This document shows, piece by piece, positions 1-64,000 of a stretch of DNA of 64,000 bases; position 1 is the first letter of the stretch; each line of letters opens with the position of its first letter. Source of the DNA: Botrimarina colliarenosi (GTDB lineage Bacteria; Planctomycetota; Planctomycetia; Pirellulales; Lacipirellulaceae); assembly GCF_007859955.1 (NCBI RefSeq), contig NZ_SJPR01000001.1, positions 265,806 through 329,805 on the forward strand. Direction: 5' to 3'. A program made the position numbers and the translations under genes. The notes under the pieces were generated by a model. The model had not been told where the DNA came from, searched no databases, and was given only the letters and a program-made list of their open reading frames with translations.

Positions 1-624
1 GGGGATTGTCACCGGTAGGAAACAGAAGAACGGCTCTTCTCGGTGCTCACGGATGAACGCCAGCGCCTCCTCAAAGATCAGGTCGTGCGTGTACTGCGCC
101 GGTTCGATCGCAATCCGTCGGTCGTCGTCCCACAGGTAGTTGGTGTAATAGCGGTGCGCGTGCCGTTGGCAGTTGTAGCCAAAGAAGTGGTCGAAGCCGG
201 AGTTGAGTGGATCGCTCTCGGAGCCGGGGTAGCCGAGCCCCCACTTGCCGAAGCCCCCCGTCGCGTAGCCGGCGCCCTGCAGCCGATCGGCGAGCGTGAC
301 GAGGTCGCCCGGCATCGGCGCCTGGCCTTCGGGCTGGTGCTCGGTGTTGCCGCGGGTGGGGCAGTGGCCGGTGTGCAGCCCCGTCATCAGCGCGCACCGC
401 GACGGCGAACAGACCGTGCTGCCCGCGTAGTGCTGCGTGAGCCGCATCCCCTCGGCGGCCAACTCGTCGAGCCGCGGCGTCGTGAATTGCTGTTGGCCAA
501 AGCAGCCGAGGTCGCCGTAGCCCAAGTCGTCCGCCAGCACGAACACGATGTTCGGTGGCCGGTCGGCGGCGACAGCACAAGAGGCGCCGCAACTGAAGAG
601 AATCGCCAAGGCGGTGACCTTCAC
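1..624 (-). CDS. Type I sulfatase, N-terminal part (runs off window start)
   Basis: The frame is open from position 624 to the window edge (208 codons), so the C-terminal part is missing here. It has a short secretory signal peptide (residues 1-20) followed by the sulfatase N-terminal fold: paired Asp at residues 32-33 (VLADDLGYGD) for metal binding, and CSPSR with Cys72, the site that is converted to formylglycine in type I sulfatases. GFGKWGLG further on fits the usual GKWHLG block, with Gly in place of the His. The start is GTG: an in-frame TGA lies six codons upstream and no ATG lies between. The substrate is probably a sulfated polysaccharide or sugar, as for most planctomycete sulfatases; specificity cannot be read from this part. 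A formylglycine-generating enzyme is not visible in the window. Confidence 0.9.
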   Translation of the reverse strand, partial: MKVTALAILFSCGASCAVAADRPPNIVFVLADDLGYGDLGCFGQQQFTTPRLDELAAEGMRLTQHYAGSTVCSPSRCALMTGLHTGHCPTRGNTEHQPEGQAPMPGDLVTLADRLQGAGYATGGFGKWGLGYPGSESDPLNSGFDHFFGYNCQRHAHRYYTNYLWDDDRRIAIEPAQYTHDLIFEEALAFIREHREEPFFCFLPVTIP

Positions 625-649
625 GAGTTTGCCTACTCAAGAAGAGGAG

Positions 650-718
650 AGCCGGAAGCGTCAGCGCCCGGAGTGCGCCGTATACCCGCTCCGACTCCGG
701 GCGCTGACGCTTCCGGCT
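650..718. repeat. Long palindrome, family R1
   Basis: Two 25-base arms (650-674 and 694-718) are exact reverse complements separated by 19 bases. The arm begins agccggaagcgtcagcgccc. Related copies lie at 2948-3020 and, as a half-site, at 15020-15049. It sits between the sulfatase start and the end of the small membrane protein gene and could act as a transcript-end hairpin, though no T-tract follows. Confidence 0.85.
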
Positions 719-742
719 CGCCTCGATAGCGCCCGGTTGGTT

Positions 743-955
743 TCAACGGAGCAACCACTGTACGACAGGCAGCAGGATCGCGACTGCGACACCAATCGCT
801 GGCATGATCAAGCAAGCCACCAGTAGCGCCAGCGGCCCTCGCGGAATGCGATAGCACGGCATGCGATGGCACGGCATGCGATGGCACGGCATGCGATGGC
901 ACGGCATGCGATGGCACGGCATGCGATGGCGCAGTGATGAAACCTGATCGGCCAT
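743..955 (-). CDS. Small membrane protein with N-terminal HRMPC pentapeptide repeats
   Basis: A 70-residue protein not recognised from any named family. After MADQVSSLR comes a run of the pentad HRMPC (about five units, the last degenerate as CYRIP), then one or two hydrophobic segments (residues about 40-67, GPLALLVACLIMPAIGVAVA...), so it is probably a membrane-anchored peptide with a Cys/His/Met-rich head. The ATG at 955 is preceded by a strong ribosome-binding site, AGGGAG, at good spacing, which is the main reason to believe the gene. It lies 78 bases downstream of the S1-domain gene on the same strand and may be co-transcribed. The head is encoded by a 15-bp tandem array, so its length may vary between strains. 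Metal or heme binding by the Cys/His/Met head is only a guess. Confidence 0.6.
   Translation of the reverse strand: MADQVSSLRHRMPCHRMPCHRMPCHRMPCHRMPCYRIPRGPLALLVACLIMPAIGVAVAILLPVVQWLLR
846..930. repeat. 15-bp tandem array inside the small membrane protein gene
   Basis: Unit atgcgatggcacggc is repeated five times in full (846-920; first unit with one change) plus a partial sixth. The unit length is a multiple of three, so gain or loss of units keeps the reading frame. Confidence 0.95.
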
Positions 956-1033
956 CGAACTCCCTCGACTTGCGTCGAGGGCTCGCCGTTGGGTGTTGGC
1001 TCTCTGCGTCTCTGCGCGAGACTTAGCGCTTGC

Positions 1034-2668
1034 TCACCACTTCAAGCCGAACTTCTCGCCGCCGCTGGGGGCGCCGATGCCCCCCTTGAGGTTCTTGAAC
1101 TCCTTCCGCTCTTGCTTCGGGCCTTCTTCCTCGACGGGGTAGTCGTCTTCCTTCGGGTCGGGCTTCGCCGGGGCGGCCATCAGGGCCTTGAGCGACAGCG
1201 CGATCCGTTGCTTGCCGCGGTCGACTGAGAGGACCTTCGCCTCGACGTCCTGCCCCTCTTTGAGCACGTCGGTGACGCGGTGGACCCGCTTGTAGTCGAG
1301 CTCGGAGATGTGAATCATCCCTTCGACGCCGGGCCCCAGTCGCACGAAGGCGCCGAAGTCCATCGTCTTGGTGACTTTGCCCTTGATCGTCGAGCCGACC
1401 GGGAAATCAGCCTCGGCCGAGTCCCACGGGTTGGCGGCCGTCTCGCGGTACGAGAGGGCGATCTTGCCGCTCGCGGGGTCGATCTTTTCGATCTTCACCT
1501 TGACCGACTGCCCCTCGCTGAGCACCTCGCGCGGGTGGCCGATGCGGTCCCACGAGAGCTTCGAGACGTGGATCAAGCCATCGACGCCGCCTAGGTCGAC
1601 AAACGCGCCGAAGTCCCGCAGCGAGCGGACGACGCCCTCCCGCAATTGACCCGGCGCGAGCTCGGCCAGCAGCTTGTCCTTCATCTCGGCCCGCTCGCGC
1701 TCCATCACGGCGCGGTGGCTGAGGATGACGTTCTTGCGGGCGCGGTTCGCCTCGGTGATGACGGCGGTCAGCCGCTGGCCGATGTACTCCTCGGGGTTCT
1801 CGACACGGTAGATCGAGATCTGGCCCGTCGGCATAAAGCCGCGGATGCCGGCGACCTTGCACTCGAGTCCGCCCTTGTTCTTGCCGGTGATCGTCACCTC
1901 GACGATCTTGCCGGTCTCGACCTCGTCCCAATCGCCGATGTCCTGCGGCGCGCTGGGGAGGCTGAGCTCGTAGGTCCCTTCGTCCGGGTTGTAGCTCGTG
2001 ACAATGACGTCGATCTCGTCGCCTTCGATCGGCAGGTGCGAGACATCGGGCTCGGCTTCAGCCGGGACGCCCTCGGTCGCCTGCAGCGCGGTGTCCGACG
2101 CCGGCGCGACCGCCGCGGCGGGCTGCTGGCCCGGCTTCGCGTCGAACTGCTTCAAGGGGACAACGCCTTGCAGGTGCGTGCCGAGTTCGACAAACACCGA
2201 GTCGCCCGACAGGCGGACGATCTTAGCTTTGTGCTTGGAGCCCTCGGGCAGCTCTTGCGGGGCGGCCGCTTGCTCGGAGTCGAGGACCTGATCGACCGAT
2301 GAGCCCTCCATCAGCGAGGCGAGCTCGGCTTCTTCCTCGTCGGTCGGCGCCGTGCGGATGTTCGGGGGCGGGTAGTGCTTGCCCGACGACTTCGGTTGCG
2401 GTTCCCCTTCGGTGACCGGGTTGACCGGCTTGGGACGCAGGTCGGCGGCCGGGGCGGCCGCGTCGCCCTCAGCGCGTTGCGTGCCGACACGGAGTCGCTC
2501 GCTGGGGCGCTCGCCGTTCGAAGCGGGAGCCTCCGACGCCGGCGTCTCGGCGCCAGCCGACGCGTTTTGCGGCGTCGCGGGGCTCGTCGGGGACACTTCC
2601 GTGACGGGTTCCTGGCGCTCCGTCGTCGCTTCCGGCGACGACTCCGCCACACTGGTCTCGTCGTTCAT
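1034..2668 (-). CDS. S1-domain RNA-binding protein (ribosomal protein S1-like)
   Basis: A 544-residue protein. Residues 1-145 are a Pro/Ala/Glu-rich low-complexity arm. Four S1 (OB-fold) repeats follow: the first at about 148-245 is split by a ~40-residue Ala/Pro insertion, the second at about 250-320 (VEVTITGKNKGGLECKVAG), the third at about 340-405 (GVVRSLRDFGAFVDLGGVDG) and the fourth at about 425-495 (GKVTKTMDFGAFVRLG). The last two repeats match the canonical GxVxxxxDFGAFV core, while the first two are the S1-type variants seen in rpsA. The C-terminus is a charged tail ending GEKFGLKW. The likely role is mRNA binding on the 30S subunit or a related RNA function. E. coli S1 has six repeats; four is common outside proteobacteria, so an rpsA symbol is not assigned. 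The ATG at 2668 has a GAGCGGG-like site upstream. Confidence 0.9.
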   Translation of the reverse strand: MNDETSVAESSPEATTERQEPVTEVSPTSPATPQNASAGAETPASEAPASNGERPSERLRVGTQRAEGDAAAPAADLRPKPVNPVTEGEPQPKSSGKHYPPPNIRTAPTDEEEAELASLMEGSSVDQVLDSEQAAAPQELPEGSKHKAKIVRLSGDSVFVELGTHLQGVVPLKQFDAKPGQQPAAAVAPASDTALQATEGVPAEAEPDVSHLPIEGDEIDVIVTSYNPDEGTYELSLPSAPQDIGDWDEVETGKIVEVTITGKNKGGLECKVAGIRGFMPTGQISIYRVENPEEYIGQRLTAVITEANRARKNVILSHRAVMERERAEMKDKLLAELAPGQLREGVVRSLRDFGAFVDLGGVDGLIHVSKLSWDRIGHPREVLSEGQSVKVKIEKIDPASGKIALSYRETAANPWDSAEADFPVGSTIKGKVTKTMDFGAFVRLGPGVEGMIHISELDYKRVHRVTDVLKEGQDVEAKVLSVDRGKQRIALSLKALMAAPAKPDPKEDDYPVEEEGPKQERKEFKNLKGGIGAPSGGEKFGLKW

Positions 2669-2885
2669 CCCGCTCGCAGCCTCGAATAGTCCTGGGCGCC
2701 CATCGGCTAGGCGCCCCGCTAGTGCAATCGAGCGGCCGCCCGATCGCGGCCGCTATCAGCCGAGAAGTGTACCCGCCCGCAAGCCACGATTGCAACTTGC
2801 CGCCGCCCGACTTCGGGCATTTAATCGGGCTGCCTTTCGCCTAGTTTACGTGGCTTACGCAGGGATTCAGGAGTCCGATCGCCCG

Positions 2886-2939
2886 TCATCCGCCAGAGAT
2901 TAGTCATCCGCCAGAGATTAGTCATCCGCCAGAGATTAA
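2886..2939. repeat. 18-bp tandem repeat, three copies
   Basis: Unit tcatccgccagagattag occurs at 2886, 2904 and 2922, the third copy with one terminal change. It lies in the 450-base gap between the S1 gene and nadA, immediately before an R1 palindrome. No gene is seen in this gap. Confidence 0.95.
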
Positions 2940-2947
2940 TTAATGTT

Positions 2948-3020
2948 GAGCCGGAAGCGTCAGCGCCCGGAGGAGAGCCCTGGCGCCCGCCACACTCCGG
3001 GGACTGACGTCTCCCGGCTC
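2948..3020. repeat. Long imperfect palindrome, family R1
   Basis: Left arm gagccggaagcgtcagcgcc (from 2948) faces a right arm ending gacgtctcccggctc (to 3020). The arms have several mismatches but are clearly the same family as 650-718. It is located upstream of the nadA promoter region. Confidence 0.8.
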
Positions 3021-3070
3021 CCTGCCCCCCTCTTCCTGATTACCGACCCCAGATTACCGACCCCCTGCCC

Positions 3071-3076
3071 TATAAT
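3071..3076 (+). promoter_or_regulatory. Candidate -10 box upstream of nadA
   Basis: A perfect TATAAT hexamer lies 42 bases before the nadA ATG in otherwise GC-rich DNA. No good -35 hexamer is found at 16-18 bases spacing (nearest TTACCG copies are 11 and 25 bases away), so this is a weak call. Confidence 0.3.
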
Positions 3077-3118
3077 CGGGTCACCGATATCCCTTATTCG
3101 CTCGAAACGGCTCTTCCA

Positions 3119-4282
3119 ATGCCCGCCGCTCCGCTCGCTGTTCAGCCCCCCCTCGACGGCGTGAAGCCGTACAAGTCGCTCTCGAATGAGGAGCTCCACG
3201 CCCGCATCCAGGCGGTCCGCGACGAGCTCGGGCCCAAGCTGCTTATCCTCGGCCACCATTACCAGCAGGACGAAGTCATCGAGCTCGCCGACCTCCGCGG
3301 CGACAGCTACCAGCTCAGCCAGATGGCGGCCGACAGCAGCGACTGCCGGATGATCGCCTTCTGCGGCGTCCACTTCATGGCCGAGACGGCCGACATCCTC
3401 GCCAACCGGCCCGAGAAGCTCGCCGAGCGCGGCGGCCGCCGCGTCACGGTCACCCTGCCCGACTTGGCTGCCGGCTGCAGCATGGCCGACATGGCGGCGA
3501 TCGATCAGATCGAGGACGCCTGGGACCAGCTCTCCGAGGTCATCGACACCACACGGCTCATCCCCGTCACCTACATCAACTCGGCCGCCAGCCTCAAGGC
3601 GTTCGTCGGTCGGCACGGCGGCATCGTCTGCACCAGCAGCAACGCCAAGGCCGCCATCGAATGGGCCTTCAACAAATCGAACGGCGGCAAGGGGGGCGAT
3701 CGGGTGATGTTCTTCCCCGACCAGCACCTGGGCCGCAACACGGCCATGGGGATGGGGATCGTCAACGAGCTCATGCCGGTCTGGAACCCGCACGAGCAAG
3801 AGCTCGGCGGCAACACCGAAGAGGCGATCACCGCATCGAAGGTGATCCTCTGGCGCGGCCACTGCAGCGTCCACCAGATGTTCAAGGCGGAGCACGTCGA
3901 GCTGTTCCGCAAGAACCACCCCGGCATCCAGATCCTGGTCCATCCCGAGTGCCCGCAAGAGGTCTTCGAGCTGGCCGACCAGTCGGGCAGCACCGGCGCG
4001 ATCATCAAGGCGGTCCGCGAAGCGCCGGCCGGCAGCAAGTGGGCGATCGGCACCGAGCTGCACTTGGTGAACCGCCTCAAGCAAGAACACCCCGAGCAAG
4101 AGGTTCACTTCCTCTCGCCGGTGGTCTGCATGTGCGCGACAATGTACCGCATCGACCTAGCGCACCTCTGCTGGACGCTCGAAAACTTCGCCGCCGGCAC
4201 GCCGATCAACGTGATCGAAGTCGATGAAGAGACGGCGCGCTGGAGCTTAGTGGCCCTAGAGCGAATGCTCGAAGTCAAATAA
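3119..4282 (+). CDS. nadA: Quinolinate synthase NadA
   Basis: A 387-residue [4Fe-4S] enzyme that condenses iminoaspartate with dihydroxyacetone phosphate to quinolinate in de novo NAD synthesis, in the cytosol. The three expected cluster regions are present: LPDLAAGCSMAD (Cys120), VHPECPQEV (Cys278) and PVVCMCATMYRI (Cys337/Cys339). LGHHYQQDEV near residue 44 and the ITYINS-like VTYINSAASLKAF are typical of the family. Length is close to that of long-form bacterial NadA. nadB and nadC are not adjacent. The ATG at 3119 is taken as the start; a perfect TATAAT lies upstream. A ~100-bp direct repeat begins directly after the stop codon. Confidence 0.97.
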   Translation: MPAAPLAVQPPLDGVKPYKSLSNEELHARIQAVRDELGPKLLILGHHYQQDEVIELADLRGDSYQLSQMAADSSDCRMIAFCGVHFMAETADILANRPEKLAERGGRRVTVTLPDLAAGCSMADMAAIDQIEDAWDQLSEVIDTTRLIPVTYINSAASLKAFVGRHGGIVCTSSNAKAAIEWAFNKSNGGKGGDRVMFFPDQHLGRNTAMGMGIVNELMPVWNPHEQELGGNTEEAITASKVILWRGHCSVHQMFKAEHVELFRKNHPGIQILVHPECPQEVFELADQSGSTGAIIKAVREAPAGSKWAIGTELHLVNRLKQEHPEQEVHFLSPVVCMCATMYRIDLAHLCWTLENFAAGTPINVIEVDEETARWSLVALERMLEVK

Positions 4283-4287
4283 GACGG

Positions 4288-4390
4288 CGAGCCGGCGACG
4301 CAAGTCGTCGGAGCTTTGGTGGTGGCGTTCGGAAAAGGAGATAGGGGGATGCTGGCGATAGGGGGGATGGAGCTGCCGCTCCGTGCGCAG
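4288..4390. repeat. ~100-bp direct repeat, copy 1 (after nadA)
   Basis: This stretch and 4882-4982 are nearly the same over their whole length and in the same orientation (shared blocks include gccggcgacgcaagtcgtcg and gagatagggggatgctggcg). They bracket the copper-storage-type gene. Confidence 0.9.
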
Positions 4391-4414
4391 TCGCTTACTC
4401 CCCTGTAACCTAAA

Positions 4415-4450
4415 GAAAAAAACGAGCGGACGCATTTCTGCGCCCGCTCG
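4415..4450 (-). terminator. Rho-independent terminator of the Cys-rich protein gene
   Basis: On the minus strand, a 12-bp stem with one mismatch (cgagcgggcgca paired with tgcgtccgctcg) and a 4-base loop is followed by a seven-T run. It starts 18 bases after the stop codon. Confidence 0.85.
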
Positions 4451-4468
4451 ACAGAACGCCAACGTGAC

Positions 4469-4795
4469 TCAAGCCGCGACGGCTTGGCAGGTCTCGGCGC
4501 AGCGGCGGCAGCTCTTTTCGCACTTCTGACAGTGCTTGTGCTTGTAAGCGCTGCACTCCTCGGCGCAGTGCTCGCAAACGTCCGCGCAGATCCTGCACAG
4601 GTCCGCTGCCCGTTCGCCGCCGATCGCCATGACCTCGACACAAGCCCGACAAATCGCCGCGCATTCGAGGCAACACTTGGGGCAGTCGTTCTTGGTCTCT
4701 TCACCGATCATCGCCGCCGCACAGGCCAGGCAGTCGGCGAGGCATTCGTTGCAAGCATCGATACATTCCTGGTAATTCGCGGTCGCAGTCGCCAT
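4469..4795 (-). CDS. Cytosolic Cys-rich four-helix-bundle copper-storage-type protein (Csp3-like)
   Basis: A 108-residue protein with 21 cysteines in helical spacings (CxxxC, CxxC) at residues 11, 15, 18, 22, 25, 38, 41, 42, 45, 49, 52, 67, 70, 74, 77, 81, 89, 92, 96, 99 and 103. This is the pattern of the four-helix-bundle copper-binding (Csp / DUF326) family, in which Cys line the bundle core and hold many Cu(I) ions. There is no signal peptide, which fits a cytosolic Csp3-type store rather than an exported Csp1. The start at 4795 is fixed by a perfect AAGGAGG site five bases upstream; a longer open frame to 4897 has no such support. It has its own terminator. No copper ATPase, CopZ or regulator gene is adjacent. 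Confidence 0.9.
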   Translation of the reverse strand: MATATANYQECIDACNECLADCLACAAAMIGEETKNDCPKCCLECAAICRACVEVMAIGGERAADLCRICADVCEHCAEECSAYKHKHCQKCEKSCRRCAETCQAVAA

Positions 4796-4881
4796 CTCGT
4801 CCTCCTTTAGGGGTATGGCAGGAGATGTTCTGGAAAAACACGCATCACTGCGCTGCAAGCGATGTGCCAAACCCGCCCCCG

Positions 4882-4982
4882 CGAGCCGGCGACGCAAGTC
4901 GTCGGAGCTTCGGCGGCGGCGTTAGGAAAGGAGATAGGGGGATGCTGGCGACAGGGGGGATGGAGCTGCCGCTCCGCGCAGA
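4882..4982. repeat. ~100-bp direct repeat, copy 2
   Basis: Partner of 4288-4390, in the same orientation, upstream of the Cys-rich protein gene. The rest of the gap from 4796 to 5240 holds only this repeat and the palindrome at 5125-5213. Confidence 0.9.
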
Positions 4983-5124
4983 GGCGCCGGCGTAGGATGG
5001 CGCCGAAGGCCCATCGGTAGCGCCGGTACAGGAACCAGTTAGTTGGGTGGCACCGCCTGTCGCGAGCGAGACGGCCGGCTAAGGGACAACCGCTTTCGAG
5101 CGATTGTCGGGGCCACCCGAGTCC

Positions 5125-5213
5125 GTAGGCCGGGACGAGCGCAGCGAAGGCCCGGCAGACAGCGCGTTGCGTATGACCGTGCCGGACCATCGCTGACGCT
5201 CGTCCCGGCCTAC
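5125..5213. repeat. Palindrome with 17-bp perfect arms
   Basis: gtaggccgggacgagcg (5125-5141) is the exact reverse complement of 5197-5213, with a 55-base loop. It sits 27 bases downstream of the yidD stop. Confidence 0.85.
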
Positions 5214-5240
5214 GTTAGCTGCAGAGTCCGCTGTCAACCA

Positions 5241-5597
5241 TCAGCCAGAACTCACCGAAATAAATCCCGAGAGCCGTGATTTGGAGTAATCCGACAACCT
5301 TCGATTACGGAATACTCGATCGTCAAAGGTGACAAGTTCTACAAGCCCACCCTTATCCGTTCGCAGCGAGTGATCGCCACTGCATCTTCGAATCCTGCGC
5401 CATGCTAACTTACCTCCAGCTGACCACCCATATCTCCGAAGGACATCTAGACCATACCGTGAGCACGAAGGGCTAAAGAGGCACGTACGATTGAGACGCT
5501 TAGACACAAAGACTCGGTACAGAATCACCGCGGCGATCGCAATCCTAGTCAATCCGCAGTCGATCAGTTCTCGAAGTACGTTACTGCCGTTCCCCAT
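5241..5597 (-). CDS. yidD: YidD, membrane protein insertion efficiency factor
   Basis: A 118-residue protein. Residues about 15-85 carry the YidD signature: a short hydrophobic helix (GLTRIAIAAVILYRVFV), then CLFSPSCSRYGLDVLRRYG and the GGKLAWRRIRRC block. YidD is a small amphipathic protein that helps YidC-dependent insertion of inner-membrane proteins. The C-terminal ~35 residues extend beyond the usual family end and are not recognised. Its start overlaps the upstream gene by 34 bases, suggesting coupled translation. It is not next to rpmH, rnpA or yidC, the usual bacterial context, and lies in a patch visibly richer in A and T than its flanks, which suggests horizontal transfer. Confidence 0.9.
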   Translation of the reverse strand: MGNGSNVLRELIDCGLTRIAIAAVILYRVFVSKRLNRTCLFSPSCSRYGLDVLRRYGWSAGGKLAWRRIRRCSGDHSLRTDKGGLVELVTFDDRVFRNRRLSDYSKSRLSGFISVSSG

Positions 5598-6121
5598 GCG
5601 AAGACCTCAAATACTTGCTGTTGCCCAATGCAAGATGTCGAACTAGCGACTCGATTCTGAAAGCTTACGCCTATTAGTCCATTCGCACTCCTCGACTTCG
5701 CCGACTCAATCAATCGATCCAAGGCTTGCCGGTAGGTTTTTTCGACATCAACGCTACCACCACAGCCCTCAGTTCGGCTTGAGAACCCCACAACGAGCCC
5801 TAGTGTTTTATACTGCTCATCAATTACGGTTGAGCTTACTACAAATCTTTCCCCCACATCTTGCTGAATACGAGATGCAATGACGGGCGTCTGCTCAGGC
5901 AAAGAATGAGAATGCGAAGGGGCTGGGAGCAACGGACTTCCAACAAATAGTCCTTTCACACTCGAAGCTGCCACCCATTCTGAAACTTCTCCATTGTCGC
6001 TAGTTCTTTGGACTGGCGTGCTTAAATCTAAAACCCCGTTCGCACACAACTGCTTTAACTCTGCAGAGCTGACTGGGCCATGCACACCGCTCCTATGCTG
6101 GTAGTACCACCGTACGCTCAC
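5564..6121 (-). CDS. GYF-domain / YbjQ-like fusion protein
   Basis: A 185-residue protein. Residues 1-60 form a GYF_2-type domain (VRWYYQHRSGVHGPVSSAEL ... LCANGVL), a peptide-binding or sensory module common in planctomycetes. Residues about 75-185 resemble the YbjQ/UPF0145 heavy-metal-binding-like family: YKTLGLVVGFSSR, then a region with RLIESAKSRSANGLIGVSF and the closing FEVFAWGTAVTY, which matches the family's final GTAV motif. No signal peptide or membrane segment is evident. It overlaps yidD and shares its low GC. The function is unknown; the pairing with yidD may hint at a membrane-proximal role, but this is inference. Confidence 0.75.
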   Translation of the reverse strand: MSVRWYYQHRSGVHGPVSSAELKQLCANGVLDLSTPVQRTSDNGEVSEWVAASSVKGLFVGSPLLPAPSHSHSLPEQTPVIASRIQQDVGERFVVSSTVIDEQYKTLGLVVGFSSRTEGCGGSVDVEKTYRQALDRLIESAKSRSANGLIGVSFQNRVASSTSCIGQQQVFEVFAWGTAVTYFEN

Positions 6122-6344
6122 AAAGATATCTCCGTAATGCAGACAAGGCAGAAATCGCAGAAAGTATGGTCGGGGAATATTCTATCAGCAAGCACATACC
6201 CCAAACTCCGACCGTTTCTGCCTCGGAAATAAACGTGCCATTCAAGACAAGCGAAGCGAAGTTTCGACAGGAAGCAGTGATTCGACAACGCGACGGAACT
6301 GCCCACCGTCTGCTCCGGCCCGCTGACCGTAACAGCCTGCCCAT

Positions 6345-6761
6345 TCAAGATCTCTGAGAAGCGTTGGGGGGAAACGCCCCCTCGATGTGCGTCACCTTCA
6401 CCGGCCGCTTCGCTTCCACCGGCCAAACGATTGCCACCACGTCAAAACGTATCGGGTGATCCTGCAGGTCGTGCGTCCGTAGGAAGGACGTGGCGGCGCG
6501 CGTGAGGCGGCGCTGCTTCTCGGGGGTGACCGCTTCGGCGGGGGAGCCGGCTCGTTCGTTGCGGCGCGTTTTGACCTCGACGAACACGAGGCGCCGCTCG
6601 GGCGTCCGCTCGTCGATCGTCACTAGGTCGAGCTCGCCGAAGCGGTTCCGCTCGCCGGCCAGCAGGACGCGGTGGCCCTTGCGGCGTAGGAGCCGGGCGG
6701 CGTGATGCTCGCCACGTTCACCGAGGGGCTGCGGGCGTTGAAGAGACGAGAGCCAAGTCAT
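6345..6761 (-). CDS. yraN: YraN/UPF0102 family nuclease-like protein
   Basis: A 138-residue protein with the Holliday-junction-resolvase-like fold motifs of UPF0102: GERGEHHAARLLRRKGHRVL at the N-terminus, GELDLVTID, then VFVEVKTRRN, giving the D...ExK nuclease core. The molecular role is poorly known. The start ATG at 6761 (MTWLSSLQRP) was chosen because upstream in-frame codons run through a palindromic repeat. It is the last gene of the ffh-rpsP-trmD-rplS-yraN cluster, the common bacterial position of yraN near rplS. The 220 bases after its stop are AT-rich and hold no gene I can support. Confidence 0.88.
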   Translation of the reverse strand: MTWLSSLQRPQPLGERGEHHAARLLRRKGHRVLLAGERNRFGELDLVTIDERTPERRLVFVEVKTRRNERAGSPAEAVTPEKQRRLTRAATSFLRTHDLQDHPIRFDVVAIVWPVEAKRPVKVTHIEGAFPPNASQRS

Positions 6762-6772
6762 GGCTCTCAGTT

Positions 6773-6833
6773 GAACCACAAAGGAACGAAGGAACAAAGG
6801 AAAACTTCGTTCCTTTGTTCCTTCGTGGTTCAC
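6773..6833. repeat. Imperfect palindrome upstream of yraN
   Basis: gaaccacaaaggaacgaagg (from 6773) faces its near reverse complement ending cttcgtggttc at 6833. The arms are about 24-27 bases with two or three mismatches. It is purine-rich on one side and lies directly before the yraN start. Confidence 0.75.
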
Positions 6834-6860
6834 TTTGATAGGAGCGGGTAACCGGGGCAG

Positions 6861-6912
6861 CCCCCCTCCCCCCGTTCCCCAAAAAAGGGGCCTCCCCACA
6901 AGGGGGAGGGGG
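6861..6912. repeat. C-rich/G-rich palindrome, family R4
   Basis: ccccctccccc-type arm facing an agggggaggggg arm, with an internal ccccaaaaaagggg hairpin. Related blocks (ccctcccccttgtggggagg) lie at 14963-15001 and 32354-32490. Confidence 0.75.
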
Positions 6913-6917
6913 ATACG

Positions 6918-6962
6918 AAAAAAGCGATCAGCTTTCAGCCCGGAGGCCGAAAGCTGATCGCT
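6918..6962 (-). terminator. Rho-independent terminator of rplS
   Basis: On the minus strand, a 14-bp perfect stem (agcgatcagctttc / gaaagctgatcgct, arms 6949-6962 and 6923-6936) is followed by six T. It lies 38 bases after the rplS stop and would separate it from yraN. Confidence 0.85.
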
Positions 6963-6999
6963 GAATGCTGAATGCTGACCGCTAAGCCGCGAGCGGCTG

Positions 7000-7380
7000 T
7001 TAGCTCTTGGCGCCCTTGGCCACGTCGCGGCGACGCTCGCGGAGGCGGGTCGCCTTGCCGACCCGATCACGCAAGTAGTACAGCTTCGCCCGGCGGACGA
7101 CGGCCGAACGGGTCACCTCGACCAGGGCGATCCGCGGCGAGTGGATCGGGAACTTCCGCTCGACGCCCTCGTTGTTGACGATCCGGCGGACCGTGAACAT
7201 CTCCTTGCAGCCGCTGCCGCTGCGGGCGATCACGACGCCGCTGAAGACCTGGATCCGCTCTTTGTTGCCTTCCAGGATCCGCGTGTGGACGTTGACGGTG
7301 TCGCCGATGTCAAACTGCGGCACGTCCTCGGTCTTGAGGCACGCTTTTTCGACGATGTCGAGGAGGGGATGGGCGGACAT
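7000..7380 (-). CDS. rplS: 50S ribosomal protein L19
   Basis: A 126-residue protein with typical L19 blocks: [41 protein letters not shown] and [22 protein letters not shown]19 sits at the 30S-50S interface. The start at 7380 ([12 protein letters not shown]) fits the family N-terminus; a longer open frame upstream is not L19-like. It is followed by a clear terminator. It lies 138 bases after trmD, in the classical order. Confidence 0.97.
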
Positions 7381-7518
7381 GGCTTCGCTTCGGTTGGGGG
7401 GCCGTGTGATTCGGGCTAGGTTCGCTTTGGATCGGTGAGTGAGGCTTGAGACTTGAGTCGTGAGGGTTGGTTGGCGTACCGAGACAGGCCCGCTAGCACA
7501 ACCCTCTGGTCTCAAGCC

Positions 7519-8205
7519 TCAGGACTCCGCCGCCCCGCGGCGCTCGGCCGTGCGGCGGAGGGCGTCGGCCTCACGCCAAGCGGCGATCTCGGGGTGGTTT
7601 CCGCTCAGCAGCACCTCAGGGACTTCGAGGCCACGGTACTCGCGGGGTCGCGTGTACTGGGCGTACTCGAGGGTCCGGCCGGCGCGGCTGAACGAGTCTT
7701 CTTGGTTGCTGGTTTCGTCGCCGAGGACGCCCGGCACCAGCCGGACGACCGCGTCGATGATCGTCATCGCGGCGACCTCGCCCCCGTTGAGGACGTAGTC
7801 GCCAATCGACACCTCTTCGGGCTGCAGGAGGTCGACGACCCGTTGGTCGAAGCCCTCGTAGCGGCCGCACAGTAGCAGTAGTCGCTCGGAAGTCGCCAGG
7901 TCTTCGACAAACGGCTGGTCGAGCCGCCGGCCTTGGGGGCTCATCAGCAGGAGGCGCCCCGGGGGAGCGTCGTCCGCTGTCTGAACCGCCTCGACCGCTT
8001 CGACCACGGGGCCGGGCATCAGCAGCATGCCGGGGCCGCCGCCGAAGGGTTTGTCGTCGACTTGTCGGTGCTTCCCGACGGCCCAGTCCCGCAGGTTGTG
8101 CAGGTGGACCGACGTCAGGCCGCGATCGATCGCCAGCTTGAGGAGGCTCTGGGTCTGGTAGCCGGAGAAGATCTCCGGGAAGAGCGTCAGCACGTCGAAA
8201 CGCAT
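7519..8205 (-). CDS. trmD: tRNA (guanine-N1-)-methyltransferase TrmD
   Basis: A 228-residue SPOUT methyltransferase that makes m1G37 in tRNAs with a G at 36. The family blocks are clear: MRFDVLTLFPEIF, KHRQVDDKPFGGGPGMLL, LCGRYEGFDQR and the trefoil-knot SAM loop SIGDYVLNGGE. The start at 8205 was chosen over 8232 because MRFDVLTLFPE is the conserved N-terminus and a GGGAG site precedes it. rimM, which usually lies between rpsP and trmD, is absent; only 40 bases separate the two genes here. Confidence 0.97.
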   Translation of the reverse strand: MRFDVLTLFPEIFSGYQTQSLLKLAIDRGLTSVHLHNLRDWAVGKHRQVDDKPFGGGPGMLLMPGPVVEAVEAVQTADDAPPGRLLLMSPQGRRLDQPFVEDLATSERLLLLCGRYEGFDQRVVDLLQPEEVSIGDYVLNGGEVAAMTIIDAVVRLVPGVLGDETSNQEDSFSRAGRTLEYAQYTRPREYRGLEVPEVLLSGNHPEIAAWREADALRRTAERRGAAES

Positions 8206-8245
8206 GGCGCTCTCCCGACCTACGAGCCGCAAGCGGCGGTCAACC

Positions 8246-8731
8246 TCACTCGGCCTTAGCTTCTTCTGGCTTGGCTTCTTCAGCCTTCGCCTCTTCGGCG
8301 GGGGCTTCGTCAGCGGCAGGAGCGTCCTCAGCGGGGGCTTCGGCCGTCGCTTCCTCGGCCGGGGCCTCGGCGGCAGCGGCTTCTTCCGCGCTCTGCGGCG
8401 TGCTCACCGGCTCGCCTGCGTCGGGGATTTCGGCCGGCATCGACAGCTTCTCGAGCGCCGCCCGTTGGGCGTCGAGGTGCGTGCCACCCGTGCCGTACTT
8501 CTTGAGGAGGATCGCGACCTTCTCGGAGGGCGTCGCGCCGACCCCGATCCAGTAATCGACCCGCTCACGCTTGAGCTGCACCCGCGCGTCGGCGTCGGGG
8601 ACCATCGGGTCGTAGGTGCCAAGCTCCTCGAGCACACGCCCGTCACGGGGCGAGCGCTTGTCGGTGGCGCAAATACGGAAGAAGTGCCGGTGGGCGCGGC
8701 CCATCTTCTTCATGCGGATACGAACTGCCAC
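8246..8731 (-). CDS. rpsP: 30S ribosomal protein S16 with Ala/Glu-rich C-terminal extension
   Basis: Residues 1-95 are a normal S16 (VAVRIRMKKMGRAHRHFFRI, VEELGTYDP-like LEELGTYDP, RVDYWIGVGATPSEKVAILL). From about residue 105 to 161 follows a low-complexity tail of AEEA/APAEE units, not found in E. coli S16 (82 residues). The start is GTG at 8731, with GAGGAG ten bases upstream; the frame upstream of it is not S16-like. The acidic tail is made of degenerate short repeats and may be disordered on the ribosome surface; similar tails occur on some other bacterial S16 proteins, as I recall. Confidence 0.95.
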   Translation of the reverse strand: MAVRIRMKKMGRAHRHFFRICATDKRSPRDGRVLEELGTYDPMVPDADARVQLKRERVDYWIGVGATPSEKVAILLKKYGTGGTHLDAQRAALEKLSMPAEIPDAGEPVSTPQSAEEAAAAEAPAEEATAEAPAEDAPAADEAPAEEAKAEEAKPEEAKAE

Positions 8732-8867
8732 GGTCGCTAGTCTCCTCAGTCGCTCCGCGGGCCAGTGGGACCCTGCTAGAGCCAGATTTTGTAGGGGAAT
8801 TCGTGAGTATGGCGACAGGAGACCCCATCGCACAAGCCCTGATGGCCATGAATGCCAGCAACTGGTC

Positions 8868-8941
8868 CTGAGCCGGTGGCGCGAGCCCCCGGAGCGTAGC
8901 TGGTACCCGGCCCACTCCGGGGGCTCGCGCCCCCGGCTCAG
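8868..8941. repeat. Long palindrome at the end of the PEP-CTERM gene (R1-like)
   Basis: 27-base arms at 8868-8894 and 8915-8941 pair at 26 of 27 positions around a 20-base loop (ctgagccggtggcgcgagcc...). It includes the stop codon of the PEP-CTERM gene and may serve as its transcript end; no T-tract follows. Confidence 0.85.
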
Positions 8942-11037
8942 GGCGTTTTCTTACGGGGGAGGTGGGCCGCGGCGCCGGTGGCGAATAGGGCCGCCAGAGC
9001 AAGCGTGGCGGGCTCGGGGATGGCGACGGTCGGTGCGGCAGTCGCCCCGTAGTTGGCCGCCCAGCGGTCGTACTGGGCCGGGCCGATCGTACCCCCTTGA
9101 AGGGCCCCGTCGACGTCGTTCGCCAGGGCGCCGGCGGGCTGGCCGAGGTTGTCCCGCCAGACGGTGTAGTCGGCGGCGTCCACCAGGCCGTCGTCGTTGA
9201 AGTCGCCCAGCAGCACCGCCGACTCGAAGTCGGAGAGCCGCACCTCGCCCGCCAGCGGATCGACGCTGACGACATACGACCCGAAGCCATCCATCGTCGC
9301 TAGCCGCGAGCCGCTGGTGATGTTCGAGAACGACCCCGAAAGGGCGCTGGCGGTGAGCACCGTCAATTCCGCAAACGGGTCGGCGGGATACCCAGCGAGC
9401 GACAAGGCCAACTCGCCATCAAGCGACGCGTTGCCGGAGACGCTCAGCACGTCGTGCGACGCCGAACCGACCTCGATCTTCAGCAGGCTGCCCGCTTGCA
9501 TGCTGAGCGAGGCCGCCGCCAGAGCGCCGACGCCATCCGAACCGGGCGCGATGACGCCTTGGTTCTGGGCGGTCACGGCGCCGAGGGAGCCCGTCCCGCC
9601 CAACTCGGCGTGGGAAACAGTGACCGCACCTGCGCTGCCGTCCACCAGCAACGTCCCGCCGCTGACTTCGTAGAGTCCCGTCGAGGTGTTTTTGCGTGAG
9701 AGCGTCGTCACGCCCGAACCGGTGTGGCGAAACGTTAGCGATCCAGCGACGAGCGTGTTGAAATCGAGCGAGCCGGAGTGGTTCACTTCGAGCGTCGCCG
9801 AGCCGTTGACCACGTCGCCGTTGAGGCCGACCGCGGCGCCGCCGGCGCCGAGTTGCAGCACCCCTTCGACGACGCGCGTCGCCCCCCCGTAGGCGGCGAC
9901 GGCGGGGTTCGTGAGGATCGTCCGGCCCGGGCCGCGATTGGCGACCGACGCCCCGGTCAGGAGCGGCGCCGTCAGGGAGTCGTCGATAACGCCGTTGACG
10001 ATGGTCTGACCAACGCCGTCAAAGGTCCATTCGCGGACATCGGTCGTGTTCGAGGCGTAAATGGGGCCATTGAAGGTGAGCGTCGTCGTCGCGCTCATCT
10101 GGTTAATCACGCTACGGCCGTTCGACTGGAACACAGTCCCGTTGAGCACGATCGCCTGCGATCCTGAGAAGACCACGTCGCGGGCGATCTGGAACTCGTT
10201 GGCGAGGGTGCGGGTCCCTTTGCCATCGGCGCCGCGGATCACCTTCAGCTCGTTGCCGCCGCCGATAGCGATCCGGCCGAGGCCTAGTGAGGTGTCGGTG
10301 TGGATTGTGTGGGTCGAGCCGACGTTGGGGTCGTTGTCACCGAGTTGGGTGACGCCTGTATTGGTGTTGGGGGCGACGTGGTCGAAGTTGCCGCGAGCAA
10401 AGATCACGCGGCCGCCCGGGGCGGCGCCGTCAGATATCACGCCATTGAGGACCATCTGTGAGATGCCCCCATTCACAAACCGGAGGTCGCCGGCGGCGCC
10501 GGGGGTGTCCGAGAGGATCACCGGGCCGTTGACCAACAGGGAGCGATCGGTGTTGTTGGTGACGGTGCGTTGCAATGCGTCGGGGCTTCCATTGATGAGG
10601 CTCCCCTCGAGAGTCATCGCGTTGGTCGCGTTGGAAAACTGCAGCGAACCGTCGAGCAGCAGGTCGACGGTTAAGCGGTTGGTAGCGAAGAGGCTGCCGG
10701 CGGGTTCGATCTGGTTGGCGGTGAGCGTGGCCCCGCCGGCGCCGGCGATGGTCGTAGCGCCGAGGCCGGTCGAGCCCATGCGCAACACGTCGAGCTTGAC
10801 GCTTGTCGAGCCGAGATCCACCGTGTTGCCCATCGGCCAATTGCCGACAACCGTCGCGTTGTCGCGAAAGCCGGGCTGCGGCGCCTCGCCTGGCCACGAG
10901 CTGAAGGCGCCGCTCCCGCCCGACCAGTTGGCGGCCGAAGTCCACGACGCCGTCCCCGCGGGCCCGATGAACGAGAAGGTCTCCTGGGCGCGAGCGGACA
11001 TCGGGCCGATCAACAGCGCTATCGCGACAAGGCGCAT
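8938..11037 (-). CDS. Secreted autotransporter-strand-like protein with dockerin-like motif and PEP-CTERM tail
   Basis: A 699-residue exported protein. Residues 1-17 are a signal peptide (ending SARAQ). The long middle part is Gly/Asn/Thr-rich beta-strand sequence of the autotransporter-associated-repeat type (for example GGTLLVDGSAGAVTV, LGAVTAQNQGVIAPGSDGVG). Residues about 610-665 hold a dockerin-like Ca-binding unit, LLGDFNDDGLVDAADYTVWR, followed by a second half-site ending in WAANYG. The C-terminus has PEPATLALAALFATGAAAH and a basic end, the PEP-CTERM sorting signal for exosortase-type processing. It is probably a cell-surface or extracellular structural protein. It splits the conserved ffh-rpsP neighbourhood and ends in a long palindrome, so it may be a late insertion there. 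Confidence 0.88.
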   Translation of the reverse strand: MRLVAIALLIGPMSARAQETFSFIGPAGTASWTSAANWSGGSGAFSSWPGEAPQPGFRDNATVVGNWPMGNTVDLGSTSVKLDVLRMGSTGLGATTIAGAGGATLTANQIEPAGSLFATNRLTVDLLLDGSLQFSNATNAMTLEGSLINGSPDALQRTVTNNTDRSLLVNGPVILSDTPGAAGDLRFVNGGISQMVLNGVISDGAAPGGRVIFARGNFDHVAPNTNTGVTQLGDNDPNVGSTHTIHTDTSLGLGRIAIGGGNELKVIRGADGKGTRTLANEFQIARDVVFSGSQAIVLNGTVFQSNGRSVINQMSATTTLTFNGPIYASNTTDVREWTFDGVGQTIVNGVIDDSLTAPLLTGASVANRGPGRTILTNPAVAAYGGATRVVEGVLQLGAGGAAVGLNGDVVNGSATLEVNHSGSLDFNTLVAGSLTFRHTGSGVTTLSRKNTSTGLYEVSGGTLLVDGSAGAVTVSHAELGGTGSLGAVTAQNQGVIAPGSDGVGALAAASLSMQAGSLLKIEVGSASHDVLSVSGNASLDGELALSLAGYPADPFAELTVLTASALSGSFSNITSGSRLATMDGFGSYVVSVDPLAGEVRLSDFESAVLLGDFNDDGLVDAADYTVWRDNLGQPAGALANDVDGALQGGTIGPAQYDRWAANYGATAAPTVAIPEPATLALAALFATGAAAHLPRKKTP

Positions 11038-11285
11038 GCGGGGAGGTCTCCTCGGAGGTGAGATGCCGGATAAGGGCGCCCTCCGCCAGCTTCCGTCGAG
11101 GGCGCCCCATCACCCTACTCACCGTAGGAGTGGCGATGGGGGCGGTGTCGCAAAACGGGGGCTGATGCCGTACACCGGGAGACTCCCACAACGCGCGCCG
11201 TCGGCTCTCCGCTGATCGCAATGCGCGCTCCTCGGTTGAGCCCGCGATTTACAACGTAGGCCTACCCGAGCGCATTGGCGCCAGG

Positions 11286-12764
11286 CTACTTCTTTTTCTG
11301 CTTTTTCAGCTGCTTGAGCCGTTTCTGACGCTCTTTGAGGGCCTGCGCCTTGTCCTTCGTCGAGAGCCGCTTGCCGGTCGATTGCTTCTTCTTGGAGAGC
11401 ATCCCCGCCGGGTTGCCGGCCATCTCGGACTGGACCTGCTTCATCATCTTCATCCGGTCGCCCATCCCCTTGCCGGCCATGGCGGTCATGATCGGCGCGA
11501 TCGTGTCGAACTGCTTCACGAGGTCGTTGACGGCCGACGGCTCGACGCCGGCGCCCGCGGCGATCCGCCGGCGGCGGCTCTGGTCGATCGTCTTCGGCTT
11601 GCGACGCTCGTTGAGGGTCATCGAGTGGATGATCCCCTGCAGGCGGCGGAGGTCGCCCTCGGCGTCGAGCTCGTCGAGGTCGCCCAGCATCGATCCCATG
11701 CCGGGGATCATGCCGAGCACCTTTTTCATCGGCCCGAGCCGCTTGATCTGCTGCATCTGCTTCAGGAAATCGTCGAGCGTGAACTCGCCCTTCGCGAGCT
11801 GCTCTTCCAGGCGTTTGGCCTCGTCCTGATCGAATTCCTGCTGCGCCTTCTCGACGAGCGACATCATGTCGCCCTGGCCGAGGATGCGGCCCGCCATCCG
11901 CTCGGGATGGAACGGTTCGAGGTTCTCCAGGTGCTCGCCGGTCCCCATGAACTTCAGCGGGACGCCGGTCACCTCTTTGACGCTGATCGCCGCGCCGCCG
12001 CGGGCGTCGCCGTCGAGCTTGGTCATGATGACGCCGTCGAGCTCGAGCGCCTCGTTGAACGCCTTGGCGCTGTTGACGGCGTCCTGGCCCGTCATGCCGT
12101 CGACCACCAGGTAGATCTGATCGGGGTGGCAGCGCTGATCGATCCGCTTCAGCTGGTCCATCAACTCGCTGTCGATGTGCAGCCGGCCGGCCGTGTCGAG
12201 GATCACGACATCCGCTTCGAGCTTCTTGGCCCGCTCAACCGCGTTGGCGGTGACCTTGACCGGGTCTTGCGTGGTGCGGTCACTAAAGACCGGGATATCG
12301 AGCTGCTCGCCCAAGACGTGCAGCTGGTCGATCGCCGCGGGGCGCTGGAGGTCGGCCGCCACGAGCAACGGCCGTCGGCCATTCGCCTTGAGCATCTTGC
12401 CGAGCTTGCCGCAGGTGGTGGTTTTACCCGACCCCTGGAGGCCGCACATCATCAGGACGGTGACGTCCCCCTTGCCCTTGAGGTGCAGGGAGTGGTCGAC
12501 CGGGCCCATCAAGTTGACGAGTTCCTGGTAGACGATGCCGATCACCTGCTCGTTGGGCCGCAGCGACCCGAGGACCTTCTCGCCGAGGGCCTGCTCGCCG
12601 ACCCGCTTCATGAAGGTGCGGACCACCTCGTAGCTGACGTCGGCCTCTAGCAGGGCCTTTTCGACGAGCTTGAGCCCGTCGCGCATGTTCCCCTCGGTCA
12701 GCTTCCCCTGGCCGCGGAGCGTCTTGAACGCGGCGCCGAGGTTCTCTTGAAGGGCATCGAACAT
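11286..12764 (-). CDS. ffh: Signal recognition particle protein Ffh (SRP54)
   Basis: A 492-residue SRP GTPase. N-domain at 1-90, then the G domain with P-loop GLQGSGKTTTCGKL (from residue 108), DTAGR and TKLDGDARGGAA, and the Met-rich M domain in the last ~160 residues (MKKVLGMIPGMGSML, MTAMAGKGMGDRMKMMKQVQ) that binds signal peptides and 4.5S RNA. It acts with FtsY in co-translational targeting to the membrane. The tail is Lys-rich. It heads the minus-strand translation cluster but is separated from rpsP by the PEP-CTERM gene. The ATG at 12764 gives the standard N-terminus MFDALQENLG. Confidence 0.97.
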   Translation of the reverse strand: MFDALQENLGAAFKTLRGQGKLTEGNMRDGLKLVEKALLEADVSYEVVRTFMKRVGEQALGEKVLGSLRPNEQVIGIVYQELVNLMGPVDHSLHLKGKGDVTVLMMCGLQGSGKTTTCGKLGKMLKANGRRPLLVAADLQRPAAIDQLHVLGEQLDIPVFSDRTTQDPVKVTANAVERAKKLEADVVILDTAGRLHIDSELMDQLKRIDQRCHPDQIYLVVDGMTGQDAVNSAKAFNEALELDGVIMTKLDGDARGGAAISVKEVTGVPLKFMGTGEHLENLEPFHPERMAGRILGQGDMMSLVEKAQQEFDQDEAKRLEEQLAKGEFTLDDFLKQMQQIKRLGPMKKVLGMIPGMGSMLGDLDELDAEGDLRRLQGIIHSMTLNERRKPKTIDQSRRRRIAAGAGVEPSAVNDLVKQFDTIAPIMTAMAGKGMGDRMKMMKQVQSEMAGNPAGMLSKKKQSTGKRLSTKDKAQALKERQKRLKQLKKQKKK

Positions 12765-13107
12765 CTTTGGCAGAACGGGTTTGTGGCGATTGGGGCGGTG
12801 GCGAGCGGACCCAATAGTCTACGGGGCTTCGACCCGGCCCGGCAATCGGCGGCGGTCCCGTCGCCGCTTTTGGCAATTTAGGCATTCAGATTGGGCTCTG
12901 AGGCGGCATTAACTGTTAGGAGCGGCCCAGCCCCGGACTTTTCAGGGCGGTGGTCGGGAGACCGACCCGCATTCGTGCCTCGCGCACGGTGGCTTATCAC
13001 GCCCGGCCCGCCGCTTGGTTTATGGTAGACCGCCTCAGGCGACGCCCTGCCGGGCCGATTGACCCGCTCCTCGGAACACGTATCGCTTTCTCACCTCTAC
13101 TGGCAGC
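12765..13107. other. Intergenic gap between divergent ffh and GH2 gene
   Basis: 343 bases with no supported gene, no palindrome and no tandem repeat. It must hold the two divergent promoters, but I see no clear sigma-70 hexamer pair. Confidence 0.6.
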
Positions 13108-14922
13108 ATGTACAAGCAAGCTCTCTCGATAGCCATTTGTCTCTCGTCCGCAGCCGCTTCGCTGGCCGCTGAACCGATGACGACCACCTGGGGCGACAAG
13201 GTCACCGCCGACAACGTCTGGCAGGAGTATCCCCGCCCGCAGCTGGAACGGACGAACTGGACCAACCTCAACGGCGAGTGGTCCTACGCCGTGACGCCGA
13301 GCGAGTCGGTCGCCGAGCCCGAGAAGTGGGACGGCGAGATCCTTGTGCCGTTCTGCCTCGAGTCGCACCTCAGCGGGGTGAAGCGCGAGCTGCAGAGCGA
13401 CGAAGCGCTGTGGTACCTCCGCACATTTGATGCGAAGAAGACCGAGGGCAAGCGCACGCTGCTGAACTTCGAGGCCGTCGATTACGCCTGCGAAGTATGG
13501 CTCAACGGCAAGTCGGTCGGCTCGCACCGCGGCGGCAACACGCCGTTCTGGTTCGATGTCACCGACGCGTTGACGTCGGGCGAGAACGAACTGGTCGTCC
13601 GCGTCGTCGACGCCACCGAGGACTGGCAGCTCCGCGGCAAGCAGGTCCGCAATCCCAACGGCATCTGGTACACGCGCGTCTCGGGCATCTGGCAGACCGT
13701 CTGGCTCGAAGAAGTCGACGCCGCCTGGATTGCCGACCTCGACATGACGACCGACGCCGACGAGGGAACGATCAAGATCAAGGCCGATGTCGAAGCGGAC
13801 AGTGACTACAAGTTCGCCGTGCGCGTGTTGGAGGATGGCAAGGAAGTCGTCGCGAACTCGGCAAGCGGCGACGAAGTAACGCTGACCGTCCCTGACGCCA
13901 AACTTTGGTCGCCGAAGAATCCGCACCTTTACGAACTCGAACTGACGCTCACCACGCCGGATGGCAAGGTCGTCGATAAAGTGAAGTCGTATGCCGGCAT
14001 CCGCTCGGTCGGCACGACGAAGGACAAGGACGGCAACCTGCTGCTCACGCTCAACGGCGAGCCGATCTTCCACTGGGGCCCGCTCGACCAAGGCTGGTGG
14101 CCGGACGGACTGCTGACGCCCCCCTCCGACGAGGCGATGCTCTCCGACGTGGAGTACCTCCGCGACGCGGGCTTCAACATGATCCGCAAGCACATCAAGG
14201 TCGAACCGCGTCGCTACTACTACCACTGCGACCGCCTCGGCATGATGCTCTGGCAGGACCAGGTGAGCGGCGGCCCGAACCCGAAGTGGACGCGCCTCGC
14301 GCCGAACCCCGAAGACGCCAACTGGCCCGACGCACGGCACGCGCAGTGGATGCTCGAGCTCGAGCGGATGATCGATGAACTCGACAGCCACCCCTCGATC
14401 GTCGTCTGGGTGCCATTCAACGAAGCGTGGGGCCAGCACCGCACCGTCGAGGTCGGCGAGTGGCTCGTGAAGCGTGACCCGTCGCGGATCGTGAATGTCG
14501 CCAGCGGCGGCAACTTCTGGCCCGCCGGCCACATCGTCGACCACCACGCCTACCCGCACCCCGACTTCCCGTTCGGCCGTGGTAAAGGTGGCCGATTCGA
14601 TGGCTTCGTGAAAGTCGTCGGCGAGTTCGGCGGCCACGGCTTCCCCGTCGAGGGTCACCTCTGGCGCCCCGGCAGTCACAACTGGGGCTACGGCGGCTTG
14701 CCCAAAGACGAGGCCGAGTACCTCGACCGCTACCGCGAGTCACTCCGCAAGCTAGCCGAGCTGCGCGACAAGGGCATCGCGGCGGGCGTCTACACACAGA
14801 CGACCGACGTCGAAGGCGAGATCAACGGCCTGCTGACGTACGACCGCCGCGTCACAAAGATCCCCGCGAAGGAACTGGCGGAAATCGCCGAGAAGTCGCT
14901 CTTCAGCAAAGAAAAAAAATGA
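13108..14922 (+). CDS. Secreted glycoside hydrolase family 2 protein
   Basis: A 604-residue exported glycosidase. Signal peptide at 1-21 (ending ASLAA). GH2 sugar-binding jelly roll at about 45-190, with LNFEAVDYACEVWLNGKSVG and GGNTPFWFDVTDAL, then the immunoglobulin-like GH2 domain at about 200-305 and the TIM barrel from about 315. The acid/base Glu is probably Glu439 in VWVPFNEAWGQ and the nucleophile Glu506 in VVGEFGGHG. The family acts on beta-galactosides, glucuronides or mannosides; the reduced size and loss of long C-terminal domains match a group often annotated as sugar-binding-domain GH2 proteins, so the substrate is open. No good Shine-Dalgarno sequence is seen. An R3 repeat overlaps the stop codon. 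Confidence 0.88.
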   Translation: MYKQALSIAICLSSAAASLAAEPMTTTWGDKVTADNVWQEYPRPQLERTNWTNLNGEWSYAVTPSESVAEPEKWDGEILVPFCLESHLSGVKRELQSDEALWYLRTFDAKKTEGKRTLLNFEAVDYACEVWLNGKSVGSHRGGNTPFWFDVTDALTSGENELVVRVVDATEDWQLRGKQVRNPNGIWYTRVSGIWQTVWLEEVDAAWIADLDMTTDADEGTIKIKADVEADSDYKFAVRVLEDGKEVVANSASGDEVTLTVPDAKLWSPKNPHLYELELTLTTPDGKVVDKVKSYAGIRSVGTTKDKDGNLLLTLNGEPIFHWGPLDQGWWPDGLLTPPSDEAMLSDVEYLRDAGFNMIRKHIKVEPRRYYYHCDRLGMMLWQDQVSGGPNPKWTRLAPNPEDANWPDARHAQWMLELERMIDELDSHPSIVVWVPFNEAWGQHRTVEVGEWLVKRDPSRIVNVASGGNFWPAGHIVDHHAYPHPDFPFGRGKGGRFDGFVKVVGEFGGHGFPVEGHLWRPGSHNWGYGGLPKDEAEYLDRYRESLRKLAELRDKGIAAGVYTQTTDVEGEINGLLTYDRRVTKIPAKELAEIAEKSLFSKEKK

Positions 14923-15049
14923 GCCGTCGGCGCTAGCCGCGGGTAGCGTCACGAACGACTAATCCCCCTCCCCCTTGTGGGGAGGGGTTAGGGGAGGGGG
15001 TGAAGCGGGTACACGGGTTCCCTCCGGTCGCTGACGCTCCCGGCTCGCC
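14921..15049. repeat. Composite repeat block (R3 + R4 + R1 half-site)
   Basis: 14921-14944 is gagccgtcggcgctagccgc plus gggt, an R3 unit also found at 43472-43495 and, reversed, at 44801-44823. 14963-15001 is the C/G-rich R4 block. 15020-15049 is the right arm of R1 (cgctgacgctcccggctcgc). Together they fill the convergent gap between the GH2 and zinc-ribbon genes. Confidence 0.8.
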
Positions 15050-15057
15050 TTGTTGTG

Positions 15058-15708
15058 CTACGCCGCCGCGCGCACGTCACTCAAGAGCAGCTCCAACCGC
15101 CGCTTGCTCTTCCCCCAATCGATCCACTGCCCCTCAATGAGGGTGGCGGCGTCGATCTGCGCGCCGCGCTCGTCACGACGCACCGTGACGGTCATTTTGC
15201 CGCCGAGGGCCCACACGTCCGAGGGCAGCGTCGCGGTGACGGTGCAACCGTCGTCGTGCTGCTCAACGCTCAGCACCTCCTGCCCGCGCCGCGCCAATGA
15301 GGACAGCACCCGCACGATCGCCTCGCCCACCGGCGCGGCGACCACGTCGCTGCGCTCCTTCCCGGTTTTCACGCCCCATGACGCGTAAAGCGGCTGCACG
15401 ATGCCGGCCAGCTTCTCCATCGGCACGCCCGGCGTGAGGTTCTCAGCAAGCGAGAGAACCTGCTCCCCGCTAAGCCCCTTCTTCACCTGCTTCGCCGCCT
15501 GGCTAAGCCGCTGCTGCACTTCGGGGACGCTAGCAATCACCTCGTAGCGGATCTCGTCACGCCACTCGATCGTGAGAACGACATCGCTCACGTCGTCCGC
15601 CGCCGCGTTGAGCGAATGCCCACAGCCGGAGCAAAAATTGCCCTGCGCGCGGCGCCCGCATTGCGAGCAGAACTTTGCGCCGGTGGAGCTAGCGTCTTGG
15701 CGTTCCAT
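15058..15708 (-). CDS. Zinc-ribbon protein of unknown function
   Basis: A 216-residue protein with an N-terminal double CxxC zinc ribbon (FCSQCGRRAQGNFCSGCGHS, residues 14-33). The remaining ~180 residues show alpha/beta sequence with no family I recognise; they include KKGLSGEQVLSLAENLTPGV and a C-terminal strand-rich part ending in RRLELLLSDVRAAA. No signal peptide or membrane segment. The start MERQD at 15708 was chosen because the ribbon begins soon after and the longer frame has no family-like sequence. It is transcribed toward the GH2 gene. A role in protein or nucleic-acid binding is possible but not shown. Confidence 0.7.
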   Translation of the reverse strand: MERQDASSTGAKFCSQCGRRAQGNFCSGCGHSLNAAADDVSDVVLTIEWRDEIRYEVIASVPEVQQRLSQAAKQVKKGLSGEQVLSLAENLTPGVPMEKLAGIVQPLYASWGVKTGKERSDVVAAPVGEAIVRVLSSLARRGQEVLSVEQHDDGCTVTATLPSDVWALGGKMTVTVRRDERGAQIDAATLIEGQWIDWGKSKRRLELLLSDVRAAA

Positions 15709-15847
15709 GCCGAAACCTCGATCGATTGGGATATCTATCGAACGATATCGGCAATCACCGCGAGCCACGATCAGCCCTGCATGCCGGTTCGACGAAGGAG
15801 CCACCAAGGACACGACATGGCCGCCTTCACACAGCGACGCGGGACGG

Positions 15848-16080
15848 CTACATCCGCTCAACTACGCGGATGCCCAGCAGTTCCAGGCCCGTCTCCAACG
15901 TCCGCGCCACCAAGTCGCACAGCAGCAGCCGGCTCGCCTTGGTCGCCTCGTCGTCGGCCTTCAAAACGGGGCACTTCTCGAAGAACTCCGCGAACCGTGG
16001 CGCTACGTCGAACAGGCACCCCGTCAGGTAGTGAGGGCGATACTCGGCGGCGACGCACTGGAACGTCTCGCTGAATCGGA
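15848..16080 (-). pseudogene. Detached second copy of the argS 3' end
   Basis: About 233 bases match the last ~235 bases of argS (17575-17810) at roughly 92 percent by eye (about 19 differences), in the same orientation, including the argS stop codon. Read on the minus strand it gives an uninterrupted ArgS C-terminus (AAEYRPHYLTGCLFDVAPRF ... LELLGIRVVERM). There is no start codon and similarity stops sharply near 16080, so this is a fragment, not a gene. The PEP-CTERM gene at 16116-17477 lies between this copy and intact argS. Confidence 0.9.
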
Positions 16081-16115
16081 GCCTCCTTGTCGCAGACGCT
16101 ACTCAGGGCGGATTC

Positions 16116-17477
16116 CTATCGGCGGTGCGTTACGCGACCCATCGCAAGCGCGGCGAGAAGCACCAGGAGCGTTCCACCTGTTGCTGGCTCAGGAACAGGT
16201 ACGTAAAAACCGCCGCCGAAAGGTCCCCCGGCCACATCAACAGCCACACGGACGAAGGCGCCGGTTGTGGCGTCAAACTCGAGCAACTGCGACCGGCGAG
16301 CGGGGTTGGTGGGATCGAAGTCTGTGACGGGCACAAGCAGATGCCCCGAGTTGTCGAAGAAAGGAGCGACGCCGAGGGAGTCGCGGATCAGCGGATTCGA
16401 ATGACCAGCGAACTCCAGCGGCGCGAAAGGGTTGAGGTCGATAAGTAGTTCAATGGCGCCAGATTGCCCGTAGTCGTAGACGGAAATCTGGTTGTTCTGC
16501 TCAAAGTAGATTCTGCCATCCGGGCCGAAGACAAACGCCCCGACATCGGTGAGCAGTTCTTCCGCCGTGTAGGTCGGCCCGGTAGGCGTTTCGGTGATCG
16601 TGAGCCGCTGGAGGGTATCGCCATTGCTATACAAAAACGCCCCATCCGGGGCGAAAGCGGATGAGCCCTCGCCATTTCCGCCCGGAGGAGGGGCCAATTC
16701 AAAGCCCATCAAGGAGGCGGGTCGAACGACTTGCGCTCCAAAATTGATAGAATAGCGGTCCTCTGGACGGATCGAAGCGAGTTGCTCCGCGGTTAGCAAT
16801 CCAGGATTCGCTGGAGTGCCATCTACGCTGAAACGCACAGGGAAGACAACTTCGGTGTCAGAACTCACAGAAACCGAGGGACTGGCTTTTCCTGTAAGCG
16901 TCGCGGACATGAATTCGGCTTGTTTGAACGTCGCAATGGCGTACCCGTAACCATCGTCACCAAAGGCGAACGGCGAAAAAAATCCGGTGAATAGGTAACT
17001 TGTGCTCAGGTAGGCGGCGCTGCCGGCATCCCCAAAACCCGGGCCGGGGATAACAGATAGTTCGGCGAGGCCGGCGAGGCCAGCGACGGGCTCTTGCGGC
17101 GAACGTAAGTAGGGATACGGCCCTCCCACTGGTTGCAGCCCCTTCAAGCCAATTTCTAGGCCCGTCTCCAGATCAAATCGATAGACATCACGTGCAGCGA
17201 ACTGTTGAGTCGTAACATAAACGGCGCCATCGGGACCGAGGATCGGTGCAAACACGTTGTCGATTGGGACCAGACCAACGATACCAAAGAAGTTCGGCAA
17301 AAGTGCCGTCCCTTCGGGATTAACGTATCGCGCGTCATACCCGCCGTAGCGATGAACCAAGTCGCCCTCATCGTTGTAGCGAGCGACATTGTAGTTGTTT
17401 TCGCGGAGGACATAATCGGCGACCGCCTGCTGCGTTGAAATCGCCAGCAGAATCGACAGCGGTAGAAGCTTGTTCAT
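16116..17477 (-). CDS. Secreted PEP-CTERM protein with FxPDGxIY-type repeats
   Basis: A 453-residue exported protein: signal peptide 1-20 (ending QQAVA), a body with beta-propeller-like units (ILGPDGAVYVT, FAPDGAFLYSNGD, VFGPDGRIYFEQ), and a C-terminal PEP-CTERM signal (VPVPEPATGGTLLVLLAALAMG + THRR). It is probably anchored or sorted at the cell envelope. Residues before Met at 17477 in the open frame are not signal-like, which sets the start. The base composition looks lower in GC than the flanking argS. It lies between a partial and the full copy of the argS 3' end, so it probably arrived as part of an insertion or duplication. The substrate or role is unknown. Confidence 0.85.
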   Translation of the reverse strand: MNKLLPLSILLAISTQQAVADYVLRENNYNVARYNDEGDLVHRYGGYDARYVNPEGTALLPNFFGIVGLVPIDNVFAPILGPDGAVYVTTQQFAARDVYRFDLETGLEIGLKGLQPVGGPYPYLRSPQEPVAGLAGLAELSVIPGPGFGDAGSAAYLSTSYLFTGFFSPFAFGDDGYGYAIATFKQAEFMSATLTGKASPSVSVSSDTEVVFPVRFSVDGTPANPGLLTAEQLASIRPEDRYSINFGAQVVRPASLMGFELAPPPGGNGEGSSAFAPDGAFLYSNGDTLQRLTITETPTGPTYTAEELLTDVGAFVFGPDGRIYFEQNNQISVYDYGQSGAIELLIDLNPFAPLEFAGHSNPLIRDSLGVAPFFDNSGHLLVPVTDFDPTNPARRSQLLEFDATTGAFVRVAVDVAGGPFGGGFYVPVPEPATGGTLLVLLAALAMGRVTHRR

Positions 17478-17574
17478 GGCGCGGGTTCCGGGAAAAGTGC
17501 TGCTCCAGAGAACATCTCCTGGAGGGTACCCCGGCGTGCGGAGTGCCGCAAGCAAGTTCTGCCGATCACGAAGG

Positions 17575-19542
17575 CTACATCCGCTCAACCACGCGGATGC
17601 CCAGCAGTTCCAGACCCGTCTCCAACGTCCGCGCCACCAAGTCGCACAGCAGCAGCCGGCTCGCCTTGGTCGCCTCGTCGTCGGCTTTCAGGACGGGGCA
17701 CTTCTCGAAGAACTCCGCGAACCGCTGAGCCACGTCGAACAGGTACCCCGTCAAGTAGTGAGGGCGGTACTCGGCGGCGACGCGCTCGAGCGCTTCGCTG
17801 AACCGCAGAAGTTCGAGTCCGAGCGCGCGCTCGGCGGGTTCGCAAAGCCGAAGCTCCGCGTCGGAAGACCGGAGACTCGCGGCGCTCACGCCCCCCTTCC
17901 CAAAAATGCTCTTCACCCGCGCGACGCTGTATTGCATGTACGCGGCTGTGTTGCCGGTCATCGCCAGCATCTTGTCGTAGCTGAAGACGTAGTCGCTGGT
18001 GCGGTTGTGGGCCAGGTCGGCGTACTTGATCGCGCCGATGCCGATCCGCTCGGCAACCTCGTCCCGTTCGGCGTCGGTCTCGAGGACGCTGCTCTTCTCG
18101 GCGATCGCCCGGGCGCGGTCGACCGCCTCGTCCAAGAGGCCCATCAGGCCGACGGCCGAACCGCTGCGTGTCTTGTAAGGCTTGCCGTCTTCGCCAAGGA
18201 CCGTGCCGAACGACACGTGCGTCAGCTCTTGGTCGTATCCCCACAGCTTGGCGGTGGCGAACAGCTGCTCGAAATGGAGCGACTGACGGTGATCGACGAC
18301 GTAGAGCACCGCGTCGGGCGCCCACTCCTTCGCGCGGTACTCGATCGTCGCCAGGTCGGTCGTTGCGTAGAGGAACGCGCCGTCCTTCTTCTGCACCAAG
18401 AACGGGGCGTCGAAGCCGTCGATAAAGACACACTGGGCGCCGTCGGATTCGCGCGCGAGGCCCTTCGCTTGGAGGTCCTTGACGACCGGCGCCAACCGAT
18501 CGTGGTAAAAACTCTCGCCGAGCGTGTAATCGAACGCTACGCCGAGGCGGTCGTACGTGAGCTGCAACTCGTCGAGGCACGCCGGCAAGAACCGCTTCCA
18601 AAGGCCGAGGTTCTCGGCGTCGCCTTCGTGCAGTTTGGCGGTCTCGGCCAGCGCCGCGGCGCCGATCTCCGGGTGCTTGCTGCTCATCTCCGCCAGGAGC
18701 GAGTCGTCCTCGAAGGCGGCGACCTTTGCCTCGGCGGACTCGATCTCTTTCCGGAGCTCGACAACGGCGCCTTCCGCTTGACGGAGCTTCTTGGCGACCG
18801 CCTTGTCGGCTTTTGCATCGCCAGTCGACGGCTCCGCCTTGAGGTCTTCCACCCGCTCTTCGGCGGCGGCGAGCTTCTCTTTCAGCGCGGGCAGCTTGTC
18901 GGCGACGGTCGCTTGGTGGTCGCCGATCTGGTTCACGAGTTTGTAGAGCCGGCCCAGCTCAGCAACGGGCGCCGTTTCCAGGGCGACCTCATCACGAAAA
19001 TTCTTGTAGCCGTAGATGATCATCCCGAACTGGGTGCCCCAGTCGCCGATGTGGTTGTCGGTGATCACCTGATGGCCCAACAGCCGGAGCACGTTGGCCA
19101 GGGTGTCGCCAATGACGGTCGAGCGGATATGCCCGACGTGCATCGGCTTGGCGACGTTGGGGCTCGAGTAATCGACGACGTACTTACGAGGCGTCGCCAC
19201 CAGCTCGACGCCGAGGCGCTCGTCCGCCAGGGCCGCTGTCAGTTGCTCGGTCAGCCACGCGTCGCGGAGCCGCAGATTGATGAAGCCCGGGCCGGCGACC
19301 TCGGGCGGGTCGCACATCGCGTCGAAGCCGTCCTGAGCCGCCAGCCGCTCGACTAGTTGGTCGGCGACGTCGCGCGGCTTCTTGCCGAGCTTCTTGCCGA
19401 GCGGCATCGCGCAGTTGGCCTGGTAGTCGCCAAACTTGGCGTCTTGGCTCGGCAGGACCATCTCCGCGAGCTGAGCGGGGTCGTCGGCGAGCCCTTCGAG
19501 GGCGGACTTAAAGCGGCGGCGGAGTTCGGCGAGGGCGTTCAT
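17575..19542 (-). CDS. argS: Arginyl-tRNA synthetase
   Basis: A 655-residue class I synthetase charging tRNA-Arg. N-terminal additional domain (1-115), HIGH-type motif HVGHIRS at 135-141, the KMSK position replaced by KPYKTRSG, and the anticodon-binding alpha-helical domain at the C-terminus (TGYLFDVAQRFAEFFEKCPV). A Lys/Glu/Ala-rich coiled-coil-like insertion of about 80 residues (about 205-285) lies in the catalytic part, making it longer than E. coli ArgS (577). The start at 19542 (MNALAELRRR) fits better than 19584. The last ~235 bases are duplicated at 15848-16080; this copy is the one joined to the gene. Confidence 0.96.
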   Translation of the reverse strand: MNALAELRRRFKSALEGLADDPAQLAEMVLPSQDAKFGDYQANCAMPLGKKLGKKPRDVADQLVERLAAQDGFDAMCDPPEVAGPGFINLRLRDAWLTEQLTAALADERLGVELVATPRKYVVDYSSPNVAKPMHVGHIRSTVIGDTLANVLRLLGHQVITDNHIGDWGTQFGMIIYGYKNFRDEVALETAPVAELGRLYKLVNQIGDHQATVADKLPALKEKLAAAEERVEDLKAEPSTGDAKADKAVAKKLRQAEGAVVELRKEIESAEAKVAAFEDDSLLAEMSSKHPEIGAAALAETAKLHEGDAENLGLWKRFLPACLDELQLTYDRLGVAFDYTLGESFYHDRLAPVVKDLQAKGLARESDGAQCVFIDGFDAPFLVQKKDGAFLYATTDLATIEYRAKEWAPDAVLYVVDHRQSLHFEQLFATAKLWGYDQELTHVSFGTVLGEDGKPYKTRSGSAVGLMGLLDEAVDRARAIAEKSSVLETDAERDEVAERIGIGAIKYADLAHNRTSDYVFSYDKMLAMTGNTAAYMQYSVARVKSIFGKGGVSAASLRSSDAELRLCEPAERALGLELLRFSEALERVAAEYRPHYLTGYLFDVAQRFAEFFEKCPVLKADDEATKASRLLLCDLVARTLETGLELLGIRVVERM

Positions 19543-19620
19543 GCCAAGAGGATGGCCGGGGCGCTGTTGGGCCGCAAGGCTCACGCCAAGGCCGCTAAGC
19601 CGCTACGGAAGAAAATCTAT

Positions 19621-19704
19621 GTAGGAGGCGTCTCTGACGCCGATTTCGCGCACCATGCCGGATTCGGCCAAGGCGCCGAAATCGGCGTCGGAGACGCCTC
19701 CCAC
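19621..19704. repeat. Palindrome with 28-base arms, between argS and rsfS
   Basis: gtaggaggcgtctctgacgc plus cgatttcg (19621-19648) pairs with 19677-19704 at 26 of 28 positions, with a 28-base loop. No T-tract follows on either side. Confidence 0.85.
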
Positions 19705-19761
19705 AAAATCGCGTCTTGGCGTGAAGCGAGCGACCGGCTCGGCGGCTCTGCGCGAGTTAGT

Positions 19762-20211
19762 TTAAGAGGCCTCGCCGGACGTATCCCACGGCAACGGCAC
19801 CTTCACCGCGTCGGTCCAGAGATCCTCGATGGCGTAAAACGCCCGGGTCTCTTCGTCGAACAGATGCACCACGATCGAACCGTAGTCGAGCAGAATCCAG
19901 CGGCTCTCGGCGTAGCCTTCGATCCCCATGCGGCTCTCGCCGAGGTCGTCCTCGAGGCGATGGTCGATCTCCTCGCTGATGGCGTGGAGTTGCCGCCGGT
20001 TGTTGCCCGTCGCCAGCACGAAGTAGTCGAAGACGGGGGTCAATTCCCGCAGGTCGAGAATCGTGATGTTCTCGCCACGGTTGTCGGCGGCCACTTGGGC
20101 GGCGGCGAGCGCAAGCTCCAAGCCGGTCGCTTCGCCCCGGCGGGGGGCGGCGGTTTCCGTGGCGGTTTCGATCTTGTCGGCGATCGCAGGCTCCAAAGCG
20201 CTAGCGGGCAT
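19762..20211 (-). CDS. rsfS: Ribosome silencing factor RsfS (YbeB/Iojap)
   Basis: A 149-residue protein. Residues about 30-140 are the RsfS fold: ALAAAQVAADNRGENITILD, LTPVFDYFVLATGNNRRQLH, ESRWILLDYGSIVVHLF and TRAFYAIEDLW. It binds L14 on the 50S subunit and blocks subunit joining during stationary phase or starvation. The N-terminal ~28 residues are a variable extension. It lies upstream of argS on the same strand with a palindrome between them; nadD, its frequent partner, is not here. bcp is divergent. Confidence 0.95.
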   Translation of the reverse strand: MPASALEPAIADKIETATETAAPRRGEATGLELALAAAQVAADNRGENITILDLRELTPVFDYFVLATGNNRRQLHAISEEIDHRLEDDLGESRMGIEGYAESRWILLDYGSIVVHLFDEETRAFYAIEDLWTDAVKVPLPWDTSGEAS

Positions 20212-20485
20212 GGTGAGCTGACTCCTCGGCTCGGTACTGTGATTGTAATCGACACGCCCGCGGGGGGCGACGCCTTGGCGGGCCCGTCGGGGGCGGTTTC
20301 CTGAAGGCTACGATCGGCCGGTTGGGGGCTCTCGTCGACGCCAGCCGGGCCGCTAGCTGCCCGTTCGGGGCAAATTTCCTACACTCTTCACTCTGGCTGC
20401 CGACCGTTCTTCACGGACCCGATCGCCGGGGGTGAGCCGACTCTTTTCTCCGAAAAAACGACCCCAACCCCACCAAGGCGCCACG

Positions 20486-21004
20486 ATGCCTAGCGACAGC
20501 GACTCGACACGGACCAAGGAGGGCGCCCAAACGCCCTGGATCGAGGAGGGCGCCAAAGCGCCCGCCTTCAGCCTGACAACCGACGACGGATCGAAGGTTC
20601 GCCTTTCGGACCTGAAAGGCCGGCCGGTCGTCCTGTATTTCTACCCGAAAGACGACACGCCCGGGTGCACAAAAGAGGCCTGCGCCTTCCGCGACGCCCA
20701 GCCGAAGCTCGCCCAGAGCGACGCGGTGGTGTTCGGCGTCAGCCCCGACGACGCGGCGAGCCACGCCAAGTTCCGCGACAAGCACGCCCTGAATTTCCCG
20801 CTACTAGTCGACGCCGACCACAAAATCGCAGAGAAGTACGGCGCTTGGCGCGAAAAGAACCTGTACGGAAAGAAGTCGATGGGCATCCAACGCAGCACCT
20901 TCCTAATCAACGCCGAGGGCAAAGTGGCGAAGGTCTGGAAACGCGTCAGCGTCGATGGCCACGACGAGCAAGTGCTGGCGGCGCTGGCCGAACTGTCGGC
21001 CTAG
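20486..21004 (+). CDS. bcp: Thioredoxin-dependent peroxiredoxin Bcp
   Basis: A 172-residue BCP-type peroxiredoxin that reduces hydroperoxides in the cytosol. The catalytic loop reads [15 protein letters not shown], with peroxidatic Cys61 and the resolving Cys66 five residues later, the common BCP spacing. [25 protein letters not shown] and [13 protein letters not shown] are family blocks. About 18 residues precede the usual N-terminus. The ATG at 20486 was chosen over an upstream in-frame start at 20432. A strong terminator follows the stop. Confidence 0.95.
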
Positions 21005-21058
21005 GGCAGCGGCGAGTCGAAAATCACAAGGTGAAGCTGACTGAATCCCGTCACGACC

Positions 21059-21095
21059 AGGACCTCCACCCCAGGGTGGGGGTCCTCGCTTTTTT
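21059..21095 (+). terminator. Rho-independent terminator of bcp
   Basis: Stem aggacctccaccc / ggtgggggtcct with one mismatch and a short loop, followed within three bases by six T. Confidence 0.85.
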
Positions 21096-21285
21096 CGGTA
21101 ATTACCCCTCTCAAATGCACTAGCGGGGCGCCCTGAAGACGAACTAATCTCTGGTCACTTCTCGATACGCTGCTCGTCTGAATCTCATTCAATGTCATCG
21201 CGGCCGACAGGCGGAACGGTCGCCGCGGCGATCCCGGTGGATTAGGCCACTGTAGGGGGCGTCGCCAACTCTTCGGAGACCCGCG

Positions 21286-21756
21286 ATGGATTGCGACCGC
21301 GTGTTTGTCGCGCTCACATCGGGCCCCTTCCCGACGGGACGCGCCGATGATTCTCTCGTCGAACGCCACTTGATGACCTGTGTCGCCTGCCGGCAGTTCG
21401 CCGCCGCGCTACAGCCCTGCACGGCTCGACAGACCCACGAGTCGCTCCCCGTGGCGGAGCGTCAGGCGTTGCCTTGCTACCACGGCGCGCGACAGCCGGT
21501 CGCCAAGCAGCCCGTCGCCTCGATGGCGGCGGTGCTCCAGGGCCCCGCCGCTGTCGGGCCCCGCCCTGCTTGGCCACTCGGCGTAAGCAGTGGCTGGCGA
21601 AACGAGCTCACCGTGTCGATGCACGGCCCCCAGATCGCCGCCTTTGGCCTCGCCCAGCGGCATCGGCCGCGGCGGCGTAGCATGACCGCGCCGGTGGTGT
21701 TTTTCCTCGCGCTGCTCTGCCTCGGATGCTGGGTGTTTGGGCTCATCCGCATCTGA
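21286..21756 (+). CDS. Putative zinc-binding anti-sigma-like membrane protein
   Basis: A 156-residue protein. Near the N-terminus is ERHLMTCVACRQF, a HxxxCxxC motif like that of ZAS-type anti-sigma factors, and a nearby Cys in MDCDRV. The middle is low in recognisable features. The C-terminus has one transmembrane helix (APVVFFLALLCLGCWVFGLI), which gives N-in topology with the putative zinc site in the cytosol. No sigma factor gene is adjacent, so an anti-sigma role is inference from the motif and layout only. Confidence 0.6.
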   Translation: MDCDRVFVALTSGPFPTGRADDSLVERHLMTCVACRQFAAALQPCTARQTHESLPVAERQALPCYHGARQPVAKQPVASMAAVLQGPAAVGPRPAWPLGVSSGWRNELTVSMHGPQIAAFGLAQRHRPRRRSMTAPVVFFLALLCLGCWVFGLIRI

Positions 21757-22031
21757 CGCACCTGGTGACTGCGGGCGTCCCCAGTCCGATAGTAAGGGCG
21801 CGGGCGGGCGAAAAAACCCGGACTCTTCGGGTGCGGCGTCGGCGCCAGGGCCGGAGCTGACGTAGTTTTTAGATGGCGGTGGCGAGACTCGTCACCACCC
21901 GTCCGATGGGAGCGGTCCGCGCTGGACGCCTCCCGGGACGCTGTTCTCTGGTTGCCGATCCGCCCGCCGCCCTGTGTCGCAGCGGGCCCGGCGTCTCATC
22001 CGCTTGCTCGGTCCTCAGCGAGGTTAACCGT

Positions 22032-22472
22032 ATGAGTTCCTGCGCGCCGCTCACTCAATCCGTGTCGAAGACGACGACGCTCCAGCCCGTGCTGGAGCGT
22101 CTCGGCGGCGGCCGGCATGAACGCCGCGGCATCGATCGCAGGGAGTTTAGCTTTCGTCTGCTGTTGACGCCCCTCGACACGCCCCGTGACGGTGGTGTCG
22201 AGGGGCGGGACGCGGGCGGTTCTTCGTCGATCTACGTGACCGGACGCAACCTCTCGCTGCGGGGCGTCGGCATTGAGCATGCGACGCCGATCACCCACCG
22301 GCGCGTCCGTTTGCAGGCGGCGGACTCACGGCTCGACGAACTGGGACTCGGCGACCTCGAGTTCGACGTCACGCTGCGGTGGTGCCGCTTCGTCAGCCCC
22401 GAGTCCTATGAGAGCGGCGGGCAGGTGACCAGTCCGCTACCGCAACAGCTGCTCGCCGCATCGAAAGCGTAG
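22032..22472 (+). CDS. PilZ-like domain protein
   Basis: A 146-residue protein. After an N-terminal ~35 residues come ERRGIDRREFSFRLLLTP and, later, YVTGRNLSLRGVGIEHATP; the RxxxR and (D/N)xSxxG pair is the c-di-GMP-binding signature of PilZ domains, here with RRGIDRR and NLSLRG. The rest follows PilZ strand order, ending near FDVTLRWCRFVS. The start at 22032 (MSSCAPLTQ) is favoured by a GAGG site upstream; an upstream in-frame start at 21873 is less supported. It lies convergent to the large secreted protein gene at 22487. A c-di-GMP role is likely but not proven. Confidence 0.65.
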   Translation: MSSCAPLTQSVSKTTTLQPVLERLGGGRHERRGIDRREFSFRLLLTPLDTPRDGGVEGRDAGGSSSIYVTGRNLSLRGVGIEHATPITHRRVRLQAADSRLDELGLGDLEFDVTLRWCRFVSPESYESGGQVTSPLPQQLLAASKA

Positions 22473-22486
22473 TGCGGCGGCCTCGC

Positions 22487-24367
22487 TCACAACGACTTCC
22501 AACCCAAGGCGACCCAACCATCATGGATTTCGATACCGGTCATCGAAAGGAACTGCACCGGCCCTTCACGTGACGTTAGATCGATCGGATCGATCTTGAT
22601 TGTCTGCGGGATGCGGTCGGGTGGGTTGTTGAGCGCGTCGGCGAGGTTGTTCCGCAGACCGACCTCGGTGCTGGTGAGGCGTCCCCCCGAAGCGGGATCG
22701 AACCGCGTCGGCAGCACCTCGACGTCCCCTTGCCGGACGAGATGCCAGACGCCGTCGATCTGCTGCGGCTCGTAGGTGGCGATGAGGTCCCAGTTGTCGT
22801 AAGTCTTGTCCTCGACGCGGATCTGCTCCGCGTGGAGCAGGGCCTTCACCCGCCCCTCGTTGAGCTCGACCGAGATCGGGCGGTCATCGCGGAACTTCAG
22901 CGACCACGGCTGGAACCGCTCGCCCGGCTTAAGGGGCTCGGCCTTCAGCTTCAGCCACGGCGGGGCGACGATGTTGATCTTGGTCGGCTCGTCGACCGAC
23001 TCACGGCGGAGCGTCGCGCCGCCGAGGTAGGCGTCGAGCAGGTTATTGACCGCCGTTTGGTGCAGCCGTGCGCTGAGGGGCGCCACGACGCCTTCCGGAG
23101 GGGCGTCCCATGCCGCCAGTTCGCCGCCATTGGCCATCACCGCGTTGACGGCCAGGTACTCGGAAGTCGTGCGATAAGCCAAATTCCGGGGCGTGGCTCG
23201 GCGCTGACGCAGCGGCCGGGTCACCCGCTCGTCGTAACGGCGACGGGCGTCGATGATCTGGCTGTCGAGTTGCTCGTTGAGACGATCCTCGACCCGGTCT
23301 TCGGCGCGATCCGAAGCGATCGCGTCGGCCTGTCCCTTCTTCTCGGCGACCCGCTGGCGGGCGACCCGCTCGATAAGACGGCTGCCGAGTCCGCCCCCCA
23401 TCTTCGAAACGCTCTGCGTCTTCGTGCGGGTCGTCGCGGTCGCCTGGGCCGGCATCAAACGGAACGACTCGTCGGAGAGGTCGACGATCTTGGTGGCGGA
23501 GAAAGTTGTGTCCCCGAGGCTGCGTATCTGCACCGGTCCGTTGACGCCGGTGGTGTTCGAGCGGGTTGACCCGCTCAGCCGGAAGGCGAGCCGCGCCTGA
23601 CCGAGCGACGGAATCGGTGACACCGTGAGCGTCGCGTTCGTCGCGCCCGTGCCGCGGATGCTGGTGCCGAGGATGCAGTCGGTGAGCGGGCCACAGTCAT
23701 TGATGGGCCGGCCGACCAATTCGTTGAGCAGCGGCGCCTGGACCTCGACGAAGGCGTTCGTCATGCCGAAATCACGGCGGACCCGCTCGAGCAGCGGCCC
23801 GCCACGCCCCGCCGATTCAAGGCCAGCCAGCAACGCGAGGCGCCGTTCCGCCTCGTGGTTAGCGCGGACGTTGACGAGCCCCGCACGGTCGCCAAGCCGC
23901 TCGGCGAGGCCGTCGACCATCGCGTCGAAAGACTTCTCCTGGCGGTCGGCCGGCGCCGGCGCGAATGACGCGACAACAATGTAGTCCTCCAACGCCTGCG
24001 CCACGCTTTGCAGCTGGGGCTTCTCCAGCCCGTCCGCGCCGGAGCCGAGGCGGCGGAGCGTCTCGCGGGCGGCGGCTAGGTCGGGTTCTGCATCGGGGGC
24101 GAGCTGCTTCTGTACGCCTTCCCAGGCGAGGAAGTCGAGCCAGCGAGCGCCGAATTGGGTCGAGGGGTTCAACAGCCGTTCGACGGCGACCACCCGCTCC
24201 GCGAGCCGAGAGCGCGCCGCGTCGAGGTCTTCCGAGCTGAGCGGCTCGAAAGCCTCCTTCGCCGCCTCAGCGGCCTCGGGGAGGTCGTCCGCCAGCGACA
24301 TGGCGGGGAGGGCGCACCCCGCGGCGAGGGCGAGAAGTACGAGAGCGAATCGATTGAACAAAGACAT
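22487..24367 (-). CDS. Secreted protein of unknown function, planctomycete type
   Basis: A 626-residue exported protein not recognised as a named family. Signal peptide at about 1-25 (ending AMSLA). Helical, Ala/Arg-rich N-terminal half (about 30-210). The centre has GPLTDCILGTSIRGTGATNA and strands, then an Arg/Asp-rich helical piece (about 335-390, VARQRVAEKKGQADAIASDR, DRVEDRLNEQLDSQIIDARR). The C-terminal third is strand-rich (VEDKTYDNWDLIATYEPQQI, VHFL-like VQFLSMTGIEIHDGWVALGW). ATG at 24367 is used; an in-frame GTG directly before it is an alternative. It sits next to the coiled-coil membrane protein on the same strand (122-base gap). Its function is not known. Confidence 0.75.
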   Translation of the reverse strand: MSLFNRFALVLLALAAGCALPAMSLADDLPEAAEAAKEAFEPLSSEDLDAARSRLAERVVAVERLLNPSTQFGARWLDFLAWEGVQKQLAPDAEPDLAAARETLRRLGSGADGLEKPQLQSVAQALEDYIVVASFAPAPADRQEKSFDAMVDGLAERLGDRAGLVNVRANHEAERRLALLAGLESAGRGGPLLERVRRDFGMTNAFVEVQAPLLNELVGRPINDCGPLTDCILGTSIRGTGATNATLTVSPIPSLGQARLAFRLSGSTRSNTTGVNGPVQIRSLGDTTFSATKIVDLSDESFRLMPAQATATTRTKTQSVSKMGGGLGSRLIERVARQRVAEKKGQADAIASDRAEDRVEDRLNEQLDSQIIDARRRYDERVTRPLRQRRATPRNLAYRTTSEYLAVNAVMANGGELAAWDAPPEGVVAPLSARLHQTAVNNLLDAYLGGATLRRESVDEPTKINIVAPPWLKLKAEPLKPGERFQPWSLKFRDDRPISVELNEGRVKALLHAEQIRVEDKTYDNWDLIATYEPQQIDGVWHLVRQGDVEVLPTRFDPASGGRLTSTEVGLRNNLADALNNPPDRIPQTIKIDPIDLTSREGPVQFLSMTGIEIHDGWVALGWKSL

Positions 24368-24492
24368 CACTGAAGCCTGGGGACCGGCGCGAGGGATGCG
24401 CCCGACAGGGGCATCCGGTTAGGCACTTTAGGCCGTCCGGGGGCTCCGCGTCTACCAACCTTGCCGTGCTAGCACGCTTCTAGGGCGCGCGA

Positions 24493-26142
24493 TTAGAGGC
24501 GGTCGCGCAGTCCGCGGAAGTACTCCTCAGCGTGCTCCCGCCGCGACTTTGGCAGGCGTTCGCTCGTCAGCGGGTCGGCCGGTTGAGCGGCGGCGGCGTC
24601 GAGCGGCGTCTTGATCGACTCGGCGACCTCCCCCTTGATACTGGGGCCCTTCACGAGACCGCCAAACGTGCTGGCGCCCCGGCCGACTTCCTGCTTGACC
24701 TGGGAGTCGCGGAAAGACACGTCGTTCTTTTCGTCGGGCCGGAAGCCCTTGCCGCGCCCCTCCCCCATACCGTCGCCCGGGGGGCCGTCTTGGTTCTTGC
24801 CCTGGCCTTGGCCGGGCATTCCTCCCGCCATCTGACCCGGCTCCATGCCCATCGCCTGCTTGGCGTCCATGATGTCGGTCATGGCGGCGTCGAGCATCTT
24901 CATCTCTTGGGCTTCCTTGGCCATCTCGCCCATCTGCTGCGCCATCTGCTGCATGGCGTCGGCGGCCGCCTTGGCGTCTCCCTTGTCGAGGGCCTGCTGC
25001 GCCTGCTTCATCTGCTGGGCCATCTGCTGCAGCTTCTGCATCTGCGGCGCCTGCTGGGCGAGTTGGTCGATCTTCTGTTGCAACTTGCCGGCCTGGTTGA
25101 GGTCGCCCTTGCGCTGCGCCTCGGCGAGTTGGCGTTCGAGCTCTTGCTTCTGCTGCTGTTGCTGCTGGGCCGCCTCGGCGAGCTTCTGCTGCATCTTGCC
25201 GAGTTGGGCGGCGAGCTGCTCCTGCTTCTCGGGCGAGACTTTCCCTTGGGCGATCTCCTCGCGGATCTTCGCCACCTCCTCCATGGCCCGCTTCCAGTCG
25301 CCCTGCTTCATCGCCTCGGCCGCCTTCTCGGCCGGGCCCTTGCCGAGGTCCTTCATCCGGTTGAGCTGGTTGCGGAGCTCCTCGCTGCCGCCGAGCTTCT
25401 GCTTGCGCTCGGCGAGCTGCTGCGAGAGGTCGTTGAGTTTGACGGCCGCTTTGGTGGGGTCCTTCGCTTGCTTCTTGGCGAGGTCGGCGGTCCCTTCCTC
25501 GACCTTCTTGAGTAGCGCCGAGGCGTCGGTGAGGCCGTCCTTCTCCGCCTGCTGGCGACGCTTCTCGAGTTGCTTACGAGCCGTCTCGGCGGCCTTCTTC
25601 GCTTGCTCGGCGGCGACCTGTTCGGTGGGGGGCTTCTCGGGGGTCGCCTCGGCGATGCGATTGCCGACGAAGGTCGCCACCAACAGCGCCACGAGGGCCG
25701 GCGCCAACGGCCGCCACACCCCCCGGTCGATCCCCACGGCGAAGCGCTCGGCGACCTCGACCTTACCGATCGCCCGCACCGCATCGCGTGCCAGCGCCGT
25801 CCCGGCCGGGGTGGCTAGTTCGTCTTCCGAGAGCGTCAGGCTGCTGGCGACCCGTTCGCGGAGCTCGTACCGACGGTCGATCTCGACGGCCGCGTCGAGG
25901 CGGCTTTTTGGACGCAGGACCGTCCACAGGGAAGCCCAGGTCAATCCAACAATTGCGGCGCCACCAAGCCACAGGACGGCCCACCGGGCCGGCAGACCGG
26001 GCACAGGGAACAGTTTCGGAACGATAATCGCCACGAGAGCGACGCAGAACGCGGCGGTCAGGCAGAGAGCCAACCGCCCGCCCCACTGCCGTAGCACAAG
26101 CCGCCGGCGGGCGGCGTCGACGCGTTGTTGGATCTCGTCCAC
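24493..26142 (-). CDS. Coiled-coil membrane protein, DUF4175-like
   Basis: A 549-residue protein. Two membrane helices at about 21-42 (RLALCLTAAFCVALVAIIV) and 50-75 (AVLWLGGAAIVGLTWASLW), a third at about 140-160 (PLAPALVALLVATFVGNRIA), then a ~270-residue Gln/Lys/Glu-rich coiled coil (for example KMQQKLAEAAQQQQQQKQEL, QQMAQQMKQAQQALDKGD), a Gly/Met-rich linker (GMEPGQMAGGMPGQGQGKN) and a charged end. The layout recalls DUF4175-type proteins of planctomycetes. The start is GTG at 26142 with CAGGAGA upstream; the frame before it is not membrane-protein-like. It probably has envelope-associated structure; its function is unknown. Confidence 0.75.
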   Translation of the reverse strand: MDEIQQRVDAARRRLVLRQWGGRLALCLTAAFCVALVAIIVPKLFPVPGLPARWAVLWLGGAAIVGLTWASLWTVLRPKSRLDAAVEIDRRYELRERVASSLTLSEDELATPAGTALARDAVRAIGKVEVAERFAVGIDRGVWRPLAPALVALLVATFVGNRIAEATPEKPPTEQVAAEQAKKAAETARKQLEKRRQQAEKDGLTDASALLKKVEEGTADLAKKQAKDPTKAAVKLNDLSQQLAERKQKLGGSEELRNQLNRMKDLGKGPAEKAAEAMKQGDWKRAMEEVAKIREEIAQGKVSPEKQEQLAAQLGKMQQKLAEAAQQQQQQKQELERQLAEAQRKGDLNQAGKLQQKIDQLAQQAPQMQKLQQMAQQMKQAQQALDKGDAKAAADAMQQMAQQMGEMAKEAQEMKMLDAAMTDIMDAKQAMGMEPGQMAGGMPGQGQGKNQDGPPGDGMGEGRGKGFRPDEKNDVSFRDSQVKQEVGRGASTFGGLVKGPSIKGEVAESIKTPLDAAAAQPADPLTSERLPKSRREHAEEYFRGLRDRL

Positions 26143-26512
26143 GAGCGGGGTCTCCTGAGGCCACCCGATTATAGGCGACAACAAGCCGGCATGGGAAACT
26201 GCCCTTGGGCGTGCTCCGCCGATGCTCGAAACCGACGAAAACGGCTCCTCCGACACCTCCAGCGGGTTCTCGTTCCGTGGCGGCCCGCCGGTCATGCTTG
26301 GCGGCTCAGCCACCGCGTTGCATGAATCGCCGCCAATCCGATGGCTTAAGCCGCACGGAAAGACGCTCTTCAGCGGGGGCTGCGGCGAACGGCATGGCGT
26401 TCGCACCACTCCTGGTCGTTCCCTGACATTTCAGCGCGCCGCCGTCTCGAGGCTTCCCCTCCGGCGTCCGCTGGACAACAAGACCCATCGCCCGAACGAA
26501 GGAGTAAGAACA
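26143..26512. other. Gap upstream of the desulforedoxin-like gene
   Basis: 370 bases between divergent genes. Apart from the GGAG site before 26513 I see no palindrome, array or supported gene. Confidence 0.5.
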
Positions 26513-26665
26513 ATGTCCAAGCCCTACCAAGGCGACACCTTCAAGTGCGAATCGTGTGGCATGGAAATCGAGGTCAAAGCGCCCTGCAACTGCGACTCGG
26601 GCGACCCGATCTTCGCCTGCTGCGGCACCTCAATGAAAAAGCAGACCGCAGCGGCCTCGGCTTGA
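26513..26665 (+). CDS. Desulforedoxin-like small Cys-rich protein
   Basis: A 50-residue protein. GDTFKCESCGMEIEV (CxxC) is followed by FACCGTSMKK, the CC-G-x-x-M ending of desulforedoxin and of the N-terminal domain of desulfoferrodoxin, so a rubredoxin-type Fe(Cys)4 site (Cys12, Cys15, Cys36, Cys37) is expected. An extra CNC (Cys25, Cys27) sits between the pairs and is not part of the classic motif. The ATG at 26513 has AAGGAG upstream. The PfpI-family gene starts 72 bases later on the same strand, so the two may form a small redox or stress operon. Other small zinc ribbons are an alternative reading. Confidence 0.75.
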   Translation: MSKPYQGDTFKCESCGMEIEVKAPCNCDSGDPIFACCGTSMKKQTAAASA

Positions 26666-26737
26666 GCCCTGGCCACCGCGTTCAAACAAAGATCGCTTCC
26701 TAAGAAAGCAACCGACAATCAAGACCAAGGGAAATAT

Positions 26738-27325
26738 ATGAGCAACAAACAAAAAAGCGAATGCACCGATGAACTTAAGGGCAAGCGAGTCGCGATTCTC
26801 GCGACCGACGGCTTTGAACAGGTTGAGTTGACACGCCCGCGAGACGCGATCACCGAGGCGGGCGGCGACGTGCAAATCGTCTCGCTCGACATGGGTGAGA
26901 TCCAGGGCATGCATCACGACCAACTCGGCGACAAGGTGACGGTCGACGCCATCGTGGCCAGCGCTAATCCGCACGACTACGACGCGTTGGTCCTCCCGGG
27001 TGGCGTCCAGAACCCCGATACGCTGCGGAAGAGCGCCGACGCCGTCGAGTTCGTGCGCGCCTTCTTTGAGCAGCACAAGCCGGTCGCCGCGATCTGTCAC
27101 GGCCCTTGGATGCTCGTCGAGGCGGGCGTCGTTCAGGGGCGTCGCGTCACGTCGTACGCCAGTCTCAAGACCGACCTCATCAACGCCGGCGCTAACTGGG
27201 TCGACGAGGAGTGTGTCTGCGACGAAGGTCTCGTCACCAGCCGCACGCCAGAAGACCTAACGGCCTTCTGCGAGAAGATGGTCGAGGAGATCGCCGAAGG
27301 GAAGCACGCGGCGCAGGTCGCATAG
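26738..27325 (+). CDS. PfpI/DJ-1-family protein (type 1 glutamine amidotransferase-like)
   Basis: A 195-residue protein of the PfpI subgroup: KRVAILATDGFEQVELT, YDALVLPGGVQNPDTLR and AAICHGPWMLVEAG, giving the nucleophile Cys120 with His121 and the conserved Glu27. The family includes intracellular proteases, chaperones and glyoxalase/deglycase-like enzymes (YhbO type), linked to stress protection; the precise activity cannot be read here. A clear terminator follows. An AAGGGAAA-like site precedes the ATG. It is probably co-transcribed with the desulforedoxin-like gene. Confidence 0.9.
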   Translation: MSNKQKSECTDELKGKRVAILATDGFEQVELTRPRDAITEAGGDVQIVSLDMGEIQGMHHDQLGDKVTVDAIVASANPHDYDALVLPGGVQNPDTLRKSADAVEFVRAFFEQHKPVAAICHGPWMLVEAGVVQGRRVTSYASLKTDLINAGANWVDEECVCDEGLVTSRTPEDLTAFCEKMVEEIAEGKHAAQVA

Positions 27326-27378
27326 TCACCCTCTGCGTTGCTTCTATCGACGCGCAGTTTGTCCGTACGAAACGAAGG

Positions 27379-27416
27379 AAGCGGGCGGGAGCCGGACTCC
27401 CGCCCGCTTCTCTTTT
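27379..27416 (+). terminator. Rho-independent terminator after the PfpI-family gene
   Basis: Perfect 13-bp stem aagcgggcgggag / ctcccgcccgctt with a 5-base loop, followed by ctctttt. Confidence 0.85.
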
Positions 27417-27447
27417 AATGCGCCGCGCGATGTCGCAACGGGCCCGT

Positions 27448-27579
27448 TCAGTGGCCGGCTTGCGAGGGACTTGAATGGTGGATAAAAGCCATCCGCCCGA
27501 AATGCACGTGGCCGGCCGAAGCGACCGAACCCGCCAGAGCAACGACCGCCACCGCCAACATCAGAATCCGCCGCGTCAT
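27448..27579 (-). CDS. Small secreted peptide of 43 residues
   Basis: A short frame: MTRRILMLAVAVVALAGSVA, then SAGHVHFGRMAFIHHSSPSQ and AGH before TGA. Residues 1-22 are a good signal peptide with an A-S-A-type cleavage site, leaving a His-rich 20-residue peptide. The ATG at 27579 has AGGAGAA six bases upstream, which is the main support. It is not recognised as any family. Given the length, this is a moderate call. Confidence 0.5.
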   Translation of the reverse strand: MTRRILMLAVAVVALAGSVASAGHVHFGRMAFIHHSSPSQAGH

Positions 27580-27880
27580 GATGATTCTCCTGTCGTCTAT
27601 GCAAACCTACGATTTCGCGTCGGCCTTCGGCGGAACCCAACCGTCCCGCGTTGTTAGCGAAGCCGACCTCTCATCCGAACTCTACGATCAGCACGCCACG
27701 GACGGGTCGGCGAATCGAGTGCGTTGCTTCTTTGTAACGTAGCGCCGCGGGCAACCTTGCGGAGCTTTAGCCTTACGCGGCTGTAAGGTTGAGGCCGAAA
27801 CGTTACGTCGCCAGTTCGTCGGCCTGAGGCGTTGAATCGCGGTGCTGTCCCTGGCGCCCCGTTCTGACGTAAGCTGTTGA
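27580..27880. other. Gap with nested palindrome
   Basis: 301 bases with no supported gene. It contains the nested palindrome at 27736-27808. Confidence 0.5.
27736..27808. repeat. Nested palindrome
   Basis: Outer arms gtaacgt / acgttac, inner arms gcaacctt / aaggttg, with further partial pairing (gcggagc / gcggctg region). It is less regular than the other palindromes in the window. Confidence 0.5.
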
Positions 27881-28522
27881 ATGCTTGGCGTCCTCCCTCC
27901 CGAGACCCCTGCCGTGGCCGTCGCAGCCCTTCCAATCAGCCCCACCGGACCGCTCAGCGAGTCGCAGCACCGCGAAGTCGCGGTCGCCCACGACCGATCG
28001 CGGAAGATCCGTCGGGCGGCGGGCGTCGCCGCGTTCAACGGCTGGTCGATCGGCGTGCTCGCGGCGCTGTCGGCGCCGTTCGCCCTCTTCAGCCTGCCGG
28101 CGCTCGTGCTGGCGGGAGGGATGGGGCTCGTCGCTTGGAACGAGTTCCGCGGCCGCCGTCGCCTGCTGGCGTTCGACGAGTCGGCGCCCGCCTTCCTCGG
28201 TTGGAACCAGCTCGGCTTCCTCGCCCTGATCATCGTCTACTGCGTTTGGCAGCTCGTCACGAGCCTGTCGGGCGACAGCCCCTTCGCCGCCGAGCTCGCC
28301 GCTAAGCCCCAGCTGCGCGAGGTGTTCGGCTCGGGCGACGGCATCGATAGTCTCTACCGTGTCATCGTCATGGCGTTCTACGGCGTCGTGATCGCACTCA
28401 GCGTGGTGTTCCAAGGGGGCAACGCGGTCTACTACTTCACCCGCCGCAAGCACGTCATCGCCTATCGGCAGAGCACGCCGACTTGGGTCCGCGAAGTCCA
28501 GAGCGCGACCGCGGGGGCGTAG
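27881..28522 (+). CDS. Multipass membrane protein of unknown function
   Basis: A 213-residue protein with four predicted membrane helices: about 54-72 (WSIGVLAALSAPFALFSL), 73-90 (PALVLAGGMGLVAW), 108-127 (LGFLALIIVYCVWQLV) and 163-185 (YRVIVMAFYGVVIALSVVF). The N-terminal ~45 residues are polar, and the protein ends with YYFTRRKHVIAYRQSTPTWV. No motif for a known transporter or enzyme is seen. The start at 27881 is uncertain; GTG codons shortly downstream could be used. A bidirectional-looking hairpin terminator lies after the stop. Confidence 0.7.
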   Translation: MLGVLPPETPAVAVAALPISPTGPLSESQHREVAVAHDRSRKIRRAAGVAAFNGWSIGVLAALSAPFALFSLPALVLAGGMGLVAWNEFRGRRRLLAFDESAPAFLGWNQLGFLALIIVYCVWQLVTSLSGDSPFAAELAAKPQLREVFGSGDGIDSLYRVIVMAFYGVVIALSVVFQGGNAVYYFTRRKHVIAYRQSTPTWVREVQSATAGA

Positions 28523-28567
28523 CTGGCGAACGGACCCTGCCGAACAAACGAACGCCGACCAAATAGA

Positions 28568-28598
28568 CAAAGCCGCCGGTTTTTCACCGGCGGCTTTG
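28568..28598. terminator. Hairpin terminator between convergent genes
   Basis: Perfect 13-bp stem caaagccgccggt / accggcggctttg with a 5-base loop between the membrane protein and PEP-CTERM genes. The flanking T/A runs are short, so it is a weaker terminator. Confidence 0.65.
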
Positions 28599-28625
28599 TC
28601 GTTAGTGAAAGTCGAACTCTAGAGA

Positions 28626-29507
28626 TCAGCAGCCAACCGTACGGCGACGAATGCCAGCGGCCAGGCAACCCGCCGCGACGAGCATCGCGCTGGTCGGTTC
28701 GGGGACGGCTTGGAAGTCGAACGTCGTCGACACGCCGCCGGGGACCGAGATGCTGACGTTGTCGAAGTAGCCGACTTGGCCCTGGTTGTAGGTGCCCACG
28801 CCCATCGCGAGGCTCACCACGCGGGCGTCGGCAAAGTCGGCGTCGGCCGTCGTGAAGGCGGTCACCCACTCGCCGAGCGAACGGATCGGCGGGCCGCCGG
28901 CGCCGTTGGGGAGCTCGAAGCCGCCCGTCCAGAACCAACCGCCCGACGCGTCGTTACCCGCGCCGGTCGTCGCATCGATGCTGACCGACTGCCACGCGTC
29001 GGCGGGGGAAGCCTGCGAACCGCCGCCAACTTGGTTCCAGGTCGGCTCGTAGACGAGCTGGCCGTAGTTGTCGCCCGTGCCGGTCGTCGAGAAGATGCCG
29101 ATCTTCAGCGACGGGGCGGCGAACACGTTGCCGCCGGCGACCGTTTCTTTGTAGTAGTTGTAGCCAAAGATGGCGGAGCTGAGGACCGTCGTCGCGTCAC
29201 CGAAGTCGGCGTACGTCGCGACCTCAGCCTTATCGCCGTTGTCCATGCCGGTGGTCAGCAGCGCGGCGCCGGTGGGGAGGGGCTGGTTCGACTCAAGGTC
29301 GCCACCCATGCCGACGAGCGACTCAATCGAAGCGGCGCCGCCGGCGCGAATGTCCGCGGCGTACCAGGCGCCGGCGGTCGGGACGGCGGGGATCGTGGTC
29401 TCGAAGGAATTGACTTCGACCACGGCCGCCGAGGCGGCGGAAGAAAGAAAGACGCAACCAAGCGCGGCCGCCAAGCCGAGGAGAAAACGCGAACGGGAGA
29501 GACTCAT
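28626..29507 (-). CDS. Secreted PEP-CTERM protein
   Basis: A 293-residue exported protein. Signal peptide 1-27 (LGLAAALGCVFLSSAASA). The body (30-255) is a single beta-rich domain with aromatic and Gly-rich turns (SFETTIPAVPTAGAWYAADI, GGWFWTGGFELPNGAGGPP, VGYFDNVSISVPGG), resembling carbohydrate-binding or jelly-roll secreted domains, though no specific family is named. The C-terminus is VPEPTSAMLVAAGCLAAG + IRRR, a PEP-CTERM sorting signal. The start at 29507 gives the proper signal peptide; the longer open frame does not. No exosortase gene is in the window. Confidence 0.85.
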   Translation of the reverse strand: MSLSRSRFLLGLAAALGCVFLSSAASAAVVEVNSFETTIPAVPTAGAWYAADIRAGGAASIESLVGMGGDLESNQPLPTGAALLTTGMDNGDKAEVATYADFGDATTVLSSAIFGYNYYKETVAGGNVFAAPSLKIGIFSTTGTGDNYGQLVYEPTWNQVGGGSQASPADAWQSVSIDATTGAGNDASGGWFWTGGFELPNGAGGPPIRSLGEWVTAFTTADADFADARVVSLAMGVGTYNQGQVGYFDNVSISVPGGVSTTFDFQAVPEPTSAMLVAAGCLAAGIRRRTVGC

Positions 29508-29986
29508 GAGACGCAACTCGAAGGAGAAGTGAGACGACAACCGGCCAGAAGGGTCGCCACCACGGCGCCGGCCCGGTTGTCCCAAGCAACCCTCTCCACG
29601 CTAATCGGCGCGGCCACGGCGACAACGATTTCGAGGGTCTCACCGCCATTCAACGCGACGGCTGGCAACGGTTGTCACGGTCGCACCGAATGCGCCGGCG
29701 CCGGTGATTCAGAGGAGCGAACGCCCGTGCGCCATCGTTCGTCACCGCCCCGGCATCAAAGCCCCGGAGGGGCGCAGCGCGTAGCCAGGGGCGCGAGCCC
29801 CTGGAACCGATCGCCCGCAAAGACGAAAAGCCCCGGAGGGGCGACAGCGGCATGGCGTGCCGAGTTACTGTCGCCCCTCCGGGGCTTTGTCGATGTTGCC
29901 GAGTCCCAGGGGCTGGCGCCCCTGGCTACGCGCTGCCGCCCCTACCGGGGCTGAGCTTCCGTGGAGTGGCCGGGGGCAAGCTTAGT
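29508..29986. other. Intergenic gap, mostly nested repeat R2
   Basis: 479 bases. The first ~250 hold nothing I recognise; the rest is the R2 element at 29758-29952. Confidence 0.6.
29758..29952. repeat. Nested palindromic element R2, copy 1
   Basis: A ~195-bp element. An inner 21-bp perfect inverted repeat (aaagccccggaggggcgaca + g, 29827-29847 with 29868-29888) is enclosed by outer arms (agccccggaggggcgcagcg and cgtagccaggggcgcg facing gcgcccctggctacg and the closing ccggggct). A second copy with the same architecture is at 43560-43759. Confidence 0.9.
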
Positions 29987-30540
29987 TCATTCAGCAAAGC
30001 CCTCGGCGCCCAGCAAATCTTGCCCCGGGCAGCGCACCCGCAGCACATGCACCGTCTCGCCACGCACCACAAAGATAACGCGGTACGGGCGACCCAACTT
30101 CGTTTTGAAGATTGCTTGACGAATCGCTTCGTCAAACAATGTGTGCTCGGGAGCGTGACCGGCGGTCTCGGGATGCGTCCGCAGCCGTTCGAAGCAGCCG
30201 TCGAGGGCTTTTCGCCAAGCCTTGGCGCCCGCTGGCGATCGCTCAGAGAGATAGGCGATCGTCCCGCGAATGTCTGCCTGCGCGGGTTCGGTGACAGTGA
30301 CCACGTAGGTCGTTCCGCATCGAGTCCAAACTCGGCGTCGATCTCGCGCAGAAAGTCATCGACCGGCCGCGTGTCGCCGCGATCGAGTGCGTCGAGTCCT
30401 TCCTGGATGGCGGCCGCTTCGCGCAGGCATTCCCGCCACAGCGCCAACGCCAGTTCGGGCGACATGGTCTTCCCGCTGGCGATCTTGGCGCCGACGAAGT
30501 CGTGAAAGCTCTCTAGTGAATCGGCGAACCCGGCGCTCAT
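29926..30540 (-). CDS. Antitoxin-like protein, C-terminal frame aberrant
   Basis: The first ~75 residues (SLESFHDFVGAKIASGKTMS, ALALWRECLREAAAIQEGLD, DRGDTRPVDDFLREIDAEFG) look like the planctomycete antitoxin type that pairs with RelE/ParE toxins, which normally ends at about ...EFGL. Here no stop follows; the frame stays open another ~130 codons through the toxin gene in a different phase, ending at 29926, and that part has no protein-like character. The likely explanation is a lost stop codon or a frameshift near 30310. An ATG at 30540 begins MSAGFADSL. The true functional end is therefore uncertain. Confidence 0.5.
   Translation of the reverse strand: MSAGFADSLESFHDFVGAKIASGKTMSPELALALWRECLREAAAIQEGLDALDRGDTRPVDDFLREIDAEFGLDAERPTWSLSPNPRRQTFAGRSPISLSDRQRAPRLGEKPSTAASNGCGRIPRPPVTLPSTHCLTKRFVKQSSKRSWVARTALSLWCVARRCMCCGCAARGKICWAPRALLNELSLPPATPRKLSPGRGGSA
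29987..30304 (-). CDS. RelE/ParE-family toxin
   Basis: A 105-residue protein with the RelE/ParE fold order: VTVTEPAQADIRGTIAYLSE, AKAWRKALDGCFERLRTHPE, then FKTKLGRPYRVIFVVRGETV and VHVLRVRCPGQ. The start is GTG at 30304; upstream in-frame codons (RCGTTY) might also belong to it. Such toxins cleave ribosome-bound mRNA (RelE) or poison gyrase (ParE); the subtype is not clear. It overlaps the antitoxin frame, which lies just upstream and continues through it. Confidence 0.8.
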   Translation of the reverse strand: MVTVTEPAQADIRGTIAYLSERSPAGAKAWRKALDGCFERLRTHPETAGHAPEHTLFDEAIRQAIFKTKLGRPYRVIFVVRGETVHVLRVRCPGQDLLGAEGFAE

Positions 30541-30608
30541 CGCAATTCTCTCCAGGCGACGTAAGACCTCAGCTAAAGACTACCACCAGAGCCTAAACGA
30601 CACAAAAA

Positions 30609-30643
30609 AAGGCCGCCGGCTTTCGCCGGCGGCCTTCTCTTTT
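30609..30643. terminator. Strong hairpin terminator between groL and the antitoxin gene
   Basis: 12-bp perfect stem aaggccgccggc / gccggcggcctt with a tttc loop, preceded by a run of A and followed by ctctttt. It can serve transcripts from both directions; the minus-strand groL transcript would end here. Confidence 0.8.
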
Positions 30644-30696
30644 ATTACTGACACCTGACGCCTGATCCCTGATCACTCAGGGCCGCAGGCCCCGGC

Positions 30697-32490
<1,794 letters not shown>

Positions 32491-32499
32491 TAAGCTCGC

Positions 32500-32832
32500 T
32501 CACTCAACCACAGCAAGGATGTCCGATTCGCTCATCAGCAGGTACTCCTGGTCGTCGATCTCGATCGTCTCAGGGGCGTAGCTGGTGAAAAGAACCTCGT
32601 CGCCGACCTTGACCTGCAGCTCGCCGCGACCGCCGTCGTCCAGGAGCTTGCCGGGGCCGACGGCGACAATGGTGCCACGGTTCGGCTTTTCCTTCGACGA
32701 GTCGGGCAGGAAGATGCCGCCCGCGGTCTTGTCCGCCAACTCAACACGCTCGACGACAACCTTGTCGCCCATCGGCTCGAGCTTGACCTTGCCCTTTTTA
32801 CTGGAGACTGGCTTCTTAGTGGCGGTCGCCAT
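32500..32832 (-). CDS. groES: Co-chaperonin GroES
   Basis: A 110-residue protein. After a basic N-terminal stretch (MATATKKPVSSKKGKVKLEP) the GroES fold begins at MGDKVVVERVE, with the mobile-loop region KTAGGIFLPDSSKEKPNRGT, VGPGKLLDDGG, and GDEVLFTSYAPETIEIDDQE. It caps the GroEL chamber. The basic N-terminal extension of about 20 residues is longer than in E. coli GroES (97). The ATG at 32832 fits a GAGG site upstream. It is first in the groES-groL operon. Confidence 0.97.
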   Translation of the reverse strand: MATATKKPVSSKKGKVKLEPMGDKVVVERVELADKTAGGIFLPDSSKEKPNRGTIVAVGPGKLLDDGGRGELQVKVGDEVLFTSYAPETIEIDDQEYLLMSESDILAVVE

Positions 32833-33311
32833 CGGCGAGATCCTCACGTCAGGGGATGGGGGATGTGAAAGTTGTTAGTCGATCGGGAGCCGACGTTGCC
32901 GCCGGGCCACCCGCTGACAGTTGTCTTTAAGCACTGGCCCCAAGCGCACCGGTAACCCCGGGCGCCACGGACGCAGTCGTGGGCGGGTAGAAGCAACTCG
33001 GGCGCCAATGCCAGCGAGAGTGCTGTCGACGGTCGTAAGTCTTTATCCAGTAGAGGATTGCGTCCACAGGCAATCCTCGCCGCCGGCCGCCTCGCCCTGT
33101 CATTCTGACCCCTGCTCTTCGGCATACGGCTCGGCGGAGCCGGGAACGCTGCCAGAATGGCGCCCGGTGGTGGGAGGCATTCTCCGCCCAAGTCCCCTAG
33201 AATGACGCCCACCTCGAACCGCTGCAGTTGTCAGCCCGTCCCGCTGCGTCGCGGATTTGCGGGTTGGGCAGCGCCCGCGACGCGACCCCTTCCCCTCCGG
33301 AGACTGTTCCC
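32833..33311. other. Gap upstream of groES
   Basis: 479 bases between divergent groES and the small basic secreted protein. No supported gene. I see no perfect TTAGCACTC-N9-GAGTGCTAA (CIRCE) site; see the rejected list for a partial look-alike. Confidence 0.5.
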
Positions 33312-33560
33312 ATGTTCCGCCCCTCCGCTCGCTTTGCTCTCGCCCTGCTGGCGCTGGTCGCCCTCGGGTTGGCCCTTCCTTCGCACGCCGAAGCGCGGCG
33401 TTACCGAACGATTGTCCGTCGCGCGCCGGTCGTCTACGCCGCTCCGGTGGTGGTCCGCCGCGCGCCGGTTGTGGTCCGCGCTCCTTATGTGGGCGTCGGT
33501 GTCGGCTACGGCCGGGTCCGCGTCGCCGCCCCGGGCGTCGGTGTTTACCTCGGCTGGTGA
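33312..33560 (+). CDS. Small secreted basic protein with RAPVV repeats
   Basis: An 82-residue protein. Signal peptide 1-28 (FALALLALVALGLALPSHAEA), then a Val/Arg-rich mature part with degenerate units RRAPVVYAAP, VVVRRAPVVV, RAPYVGVGVG, and the ending VAAPGVGVYLGW. It shares the ending pattern (APGVGV) with the gene at 33786. The start at 33312 gives the clean signal peptide. It is not recognised as a named family; it could be an extracellular or envelope-associated coat peptide. A perfect terminator follows. Confidence 0.75.
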   Translation: MFRPSARFALALLALVALGLALPSHAEARRYRTIVRRAPVVYAAPVVVRRAPVVVRAPYVGVGVGYGRVRVAAPGVGVYLGW

Positions 33561-33593
33561 GCCGGCGACTTGATGGCTCCCTGACAACGACAA

Positions 33594-33637
33594 CGAGCCG
33601 CTCTCTACCCGTGGGTAGAGAGCGGCTCGCTTTTTTT
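33594..33637 (+). terminator. Rho-independent terminator
   Basis: Perfect 17-bp stem cgagccgctctctaccc / gggtagagagcggctcg with a 2-base spacer at the tip (a slightly larger loop forms in practice), followed by seven T. Confidence 0.9.
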
Positions 33638-33785
33638 GGCGCGCTACGTGCACCTAACTACTACCGGACGTTCGCCGTTCCCCTCGGAGGACGATTCCCC
33701 CTGCAACGTAACGTTTTTCGACAATTCACCCTGAACCCTGAGAAGGCAGGGTGGTCGTCGTTGCCCCAAACATCCGGAGAATGCA

Positions 33786-34085
33786 ATGCATCGCCAACGA
33801 TTTTTATCGGCTTCCCTCATGGCCCTCAGCGTCGTCGCCATGCTGGCGATCCCGGCCGTCGAGGCGCAGGCCCGTCTCCGTGGCCGCTACTTCGGTCCGC
33901 GAGTGCGCTACTCCACGCCTTACGTCGGCGGCCGCTACGGCAGGTACTACCGTGGCCCCGTTGGCTACCGATCGGGGTACCGCGGCCGCGCCTATGGTTA
34001 CGGCGGGTACGGCTATGGGTATGGCGGGTATGGACGCGGGGTAACGATCGGCGCGCCGGGAGTCGGCGTACGCGTCGGCTTCTGA
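33786..34085 (+). CDS. Small secreted RGY-rich protein
   Basis: A 99-residue protein. Signal peptide 1-29 (LSVVAMLAIPAVEAQA), followed by an Arg/Gly/Tyr-rich mature part (LRGRYFGPRVRYSTPYVGG, YRGPVGYRSGYRGRAYGYGG, YGYGYGGYGRG) and an ending VTIGAPGVGVRVGF, like that of the preceding gene (33312-33560). The ATG has CGGAGAA upstream. The pair may have arisen by duplication, with the middle region changing. It is probably a basic, low-complexity surface peptide. No known function. It has its own terminator. Confidence 0.75.
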   Translation: MHRQRFLSASLMALSVVAMLAIPAVEAQARLRGRYFGPRVRYSTPYVGGRYGRYYRGPVGYRSGYRGRAYGYGGYGYGYGGYGRGVTIGAPGVGVRVGF

Positions 34086-34125
34086 GAGAAAACGAAGCAG
34101 CCGTAACCATTAGAAACGCCAGCAG

Positions 34126-34161
34126 GCCGCCGACCGTGAACGGTCGGCGGCTTCGCTTTTA
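34126..34161 (+). terminator. Rho-independent terminator of the RGY-rich gene
   Basis: Stem gccgccgaccg / cggtcggcggc with a tgaa loop, followed by ttcgctttt. Confidence 0.8.
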
Positions 34162-34174
34162 ATAGGCGGCGTCT

Positions 34175-34585
34175 TCAAACCGGGGCCAGGGCGCAGTCCC
34201 CTTCAGTCGCCGACTCGTGGAGCTCCAGCCCTTCACGGATCGCCATCGCCAAATCAAAGGGGGGGCACGGTTTGCTGAAGAAGCGGAAGACACGCCCCTC
34301 ATTGATCGCACGCATCGTCGTCTCTGGGGTGGTGTGGCCGGTGAGGACAATTCGGACCACTTCCGGACAATTGCGGGCGATCCAAGCGAGCAGCTGCGTG
34401 CCCGACTGCCCCGGCATCCGCTCATCGCAGACGATCACGCCGATAGGATGCGACTGGATGATCGCCTTCGCCTCTTCGCCGGAGCGAGCGGTTAGCAGTC
34501 GAAACGGCTGACCCCGCAGCGATCGGCAAATGCCGTGTAGAAGGTTGGCGTCGTCGTCGACCAGCAGGACATCTCTAGCAGGCAT
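34175..34585 (-). CDS. Single-domain response regulator (REC)
   Basis: A 136-residue stand-alone receiver domain. VLLVDDDANLLHG holds the acidic metal site, VIVCDERMPG carries the phospho-acceptor Asp54, LTGHT the conserved Thr, and FFSKPC the Lys. It is last in a five-gene signalling cluster on the minus strand (gene gaps of 46-73 bases), so it probably acts in a phosphorelay with the histidine kinase at 37102-38400. With no output domain it could be a phosphate sink or shuttle. Confidence 0.92.
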   Translation of the reverse strand: MPARDVLLVDDDANLLHGICRSLRGQPFRLLTARSGEEAKAIIQSHPIGVIVCDERMPGQSGTQLLAWIARNCPEVVRIVLTGHTTPETTMRAINEGRVFRFFSKPCPPFDLAMAIREGLELHESATEGDCALAPV

Positions 34586-34634
34586 GTCGCCCTCCGGGGA
34601 TTCGAATTAAGATTTCTTCAGACAGCCGCGCTCG

Positions 34635-35807
34635 TCAAACGCCGATGCGCTGCGCCGCGATTTTGTCGGCCATGTCGGCGGCGACGAGGACGGGGATGGG
34701 TAGTTTCAGGTCGTGGGTAGCGCCGTAGCTCGTGAGGCGCCCCCGGAGCGAAGCGGTCACTTCGTGCCCCCGAGCTACCAAGACAATGCCACTGGTGGTT
34801 TCGACATCCTCCACCAGATACATGCCGTCGCGGAGGTCGGCGAGGGTGACCTCCATCGAGCGACGCGTGTCGTGCCTGGCGACGACTTTCTGCAGAGCCT
34901 CGATGGCGATCTCGGCGCTGTTCGGGGCGTGGCTAACGATCTGGTGCAACGCGTCCGCCCGCGGCAATCCGCGATCCGTCGTCAAGTGATCGAATTCCAA
35001 TACGACCGCCAAGAGCGAGGCGTTGCGACGGACGTTGACGGAATCGCTCTCGGTCGGCGACTCGTCGTCCGACTGCAGAACCACGGCTCGGGCGATCGAC
35101 TCTAGTCGCGGCGCCTCGCCGATGAGGTCGGCCGCGATGCGATACTGTTGGCTGACGAGGATCTGCTCCGCGTCGGTGAGGGGGTCTTCCCTGCCGAGCT
35201 TCTGCAGGAGGGCGTCCGTCATGGTGACCGCGCCAAGTTGAGACAGCGACGCGGCGATCTCGAGCTCCCACGGGTCGGCGATCTCGATCGCGTCGGCGAC
35301 TTCGCGCGCCAGCGAGCGCAGCCGCGTCGCCCGACCGAATGCGGAGGGGTTAACGAGCGACAGCACGTGCGTCAGCATCGAGACGACGCCGTGGACGGTT
35401 TGAGCCATGAGCTCACGCTCGGCGCGGAGCCGGCGGTGCTCATCGATGCCGTCTTGGATGGCCAGCTCGAGTTCATCGGCCTGGCACGGCTTATTCAGAA
35501 AGCGGAACACCCGCGCAACGTTGACCGCTTTCACTGCGGTCGCCTGGTCGGCGTTGCCGGTCAGCATGATGCGGATGCTGTCGGGCGACAGCTCAAGCAT
35601 CCTCGCCAGGAAGCCCGCCCCATCCTCGCGCGGCATCGTCATGTCCGAGACGATGACGGCGAACGGCCCGAGGAAATTGACGGCCGTCACCCCCTCTTCG
35701 CTACAGAGGGCGGTCTCGACATCGAACCGACGCCGCAGCCGGCGTTCGTACGCCTTTAAGACGTTCGGGTCGTCGTCCACGAGCAGGACGCGTTCGGGAG
35801 GAGTCAT
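34635..35807 (-). CDS. REC protein fused to a degenerate HD-GYP-like domain
   Basis: A 390-residue protein. Receiver domain 1-125: LLVDDDPNVLK, phospho-Asp55 in VIVSDMTMP, LTGNADQ, FLNKPC. Residues about 135-340 follow the helical order of HD-GYP regulators, and the end (TLADLRDGMYLVEDVETTSG, SLRGRLTSYG) is typical of that group. But the metal-site motifs are changed: the HD..GK region reads SLSQLGAV, the first His site is ARVTR-like GRATRLRS, and the later HHE site reads VVLQSDDES. A phosphodiesterase activity against c-di-GMP is therefore unlikely; the domain may act as a binding or scaffold module. It sits between the REC-HDOD and single-REC genes. Confidence 0.85.
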   Translation of the reverse strand: MTPPERVLLVDDDPNVLKAYERRLRRRFDVETALCSEEGVTAVNFLGPFAVIVSDMTMPREDGAGFLARMLELSPDSIRIMLTGNADQATAVKAVNVARVFRFLNKPCQADELELAIQDGIDEHRRLRAERELMAQTVHGVVSMLTHVLSLVNPSAFGRATRLRSLAREVADAIEIADPWELEIAASLSQLGAVTMTDALLQKLGREDPLTDAEQILVSQQYRIAADLIGEAPRLESIARAVVLQSDDESPTESDSVNVRRNASLLAVVLEFDHLTTDRGLPRADALHQIVSHAPNSAEIAIEALQKVVARHDTRRSMEVTLADLRDGMYLVEDVETTSGIVLVARGHEVTASLRGRLTSYGATHDLKLPIPVLVAADMADKIAAQRIGV

Positions 35808-35853
35808 AGCGGATTCTCGTCGTGTCGAGGTGGGTTGGCTGTGCGTCTGGAAC

Positions 35854-37029
35854 TTACGCGTTAGCGGGCTTTACGGCGTCGAGCCAGACAGCCGGCCGAT
35901 CGCCCAGGCCGACCTGATCGAGGTAGCCCCGATCCCAGTCGGCTTCGTTGTCGACGAGCACTTCCGCGGCGTGAATGGCGGTGAGCGCCTCGAAGCGGTC
36001 CGACCGCGAGACGCTAGGCTCGTGATGCAGCGCCACGGCTTTGACAAGTGGCGCCGGCAGCCCCCAAAGCTGGAGCAGGTAGCCTCCCACCTCGCAGTGC
36101 GTCGCGCCGAACAGTTCTCGCTCGCAGTCCGTCAGCCGGTTAGGTTGATCGGCCGATTCGGAAACGAGTCGGGCGTAGTCCCCCGGTCGATGCTGCGCGA
36201 GAACCAGGCGGCCCACGTCGTGCACCAAGCCGCCGAGGAAGACATCACTCAGGTCGTCACCGCTGAGGTGTTCGCATTCGGTCGATGCGAGATCGCGCGC
36301 CCGGACCGCCACCCGCATGGAATGGTCCGTCAGACGGGCGAGAGAGAACCCGCCGAGATCGCGTCCCTCGAACTGACGGAAGACTCCGGTCGTCAGCACG
36401 AGCGGCCGGATCACGCCGAGCCCTAACAACGCCACCGCGTGGGGCACGTCGGAGACCCGCACCGGCAAACCAAAGAACGACGAGTTCACCAGTTGCAAGA
36501 TCTTGGCCGACATCCCCAGGTCGCGAGAAATGATCTTCCCTGCGGTCTGCACGCAAGCCCGTGCGTTTGCCATCTCCTCCACCAATTCGGTGTAGACCTC
36601 CGGAAGCATCGGGAGCGAATCCACCGCCTCGACCAAACGCCGCACTTCCGTCGATCGTACGCGCGAATGCAGTTCAAGCGACGCGTCGATCGCCTCGGTC
36701 AGCAGCACGGGGTCGCAGGGCTTGGCGAGGTAACGGTGCGCCGGACCGACGGCCCGCAGGGTCATCTCCTGATCCGAATGCCCCGAGAGAATCATCCGGA
36801 CCGTGTCGGGGTACAACTCGCGAACCCGCGTGAGCAACTCGGCCCCGTCCATCCCCGGCATCCGCATGTCGGAGACGACGACGTCGACCGGCGTCTCGGC
36901 GAGTCGTTCCAACGCCGAGGCGCCGCTCTCGCAGAACGCCATCTCCCATCCCCCCCGTCGGGTGCGGAGCATCCGCCGCAGACCCGAGAGGATGTTTGGC
37001 TCGTCATCGACAAACAGGATCGAAGGCAT
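35854..37029 (-). CDS. REC-HDOD response regulator
   Basis: A 391-residue protein. Receiver domain 1-120 (FVDDEPNIL, phospho-Asp54 in VVVSDMRMPGMDG, LSGHSD, YLAKPC), then an HDOD domain at about 135-335: SLPMLPEVYTELVEEMANAR, GKIISRDLGMSAKILQLVNS, SFFGLPVRVSDVPHAVALLG, and VHDVGRLVLAQHRP, LHHEP. HDOD domains are HD-like signalling modules, usually without phosphohydrolase activity, often tied to chemotaxis or c-di-GMP pathways. It is the middle gene of the module, between the kinase and the REC-degenerate-HD gene. The start at 37029 (MPSILFVDDEP) is the natural receiver start. Confidence 0.92.
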   Translation of the reverse strand: MPSILFVDDEPNILSGLRRMLRTRRGGWEMAFCESGASALERLAETPVDVVVSDMRMPGMDGAELLTRVRELYPDTVRMILSGHSDQEMTLRAVGPAHRYLAKPCDPVLLTEAIDASLELHSRVRSTEVRRLVEAVDSLPMLPEVYTELVEEMANARACVQTAGKIISRDLGMSAKILQLVNSSFFGLPVRVSDVPHAVALLGLGVIRPLVLTTGVFRQFEGRDLGGFSLARLTDHSMRVAVRARDLASTECEHLSGDDLSDVFLGGLVHDVGRLVLAQHRPGDYARLVSESADQPNRLTDCERELFGATHCEVGGYLLQLWGLPAPLVKAVALHHEPSVSRSDRFEALTAIHAAEVLVDNEADWDRGYLDQVGLGDRPAVWLDAVKPANA

Positions 37030-37101
37030 GGGATAGCGACCTTGTGGGTAGGAGGCGAGGGCGGTGGGTGGGTTCGGCTTTCTGCGGAGCGTTCTTATTG
37101 C

Positions 37102-38400
37102 CTACGTCTCGTCGCCGAGGGGCAGACGGATGACAAACGTGGTTCCTTCCCCAACCCGCGTCTCAACGCCGATCGTGCCGCCGTGCTTATCGACGATCAC
37201 CGAACGGGCGATCGCGAGACCTTGCCCGGTGCCGACGCCGACGTCCTTCGTGGTGAAGAAGGGATCGAACACCCGGCCCAGGATCGCTTCGGGGATGCCG
37301 CAACCGGTGTCGCTGATCGAGAGCACCGCCTCGTCGGCCTCGCGGCGCGTGGCCACGCGGAGCACTCCTTTCTCGCCCGAATCGCCAACGACTTCGCGGA
37401 TGGCGTGGGCGCCGTTCACGATCAGGTTGAGGACCACCTGGTTAAAGTCGCCAGGCAGGCAGGGGACCGCGGGGAGCGATTCGTCGAAGTCGGTCTCGAT
37501 CGTCGCGACATACTTCCACTCGTTGGTGGCGACCGTCATGGTGTTCTGCACCGCCGCCGCTAGGTCGATCGGGGTCTTCGCCGCCGAACCCGGGTGCGAG
37601 AATTCCTTCATCGCCCGAACGATGGTCGCGACGCGATCGATCCCCTCGAGCGATTGGTCGATCGCCGAGCCGAGCTCTTCTTTAAGATATGCAACGTCGT
37701 ATTCCTCGGCGGCCTGCACCGCCGCCGTGAGCGCCGCGGCGGCGTCGCCGCCGGTCCGCACCGCCTCGGCGAGGGCTTCGTAGGCCTCGAACGCACACAG
37801 CAGGTCGGTCACCGCTTCCTGGACAAAGCGTGTGTTGTCGCCGACGTACTGCGTTGGCGTGTTGATCTCGTGGGCGATTCCCGCCGAGAGCTGACCGATC
37901 GATTCAAGCTTCTGCGCGTGGGCCAGTTGCGACTGCAACTCGCGGCGTCGCGAGATGTCGTGGATAAACACATTGAAGACGAACGACGCCCCATGGCGCA
38001 TCGTCGTAACCGACACCTCGGCGGGCAGCTCGCCACCATCGTGGCAGCGGGCGTTGACTTCGAGTCGCTTGCCCTGCTTCGGATCGACCGCCAGTAGACG
38101 CAGGCCGCCTGGGCGGTTGGTGGTGGGATCACCTGGAAGGATCGTCTCATCCAGCGACATGCCGACGACCTCGTCGCGGCTCCATCCGAAGAGCCGCTCG
38201 GCGTTGGCGTTCCACTCGATGAGGACGCCCGAGGCGTCGGTCGAGAGGAAGGCGTCGTTCGAGGTGTTGATCACTTCGCGCCAGTCGATCCCCTTGGGGT
38301 CGCACTTTGGCGTCGTCGGAGCCGCCTCGAACTCGCGGAGTTCGGCGCGCAGTTTCTCGAGTTCGGCCTCGGCGACCGGATCGACCAGCAGGGCGGTCAT
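37102..38400 (-). CDS. Soluble PAS-domain sensor histidine kinase
   Basis: A 432-residue kinase without membrane segments. PAS domain at about 40-150 (INTSNDAFLSTDASGVLIEW, AERLFGWSRDEVVG), then the dimerisation/phosphoacceptor helix with His177 in LSAGIAHEINTPTQYVGDN, and the HATPase domain: VLNLIVNGAHAIRE (N box), SISDTGCGIPEAI (G1), FDPFFTTKDVGVGTGQGLAI (F and G2 boxes). The lack of a sensor in the membrane means it reads an internal cue, perhaps redox or a small molecule bound by PAS. It is the only kinase in the five-gene module with four receiver proteins. Confidence 0.95.
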   Translation of the reverse strand: MTALLVDPVAEAELEKLRAELREFEAAPTTPKCDPKGIDWREVINTSNDAFLSTDASGVLIEWNANAERLFGWSRDEVVGMSLDETILPGDPTTNRPGGLRLLAVDPKQGKRLEVNARCHDGGELPAEVSVTTMRHGASFVFNVFIHDISRRRELQSQLAHAQKLESIGQLSAGIAHEINTPTQYVGDNTRFVQEAVTDLLCAFEAYEALAEAVRTGGDAAAALTAAVQAAEEYDVAYLKEELGSAIDQSLEGIDRVATIVRAMKEFSHPGSAAKTPIDLAAAVQNTMTVATNEWKYVATIETDFDESLPAVPCLPGDFNQVVLNLIVNGAHAIREVVGDSGEKGVLRVATRREADEAVLSISDTGCGIPEAILGRVFDPFFTTKDVGVGTGQGLAIARSVIVDKHGGTIGVETRVGEGTTFVIRLPLGDET

Positions 38401-38473
38401 GGGCGTCTGGGGTGGCTCGGGGGAGGAAGAGAGAGGACTTTGGGAGGTTTCGACGTTTGAAAATTCGACGCCA

Positions 38474-38971
38474 TCAGGCGGGGTTGTTGTGGAGCCCGGC
38501 GGGGTTGTTGTGGAGCAAGTCGCGGACAGTTGTCAGCAGCGTCCGCCATTCAACCGGCTTGTCGAAGGCGGCGGCGACGCCCATCCGCTCGAGGCGGCGA
38601 CGCTCTTCGGGCGTGATGTAACCGCTCACGACAATGAGGGGGACACCCATCGTCGCCGAGTTATGGAGCAGGCACTCCAACAGGTCGCGGCCTTCCCAGC
38701 GGGGCATGCGCAGGTCGGTGATGATCAGGTCGGGCTTCCGCGTCACCGCCAGCCAGTAGCCCTGCATGCCGTCCGACGCCGGGACCACTTCGTACCCCTT
38801 GCGGCGGAAGCGGCGCGTCATTGCGGCGGTGACGTTGGCGTCGTCGTCCACCCACAAGAGGCGGCCCCGCGAGGGGGGACGGCGCCGCCTCTTCGGACGG
38901 CTCGACTTGGCTGGGGCCTCTCCACCATACAGTTTGGCGGGGGCGTCGGCGGTGGGAGCGATCAGCGTCAT
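38474..38971 (-). CDS. Response regulator (REC) with basic N-terminal arm
   Basis: A 165-residue protein and the promoter-proximal gene of the module. Residues 1-36 are a variable basic arm (KSSRPKRRRRPPSRG); the receiver runs 37-150 with WVDDDANVTAA, phospho-Asp86 in LIITDLRMP, VVSGYITPEER, and AFDKP. The C-terminus ends DLLHNNPAGLHNNPA, the product of a 21-bp in-frame tandem duplication. No DNA-binding domain. The 311 bases upstream (to the DoxX gene) must hold the promoter of the cluster. Confidence 0.9.
   Translation of the reverse strand: MTLIAPTADAPAKLYGGEAPAKSSRPKRRRRPPSRGRLLWVDDDANVTAAMTRRFRRKGYEVVPASDGMQGYWLAVTRKPDLIITDLRMPRWEGRDLLECLLHNSATMGVPLIVVSGYITPEERRRLERMGVAAAFDKPVEWRTLLTTVRDLLHNNPAGLHNNPA
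38477..38516. repeat. 21-bp tandem duplication at the end of the REC gene
   Basis: ggcggggttgttgtggagc occurs at 38477 and again 21 bases later, giving the doubled LHNNPAG peptide at the C-terminus. Confidence 0.9.
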
Positions 38972-39282
38972 ATCGTTCGGGACCAGATGGGAGAAGAGAG
39001 GAAACGCCTACCGGCAATCGGCAGGTCGATCGAAGAGAACAGCCCCTGGGCGCACCGGCGCCGCCATCTTGGGCGAGCCGGGCGTGTGTGTTAGGAGAGC
39101 CGGACGACCACGGGGGGCCGTCAGCCGGCGGCTCGCGGGGGGGCGAGCAGAGACGGCAAAGGAGCCGCCGGGCGAACGCTCTCTAGTGAAAACCTATGTC
39201 ACAAACCGCCCTGATGTCGGCGAATCGATGTGTGGGTATCCACACCTCGTCGTCGGCTTTGGCGCCGCGACTTTGGGCGGGA
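38972..39282. other. Gap upstream of the signalling module
   Basis: 311 bases with no supported gene or repeat. The DoxX-like gene ends at its right edge, so the module's promoter probably lies here. Confidence 0.5.
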
Positions 39283-39576
39283 CTAGACCCCGCTCCCGAC
39301 CCCATCGGTCGCTTGGTCCGACGCGCCCAGGTATCCCGTCAGCAGGATAGCCGCGACGAACGCGGTCCGTGGCACAAGGAACAGCAACGCGACCGCGATT
39401 TCAACCACGGCGATCTTCTTGATCAGCGGGATCGAGTAGCCGAGGTGGTCCATCATCTCGGCCTTCCCGTCCCATTCGACGATCTTCCCCGCCGCACTGG
39501 GGCCGCAGAGGAAGACCACGATCAAGACGCTCAGCGCCCAACCCGCAATCCGCCGCGCCTTTGAGGGAGTCGCCAT
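39283..39576 (-). CDS. DoxX-like small membrane protein, C-terminally short
   Basis: A 97-residue protein of the DoxX-like type: GWALSVLIVVFLCGPSAAGK, a GKAEMMDHLGYS helix boundary, KKIAVVEIAVALLFLVPRT and AFVAAILLTGYLGA, giving three membrane helices. The usual family continues after GYLGG with a fourth helix; here the sequence changes to SDQATDGVGSGV and stops, so the fourth helix is missing. No alternate frame on this strand continues the family in a clear way. It may be a truncated but still folded protein. Start at 39576 (MATPSKARR). Confidence 0.75.
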   Translation of the reverse strand: MATPSKARRIAGWALSVLIVVFLCGPSAAGKIVEWDGKAEMMDHLGYSIPLIKKIAVVEIAVALLFLVPRTAFVAAILLTGYLGASDQATDGVGSGV

Positions 39577-39687
39577 CGCTAGTTCCTTAGCTCGGGTTGC
39601 TGAACGGTTTGGGCAGCCGAAGGGCGGCAGTATTACGCAGCGACCGCGGGCCGTAAAGCGATCGCGACGGATCACTGCCTGTTCGTT

Positions 39688-40332
39688 CTAGCCGCGCCGG
39701 CCCTCACGCCCTGCGTGAATCCACGGCGCTAGGACCCGCGTGAGCAGCGGCATCACGCCCCACGTCAGCGTCACCACCGCCAGGGTGATCGTCACCGCCG
39801 CCTTCAACAGGTAGGGCGCCCCCGCCAGCGGCTTGGCCAGCAGCCACGTCCACAGTAGCACCGTCGGGTAGACCCCGATCCAAGTCACAATCGCCATCTT
39901 CCAGCGCGGCGGCGGGGCGCCGAAGCCGCGGAAGAACGCCTCGAGCCCCGTCAGTTCGCGGCGGACACCGTCCCCTTCGACCAAGTGGGCGACGCTCTCT
40001 TGGAACTCCGCGAAGCGGTCGGAGGCATAGAACGCGTCGCACGCCTCGCGGTTGTCGAATGTCCGCAGGATGCCGTACTCACCCCGTGTCGAGCCGGGCA
40101 GCGGGCCGATGAGCTGCACGCCCGCCTCGCCCGGGTCGTGGCTCGACTCGATCGCGAACGCGCGCGACGCCCGATCGAACTCGGCCTCGCAGCCCGGTTT
40201 GACGTGCCGAGTGATCGCAACGTGAACGCGTTCCACAATCGTTTGAGAGGGTAGCGGGGGAAGGGGTTGCCGCCCGGCCGCGGGGTCCGATGACCCTGTC
40301 GGCAACGGCGGCATGAGGTGCTGGGCGATCAA
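39688..40332 (-). CDS. Antibiotic-biosynthesis-monooxygenase-type membrane protein
   Basis: A 214-residue protein. Residues about 30-130 form an ABM-type dimeric alpha/beta-barrel (VHVAITRHVKPGCEAEFDRA, LRTFDNREACDAFYASDRFA), and two or three membrane helices follow (about 143-165 MAIVTWIGVYPTVLLWTWLL, 172-195 LKAAVTITLAVVTLTWGV). This soluble-plus-membrane layout is a known group annotated as antibiotic biosynthesis monooxygenase, but enzymatic activity in that group is not established. The first 30 residues are low in features and the start could be later (MPPLPTG, 40314). It diverges from the sulfatase gene. Confidence 0.8.
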   Translation of the reverse strand: MIAQHLMPPLPTGSSDPAAGRQPLPPLPSQTIVERVHVAITRHVKPGCEAEFDRASRAFAIESSHDPGEAGVQLIGPLPGSTRGEYGILRTFDNREACDAFYASDRFAEFQESVAHLVEGDGVRRELTGLEAFFRGFGAPPPRWKMAIVTWIGVYPTVLLWTWLLAKPLAGAPYLLKAAVTITLAVVTLTWGVMPLLTRVLAPWIHAGREGRRG

Positions 40333-40465
40333 CCTATCCTACAAGCCCTGGACGCCGGCCCGGCAGGGTCGGGGCAGGCCGACTAACATGGAGCGAGCCC
40401 TTCGGCGTCGATCGACGGGCCCGAGAAGATCGCGCAACCGTGACCCCCACCTCCGGCGACTGTCG

Positions 40466-41905
40466 ATGCGGATTAAGACGACCCTCTTCGTTGGGCTTCT
40501 GCTCTTTACTCACGTCTTGAGCGCCGCCGCGCCGGCTGCGCCGCCGAACCTCGTGCTGGTGTTCATCGACGACATGGGATGGGGCGACCTGTCGTGTTTT
40601 GGCGGCGGCGCGGGCGACACGCCCCACATCGATCGCCTCGCCGAGGAGGGAATCCGATTTGAGCAGTTCTACGTCAACGCGCCGATCTGCTCGCCGTCGC
40701 GGTGTGCGATCACGACCGGCCAGTACCCGCAGCGGTGGGACATTACTTCTTATCTCGATAACCGCGGAACGAACGCCCGCCGCGGCGTCGCCGACTGGCT
40801 CCGCCCGAAGGCGCCGTCGCTTGCGCGAACGCTCAAGCAAGGCGGCTACGCCACCGGGCACTTCGGCAAGTGGCACCTGGGTGGCCAACGCGACGTCGGC
40901 GATGCGCCGCTCATCCGCCGCTACGGATTCGACGAGTCGCTCACCAACTTCGAAGGCCTCGGCGCCCGCCTCCTGCCGCTCGGCTACGACCACGCCGGCC
41001 GGCCGCCGCACCGGCACGCCCTCGGCTCCGACACGCTCGGACGGGGGCCAATCTTCTGGCGCGACCGGGCGTACATCACACGCGACTTCGTCGACGCGGC
41101 CGCCAACTTCATCCACGGCGCCGCCGAACGGGGCGAGCCGTTCTACGCCAACCTCTGGCCCGACGACGTCCACTCGCCGTTCTTCCCGCCGCTCGACCGC
41201 CGCGGCGACGGCTCGAAGCGCGACCGCTATCTCGGCGTGCTGCGGTCCATGGACGAGCAGCTCGGCGCGCTGTTCAACCTCATCCGCAACGACCCGCGGT
41301 TGCGCGACAACACGCTCGTGCTCGTCGCCTCGGACAACGGCCCCGAGCCGGGCGCCGGGTCGGCCGGCCCGCTGCGTGGCTCGAAGGGGATGCTCTACGA
41401 AGGGGGCGTCCGCTCGCCGCTGATCGCGTGGGGCCCTGGGGTGCTCGACGCCGGCGCCGCGGGCCGCGTCAATCGCGAGTCGGTCTTCGCCGCGTTCGAC
41501 CTGCCGCCGACGCTGCTTGAGATCGCCACCCTCGGAGAGTATGCCGAGAAGACCGATATCGAGTACGACGGCCAAGCCCTGCTGGCGGTGCTCCGCGGCG
41601 AGTCGGAAGCGTCGCGCGACGAGCCGCTCTTCTTCCGCCGCCCGCCCGACCGCGACGCGTTCGCCGGTGTGGGCGACCTCCCCGACCTCGCGGTGCGCGA
41701 CGGCCGTTGGAAACTACTTTGCGAGTACGACGGCACGGCGCCACAGCTCTATGACCTGGGGGCCGACCCCGGCGAGAGCGATAACGTCGCCGCCGCCAAC
41801 CCCACGGTCCTCGAGTCGCTCACTGAGCGGCTGCTCGAATGGCACGAAGCCATGCCGAAGGACCGCGGCGCCGAGCTCGCGGAGCGACGGGCGGGGAAGT
41901 CGTAG
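40466..41905 (+). CDS. Type I sulfatase, secreted
   Basis: A 479-residue exported sulfatase. Signal peptide 1-21 (LFVGLLLFTHVLSAAAPAA). Metal-site Asp35-Asp36 (VFIDDMGWGD), CSPSR with Cys75 as the formylglycine site, GHFGKWHLGG, and the second metal block LVASDNGPEPG. The substrate-class loop content cannot be read reliably; related enzymes act on sulfated carbohydrates or arylsulfates. The C-terminal end (LYDLGADPGESDNVAAANP) is the usual small subdomain. The start at 40466 (MRIKTTLF) is set by the signal peptide. The companion anaerobic or aerobic sulfatase maturase is not in the window. Confidence 0.95.
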   Translation: MRIKTTLFVGLLLFTHVLSAAAPAAPPNLVLVFIDDMGWGDLSCFGGGAGDTPHIDRLAEEGIRFEQFYVNAPICSPSRCAITTGQYPQRWDITSYLDNRGTNARRGVADWLRPKAPSLARTLKQGGYATGHFGKWHLGGQRDVGDAPLIRRYGFDESLTNFEGLGARLLPLGYDHAGRPPHRHALGSDTLGRGPIFWRDRAYITRDFVDAAANFIHGAAERGEPFYANLWPDDVHSPFFPPLDRRGDGSKRDRYLGVLRSMDEQLGALFNLIRNDPRLRDNTLVLVASDNGPEPGAGSAGPLRGSKGMLYEGGVRSPLIAWGPGVLDAGAAGRVNRESVFAAFDLPPTLLEIATLGEYAEKTDIEYDGQALLAVLRGESEASRDEPLFFRRPPDRDAFAGVGDLPDLAVRDGRWKLLCEYDGTAPQLYDLGADPGESDNVAAANPTVLESLTERLLEWHEAMPKDRGAELAERRAGKS

Positions 41906-42063
41906 GGATCGGAATCCAAACGCCCCTCGAACATCGTGTTTCGGCAGGGTTGGCGGCGCGTCGCCAGGACGACGTTGCCGTGGGCAGCGTATTCCTCTGG
42001 CGTCGCCCGGCCCGGTTCGCTAGCGTCCGCGCGGATATTCGACCCCCCAAAAGGCCGAAGTGG

Positions 42064-42576
42064 ATGCTAGCAAACCGCGCGCTACGTCTCGCCGCCCCCC
42101 TTCCACTCATCGCCGCCCTGCTGCCGCTCGCGGCCGGCTGTGCGACCGTGGTTAGCGGCCGGACCGCGGAGGTCGCTTTGCATTCGAATCCGCCGAACGC
42201 CTACGCGACCGTCCGCGACCTCGAAGGGAACCTGGTCGCCCAGACCATGACGCCCGGCGTCGTTGAGCTGAAGCGGGGCCGGACGTGGCTCCGGCCGGCC
42301 AAGTACCACGCGACGTTCGAGAAGCCGGGCTACGTCACCACCGAGGCGCCCCTCCACAGCAAGTTCAACCCGTGGGCGATCGGTAACCTGGCGATCGGCG
42401 GCGGGCTCGGCCTGGGCGTCGACCTCGCCACGGGCGCCGCTTGGAAACCAAAGCTCGCGACGCTCGAGCAATCGCTCGCCCGGGTCGACATGACGCAGGG
42501 GGGCGCCATAGCGACCAACGCCGCCCCGCCGGTGCGGATGGCCAGCGGGACCGCCGACATCTCCGACCGCCGCTAA
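42064..42576 (+). CDS. Lipoprotein with PEGA-like domain
   Basis: A 170-residue lipoprotein: signal peptide with lipobox LLPLAAGC (Cys26), then CATVVSGRTAEVALHSNPPN, AYATVRDLEGNLVAQTMTPG and KYHATFEKPGYVTTEAPL, which follow the PEGA-type pattern of beta-rich surface domains. A Gly-rich helix (GNLAIGGGLGLGVDLATG) follows, typical of small 'GCATVVSG' lipoproteins. It overlaps the MgtC gene by 4 bases on the opposite strand (convergent). The start at 42064 (MLANRALRL) gives the signal peptide; the long frame upstream is not protein-like. Confidence 0.85.
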   Translation: MLANRALRLAAPLPLIAALLPLAAGCATVVSGRTAEVALHSNPPNAYATVRDLEGNLVAQTMTPGVVELKRGRTWLRPAKYHATFEKPGYVTTEAPLHSKFNPWAIGNLAIGGGLGLGVDLATGAAWKPKLATLEQSLARVDMTQGGAIATNAAPPVRMASGTADISDRR

Positions 42577-43052
42577 TCGGACCGCGGTTTGGTCTTCAAC
42601 ACCGAACGCTCGGCCCAGCCGATCAGCGACAGGATCACCAGCGCAAGCACAACGGTCGTAACGGCGATATTCCACCGGCCGGCGCCGCACGTGAGGCCGA
42701 TCGCGCCGGCCATCCAGATCGTCGCGGCGGTCGTCAGCCCCTCGACGTCACCCTGCGACTTGAAGATCGAGCCGGCTCCCAAGAAGCCGATGCCGCCGAT
42801 AACCCCCGCCACGGTGCGGAGCGGATCGAAGCGGATCTCTCCACCCGCCGACTCGGCGATCGCGATCGCCTCGCGGCAGAGGTCGTGCGACAGCAGCATG
42901 ACCGCGGCCGCCCCGACGCTCACCAACATATGGGTGCGTAGCCCGGCCGGCTTATCGCGCGACTCGCGTTCAATCCCGACCACCGCCCCGCCGATCGCAG
43001 CGGCGACAAGACGAAGCACGTCCTGCCAGAGTGGAAGGTCGGCGTCCAACAT
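42573..43052 (-). CDS. MgtC/SapB-family membrane protein
   Basis: A 159-residue protein with the MgtC hallmark N-terminal repeats: RLVAAAIGGAVVGIERESRD, KPAGLRTHMLVSVGAAAVML, and the RTVAGVIGGIGFLGAGSIFK block, then GLTTAATIWMAGAIGLTCGA. Four to five membrane helices. MgtC proteins modulate the membrane ATP synthase or support growth in low magnesium; the role outside pathogens is not settled. The start at 43052 is preceded by GAGG. It is convergent with the lipoprotein gene and followed upstream by a ~930-base repeat-rich gap. Confidence 0.93.
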   Translation of the reverse strand: MLDADLPLWQDVLRLVAAAIGGAVVGIERESRDKPAGLRTHMLVSVGAAAVMLLSHDLCREAIAIAESAGGEIRFDPLRTVAGVIGGIGFLGAGSIFKSQGDVEGLTTAATIWMAGAIGLTCGAGRWNIAVTTVVLALVILSLIGWAERSVLKTKPRSD

Positions 43053-43197
43053 TCTCTTCGGTCCTCTGGAGGGTCACTTGGCGAAACGACGGCTGCATCG
43101 TGGTAGTGGGGGGGCTCACGCCGCGGCCGTTCTTTCGGCACGTGACTTGCTGAATTAGTTATCGCAATGCACTCCTTGCACCAAGAACTCTAACCGA

Positions 43198-43428
43198 TCA
43201 CCGGTTGGGGGTCAGCGGACGCCGCCACGCGAAGATCAGGCGCGTCAGCCCGTCGAGGTATGCCCAACTCCGTTGATGGCTGGCTTTCCGCGCCTTCGTC
43301 AGCCGGAGGAAACGCCCGCAGGTCCGCCGGCCGACGCGGGTGGGTGACTCACGGACAGTGGCGGCGTCCGTCCCCCCAACCCTTGTAGTCGTTTCACCTA
43401 CGCCCCCAGCCCTCGCAACAGCGCCCCG
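43198..43428 (-). pseudogene. Open reading frame without start codon (coding remnant?)
   Basis: On the minus strand 77 codons are open between two stops, with no ATG, GTG or TTG in frame. The C-terminal 45 or so residues look protein-like (GRRTCGRFLRLTKARKASHQ, RSWAYLDGLTRLIFAWRRPL ending TPNR). The family is not recognised. It could be the decayed 3' end of a gene, or chance in GC-rich DNA. Confidence 0.3.
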
Positions 43429-43457
43429 TCAACAGCGCTCCGTCAACAGCCGCCCGT
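43416..43457. repeat. 14-bp tandem repeat, three copies
   Basis: Units caacagcgccccgt, caacagcgctccgt and caacagccgcccgt stand head to tail, next to an R3 unit. Confidence 0.9.
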
Positions 43458-43471
43458 TAACGGATTCCCGT

Positions 43472-43495
43472 GAGCCGACGGCGCTAGCCGCGGGT
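43472..43495. repeat. R3 repeat unit
   Basis: gagccgacggcgctagccgc followed by gggt, one base different from 14921-14944. Confidence 0.85.
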
Positions 43496-43559
43496 GAAAC
43501 AGGTACCCGCCCCACCCACCGCCAATGGGCTCGCAGCCGGTTCAAGCGGGTCCACGCCC

Positions 43560-43759
43560 AGCCCCGGCAGGGGCGGCAGCGCGTAGCCAGGGGCGCAAGC
43601 CCCTGGACCCGATCACGCAGCAAGCGAAAAGCCCCGGAGGGGCGACAGCAGGCCGGCAAGCCCGAGTTGCTGTCGCCCCTCCGGGGCTTCGTCCGTAGGG
43701 CACGCCGCCTTCCAGGGGCTCGCGCCCCTGGCTACGCGCTGTCGGCCCTCCGGGCCTTT
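43560..43759. repeat. Nested palindromic element R2, copy 2
   Basis: Same build as 29758-29952: outer agccccggcaggggcggcag and cgtagccaggggcgc arms facing gcgcccctggctacgcgct, and an inner perfect 22-bp inverted repeat (43629-43650 with 43668-43689) starting aagccccggaggggcgacag. It is followed by gggccttt. Confidence 0.9.
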
Positions 43760-43983
43760 CTTAGGTGACCCCTGCTCAGCGATCGTTCGAAGTTGTGTCC
43801 CACCGGCGTGTTCGCGTAGGAATTCGCGCCGGGCGGGGCGGGTGTGGCTGGGGAGGAAGGCGTTAGCCAAAGCCCCTACCGTCCTGCGGGTGGAATCTTC
43901 TTTGGTGATTCGCTGGGGGGCTTGCTTCGCTGCGTCCCCAGACGCCCGGCGCCCCCTAGGCACCTAGCGGCGATCCTGACCAA

Positions 43984-44676
43984 CTAGATAGCGTCAGGTG
44001 ACAGATCGACAAGCTCTGGATATGTGAACCAGTAGGTAATTTCAGTCTCGTCACTCCAGGTAATCTGGTATCGAAAGCTTTGTGAGCGATGCGCTCCTGA
44101 TGCGTCCTTGTACTCGATATTTCCGGTACCCAGAGCGCTGTTGCCGCGTTTGTAATCGTCGATACACCACGGCAGGCTGGCAATTGCAGCGGTCCCACCA
44201 GATGGGATATTGGATGGGATTGTTACAAATGCGTGCGCTCGCTCCGTCGTAACTTCCTCACGCTTTCCATCAGATATGAGTTGGCACGTATTGCCCCAAT
44301 CAACTCTTACTTCAAAGGCAGTTCCAGGGCCGTAGTTTGATATTTCTGGACCGAATTGCCGCTTTGCGGGATGAACCTGCGTGAACTCTCTATTGCCATC
44401 TTCGCCTTTGCCGACCTGCACTGTTACGAATTGGTGAGTAAATCGAATCTCCACAGCAATGGCGGCAGCTTGCTGGCCCTCTTGCAGTTGTCTCTCAGCG
44501 AACAGTTGACGGTCGAGTTCAAGCTTGCGAAGTTCGCGGTCATTGCGAATCTCGGACAGCGTTATGGCATTCTGGATCACGGCTATAGCTAGACCTAATG
44601 CGGCCAACATCCCCGCACACCATTGCGCCCAGTTGCCGGGTTCTAAATCTGGACCTCCACTAAAGAACTTAACCAT
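43984..44676 (-). CDS. Orphan protein with one membrane helix
   Basis: A 230-residue protein with an N-terminal membrane helix (about 19-38, WCAGMLAALGLAIAVIQN), a short coiled-coil-like stretch (RNDRELRKLELDRQLFAERQ) and a soluble beta-rich C-terminal domain (QFGPEISNYGPGTAFEVRVD, ITWSDETEITYWFTYPELVD). Not recognised as a family. The gene is visibly richer in A and T than its neighbours, so it may be a transferred gene. Start at 44676 (MVKFFSGGPD). No operon partner is evident; an R3 unit lies 125 bases upstream. Confidence 0.7.
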   Translation of the reverse strand: MVKFFSGGPDLEPGNWAQWCAGMLAALGLAIAVIQNAITLSEIRNDRELRKLELDRQLFAERQLQEGQQAAAIAVEIRFTHQFVTVQVGKGEDGNREFTQVHPAKRQFGPEISNYGPGTAFEVRVDWGNTCQLISDGKREEVTTERAHAFVTIPSNIPSGGTAAIASLPWCIDDYKRGNSALGTGNIEYKDASGAHRSQSFRYQITWSDETEITYWFTYPELVDLSPDAI

Positions 44677-44800
44677 AACTGACAGTCGGGCTCGTAGTTT
44701 TGTAGGTCAGTCTGTGCCAGACGCCTTCATTTCATTCGCGGCGATTCGCGTTATTCGCGGTTCCTTCCCCTTTCTTGGGGCAAGCCATTCGCCGATGGCG

Positions 44801-44823
44801 CCCGCGGCTAGCGCCGTCGGCTC
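44801..44823. repeat. R3 repeat unit, reversed
   Basis: cccgcggctagcgccgtcgg + ctc is the reverse complement of the R3 unit at 14921. It lies just downstream of the aspS stop. Confidence 0.8.
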
Positions 44824-44843
44824 ACGTTCCGCACGGCGGGCGC

Positions 44844-46634
44844 TCACAGGTCGGTCTTGATCGCCAGCTCCTTCAGCTGCTTCGCGTCCACCAACCCCGG
44901 CGCCTCGGTCATCAGGTCGGTCGCCTTCTGTGTCTTCGGGAAGGCGATCACGTCGCGGATGTTGTCGAAGCCGCCGAACAGCATCACCATCCGGTCGAGA
45001 CCCAACGCGATACCGCCGTGCGGCGGGGCGCCGTAGGCGAGGGCTTCGAGCAAGAACCCGAAGCGGTCCTGGGCCGTCTCCTTGTCGATGCCGAGCAGCC
45101 CGAAGACTTTCGATTGCACCTCCGGGTCGTGGATCCGGATCGTGCCGCCGCCCGCCTCATAGCCGTTGATGATCAGGTCGTACGCCTTGGCGCGGCACTT
45201 GGCCGGGTCGTCGTCGAGGTGGTCGACGCTGTCGTCGAGCGGCGCCGTGAACGGGTGATGCATCGCCGACCACTTGCCGATCGCCTGCGGGTTGTCGGCG
45301 TCCTCGGTCCGCTCGAACATGGGGAACTGCACGACCCACGAGAAGTTCATCGCCTTGGGGTCGTAGAGCTTCATCTCCTCGCCGATCTTCTTCCGCAGCC
45401 CGTGCAGCACCTTGCAGGTGCCGAGCCACTTGTCGGCCGAGAAGAGGACGAGGTCGCCCGGCTTGGCATCGAGGCGCGTGCCCATCTCGGCCCGCAGCTC
45501 TTCGGAGAAGAACTTGGCGATGTTCGAGTCGAGCACCCCCTCCTCGTTGACGCGGAAGTAGGCGAGGCCCTTGGCGCCGAGGCCCTTCACGAACTCGGTC
45601 AGCGCGTCGATGCCGCGGCGGCTGTAGTGGTTGGCGCCACCGGGGACGCAGATCGCCCGGACGTGGCCGCCGGCGTCGGTGACGCTCTTGAAGACGCCGA
45701 AGTCGCTCTGCGGCGCGAGGTCGGTGAGGTCGACGATCTCGAGGCCGTAGCGCAGGTCGGGCGCGTCGTGGCCGAAGCGGCGCATCGCCTCGTCGTAGGT
45801 CATCCGCGGCAACGGCGTCGGCACGTCGATGTCCAGCAGGTCCTTGGCGAGCTTGACGACGAGGCCGTCGATCAGCGTCATGATGTCGTCGTCGTCGATG
45901 AACGCCATCTCGAGGTCGAGCTGCGTGAACTCGGGCTGCCGGTCGGCTCGCAAATCCTCATCACGGAAACAGCGGGCGACCTGCACATAGCGGTCGTAGC
46001 CGGCGATCATGAGGATCTGCTTGTAGAGCTGCGGCGACTGCGGCAACGCGTAGAACTTGCCGTGGTGGACGCGCGACGGCACCAGGTAGTCCCGCGCCCC
46101 CTCGGGCGTGCTGCGGCCGAGGATCGGCGTCTCGACGTCGATGAAATTGAGATCGGCGAAGTAGTCGCGCATCCCTTTGGTGATCTTGTCCCGCAGGATC
46201 ATTGCGCGCTGCATCACGGGGCGACGCAGGTCGAGGAAGCGGTGCTTGAGCCGCAGGTCCTCGTTGGGGATCTCGGTGATCGATTCGCTCGGCGAGACCG
46301 GGGGCGCCTTCGACTTGTTGAGCAACTTCAGCTCGGTGACGCGCAGCTCGATCTCGCCCGACGCGTGCTTGCGGTTGGCCATCCCCTCGGGGCGCGGCTC
46401 GACTTTGCCGGTCACCTGGATGACGTACTCGGCGCGGAGGTCCTTCGACGCGTCGATGATGTCCTGCGGCGTGTCGGGCGGGTTGAACACCACCTGGGTG
46501 ATGCCGTACCGGTCGCGGAGGTCGACAAAGAGGCCGCCGCCATGGTCGCGATACGAATCGACCCAGCCACAGAGCGTGACGGTGGTTCCCTTGTCGGTCA
46601 GGCGGAGGTCGCCACAGGTGTGGGTGCGAAGCAT
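44844..46634 (-). CDS. aspS: Aspartyl-tRNA synthetase
   Basis: A 596-residue class IIb synthetase of bacterial type. N-terminal OB-fold anticodon domain (1-105, VTLCGWVDSYRDHGGGLFVD), catalytic motif 2 (RCFRDEDLRADRQPEFTQLD), the bacterial GAD insertion domain in the middle, and motif 3 (GGIALGLDRMVMLFGG). Its length and the insertion domain match bacterial AspRS (E. coli 590). It charges tRNA-Asp; whether it also charges tRNA-Asn cannot be judged by eye. Start at 46634 (MLRTHTCGDL). A heptamer-containing repeat begins three bases upstream of the start, which leaves no ordinary ribosome-binding site; the real signal may be hidden in the repeat. Confidence 0.97.
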   Translation of the reverse strand: MLRTHTCGDLRLTDKGTTVTLCGWVDSYRDHGGGLFVDLRDRYGITQVVFNPPDTPQDIIDASKDLRAEYVIQVTGKVEPRPEGMANRKHASGEIELRVTELKLLNKSKAPPVSPSESITEIPNEDLRLKHRFLDLRRPVMQRAMILRDKITKGMRDYFADLNFIDVETPILGRSTPEGARDYLVPSRVHHGKFYALPQSPQLYKQILMIAGYDRYVQVARCFRDEDLRADRQPEFTQLDLEMAFIDDDDIMTLIDGLVVKLAKDLLDIDVPTPLPRMTYDEAMRRFGHDAPDLRYGLEIVDLTDLAPQSDFGVFKSVTDAGGHVRAICVPGGANHYSRRGIDALTEFVKGLGAKGLAYFRVNEEGVLDSNIAKFFSEELRAEMGTRLDAKPGDLVLFSADKWLGTCKVLHGLRKKIGEEMKLYDPKAMNFSWVVQFPMFERTEDADNPQAIGKWSAMHHPFTAPLDDSVDHLDDDPAKCRAKAYDLIINGYEAGGGTIRIHDPEVQSKVFGLLGIDKETAQDRFGFLLEALAYGAPPHGGIALGLDRMVMLFGGFDNIRDVIAFPKTQKATDLMTEAPGLVDAKQLKELAIKTDL

Positions 46635-46636
46635 GA

Positions 46637-46709
46637 GAATTGCGGAAGTCGGATTGCGGATTGCGGAATCGACCGCTGTCGAGCCGCGCCCGGTAGGAAG
46701 CGGAGGCAT
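46637..46709. repeat. Heptamer-containing element HE, intergenic copy
   Basis: gaattgcggaagtcggattg then cggattgcggaatc, an 8-base spacer and gtcgagccgcgcc...aggcat. The order (GCGGATT)n, GCGGAATC, about 8 bases, GAGCC, then a G-rich end is shared with 49194-49266 and, reversed, 48546-48622. It lies between oleD and aspS. Confidence 0.8.
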
Positions 46710-46765
46710 AAAGCGAAACGGCGATTGTATTTGCGCCCGACGCCGCGGAGAAGCCGACCCCCGCG

Positions 46766-47809
46766 TCATTCCGCCTTCCCACGTCCCCCTTCCGCCTTCG
46801 CCCGCAGCCATTCGCCCAGCCGCCGCATGCCCTCGGCCGTCGAAATGGCCGGCCGGTAGCCGAAATCGCGGTTGGCGGCCTCTTTGTCGAACCAGTGGTC
46901 GGTCGCCAATTGGCGGGCGACGAACCGGGTCATGCGGGGCTCGCTCTTGAAGTCTCGGAGAGCCCACTGCTTCGCTTCCAGCACCGCGCCGGCGGCGTAG
47001 GCGGCCGTGGCCGAGACCGATTTTTTAACCGGGGGGAGCTCGACGAGGGCGAGGATCTCATCGACCCACCGCCACAGATCGACCGGCTCGTCCTGGGTGA
47101 CGAAGTACGCCTTGCCGGCGTTCTTGGGCTCGGGCAGCGCCAGCTCGTCGGCCGCCAGCAGGTGGGCCGCCGCCGCGTTCTCGACGTAGACCATGTCGAC
47201 CCGGTTGCCGCCGGGGCCGACCCGCCGAAGCTGCCCCGCCCGGGCGCGCTCAACAAGCCGCGCCGTCAGGTGATGGTCCCGCGGCCCCCACACCAAGTGC
47301 GGCCGCAGCGACGTGGTCCGCAGCATGCCACTGCCGGCGACATCGCTGCCGTCTTGGGTGAGCACGAACTGCTCGGCAATCGCCTTCGAGTGCGGGTAAT
47401 GCGCGAGCCACCGCGTCGGGTACGGCGCGTCGGCCGTGACGCCCCGTTGGTCGGCGCCGTCGAAGACCACGCTCGGGCTCGAGGTGAACACCAGCTGCGT
47501 GACGCCCTGCTCACGGCACGCGCCGAGGACGTTGAGCGTGCCGTGGACGTTGGCCTGGAAGTAGTCGAACCACTTCCCCCAGACGCCGACCTTGCCGCCG
47601 ATATGGAAGACGCCATCGACCTCTTCGCAAGCGGCGAGCACCGTCGCCCGATCCGCCAAGTCGCCCTGCCGCATCTCGACGCCGAGCCGCACAAGTTCGG
47701 GATAATCGCCCCGCGCCAGCCCGCGCACGACGTCGCCGCGAGCAATCAATTGCTCGCAAACGAAGCGGCCCAAAAAGCCGCCGGCGCCGGTGACGAGGTA
47801 ACGAGGCAA
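46766..47809 (-). CDS. oleD: NAD(P)-dependent 3-beta-HSD-family reductase, OleD-like
   Basis: A 347-residue short-chain extended reductase: Rossmann GAGGFLG at 8-14, HIGGKVGVWG, catalytic YPHSKAIAE (YxxxK), LRPHLVWGPRD, VDMVYVENAAAAHLL. The type and order fit OleD, the reductase that forms the 2-alkyl-3-hydroxyalkanoate in long-chain olefin (Ole) synthesis, and its neighbour upstream is the OleC-like ligase (86-base gap). The start is TTG at 47809 (LPRYLVTGAGG); no usual Shine-Dalgarno precedes it because a (gtgggaa)5 array abuts the start. OleA and OleB are not in the window, so the symbol is tentative. Confidence 0.8.
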   Translation of the reverse strand: MPRYLVTGAGGFLGRFVCEQLIARGDVVRGLARGDYPELVRLGVEMRQGDLADRATVLAACEEVDGVFHIGGKVGVWGKWFDYFQANVHGTLNVLGACREQGVTQLVFTSSPSVVFDGADQRGVTADAPYPTRWLAHYPHSKAIAEQFVLTQDGSDVAGSGMLRTTSLRPHLVWGPRDHHLTARLVERARAGQLRRVGPGGNRVDMVYVENAAAAHLLAADELALPEPKNAGKAYFVTQDEPVDLWRWVDEILALVELPPVKKSVSATAAYAAGAVLEAKQWALRDFKSEPRMTRFVARQLATDHWFDKEAANRDFGYRPAISTAEGMRRLGEWLRAKAEGGRGKAE

Positions 47810-47813
47810 GGCA

Positions 47814-47848
47814 GTGGGAAGTGGGAAGTGGGAAGTGGGAAGTGGGAA
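47814..47848. repeat. Heptamer array (gtgggaa) x5 before oleD
   Basis: Five exact copies of gtgggaa, starting five bases upstream of the oleD start codon. Confidence 0.95.
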
Positions 47849-47896
47849 GGATTTGCAAAGAGCCCCAGCACGTTAGTGCGGGGAGTGAATCACCAA

Positions 47897-49750
47897 TCAG
47901 CGTCGCTTACGCAATTGTTTCGCCGCCCAAACGGCAAGCTCTTCGCGGCGGATTTTGGAATTGTGGCGGATGTCGGTGGGGAGCGATTTGCGCTGCAAGA
48001 ACTTCATCTTGCCTGCCTGGTCAGCAAATCGCTCGGCATGGACATCGGCGAGACCAACTAACAATGCGTTCGCTAGCTCCTCCAGAGAGGGATGTCCGCT
48101 TCGGCCTAGAACTCGCTTTAAGTTAACTCGGACGTAGACAACTACTGGCAATTGCGATCCACGACTGCCCAATCCGACAAGAGCCGTTCGATGGACCATC
48201 GGCTGTACGTTGAAGACATTTTCAACGCATTCGGTGTAGAGCGTCCCCTCGCTCGTAACGACGCGCTGCGACTTCCGCCCGCAGTACCAGAAGCGTTCTT
48301 GCTCGTCGAAGTAACCAACATCGCCGATGCGGTGCCAGATGGTGTCACCGTCGGCGATCTTCGCGATCTCGTTGTGGGTCGGACGTTGTTGGTCGCTCCC
48401 TGACGGTCGCGGTTCTGCTTCCAAGTATCGCTGGCTGACCTGTGGGCCGCGGACGATGAGTTCGCCGATCTCGCCTTGGGGGAGTTCTTCGGTGTCGTCG
48501 ATCGAGGCGATCGGGGCGTCGGTGATGCGGATGATGCGCCAGTTGGAGGTTCCACCCCCGACTGACGTCGAGGGCTCGCCATCACTCGATTCCGCAATCC
48601 GCAATCCGTAATCCGCAATTCCTTTGAACTTCCTCCCCACGCAAACCCCCGCCCCCGCGTCGGTCTTCGCCGCCGTTGCGCCCAGAATCTCTTGGGCTTC
48701 GATCGTGGCGATCGGGAGGGCTTCGGTGGCGCCGTACGGCGTGTGCATCGTCGCTTCGGGGTGGACGCACGCCAGGGTCCGCCGCAGCACCTTTGCCGGC
48801 ACGGGGGCGCCGCACGAGAGAATCTTGCGGAGCGTCGGGATCGATTCGCCCGTCGTCTCACAATGTTGACTCACTCGTTCCCACACGGCCGGCGACGCGA
48901 AGGCCTGCGTCACCTTCCAGTGGTTCGCCGCGGCGAGAAGCTTCTTGGGATCGCACGACGCGGGCCGCGAGAAGTCCATGTCGGGCAGCACGACCGTCAC
49001 GCCGCAGGCGACGTTGAACAGCCCGAAGAGCGGGAAGCAAGCCAAGTCGATGTCGCCGGGCCGGATGTCGTACTCCTGCTGGATCATCGCGCACTGCGTG
49101 ACGAACGTCTCGTGCGTGTAGAGCACCCCTTTCGGCGGGCCAGTGCTGCCGGAGGTGAAGACGATCGCCGCAGGGTCGGAGGCGGTGGTGTGAGCGATTG
49201 CGGATTGCGGATTGCGGATTGCGGAATCATTCGGCGTTGAGCCGCGCACGCCAGTAGGCGGAGTCGTCACACCGCCAAGCCGCCGCACCGACGCCAACGT
49301 CTCGCCGCCCCAGAACCAACGGCGGCCGACCGTGACGTTGAGCTTCGCGTTCGCGAATTGCTTGCGTTTCAGCACCCGCAGCGCATGGCCGAGAGGGATG
49401 GCGACGAAACCGTCGGGGTTCGTTGATGCGAGGCAGCGGACGATGTTCTTACGCCCGAGGCCCGCGTCGACGAGCACCATCGTCGCGCCGGTCCGCAGCA
49501 ATGCGAACACGAGCGCCACGAACTCAACGCCCGGCTTGACCAGCAGAGCGATCCGCCTGCCGGGGCCAACGCCCAGGGCCGCTAAGCCGTGCGCTAACTG
49601 GGTGGCGTCGCGGTCGAGATCGCCGAGCGAGACCGTCCGCCAGCCGTCGCCTTTGGCGGGCGTCGCCAGGGCGACCGCGTCGGGCCGCTCCCGCGCCGCC
49701 TCGGCAAGGCGGTCGGCGACGTTCACACGGTCCTGAGCGGGCGCGTCCAT
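47897..49750 (-). CDS. oleC: AMP-dependent acyl ligase, OleC-like (beta-lactone synthetase type)
   Basis: A 617-residue adenylate-forming enzyme: AIVFTSGSTGPPKGVLYTHE (P-loop-like A3 motif), HTPYGATEALPIATI (typical of OleC), then RIGDVGYFDEQERFWYCGRK and the A10-type end. OleC turns the 2-alkyl-3-hydroxyalkanoate to a beta-lactone in long-chain olefin formation. Two in-frame insertions interrupt it: SAIRNPQSAIAH near residues 182-195 and GIADYGLRIAESSDGEPSTS near residues 375-400, both encoded by the same heptamer element (49194-49266 and 48546-48622). Both fall outside the motifs named above, so the enzyme may be intact. oleD follows in the same operon; oleA and oleB are absent nearby. ATG at 49750. 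Confidence 0.8.
   Translation of the reverse strand: MDAPAQDRVNVADRLAEAARERPDAVALATPAKGDGWRTVSLGDLDRDATQLAHGLAALGVGPGRRIALLVKPGVEFVALVFALLRTGATMVLVDAGLGRKNIVRCLASTNPDGFVAIPLGHALRVLKRKQFANAKLNVTVGRRWFWGGETLASVRRLGGVTTPPTGVRGSTPNDSAIRNPQSAIAHTTASDPAAIVFTSGSTGPPKGVLYTHETFVTQCAMIQQEYDIRPGDIDLACFPLFGLFNVACGVTVVLPDMDFSRPASCDPKKLLAAANHWKVTQAFASPAVWERVSQHCETTGESIPTLRKILSCGAPVPAKVLRRTLACVHPEATMHTPYGATEALPIATIEAQEILGATAAKTDAGAGVCVGRKFKGIADYGLRIAESSDGEPSTSVGGGTSNWRIIRITDAPIASIDDTEELPQGEIGELIVRGPQVSQRYLEAEPRPSGSDQQRPTHNEIAKIADGDTIWHRIGDVGYFDEQERFWYCGRKSQRVVTSEGTLYTECVENVFNVQPMVHRTALVGLGSRGSQLPVVVYVRVNLKRVLGRSGHPSLEELANALLVGLADVHAERFADQAGKMKFLQRKSLPTDIRHNSKIRREELAVWAAKQLRKRR
48546..48622. repeat. Heptamer-containing element HE, in-frame in oleC (reverse orientation)
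   Basis: Read on the minus strand: ggaattgcggattacggatt, then gcggattgcggaatc, then gagtgatggcgagccctcga and a G-rich tail. It encodes the insertion starting GIADYGLRIAESS. Confidence 0.8.
49194..49266. repeat. Heptamer-containing element HE, in-frame in oleC (forward orientation)
   Basis: gcgattgcggattgcggatt, gcggattgcggaatc, then attcggcgttgagccgcgca and a ccagtaggcgg tail. Read on the gene strand it encodes NDSAIRNPQSAIAH. Confidence 0.85.
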
Positions 49751-49798
49751 AGCCCGGCGATTGTCGCCGACGCGGGGCCGCCTCGCGAGGGCCGCTTT

Positions 49799-50659
49799 TT
49801 AGCGGCGGATCGTCTCGGAAAAGTCGAGGTGCGGATCGTTGGCCGCGACCCGGGCCCGGGTGTTGATGAGGGCCTTCGCCTGCAATTGCTCGAACGATTC
49901 ACCGCTGGTGACCAGCAGGCCCTCTTTGTAAGCGCTCTCCGCCGACAGCCCCGGCAGCAGCACGCCGATGTCGTAGACGACCCGGTTGGGGCGGATCCGG
50001 TTGACGCTGTCGGCGATGTTCGTCGTGCAGTTGTTGGTGAGCAGGTTGTAGAACTCGGGCTTCTCGGCGAGGCCGTTGGCGCGCTCGAGCATGTCGACCA
50101 GCAGGTCGCGGGCCGCCTCGGGCGAGGCGGTCGTCCGGTAGAGATAGGTTGGGCCGTCGTAGGTGACCGCGTTGCGGTAAAGCAGGTCACGCTCGTCGGC
50201 GACGACGTACATGATCTCGTACTCGCGGCCGAGGCCGAGGATCGGGTTGAATTTCTCTTCGCCCTTCTCCTTGCGGACCTCGACGCTGACGACCAAGTGC
50301 TGCGGCTTGGCGAGCGGCGGCGTCGGGGCGAATTCGAAGCTCACCAGCGTATGCGCGAGGGCCGGCACGGGGCCGAACGGCATCGTCACGAAGTCGACGC
50401 CGCGCAATTGCCGCAGGTCGTAGGTGCGGTCCTCGTGATCGACGACGTACTCGCCCGGCGCGAGGTGCTTGCAGTAACGGACGTTCTTGATCGCGACCTG
50501 ATCGCCCTTGATCTTCGCCGTGGGCAGCACCGCTTGGTCGGGCGCCCAGTCGCGATGATTGGAGGGGGCGACCCGCTCCTCGACGGTCCGGCAACCCGCT
50601 AGCGCAATCGCGAGCAGCAGCAACGCTATCGAGCGGCGGTTGAGCGGGGAGGCGTGCAT
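49799..50659 (-). CDS. Lipoprotein of the DUF4105 (Lnb N-terminal periplasmic) type
   Basis: A 286-residue lipoprotein: signal with lipobox LAIALAGC (Cys23). The DUF4105-type domain runs from about residue 55 to 280, with VDFVTMPFGPVPALAHTLVS, YEIMYVVADERDLLYRNAVT and EFYNLLTNNCTTNIADSVNR; the NNCTTN block with its Cys is the family signature. The family's function is not settled; the Cys/His set hints at a thiol or hydrolase chemistry. It lies divergent to the MscS gene and upstream of oleC on the same strand (48-base gap), so it may be in the same transcript. Confidence 0.85.
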   Translation of the reverse strand: MHASPLNRRSIALLLLAIALAGCRTVEERVAPSNHRDWAPDQAVLPTAKIKGDQVAIKNVRYCKHLAPGEYVVDHEDRTYDLRQLRGVDFVTMPFGPVPALAHTLVSFEFAPTPPLAKPQHLVVSVEVRKEKGEEKFNPILGLGREYEIMYVVADERDLLYRNAVTYDGPTYLYRTTASPEAARDLLVDMLERANGLAEKPEFYNLLTNNCTTNIADSVNRIRPNRVVYDIGVLLPGLSAESAYKEGLLVTSGESFEQLQAKALINTRARVAANDPHLDFSETIRR

Positions 50660-50782
50660 GACGGCTGCGGAGGCTAGGCGTCTGGCTGGGGCGACGCAAC
50701 GCCAACGGTCTTGCCCCGGGGGTCGGCCATTTGCTAACAGCCAGCCGATTCGTCTCTCTCGCTCTTGCTCAGGATTGCTGGC

Positions 50783-51706
50783 ATGGCTGCCGAAGAAACT
50801 GCCCAAACCACCGTCACCGCCGCCGAGCGGTTCGACGCCGCGTTGCAGCTGCTGATGTCGGGTCAGTTCAGCGCGCTGACGCCCGACGATTGGAAGCTCG
50901 TCGCGATTCAGGGGGGCATGCGGGTCGCCCTGGTGCTCGTAATCCTCTTCCTGGCGTTGACGTTCGCCGGCTGGGCCTCCGCGGCGGTGCGGGCGAGCCT
51001 CACGCGGATGAAGTTCGACCCAACGCTCACCAAGTTCCTCGCCAAACTGGCCCGCTGGGGCGTCTTGTTGCTAGCGGGGCTCAGCAGCATCAGTTACGTC
51101 GGCGTCGAGACGGCAAGCTTTGCGGCCGTGCTGGGCGCCACGGGCTTCGCCATTGGCTTAGCCTTCCAAGGGACGCTCTCCAACTTCGCCGCCGGCGCGA
51201 TGCTGCTGCTGTTCCGGCCGTTCAAGGTAGGCGATGTCGTGAACATCGGCGGCCAACTCGGTAAGGTCGACGAGATCGAGTTATTCACCACGTCGCTCGA
51301 TACGTTCGACAACCGTCGGATCATCCTGCCCAACGGCGCCGTCTTCGGCGCGACGATCGAGAACATCACGCACCACCCGGTCCGCCGCATCGACATTGAG
51401 GTGGGGGCCGAGTATCGCGCCGATATCGACGAGACTCGCGCGGCGCTGGAGCGCGCCGTCGCGATAACACCCGGGGTGCTCTCGAACCCCGAGCCAGCGG
51501 TGGTCCTGCTGGGCCTCGGCGCTTCGAGCGTCGACTGGTGCGTGCGCGGCTGGGCGCCGACGCCCGACTTCCTCACGGTGAAGCAGGCGCTGATCCGCTC
51601 GGTTAAGGTCGGCCTCGACGAGGCGGGTGTCGGCATCCCGTTCCCGCAGATGGAGATCCACGTCAACGAGCCGATCGAGATGAAATCCGGCAAACGCGCG
51701 GCGTAG
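50783..51706 (+). CDS. mscS: Small-conductance mechanosensitive channel (MscS family)
   Basis: A 307-residue channel protein. Helices at about 45-68, 86-104 and the pore helix TM3 with GATGFAIGLAFQGTLSNFAA, followed by the cytoplasmic vestibule beta domain (FRPFKVGDVVNIGGQLGKVD, LDTFDNRRIILPNGAVFGAT, ITHHPVRRIDIEVGAEYR) and the C-terminal alpha/beta domain. It opens at high membrane tension to release osmolytes. Short-form MscS with three helices. The ATG at 50783 (MAAEETAQ) is preceded by CAGGAT; a TTG at 50765 is possible but less likely. A 22-bp palindrome arm starts at its stop codon. Confidence 0.93.
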   Translation: MAAEETAQTTVTAAERFDAALQLLMSGQFSALTPDDWKLVAIQGGMRVALVLVILFLALTFAGWASAAVRASLTRMKFDPTLTKFLAKLARWGVLLLAGLSSISYVGVETASFAAVLGATGFAIGLAFQGTLSNFAAGAMLLLFRPFKVGDVVNIGGQLGKVDEIELFTTSLDTFDNRRIILPNGAVFGATIENITHHPVRRIDIEVGAEYRADIDETRAALERAVAITPGVLSNPEPAVVLLGLGASSVDWCVRGWAPTPDFLTVKQALIRSVKVGLDEAGVGIPFPQMEIHVNEPIEMKSGKRAA

Positions 51707-51822
51707 GGTCCGCTGTGCGGACCGTGTCGAGCGGCGTACGAAATAAGAAGTCGTGTCAAAGCCCCAGGCTGCCCGAGGCTAGCGCCTGCGGCTCAAGAAA
51801 ACGGTCCGCACAGCGGACCCTA
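51704..51822. repeat. Palindrome with 22-bp perfect arms between mscS and mutY ends
   Basis: tagggtccgctgtgcggacc + gt (51704-51725) is the exact reverse complement of 51801-51822. Each arm contains the stop codon of one of the two convergent genes. The loop holds an R3-like fragment (gaggctagcgcctgcggctc). Confidence 0.95.
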
Positions 51823-52914
51823 CAAGAGCTTGGCCAGCTTGCGGCCGGTGACGCTCAGCGGCAGGTCGGACAACTCGGCTGGCTTGATCCACTTTGCCGA
51901 GCCGCGCACGCGGCCGCCGTTGTGGGCCGCTTCGTAGCACTCCAGCGTGATGCGGAACCGCGTCACGCCATGCTTGATCGTGGTGATTAGGGCGCCGGGT
52001 TCACAGGTAATTCCGGTTTGGTCGGCGACCTTCTCCGTCAGCTCTTTCTTCGCGAAGAGCGGTCCCTCGGAGTCGATCGCGAAGCGGGGAAAATCCCATA
52101 GCCCGGCCCAGCGCTCGCCCTCGGCGCACTGACGCACCAGCACCGTCGCCCCTTTGCGGACGACAACGGCCGCCTCGCGGGCGTCGCTGAATTTCAGCTT
52201 CTTCGTCGTCGGGGCAAGGCGGTTGACCGACCCTTCGGCGCGGGCCCGACAGAGCTTCTCCACGGGGCAGGCGTCACACTTCGGCTCGACCGGCGTGCAA
52301 ACCAGCGCACCGAGCTCCATCAGTGCTTGATTGAATCGGGCGACCTCCTTGGCCGGCAGCAGCTCCTCGGCGAGGCCCCACAGGCGGCGTTGGCCGGCGC
52401 TGGAGGTCGGTTCGCCGTCGTACGCGACGAGGCGTGTAAACAGGCGGATGGTGTTGGCTTCGAGGATCGGAGCCGACTTGTCGTAGGCGATCGAGACGAT
52501 CGCCCCCGCCGTGTAGCGGCCAATGCCCGGCAGCGTCAGCAGGGTCGCGACGTCGCCCGGCATTTTGCCGTCGTGCTCGGCGACGACCTGCTTGGCCGCG
52601 GCATGCAGCGACCGGGCCCGGCGGTAATAGCCGAGCCCTTCCCAGAGTCGCAGCACGTCTTGCTCGTCGGCGGCGGCGAGCGCGGCGACCGTGGGGAAGG
52701 CCGTTGTGAACCGTTCGAAGTAGGGCCGCACCGTGTCGACTTGCGTCTGCTGCAGCATCACCTCGCTGACCCACACCCGATACGGATCGCGCGAGCGGCG
52801 CCACGGCAAGTCGCGGGCGTGCTTGCCGTACCAGGCGAGCAACCGCCGTCGGAACGCGCGCTTCCAGTCAGCGGCTAACGGCTCGGCGATCGCGGCTTCG
52901 CTGCGGCGCGTCAC
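51820..52914 (-). CDS. mutY: A/G-specific adenine glycosylase MutY
   Basis: A 364-residue base-excision-repair enzyme that removes A opposite 8-oxoG. Blocks: DPYRVWVSEVMLQQTQVDTV with catalytic Glu51, the helix-hairpin-helix TLLTLPGIGRYTAGAI, the [4Fe-4S] loop C-x6-C-x2-C-x5-C (CTPVEPKCDACPVEKLC), and a C-terminal NUDIX-like domain (KGATVLVRQCAEGERWAGLW). The position of the catalytic Asp (LDGNV in E. coli) reads ILEANTIRLFTR, with Glu-Ala instead of Asp-Gly; this needs an alignment. The start is GTG at 52914, inside a GTGA overlap with the gene upstream, so translation is coupled. Confidence 0.93.
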   Translation of the reverse strand: MTRRSEAAIAEPLAADWKRAFRRRLLAWYGKHARDLPWRRSRDPYRVWVSEVMLQQTQVDTVRPYFERFTTAFPTVAALAAADEQDVLRLWEGLGYYRRARSLHAAAKQVVAEHDGKMPGDVATLLTLPGIGRYTAGAIVSIAYDKSAPILEANTIRLFTRLVAYDGEPTSSAGQRRLWGLAEELLPAKEVARFNQALMELGALVCTPVEPKCDACPVEKLCRARAEGSVNRLAPTTKKLKFSDAREAAVVVRKGATVLVRQCAEGERWAGLWDFPRFAIDSEGPLFAKKELTEKVADQTGITCEPGALITTIKHGVTRFRITLECYEAAHNGGRVRGSAKWIKPAELSDLPLSVTGRKLAKLL

Positions 52915-54824
52915 GGCTGGCTGGGACGCGGCAGCGGCACCGTCTTGCGGGCCCAGACGACGCGTTGGGCGTCGCCCTCGTAGCCAGCGATCCACTCGCG
53001 GGGGTTCTCGACCACAACGCCGATGACGCCGACTTCGGTCGCCCCGGAGTTGAGGAAGCGTTCGGCGTCGATCGGCTTCTCCATGACGACCGGCACCGCT
53101 TGATCGCCGATCCGGAATTGGTACTGGATCACTTGGCCAGCGCGCGAAACGTCCTCCGGTGAGCCCGCGAAGAAGACGCCGCCGTGCGGTCGCCCTGTCC
53201 ATGCGATCCACGGGCCGGCGATTTGTCGCGATTCGTCACGGGCCCGTTGTTCCCGCAGTAGCCGCTTGAACGTGTCGGCCGCTTGTAGCTCGGCCGTCAT
53301 GAGGCTCATGTCGCTGGTGTCGAGCAGCGTCAGCACCTGAGCCAGGTAACAGAGCCGGGCGTAGTGCTGCCCCATCGCGGAGACTTGCTCCGGGTCGGCG
53401 AGCGTCCCTGTCGCGAAGGCGCGGGCGGCCGCCTCGGCCGGGTCAAACGCCTCGGCAAGCTCCGTGGCGCCATAGCGGGGGGCGTTCACCAAACCGACCT
53501 GGGTCGACGGCGTCGGCGGCTCTGACATCGCGTTGGCGCCATCCTCGGGCAGCGCAAACTCGCTCGGCTCGGCGGGCGCCGGCGTCGACGCCATGGCGTA
53601 GCGATCGGCGGCAGGCTGCGGCGTGGTTTGCGGTTGCGTAGCCGGTTCGCTCGGGGCGGGCGCCGGCGCGAGAAACGGGTCGGCCGGCGTCTCGGTCGGC
53701 ATCTCACTTGGCGTCTCGGCAGCCGGGGACGTCGTCGTCTCGGCCGCTGGCGGCGTCACCTCACGGGGCGCCGACGGCGGGAGATCGAACTCCGGCTCGT
53801 CGGCCGTGCCTTTATTGAAACTGGCGGGCTGGGTCGCCGGGTCGCGGATCGGCTCCGTCGGGGCGAACGGCGCCGGCGGCTCTTCCGCAGCGGCTTGGGT
53901 CGTGACGGGAGGCTCGACCGACGCTTCCTCGGCCGGCCGCTCGTTCGCGAGCAGCCGGCCCTCGGGATCGGCGAGCTGCGCGACGGCCTCGTCCGATGGC
54001 CAGGTCGTCACGAGGTACGCCGCCGGTACGATCACCAGCAGCAGTCCCGCCGCCGTACTGAAGAGCCCGCGCCAACGACCGCACTTCGGCGCCGGGGCCG
54101 TCAAAGACTCGAGGCGGAACGGCTCGGGCGTCGGCTCTTCGGCAGCGGGCGCCTCGTCGTGGTTCGACAACTCGAGCGACACCCCCTCGGTCTCCTCCGT
54201 CGGTTCGCTCAGCGCGGTCGAGCCGAAGTCGAACCGGAAGTCGGCCAGAGTATCTAAGCCTTGCTGCTCGTTCTCGGCGGGTTCAGCTGCGACTTCCTCG
54301 TCAGTGAGAAGAGCGGCAACCTCAGGCGTTTCGACGTTGGCGGCAAAGCTGTTGGGCTTCCAACCGAGCGATTCGGAAAGCGAGCGTCTTCCTTCCGCCT
54401 GATTCGGCTGAGCAGATCGCGGGGCCGCCTCCGAAGAGTGGTGCTCTGAACGCGACAGCCACTCGGCTACGGTCGGCGCCTTGGACGGTTCCGGAGTGGC
54501 GGGCGGTTCGGTCGGCGGCTCGTCAGCGGTGACAACAATCTCCTCAACTTCCTCAGCGGCCGCTTCCAACTTGACGGGCAGCGGAGGAACCGGCTCAGGA
54601 GACGCTTCGGGAGTCGGCGTCGGCTCTTCGACTTTCACTTCAACCGGAGCGGCGACGCCCAACTCAACGATCGCTAGCGACGCGACCGCCGACGGGGCCT
54701 CGCACGCAGGACAGGCGATCTCGCCGTCGGTCGCGTAGACCGCAAAGAGCTGGCCACAGTGTTGGCACTCCGCCACTCGCAAAGCCGGAGCGGAGGATGG
54801 GAGCGTAGCGGGGGCGTTCGGCAT
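52911..54824 (-). CDS. Zinc-ribbon, Pro/Ala-rich membrane protein of unknown function
   Basis: A 637-residue protein. An N-terminal zinc ribbon (AECQHCGQLFAVYATDGEIA then CPACEAP, residues 19-42) is followed by a long Pro/Glu/Ala-rich region, a single membrane helix at about 250-275 (LFSTAAGLLLVIVPAAYLVT), a second disordered stretch (Pro/Thr/Ala, 280-460), and a folded C-terminal domain of about 170 residues (NAPRYGATELAEAFDPAEAA, LLDTSDMSLMTAELQAADTF, GGVFFAGSPEDVSRAGQVIQ). Topology: ribbon in the cytosol, C-terminal domain outside. The last 4 bases overlap mutY's GTG. Its function is not known. Confidence 0.75.
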   Translation of the reverse strand: MPNAPATLPSSAPALRVAECQHCGQLFAVYATDGEIACPACEAPSAVASLAIVELGVAAPVEVKVEEPTPTPEASPEPVPPLPVKLEAAAEEVEEIVVTADEPPTEPPATPEPSKAPTVAEWLSRSEHHSSEAAPRSAQPNQAEGRRSLSESLGWKPNSFAANVETPEVAALLTDEEVAAEPAENEQQGLDTLADFRFDFGSTALSEPTEETEGVSLELSNHDEAPAAEEPTPEPFRLESLTAPAPKCGRWRGLFSTAAGLLLVIVPAAYLVTTWPSDEAVAQLADPEGRLLANERPAEEASVEPPVTTQAAAEEPPAPFAPTEPIRDPATQPASFNKGTADEPEFDLPPSAPREVTPPAAETTTSPAAETPSEMPTETPADPFLAPAPAPSEPATQPQTTPQPAADRYAMASTPAPAEPSEFALPEDGANAMSEPPTPSTQVGLVNAPRYGATELAEAFDPAEAAARAFATGTLADPEQVSAMGQHYARLCYLAQVLTLLDTSDMSLMTAELQAADTFKRLLREQRARDESRQIAGPWIAWTGRPHGGVFFAGSPEDVSRAGQVIQYQFRIGDQAVPVVMEKPIDAERFLNSGATEVGVIGVVVENPREWIAGYEGDAQRVVWARKTVPLPRPSQP

Positions 54825-55008
54825 CGTTTGCGATCCTTCGGGCCGAGGCGGGGGCGTCGGGCCACCGGTGGGGCGGGGGACGCGATCCTGCGTCGCCCGA
54901 TATTCTCACCGGATCGCCCCGGCAGACCACCCCGAATCGTCCCGATCGTGCCAATCCGGCCCGCCGGCGCCAGCATTGCAACCGTTGCGACCCGCAAGGT
55001 TTGCCAGG

Positions 55009-56520
55009 CTAGAAGCCATAGAGCGGCGCAAACTTCGCTCGTAGGCGGCGCATCAGCGGCTCGTGCGAGAGTGGCTTACCCGTCACTCGCTCGACCAACT
55101 GGCTCGCCGACAGTCGTTGCCCGACCGAATGGATGTGCTCGCGCAGCCACCCCAGGAGTGGGGCGAACTCACCTTCGGCAAACATCGCCTCGAGATCGCC
55201 GAGGTCCGCCTCGGCTTGGTCAAAGAATTGCGCCGCGTAGAGGTTCCCGAGCGAGTAGGTCGGGAAGTAGCCGAACAAGCCGGCGCTCCAGTGCACGTCC
55301 TGCAAACAGCCGTTGGCGTCGCTGGGGGGCGTGATGCCGACGATCGACGCGTAAGCCTCGTTCCATGCGGCAGGCAGGTCGGCTGGGGCGAGGGTCCCTT
55401 CGATCATTGCCCGCTCGAGCTCGAAACGCACGATGACATGGAGGTTGTAAGTCGCCTCGTCGCTCTCGGTGCGGATCAGCGAGGGGCGAGCCTCGTTCAC
55501 GGCAAAGTACCACGCCTCGGGATCGACCCCCTTCATCGCGGCGGGGAACGCCTTGCCCAGAGGGTCGAAGAAGTGACGCCAGAAGCCTTGGCTGCGGCCA
55601 ACGAGGTTCTCCCACATCCGCGATTGCGACTCGTGGATGCCCAGCGAGATCGCCTCGCCCGGCGGCAGACCGAACCAGTCGGCGGGTAAGCCCTGCTCGT
55701 AGAGGCCGTGGCCCGTCTCGTGCAGCGTGCTGAAGAACGCGTCGGCGAAGTCGTTCTCTTGGTAACGCGTCGTCATCCGCACGTCACGCGGACCCGCGCC
55801 GCCGCAGAACGGGTGCGCCGTCACGTCGAGCCGGCCCGAATCAAAATCGAAGCCGACCTTTGCCGCGGCCGCTTTGCCGAAGGCCGTCTGCTGGTCAACG
55901 CAGAAGCTCTTCCGCACCAACTCGCTCGGGGCGGTCCGGTCGCTGCCGACGATCTGTTGCACCAACGGCGCCAACTCGGCCCGCAGCCCCGCGAGCACCC
56001 GGCCGACCGACGCGGCGGTCTCGCCCGGCTCGTAGTCTTCGATCAGCGCGTCGTAGGGGGAATCTCCGTAGCCGAACGCCTCGGCCTTTTGGCGCTGGAG
56101 GTGGAGGGTCTTTTCGAGCCACGGCAAGAACAGGGCGAAATTGTCCGCCTTGCGGGCGTCGGTCCAGGCGTGGTGCGCCTTGCTGCTGGTGCGGGCGATC
56201 TCCTCGACGAGGTCGCCCGGCAAGCGTGTCTCGCGGTCGTAGCGGCGGGACATCTCGCGCACGCAGCAGCCGATATCGCCCTCGGGGTCGCTCGCTTCGT
56301 CTGAATCCCGGAGTTCGGCGAGCCAGTCGCCCAACTCCGGCGCGGTGCTCAGGCGATGCGCAACGCCGGCGAGGTACGCCTGCTGCTCGGCACGCCAGTC
56401 GCCGCCTGCCGGCGGGAGGTACGTCAGCTCGTCCCATTCGACGAGGCCCGAGATCGACGCAACCAGGGCGGTCTCGCGGGCGTGGGCGCGAAGCTTGTCG
56501 AACGTTTCGGCGGTGGACAT
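55009..56520 (-). CDS. M32-family carboxypeptidase (thermostable carboxypeptidase type)
   Basis: A 503-residue metallocarboxypeptidase of family M32. The zinc site HETGH (His267, Glu268, His271) sits in FFSTLHETGHGLYEQGLPAD, with the downstream HESQSRMWEN for the third ligand. DVRMTTRYQENDFADAFF and the GVDPEAWYFAVNEARPSLIR, ATYNLHVIVRFELERAMIEG blocks are typical. These enzymes trim C-terminal residues of peptides in the cytosol. Length matches the family (about 500). Start at 56520 (MSTAETFDKL). Confidence 0.95.
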   Translation of the reverse strand: MSTAETFDKLRAHARETALVASISGLVEWDELTYLPPAGGDWRAEQQAYLAGVAHRLSTAPELGDWLAELRDSDEASDPEGDIGCCVREMSRRYDRETRLPGDLVEEIARTSSKAHHAWTDARKADNFALFLPWLEKTLHLQRQKAEAFGYGDSPYDALIEDYEPGETAASVGRVLAGLRAELAPLVQQIVGSDRTAPSELVRKSFCVDQQTAFGKAAAAKVGFDFDSGRLDVTAHPFCGGAGPRDVRMTTRYQENDFADAFFSTLHETGHGLYEQGLPADWFGLPPGEAISLGIHESQSRMWENLVGRSQGFWRHFFDPLGKAFPAAMKGVDPEAWYFAVNEARPSLIRTESDEATYNLHVIVRFELERAMIEGTLAPADLPAAWNEAYASIVGITPPSDANGCLQDVHWSAGLFGYFPTYSLGNLYAAQFFDQAEADLGDLEAMFAEGEFAPLLGWLREHIHSVGQRLSASQLVERVTGKPLSHEPLMRRLRAKFAPLYGF

Positions 56521-56731
56521 AGGCGGCTACCAGAGCGAGCGGAAGCGAAACAATTGGTGTAAGGGATCTCCGACCACGGCTCATGGCGTCCAAACCACAA
56601 CCGCGTCGAACGCGTAATCGGGGTCGGTGACCCCTCCCCCAACCACTTCTTCGCTAGAGTAGGACACCACGCGCCTTCACCCTAGCCCCGCCGCGGCTGC
56701 GAACCGTAGCGACTAACCGTCAACCGCTCCC

Positions 56732-57436
56732 ATGCTCGACGTCCTCGTCATCGCCCCCCACCCCGACGACGCCGAGCTAGGCGTCGGCGGCGCGATCCTC
56801 AAGCTGCAGCAGGAGGGCAAACGGGTCGGCGTCCTCGACCTCACGTCGGGCGAACCAACGCCGCACGGTTCGCTCGAGACCCGCGCCCGGGAGACCGCCA
56901 CCGCGACCGAGGCGCTCGGCCTGGAGTGGCGAGAGAACCTCGGCCTCCCCAACCGCTCGCTCGAGGCGACGCTCGAGAATCGGGCGAAACTCGCCAATGT
57001 GATCCGCCGCGAAAAGCCGCAGTGGCTGTTCGCTCCCTACTGGGAGGACGCCCACCCCGACCACGCGGCCGCGACCCAACTGGTTGAGGGCGCCCGGTTC
57101 TGGGCCAAGCTCACGAAGACCGACCAGCCGGGGCAGCCCGATCTGTCGGGCGAACCTCACCACCCGACACGGGTCTATTACTACTACTGCGTCCACCTGA
57201 AGCTGGCCCCCCAGCCGGCGTTCGTGCTCGACATCAGCGACGTCTGGGAGCAAAAGCTGGCGTCGATCCGCTGCTACGAGAGCCAATTCATCACCGGCCG
57301 ACCCACCAATCCGTCGTTCCTCGATCGGCTCCGCGACGAAGCCGCCTACTGGGGCAAATCGATCGGCACGGCTTACGGCGAGCCGATCACCACGCGCGAA
57401 CCGCTCGGGCTGGCCCGGCTCGACGGGCTCGTTTAG
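56732..57436 (+). CDS. bshB1: Bacillithiol biosynthesis deacetylase BshB1-like
   Basis: A 234-residue PIG-L/LmbE-type zinc deacetylase. APHPDDAELGVGG (His10, Asp13) and the DAHPDHAAA block make the metal site; GEPTPHGSLETRARE and the RPTNPSFLDRL region match the BshB1 subgroup, which removes the acetyl from GlcNAc-malate in bacillithiol synthesis. bshA and bshC are not adjacent, so the pathway cannot be confirmed from this window, but the sequence is a good fit. It reads toward the tRNA genes. Confidence 0.88.
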   Translation: MLDVLVIAPHPDDAELGVGGAILKLQQEGKRVGVLDLTSGEPTPHGSLETRARETATATEALGLEWRENLGLPNRSLEATLENRAKLANVIRREKPQWLFAPYWEDAHPDHAAATQLVEGARFWAKLTKTDQPGQPDLSGEPHHPTRVYYYYCVHLKLAPQPAFVLDISDVWEQKLASIRCYESQFITGRPTNPSFLDRLRDEAAYWGKSIGTAYGEPITTREPLGLARLDGLV

Positions 57437-57558
57437 CGGACCTGGTGGACCCGCTTGCGGGTCGCTCCCCTAGCCGCCATAATCTGCGATTCCCGCACAC
57501 GGCACGCCTCGGCTGGCCGTTGGGAACCGCAGCGGCCGATAGTTCAAGGCCTAGCGGC

Positions 57559-57634
<76 letters not shown>

Positions 57635-57719
57635 TGCGGAGGCGTGAGGCGTGAGACCTGAGGCTAGAGCCGGCGGCAGTCGCCTCGATCCTGCGGCCTC
57701 ACGCCTCAAGCCTCCCTCC

Positions 57720-57793
57720 GGCGGCGTAGCTCAGTTGGTTAGAGCAGCGGAATCATAATCCGCGTGTCGGGGGTTCGAGTCCCTCCGCCGCTA
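57720..57793 (+). tRNA. tRNA-Met (anticodon CAT)
   Basis: Cloverleaf of 74 bases: acceptor ggcggcg / cgccgct, D-arm gctc...gagc, anticodon stem gcgga / tccgc with loop atcataa giving CAT, T-arm gggg-ttcgagt-ccctc. It looks like an elongator Met tRNA; an Ile2 (lysidine-modified CAT) identity cannot be fully excluded by eye. It lacks encoded CCA. Confidence 0.9.
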
Positions 57794-58359
57794 CTGTTTC
57801 TCGGGCGGTCTTGGCTTGGCTTTGCCAAGACCTCGCCACGCATGTTTTTCGGTGGCGTTGGCTTTCTTGGCTGCGTTTGCGCAACGTGCTTTCTCTTGGT
57901 CGGTGCTGTTTTATGATCAGCCCGCGATCGGCCTAGTGAACTTTCTCCCGGCGTTTGGGGTCCCTTCCGCGTGCTGATTGAGCAGGCCTGCTGGGCTTCG
58001 GTGCGAGGGTCGCGTCCGGCTGGCATCTCGCCCGGATGGTCACCTCGTTGCCCAGTGCCCTCTTGGGTAAGCGTTCCGCAGGCGATTAACGCGGCCACCC
58101 GCAGCTGCGAGGGTAGTTGCCCGGTTTTTGTCAAAGATTTCGCGCTCCCCTGGCCACTGCAGCGAACCTTTTGTTAGGTTGCAGCGTTTTAGACGGATAG
58201 TCAAAAAAGGTCCGCAACGGCTTATCCCCCTTGCCTGTAAGGATTTACTGTTGTTCAACGGCTTGACAACAGACGCCTTCGACTGGCTCAGCCTGAGCGC
58301 TAGCGGTCGCCGCTAACGTTCGGCGCCCCACCCGCCGCCCCGCCTCCGAGACCCTCCCC
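57794..58359. other. Gap upstream of the RND operon
   Basis: 566 bases with no supported gene. A partial inverted repeat near 58159-58184 (gcagcgaacct facing aggttgcag) about 175 bases before the adaptor start could be a repressor site, but this is weak. A minus-strand open frame overlapping the tRNA was rejected. Confidence 0.5.
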
Positions 58360-59778
58360 GTGCAACGCCTCTCCCTTTGGGCCCGCCCTCTCTTGGGCGT
58401 GTGGCTCCTAGCCCTCGTTGTGACAGGCTGCGGTACAAAAGCGTCCCGGGGTCCCAGCCCCGGCGCCGGTCCGCCCCCCAAGGTGACCGTCGCCAAGCCG
58501 CTCGTGATGGAGACGCTCGATTGGGACCCCTACACCGGCCGGCTGGCGCCGATTGAGGAAGTCGATGTCCGCGCGCGGGTCAGCGGCTACCTCGAATCGC
58601 ACCACTTCAATGAAGGGCAAGACATCGAGGAAGGGCAGCTCCTCTTTGTCATCGATCCACGCCCCTACGAGGCGACGCTGGCCCAGGCCAACGCGGCCCG
58701 CGAGGAAGCCATCGCCCGCCGCCAGCAGTCCGAGGCGATGGTCCGCGAGGCTCAGGCGAGACGGCAGCAGGTCTCGGCCCAACTCGAATTAACGCAAGCG
58801 CAGCTCAACCGCGCTCGTCCGCTGCTCCCCAGCGGCGCCATCAGCGACGACGAGTTTGATGAGTTGGTAGCCGCCGCCCGACAGGCCGAGGCGGACGCCT
58901 ACGCCGCCGACGCCGAGATCGAATCGGCTAGCGCCGCCGTGGTCGCCGCCCAAGCCGCTATCGGCACCGCCGAAGCAGCGGTCACCTCCGCGGAGCTCGA
59001 CCTCAGCTACTGCCGGATCACGGCGCCGATCAGCGGCCGCATCAGCCGCCGGAACGTGACGCAAGGCAATCTGATCTCGGGCGGACTCGGCGCGTCGGCC
59101 CTGACGACGATCGTCTCGAAGGACCCTGTGTACGCGTACTTCGACGCCAACGAGCAGGCCCTTCTCAAGTACATCCGCCTCGATCAGCAGAACAAACGGA
59201 CCAGCTCACGCGACGCGAAGACGCCGGTCTTTATGGCCCTGGCGGACGAGCAGAACTTCCCGCACCAAGGCTACATCGACTTCGTTGACAACCGCGTCGA
59301 CGCCGCGACCGGCTCCATCCGTGCGCGGGCGATTTTCCCGAACCCTGACGATGTCCTGGTGCCCGGTGTCTTCGTCCGGATGCAGATCCCAGGCAGCGGC
59401 GACGAGCAACGGGTGCTGCTCCCCGACTCGGCGATTTCAACCGACCAGACGTCGAAGTTCGTCTACCTGCTGGGCGAAGAGAACAAGTTGGTGGTGCGAC
59501 GGGTGACAACCGGCGCGATCTCGAAGGAGCTCCGCGTCATCGAGAGCGGTCTCGACGGGTCCGAGACCGTGGTGATCAAGGGCCTGCAGCGTTGTCGAGC
59601 CGGACAAGCGGTCGATCCGACGGTTGAAGAGATCCAGCCGGGAGACGACCTGGGGCTGCCCGACAAGTACGAGCCGGTCCCGCCGTCGAAGTGGCTGCAA
59701 CCCGCCGCGAACCCGGTCGAGACGCCCCTCCGCGCCGCCCGTCAACCGGCCCGCTATACCGAAGGGGCGTCGCGATGA
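58360..59778 (+). CDS. RND efflux periplasmic adaptor (membrane fusion protein)
   Basis: A 472-residue lipoprotein adaptor: lipobox LALVVTGC (Cys24), then the split lipoyl/hairpin layout of membrane fusion proteins: VDVRARVSGYLESHHFNEGQ, DIEEGQLLFVIDPRPYEATL, the coiled-coil hairpin (about 105-205), LDLSYCRITAPISGRISRRN and the beta-barrel VRMQIPGSGDEQRVLLPDSA. The start is GTG at 58360. Its stop overlaps the ATG of the permease (ATGA), so the two are co-translated. An outer-membrane channel gene is not in the window. Confidence 0.95.
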   Translation: MQRLSLWARPLLGVWLLALVVTGCGTKASRGPSPGAGPPPKVTVAKPLVMETLDWDPYTGRLAPIEEVDVRARVSGYLESHHFNEGQDIEEGQLLFVIDPRPYEATLAQANAAREEAIARRQQSEAMVREAQARRQQVSAQLELTQAQLNRARPLLPSGAISDDEFDELVAAARQAEADAYAADAEIESASAAVVAAQAAIGTAEAAVTSAELDLSYCRITAPISGRISRRNVTQGNLISGGLGASALTTIVSKDPVYAYFDANEQALLKYIRLDQQNKRTSSRDAKTPVFMALADEQNFPHQGYIDFVDNRVDAATGSIRARAIFPNPDDVLVPGVFVRMQIPGSGDEQRVLLPDSAISTDQTSKFVYLLGEENKLVVRRVTTGAISKELRVIESGLDGSETVVIKGLQRCRAGQAVDPTVEEIQPGDDLGLPDKYEPVPPSKWLQPAANPVETPLRAARQPARYTEGASR

Positions 59779-62700
59779 AGTTCGCTCATTTCTTTATCGA
59801 TCGCCCGATCTTCGCCACGGTGCTGTCGGTCGTCGTCGTGCTGGTCGGTTCGCTGAGCTACTTCGGGCTGCCGGTGTCGCAGTACCCGGAGATCGCGTTG
59901 CCAACGGTCGTTGTCTCGGCGAGCTACCCCGGCGCCACCTCCGAGACGGTCGCCGAAACGGTCGCGACGCCTCTCGAGCAGGAGATCAATGGCGTCGAGA
60001 ACATGCTCTACATGGAGTCGCAGTCGACCAACGACGGCGCCATGTCGCTGACGATCACGTTCGAGCTCGGGACCGATATCGACCAGGCCCAGGTGCTGGT
60101 GCAGAACCGCGTCGCCCGGGCCGAACCGCGACTCCCCGCCGAAGTGCGGCAGGCGGGCGTCGTCACGCAAAAGACGTCGCCCGAGATGCTGATGGTGGTG
60201 CACCTCATTTCGCCCGACGCGTCGCGTGACCAGCTCTATATCGCCAATTACGCGTACCTGCAGATCCGCGACGTGCTGGCGCGGATCAACGGCGTCGGCG
60301 ACCTGCGGGTGTTCGGCGGCGCCGAGTACTCGATGCGGGTGTGGCTCGACATCGAACGGATGGCGTCGCTCGATCTGACCGCGGGCGACATTGTCGGCGC
60401 GCTCCGTGAGCAGAACGTCCAAGTCGCCGCCGGGAAGATTGGCCAAACGCCCCTGCCGCATCCGAGCGACTTCGAGATCACGATCTCGAGCCAGGGCCGG
60501 CTACAAACCGCCGACGAATTCGACGACATCGTCATCAAACGGGGCGCCGAAGGGCGGCTCACTCGGCTCTCGGATGTCGCGAGGATCGAGCTCGGCGCGC
60601 AGGACTATTCGGTCAACAGCTATCTCGACGGCGACAACGCGGTGGCGATCCTCGTCTTCGCCCGCCCCGCGACTAACGGCGTCGAGACCGCCCACATCGT
60701 CGAGGAAACGGTCAAGGAGCTGTCAGAGAACTTCCCTCCCGGGATCGGATATAAGATCGCTTACAACCCGACCAAGTTTGTCGAAGAGTCGATCTCCGAG
60801 GTGTTCATCACGCTGGTCGAAACGACGCTGTTGGTGGTGCTGACCGTCTTCATCTTCCTGCAACGCTGGCAGGCGACGCTGATCCCCGTGGTGGCGATCC
60901 CGATCTCGCTGATCGGCACGTTCGCCGTCATGAGCGGCGTTGGCTTTAGCCTCAACAACCTCTCGTTGTTCGGCCTGGTGCTGGCGATCGGCATCGTTGT
61001 CGACGACGCCATCGTCGTGGTGGAGAACGTCGAACGCCTGATCTCCGAAGGCATGCAGCCCAAACCGGCGACCAAGCAAGCGATGACCGAGGTGGGTTCC
61101 GCCTTGATCGCCACGACGCTGGTGCTGGTGGCCGTGTTCGTACCGACCGCCTTCATTGGCGGCATCAGCGGGCAGTTCTATCAACAATTCGCCATCACCA
61201 TCGCGGCGGCGACGGTCTTTAGCACGTTCGTCTCGCTGACCCTCACCCCGGCGTTGTGCGGCTTGCTGCTGCAACCCACGGACGCCAAGCCCGGCTACAT
61301 CACAAGGGGGATGGACCTCCTGTTCGGCTGGTTCTTCCGCCCCTTTAACCGCGTGTTCGACTGGAGCAGCAACCTCTACGCCGGCGTTGTGAAGCGGTTT
61401 ATCCGTCTCGGCTTGGTGATGCTGCTGCTTTACGTCGGCCTGCTCGTGGCGACGAAGTACAGCTTCGACCTCGTCCCCAACGGCTTTATCCCCGAGCAAG
61501 ACCAGGGCTACCTGATCGTCGCGGCCCAGCTGCCCGACGGCGCGTCGCTTTCTCGCACTGATGCGGTTGTCAAGCGGATCAGCGAGGCCGCGATGAGTAT
61601 CGATGGAATCCAGAACGCGGTGGCGTTCGCTGGCTTCTCCGGGGCGACTCGCACCAACGCGCCAAACGCGGCCGCTTGCTTTACGGCGCTCGAGGACTCT
61701 CGCAGCCGCGCGCGCCGCGGCCGTGACATCGGCGTCCTTCAGCAGGAACTCCAGGCGAAGGTCGCCCAGATTCAAGAGGCGCAGATCGTCGTTCTCTCTC
61801 CTCCCCCCGTGAGTGGCATCGGCAACGCCGGCGGCGTGAAAATGTACGTACAAGACCGCAGCGGCGCCGGCTACGCCGCTCTGGGCGCAGCGACCGACGA
61901 GCTGGTTGGATCCGCGATGCAGCAGCTCGGCCCACAAACGGGATTGGCCTTCGTCAATACCTTCTATCGAGCCGCAACTCCGCAGCTGTACGCCGACATC
62001 GACCGCACCCGCGCGCAACAGCTCGACGTGCCGATGCAGAACGTCTTTGAGACGCTGCAGGTCTTCTTGGGGTCGCTTTACGTCAACGACTTCAACTATT
62101 TGGGACGAACCTACCGCGTCACCGCCCAGGCCGACGCCCAGTACCGTGACGAGGTAGACGACGTTCTTCGCCTCCGGACTCGCAGCGCCTCGGGCGCCGT
62201 CGTGCCGCTGGGGACGATCCTCCAGATGAAAGAGCGTGTCGGGCCCGACCGCGTGGTGCGATACAAACTCTACCCCTCCGCCGACGTCCAAGGGGTGACA
62301 TTCCCCGGCACGAGCACCGGCCAATCGATCGCGTCGCTCGAGCGTCTTGCCGAAACGACGTTGCCGCAGGGGTTTAGCTACGAGTGGACCGATCTGGCCA
62401 AACAAGAAAAGGTCGAAGGCTCGACGGCGTTGCTAATCTTCCCGCTCTGCGTGGTGTTCGTCTTCTTAACGCTCGCCGCCCAGTACGAGAGCTGGTTGCT
62501 CCCGCTGGCGATCGTGTTGATTGTCCCGCTCTGTTTGCTGTTTGCGATCGGCGGCGTCTGGTTCCGCGGCATGGACAACAACATCCTGACGCAGATCGGC
62601 TTCATCGTGCTGATCGCCCTGGCGTGTAAGAACGCGATTCTCATCGTCGAGTTCGCCAAGACGCTCGAGGACCAGGGAAAGAACCGCTTTGAAGCGGCCG

Positions 62701-62939
62701 TCGAGGCGTGTAGGCTCCGTCTGCGGGCGATCTTGATGACGGCGTTCTCGTTCGTGCTCGGCGTGATACCCCTGCTGATCGCCACAGGCGCTGGCTCGGA
62801 GATGCGTCGCGCGCTTGGGACCGCCGTCTTCAGCGGCATGCTCGGCGTCACCCTGCTCGGTCTGTTCCTAACGCCCGTGTTCTACGTCCTATTGCGAGGC
62901 CTTGTGGTTCGACGCAAATCCGAGCCGCAATCGCCCTGA
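59775..62939 (+). CDS. RND multidrug efflux permease (HAE1 type)
   Basis: A 1054-residue AcrB-type proton/substrate antiporter. N-terminal FFIDRPIFATVLSVVVVLVG, proton-relay pair in IGIVVDDAIVVVENVERLI, the conserved Lys in ALACKNAILIVEFAKTLEDQ, and twelve membrane helices in two halves with large periplasmic loops; length matches AcrB (1049). Its substrate could be drugs, dyes, detergents or metals (HME-type metal pumps have other relay residues), so a multidrug role is likely. The ATG at 59775 overlaps the adaptor stop. No local repressor gene is seen on this side of the operon. Confidence 0.95.
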   Translation: MKFAHFFIDRPIFATVLSVVVVLVGSLSYFGLPVSQYPEIALPTVVVSASYPGATSETVAETVATPLEQEINGVENMLYMESQSTNDGAMSLTITFELGTDIDQAQVLVQNRVARAEPRLPAEVRQAGVVTQKTSPEMLMVVHLISPDASRDQLYIANYAYLQIRDVLARINGVGDLRVFGGAEYSMRVWLDIERMASLDLTAGDIVGALREQNVQVAAGKIGQTPLPHPSDFEITISSQGRLQTADEFDDIVIKRGAEGRLTRLSDVARIELGAQDYSVNSYLDGDNAVAILVFARPATNGVETAHIVEETVKELSENFPPGIGYKIAYNPTKFVEESISEVFITLVETTLLVVLTVFIFLQRWQATLIPVVAIPISLIGTFAVMSGVGFSLNNLSLFGLVLAIGIVVDDAIVVVENVERLISEGMQPKPATKQAMTEVGSALIATTLVLVAVFVPTAFIGGISGQFYQQFAITIAAATVFSTFVSLTLTPALCGLLLQPTDAKPGYITRGMDLLFGWFFRPFNRVFDWSSNLYAGVVKRFIRLGLVMLLLYVGLLVATKYSFDLVPNGFIPEQDQGYLIVAAQLPDGASLSRTDAVVKRISEAAMSIDGIQNAVAFAGFSGATRTNAPNAAACFTALEDSRSRARRGRDIGVLQQELQAKVAQIQEAQIVVLSPPPVSGIGNAGGVKMYVQDRSGAGYAALGAATDELVGSAMQQLGPQTGLAFVNTFYRAATPQLYADIDRTRAQQLDVPMQNVFETLQVFLGSLYVNDFNYLGRTYRVTAQADAQYRDEVDDVLRLRTRSASGAVVPLGTILQMKERVGPDRVVRYKLYPSADVQGVTFPGTSTGQSIASLERLAETTLPQGFSYEWTDLAKQEKVEGSTALLIFPLCVVFVFLTLAAQYESWLLPLAIVLIVPLCLLFAIGGVWFRGMDNNILTQIGFIVLIALACKNAILIVEFAKTLEDQGKNRFEAAVEACRLRLRAILMTAFSFVLGVIPLLIATGAGSEMRRALGTAVFSGMLGVTLLGLFLTPVFYVLLRGLVVRRKSEPQSP

Positions 62940-62975
62940 TCACCAGCGGCTAAGAGGGATCACCCTCTGCGCTGA

Positions 62976-64000
62976 TTAAACGCGTGGCGCGGGGTCTTCG
63001 TGGGCGGCGCCGTTCTTCGCGGGGGGGGCAGTCACGGGGGATTCCTTCGACTTCTCGCCCTCTTTATCACCCCCCATGAACTTGGCGAGGCTCTCGGGGA
63101 CCTCGATCCCGCCGACATCGCGGAGCACCTGCATCATCGGCGGCAGCGTGCCGGTCATGCCCTGCAGGAAGTCGGCCGTGTTGGAGCGGCCGTCTTTGCC
63201 GGAGCCGTTCTCCCAGACGACGATCTTGTCGAACTTGATGTTGCTGATCGCCTTGGCGGAGGTCTCGGCGAGCGTGTCGAGGTGCTCGAGCATCATCAGC
63301 TGGAACGCCTCGCGGGCGCCGCCGCACGCCTCGACGATCTGTTTGAGGCCTTCGCCCTTCTTGGCGAGGATCTCGTACTGGCCGCGGGCCTCGGCCTCGA
63401 GCTTGGCGTAGACGGCCGCCGCGTTCGCGTTGGCCTCCAGCGTGATCCGCTCCGCCTCGGCCTCGGCCTGGACGATGAGGCGGGCCTTTTCGGCCTTGGC
63501 GACCGCCTCGTACTCGGCGCGTTTCTCGGCCTCGACCCGCTCGGCGTCGGCGATCGCCGCCTTGGCCATGGCGCGGTTCTGGGTCTCGATGACGGCGGCC
63601 TCCGCCTCACGTTTGCGCGACTCGCCCCGCTCGTACGCCTCGGCCCGTTGCACCAAGAGCTCGGCCTGCGAACTGGCGATCTTCGCTTCGGCCAGGTTCT
63701 CGCCATCGACGGCGGCGGCGTTGGCGCTCGCCATTGCAATCCGCTTCTCCCGCTCGGCTTCCTTGACCTGTACCTCGCGCTGGAACTCGGCGGTCTGTTC
63801 GCCAACGGTCTGCTCCTTGAGCATCTGGGCGACCTGGATCGCCCGGTCGCGCTCGGCCGCTTTCTCACCAACCGTCTGCTCTTTCAGTAGCTCGGCGAGC
63901 CGGACCGCTTGCTCGCGCTCGGCCTCCCGGGTGCCGATCTCGCGCAGCTTGGTGGCGTCGGCGACCTTGACGGCCTTTTCCCGCTCGGCGTCGGCGACGC
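62976..64000 (-). CDS. Flotillin-like / SPFH-family protein, C-terminal part (runs off window end)
   Basis: 341 residues are visible; the frame stays open to position 64000, so the N-terminal SPFH domain lies outside. The visible part is the flotillin-type coiled coil of Ala/Glu/Lys heptads (KEAEREKRIAMASANAAAVD, EAKIASSQAELLVQRAEAYE, EKRAEYEAVAKAEKARLIVQ, ILAKKGEGLKQIVEACGG) and the C-terminal domain (MLEHLDTLAETSAKAISNIK, FDKIVVWENG), ending with a charged tail. Bacterial flotillins organise membrane microdomains. The ATG at 63824 is only an internal Met; the gene begins beyond the window. It is convergent with the RND operon. Confidence 0.9.
   Translation of the reverse strand, partial: VADAEREKAVKVADATKLREIGTREAEREQAVRLAELLKEQTVGEKAAERDRAIQVAQMLKEQTVGEQTAEFQREVQVKEAEREKRIAMASANAAAVDGENLAEAKIASSQAELLVQRAEAYERGESRKREAEAAVIETQNRAMAKAAIADAERVEAEKRAEYEAVAKAEKARLIVQAEAEAERITLEANANAAAVYAKLEAEARGQYEILAKKGEGLKQIVEACGGAREAFQLMMLEHLDTLAETSAKAISNIKFDKIVVWENGSGKDGRSNTADFLQGMTGTLPPMMQVLRDVGGIEVPESLAKFMGGDKEGEKSKESPVTAPPAKNGAAHEDPAPRV

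Follow-up and report, generated by a model that had tools for sequence, protein, structure and literature searches.

The oleC-like gene of Botrimarina colliarenosi raises the question of how a repeat that also lies between neighbouring genes came to be inserted in frame, twice and in opposite orientations, into an enzyme. The window analysed is a 64-kb stretch (G000:C1:265806-329805) of the 5.27-Mb draft genome of this species (G000, 22 contigs). The host gene is followed by a gene for an OleD-like reductase and then by aspS (Table 1). Its product scored above the cut-off of profile model NF006754, and the olefin beta-lactone synthetase models scored below theirs. Rfam returned no family at the composite repeats in the window, where its only matches were tRNAs and one Acido-Lenti-1 RNA at window 43712-43757 (+; 42.9 bits, E 2e-6).

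Table 1. Repeat-derived features in and around the oleC-like gene (window coordinates).
Feature	Position	Strand	Basis or remark
OleC-like AMP-dependent ligase (host gene)	47897..49750	-	617 aa; best model NF006754
OleD-like 2-alkyl-3-oxoalkanoate reductase (oleC neighbour)	46766..47809	-	model match
Composite insert 1, OleC loop ahead of FTSGSTGPPKG motif	49194..49266	+	orthologue comparison
(GCGGATT)4 heptamer array, in frame in OleC	49196..49225	+	minus-strand peptide SAIRNPQSAIA
REP-type hairpin GAG-CCGCGCAC-GCCA-GTAGGCGG-AG, in frame in OleC, antisense to OleC	49239..49263	+	6/8 stem pairs
Composite insert 2 in OleC	48545..48619	-	net +72 bp vs 21-nt orthologue loop
GCGGATT heptamer array, ~4 copies, in frame in OleC	48591..48619	-	peptide ADYGLRIAE
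REP-type hairpin GAG-CCCTCGAC-GTCA-GTCGGGGG-TG, in frame in OleC	48553..48577	-	8/8 pairs incl. G-T; peptide EPSTSVGG
Third repeat-derived stretch in OleC, REP subfamily GA(G/A)CCGCGACCGTCAGGGAGCG	48394..48415	-	peptide EPRPSGS
GCGGATT heptamer array, ~4 imperfect copies, OleD-like gene/aspS spacer	46639..46667	+	array scan
Decayed REP-type hairpin GAG-CCGCGCCC-GGTA-GGAAGCGG-AG, OleD-like gene/aspS spacer	46681..46705	+	hairpin scan
(GTGGGAA)5 heptamer array, oleC/oleD spacer	47813..47849	+	array scan
Bulged-A REP-type hairpin GAG-(CCCC)A(GCAC)GTTA(GTGC)(GGGG)-AG	47860..47885	+	13 nt after GTGGGAA array

Three copies of the arrangement (GCGGATT)n-GCGGAATC-N10-GAGCC-hairpin were identified, one in the OleD-like gene/aspS spacer (46637-46709) and two in frame within the OleC-like gene in opposite orientations. 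Their places and the two encoded peptides agree with the first-pass annotation, which had put the copy at 48545-48619 at 48546-48622. The spacer before GAGCC, given there as 8 nt, is exactly 10 nt in all three copies, and what had been described as a G-rich end belongs to a hairpin with an 8-bp stem and a G..A tetraloop, of which it forms the 3' arm. Spacer sequences and hairpin stems differ among all three. Exact GCGGATTGCGGAATC occurs four times in the 5.27-Mb genome, three of them inside the window, compared to none for the reversed control. Rather than an element of about 75 bp with one set sequence, the composite is a heptamer array adjoining a REP-type hairpin, each of which is also found alone. 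Two further features had escaped the first-pass annotation: in the oleC/oleD spacer, the GTGGGAA array and the bulged-A hairpin make up a fourth composite, and positions 48394-48412 in OleC match, exactly over 19 nt, a different REP subfamily, GA(G/A)CCGCGACCGTCAGGGAGCG (10 copies in 2 Mb at no more than 2 mismatches). The latter stretch (48394-48415) falls in a loop that is variable among orthologues. The flanks of insert 1 are inverted (GGCGGTGGTGTGA / TCACACCGCC; window 49194-49275), so that this entire insert lies within an imperfect outer palindrome.

The alignment of OleC orthologues showed that, at the level of sequence, both inserts are gains relative to orthologues, located in variable loops and in frame. 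The site of insert 2 is a constant loop of 21 nt in 23 of the 26 readable orthologue cases and 30 nt in G003, compared to 93 nt in B. colliarenosi and 120 nt in the sister species G001. In G001, a single-contig genome, the insert is orthologous: both hairpin and heptamers are present, together with an additional GGGACGG array. The loop that holds insert 1 is short in most relatives, and in G001, G003, G006 and G019 it carries other dispersed repeats, among them the PSPLGGGARGGG and NPSLQGRG types. As the inserts of these relatives are mostly other than heptamers, this loop is regarded as a hot spot for repeats of any kind. The assignment of loops rests on the alignments; a single-sequence AlphaFold model (mean pLDDT 35.5) was set aside. 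Since the inserts are absent from orthologues, their peptides are not ancestral protein sequence, and no orthologue was found with the same peptides but without the DNA consensus. The earlier proposal that a dispersed repeat was inserted in frame is upheld, as orthologues lack the inserts while the insert DNA recurs elsewhere. An origin of the peptides as ordinary protein sequence, or as an artefact of assembly or annotation, is next to impossible: OleC loop lengths do vary across the family and the assembly is a draft, but copies of the DNA, hairpin pairing included, are also found outside genes, 23 other genomes have 21 nt at the insert 2 site, and the single-contig genome has the orthologous insert 2. 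This reading is refuted unless the G000 and G001 assemblies are both wrong at the same site. Database peptides such as SAIRNPQ can thus be repeat-derived insertions instead of functional sequence; a literature search with this peptide or the heptamer strings gave no match.

The GAGCC half of the composites is a REP-like palindrome consisting of an unpaired GAG head, an 8-bp stem and a G..A tetraloop. In 2 Mb of G000, 166 copies of types A and B were found, compared to 11-18 by chance. Type A (GAG-CC-N6-G..A-N6'-GG) accounts for 142 copies (11-17 in Markov controls) and type B, with a bulged A, for 24 (0-1 in Markov controls). Most copies (139 of 166) are extragenic, and genes other than oleC also carry REPs in frame. 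A motif picked without a pairing requirement, GAGCC-N6-G..A-N6-GGWG, gave 106 instances compared to 3 for a control motif, and their stems paired at 4.96 of 6 positions, compared to 3.47 for shuffled arms (maximum 3.84 of 1000). The complementary stem with covariation that characterizes REPs is hence present in a set chosen blind to pairing. The head is GAG in 119 of 167 copies, and a minority of 23 copies has a TAG head, in some as cgcGTAGCC. Inverted REP pairs within 110 nt occur 22 times in the 2 Mb (for example C1 692255/692319), and three of the nine RAYT genes (PF01797, Y1_Tnp) in G000 are flanked on both sides by such pairs, an arrangement also seen in G001 and G003; the other six RAYT loci in G000 are without REP pairs. 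In the oleC-oleD spacer of G001 (L262, ~11050-11120), a REP loop is apparently split by a second, unrelated palindrome (TTAGCCCCCGGTCAATGACCGGGGGCTAA).

These properties correspond to the REP / REPIN-RAYT system, in which short, high-copy palindromes often form inverted pairs, some beside RAYT genes and some in frame in genes. Di Nocera et al. (2013, PMC3733652) describe in-frame intragenic REPs in housekeeping and repair genes, uvrA included, sometimes twice per gene. Unlike the GTAG/CGTC-tagged REPs, the main family described here has the unpaired GAG head and the G..A tetraloop; the TAG-head minority fits the GTAG REP superfamily. Unlike REP / REPIN-RAYT, REPs are here joined on their 5' side by a heptamer array.

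Heptamer arrays were counted at a length of at least 17 nt. The same 2 Mb of G000 contain 41 such arrays with 20 distinct units, and in the tandem array scan period 7 was commoner than periods 5, 8, 10, 11 and 13. According to gene calls from our own hexamer model, 19 of the 41 arrays lie in genes, a few of them at gene starts. Units that are stop-free in all six frames make up 14 of the 20, compared to 72% of random heptamers; stop-containing units lie outside genes, except one at a predicted gene start. The three GCGGATT composites have 5/6, 3/6 and 3/6 open frames, with stops in one to three frames each. Because the units are stop-free no more than by chance and the copies have closed frames, the open frames of the in-gene copies are attributed to selection after insertion. 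Of the two explanations offered in the first-pass annotation, selection for frame is therefore supported, in the form of filtering, and an element built to be stop-free is rejected. In-frame inserts derived from heptamers were also found in MutS (G000:C1:350498), UvrA (G000:C6:80079) and LysA (G000:C6:131784; loci L271, L287 and L303), and MutS and UvrA of G001 have different heptamer units in the same loops. The arrays are clustered (16 close pairs compared to 2.3 expected), with four arrays within 2.6 kb at oleC. An inverted partner within 120 nt is present for 8 of 41 arrays, and at least 8 make heptamer palindromes. At another locus (L139; G000:C1:1128937-1134342), five clustered arrays have different units, and several of these arrays fall in prepilin-like genes, within the N-terminal leader (..GFTLVELLVV..).

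Dispersed 7-nt arrays resemble the known, STRR-like heptamer repeats of bacteria. PMC4692102 and PMC4679880 describe GGGAATC in Xanthomonas, GGGGA(C/T)T in Nostoc, the STRRs of Calothrix (cited in PMC4692102) and TAACTGA in Beggiatoaceae (PMC4679880), and the latter relays the proposal that 7 nt is the stretch held by DNA polymerase. In these sources, the Xanthomonas and Nostoc repeats are G-rich on one strand and known arrays are mostly between genes. B. colliarenosi, in contrast, has many coexisting units and commonly has arrays in genes.

GCGGATT arrays are scattered over 10 of 149 genomes of the phylum and also occur on viral contigs, at unlinked loci and in distant phyla. Of 44 genomes of the family, only those of this genus have the strict GCGGATT composite, at 5 sites. 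A scan of the whole collection gave 12 scattered matches to the strict composite, compared to about 4 by chance according to our estimate; being near chance, these were not taken as spread beyond the genus. This distribution bears on whether the ~75-bp composite is a single MITE-like miniature mobile element that moved as a unit and was inserted three or more times here. The three local copies are alike in heptamer unit, polarity and exact 10-nt spacer, and the clustering at oleC and elsewhere fits such an element. We nevertheless consider it rather improbable, because the strict composite is so restricted, each of the three copies has its own spacer sequence and stem, various heptamer units are combined with various REP subfamilies, and array and REP each also occur alone. 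No terminal inverted repeats were seen, as MITEs require, and the search for target duplications at the junctions gave only a 4-bp GGAA flanking the 48545 insert (insert 2), too short to be meaningful.

The relation between arrays and REPs was shown to be non-random and polar. On the G-rich strand, a same-strand REP lies 13-21 nt downstream of 7 of the 41 arrays, compared to 0 in the three other configurations, and none of 2000 permutations reached this number (mean 0.23 expected). In a looser scan, a G-rich heptamer word was found 5' of 13 REPs and 3' of 0, with 1.7 expected. The polarity was replicated in 440 kb of G001, where 2 of 21 arrays have a downstream REP and 0 the other way. Tandem arrays of any period are about four times as dense 5' of REPs as in other intergenic DNA (1.52/kb compared to 0.40/kb). 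Periods 7, 14 and 21 account for 13 of 19 tandem arrays 5' of REPs compared to 27 of 99 elsewhere (p=0.001), and with period 7 left out, periods 14 and 21 account for 5 of 11 compared to 2 of 74 (p=0.0003); these period statistics are post hoc and concern about 20 arrays of one genome, G000, from which most of the repeat statistics come. In G001 and G003 the 5' bias of tandem arrays recurs (7 compared to 2), but period 7 accounts for only about half of them, so that the period bias is weak there. Turnover of the heptamer unit at a persisting REP was also shown: in two spacers, G000 has the REP in common with a sister species but not the unit. The oleC-oleD spacer has GTGGGAA in G000 and a GATTGGG-like unit in G001. 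At the same place in the oleD-aspS spacer, G000 has GCGGATT and G003 has GGCGGAT plus an intact REP.

We consider it probable that the composite is a heptamer array beside a RAYT-associated REP hairpin, that arrays grow in place, that selection filters the outcome, and that the OleC copies are passengers. Each copy consists of two neighbours, an array and then a same-strand REP hairpin 13-16 nt downstream. REPs may be copied by RAYT-like single-strand processing, and the hairpin may promote tandem duplication on its own 5' side in steps of ~7 nt, so that arrays beside REPs would lengthen and take on new units where they stand. Insertions that break proteins would be removed by purifying selection, which would leave in-frame, stop-free copies in loops. 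In-place formation beside REP hairpins cannot be the whole story, because arrays without REPs exist, heptamer palindromes included: in 34 of 41 cases no REP lies within 40 nt of the array, so that a REP is not required. As GCGGATT is found at unlinked loci and across distant phyla, purely local slippage is insufficient as an explanation.

The arrays themselves might instead be mobile, with a preference for landing 5' of REPs or of other hairpins. Although REP-free arrays in genes such as MutS, UvrA and LysA, the identical GCGGATT unit at unlinked loci, and the 8 arrays that face an inverted partner would suit this, we judge it unlikely: the arrays in G000 are not linked to any enzyme or carrier sequence, and the periods 14 and 21 and the 18-nt unit of locus-specific sequence that also occur 5' of REPs are unexpected from a dispersing heptamer. 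A stronger form of in-place growth, which we put forward as a doubtful possibility, is that REP hairpins, perhaps with RAYT nicking, generate tandem repeats, stalled replication or nick repair duplicating the 5' flank in 7-nt steps. Heptamer arrays would then be created and renewed at a near-fixed distance from the REP. If true, this would connect two unexplained features of bacterial genomes: that heptamer repeats are so abundant and that REPs have spread. The polar REP-heptamer coupling opens the question of how heptamer repeats arise in bacteria to testing.

The inserts could also have been kept for a function, with the hairpin or the G-rich array regulating translation or termination, or with the protein being altered. 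Gyrase binding and effects on mRNA are known for REPs of other bacteria, and G-quadruplex formation in vitro for G-rich heptamers (PMC3733652, PMC4692102); the same MutS, UvrA and OleC loops were struck repeatedly. Across species, however, these loops carry repeats unrelated in length and sequence, or nothing, and no peptide is conserved, which makes retention for function very unlikely. Most likely, the OleC inserts are passive passengers.

As REP-type repeats tolerated in frame and filtered by selection, the OleC inserts are a known phenomenon. They are comparable to the Rickettsia palindromic elements (Ogata et al., 2000, 2002), which, according to the review PMC10969869, are in frame in unrelated protein genes and apparently tolerated. 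In-frame insertion in unrelated genes is shared (OleC twice, others by REP or heptamer), but the Rickettsia elements are ~150 bp with a conserved peptide, whereas those described here are ~60-75 bp, vary in sequence and frame and contain tandem heptamers. What looks new is the composite of heptamer array and REP, the polar coupling, the turnover of the unit at a conserved REP, and the periods 7/14/21. In the available parts of PMC3733652, PMC10969869, PMC4692102 and PMC4679880 and in a combined literature search, no report was found of heptamer arrays that keep to one side of REPs.

Heptamer-like arrangements with other periods were observed elsewhere in the window. Tandem repeats at 2885-2938 (18-bp x3) and 3038-3064 (14-bp x2) flank a pair of REPs, ~2951(+) and ~3018(-), each on the outer, 5' side, and a 14-bp tandem repeat (CAACAGCGCCCCGT) at 43416-43455 lies 5' of a REP at ~43475(+).
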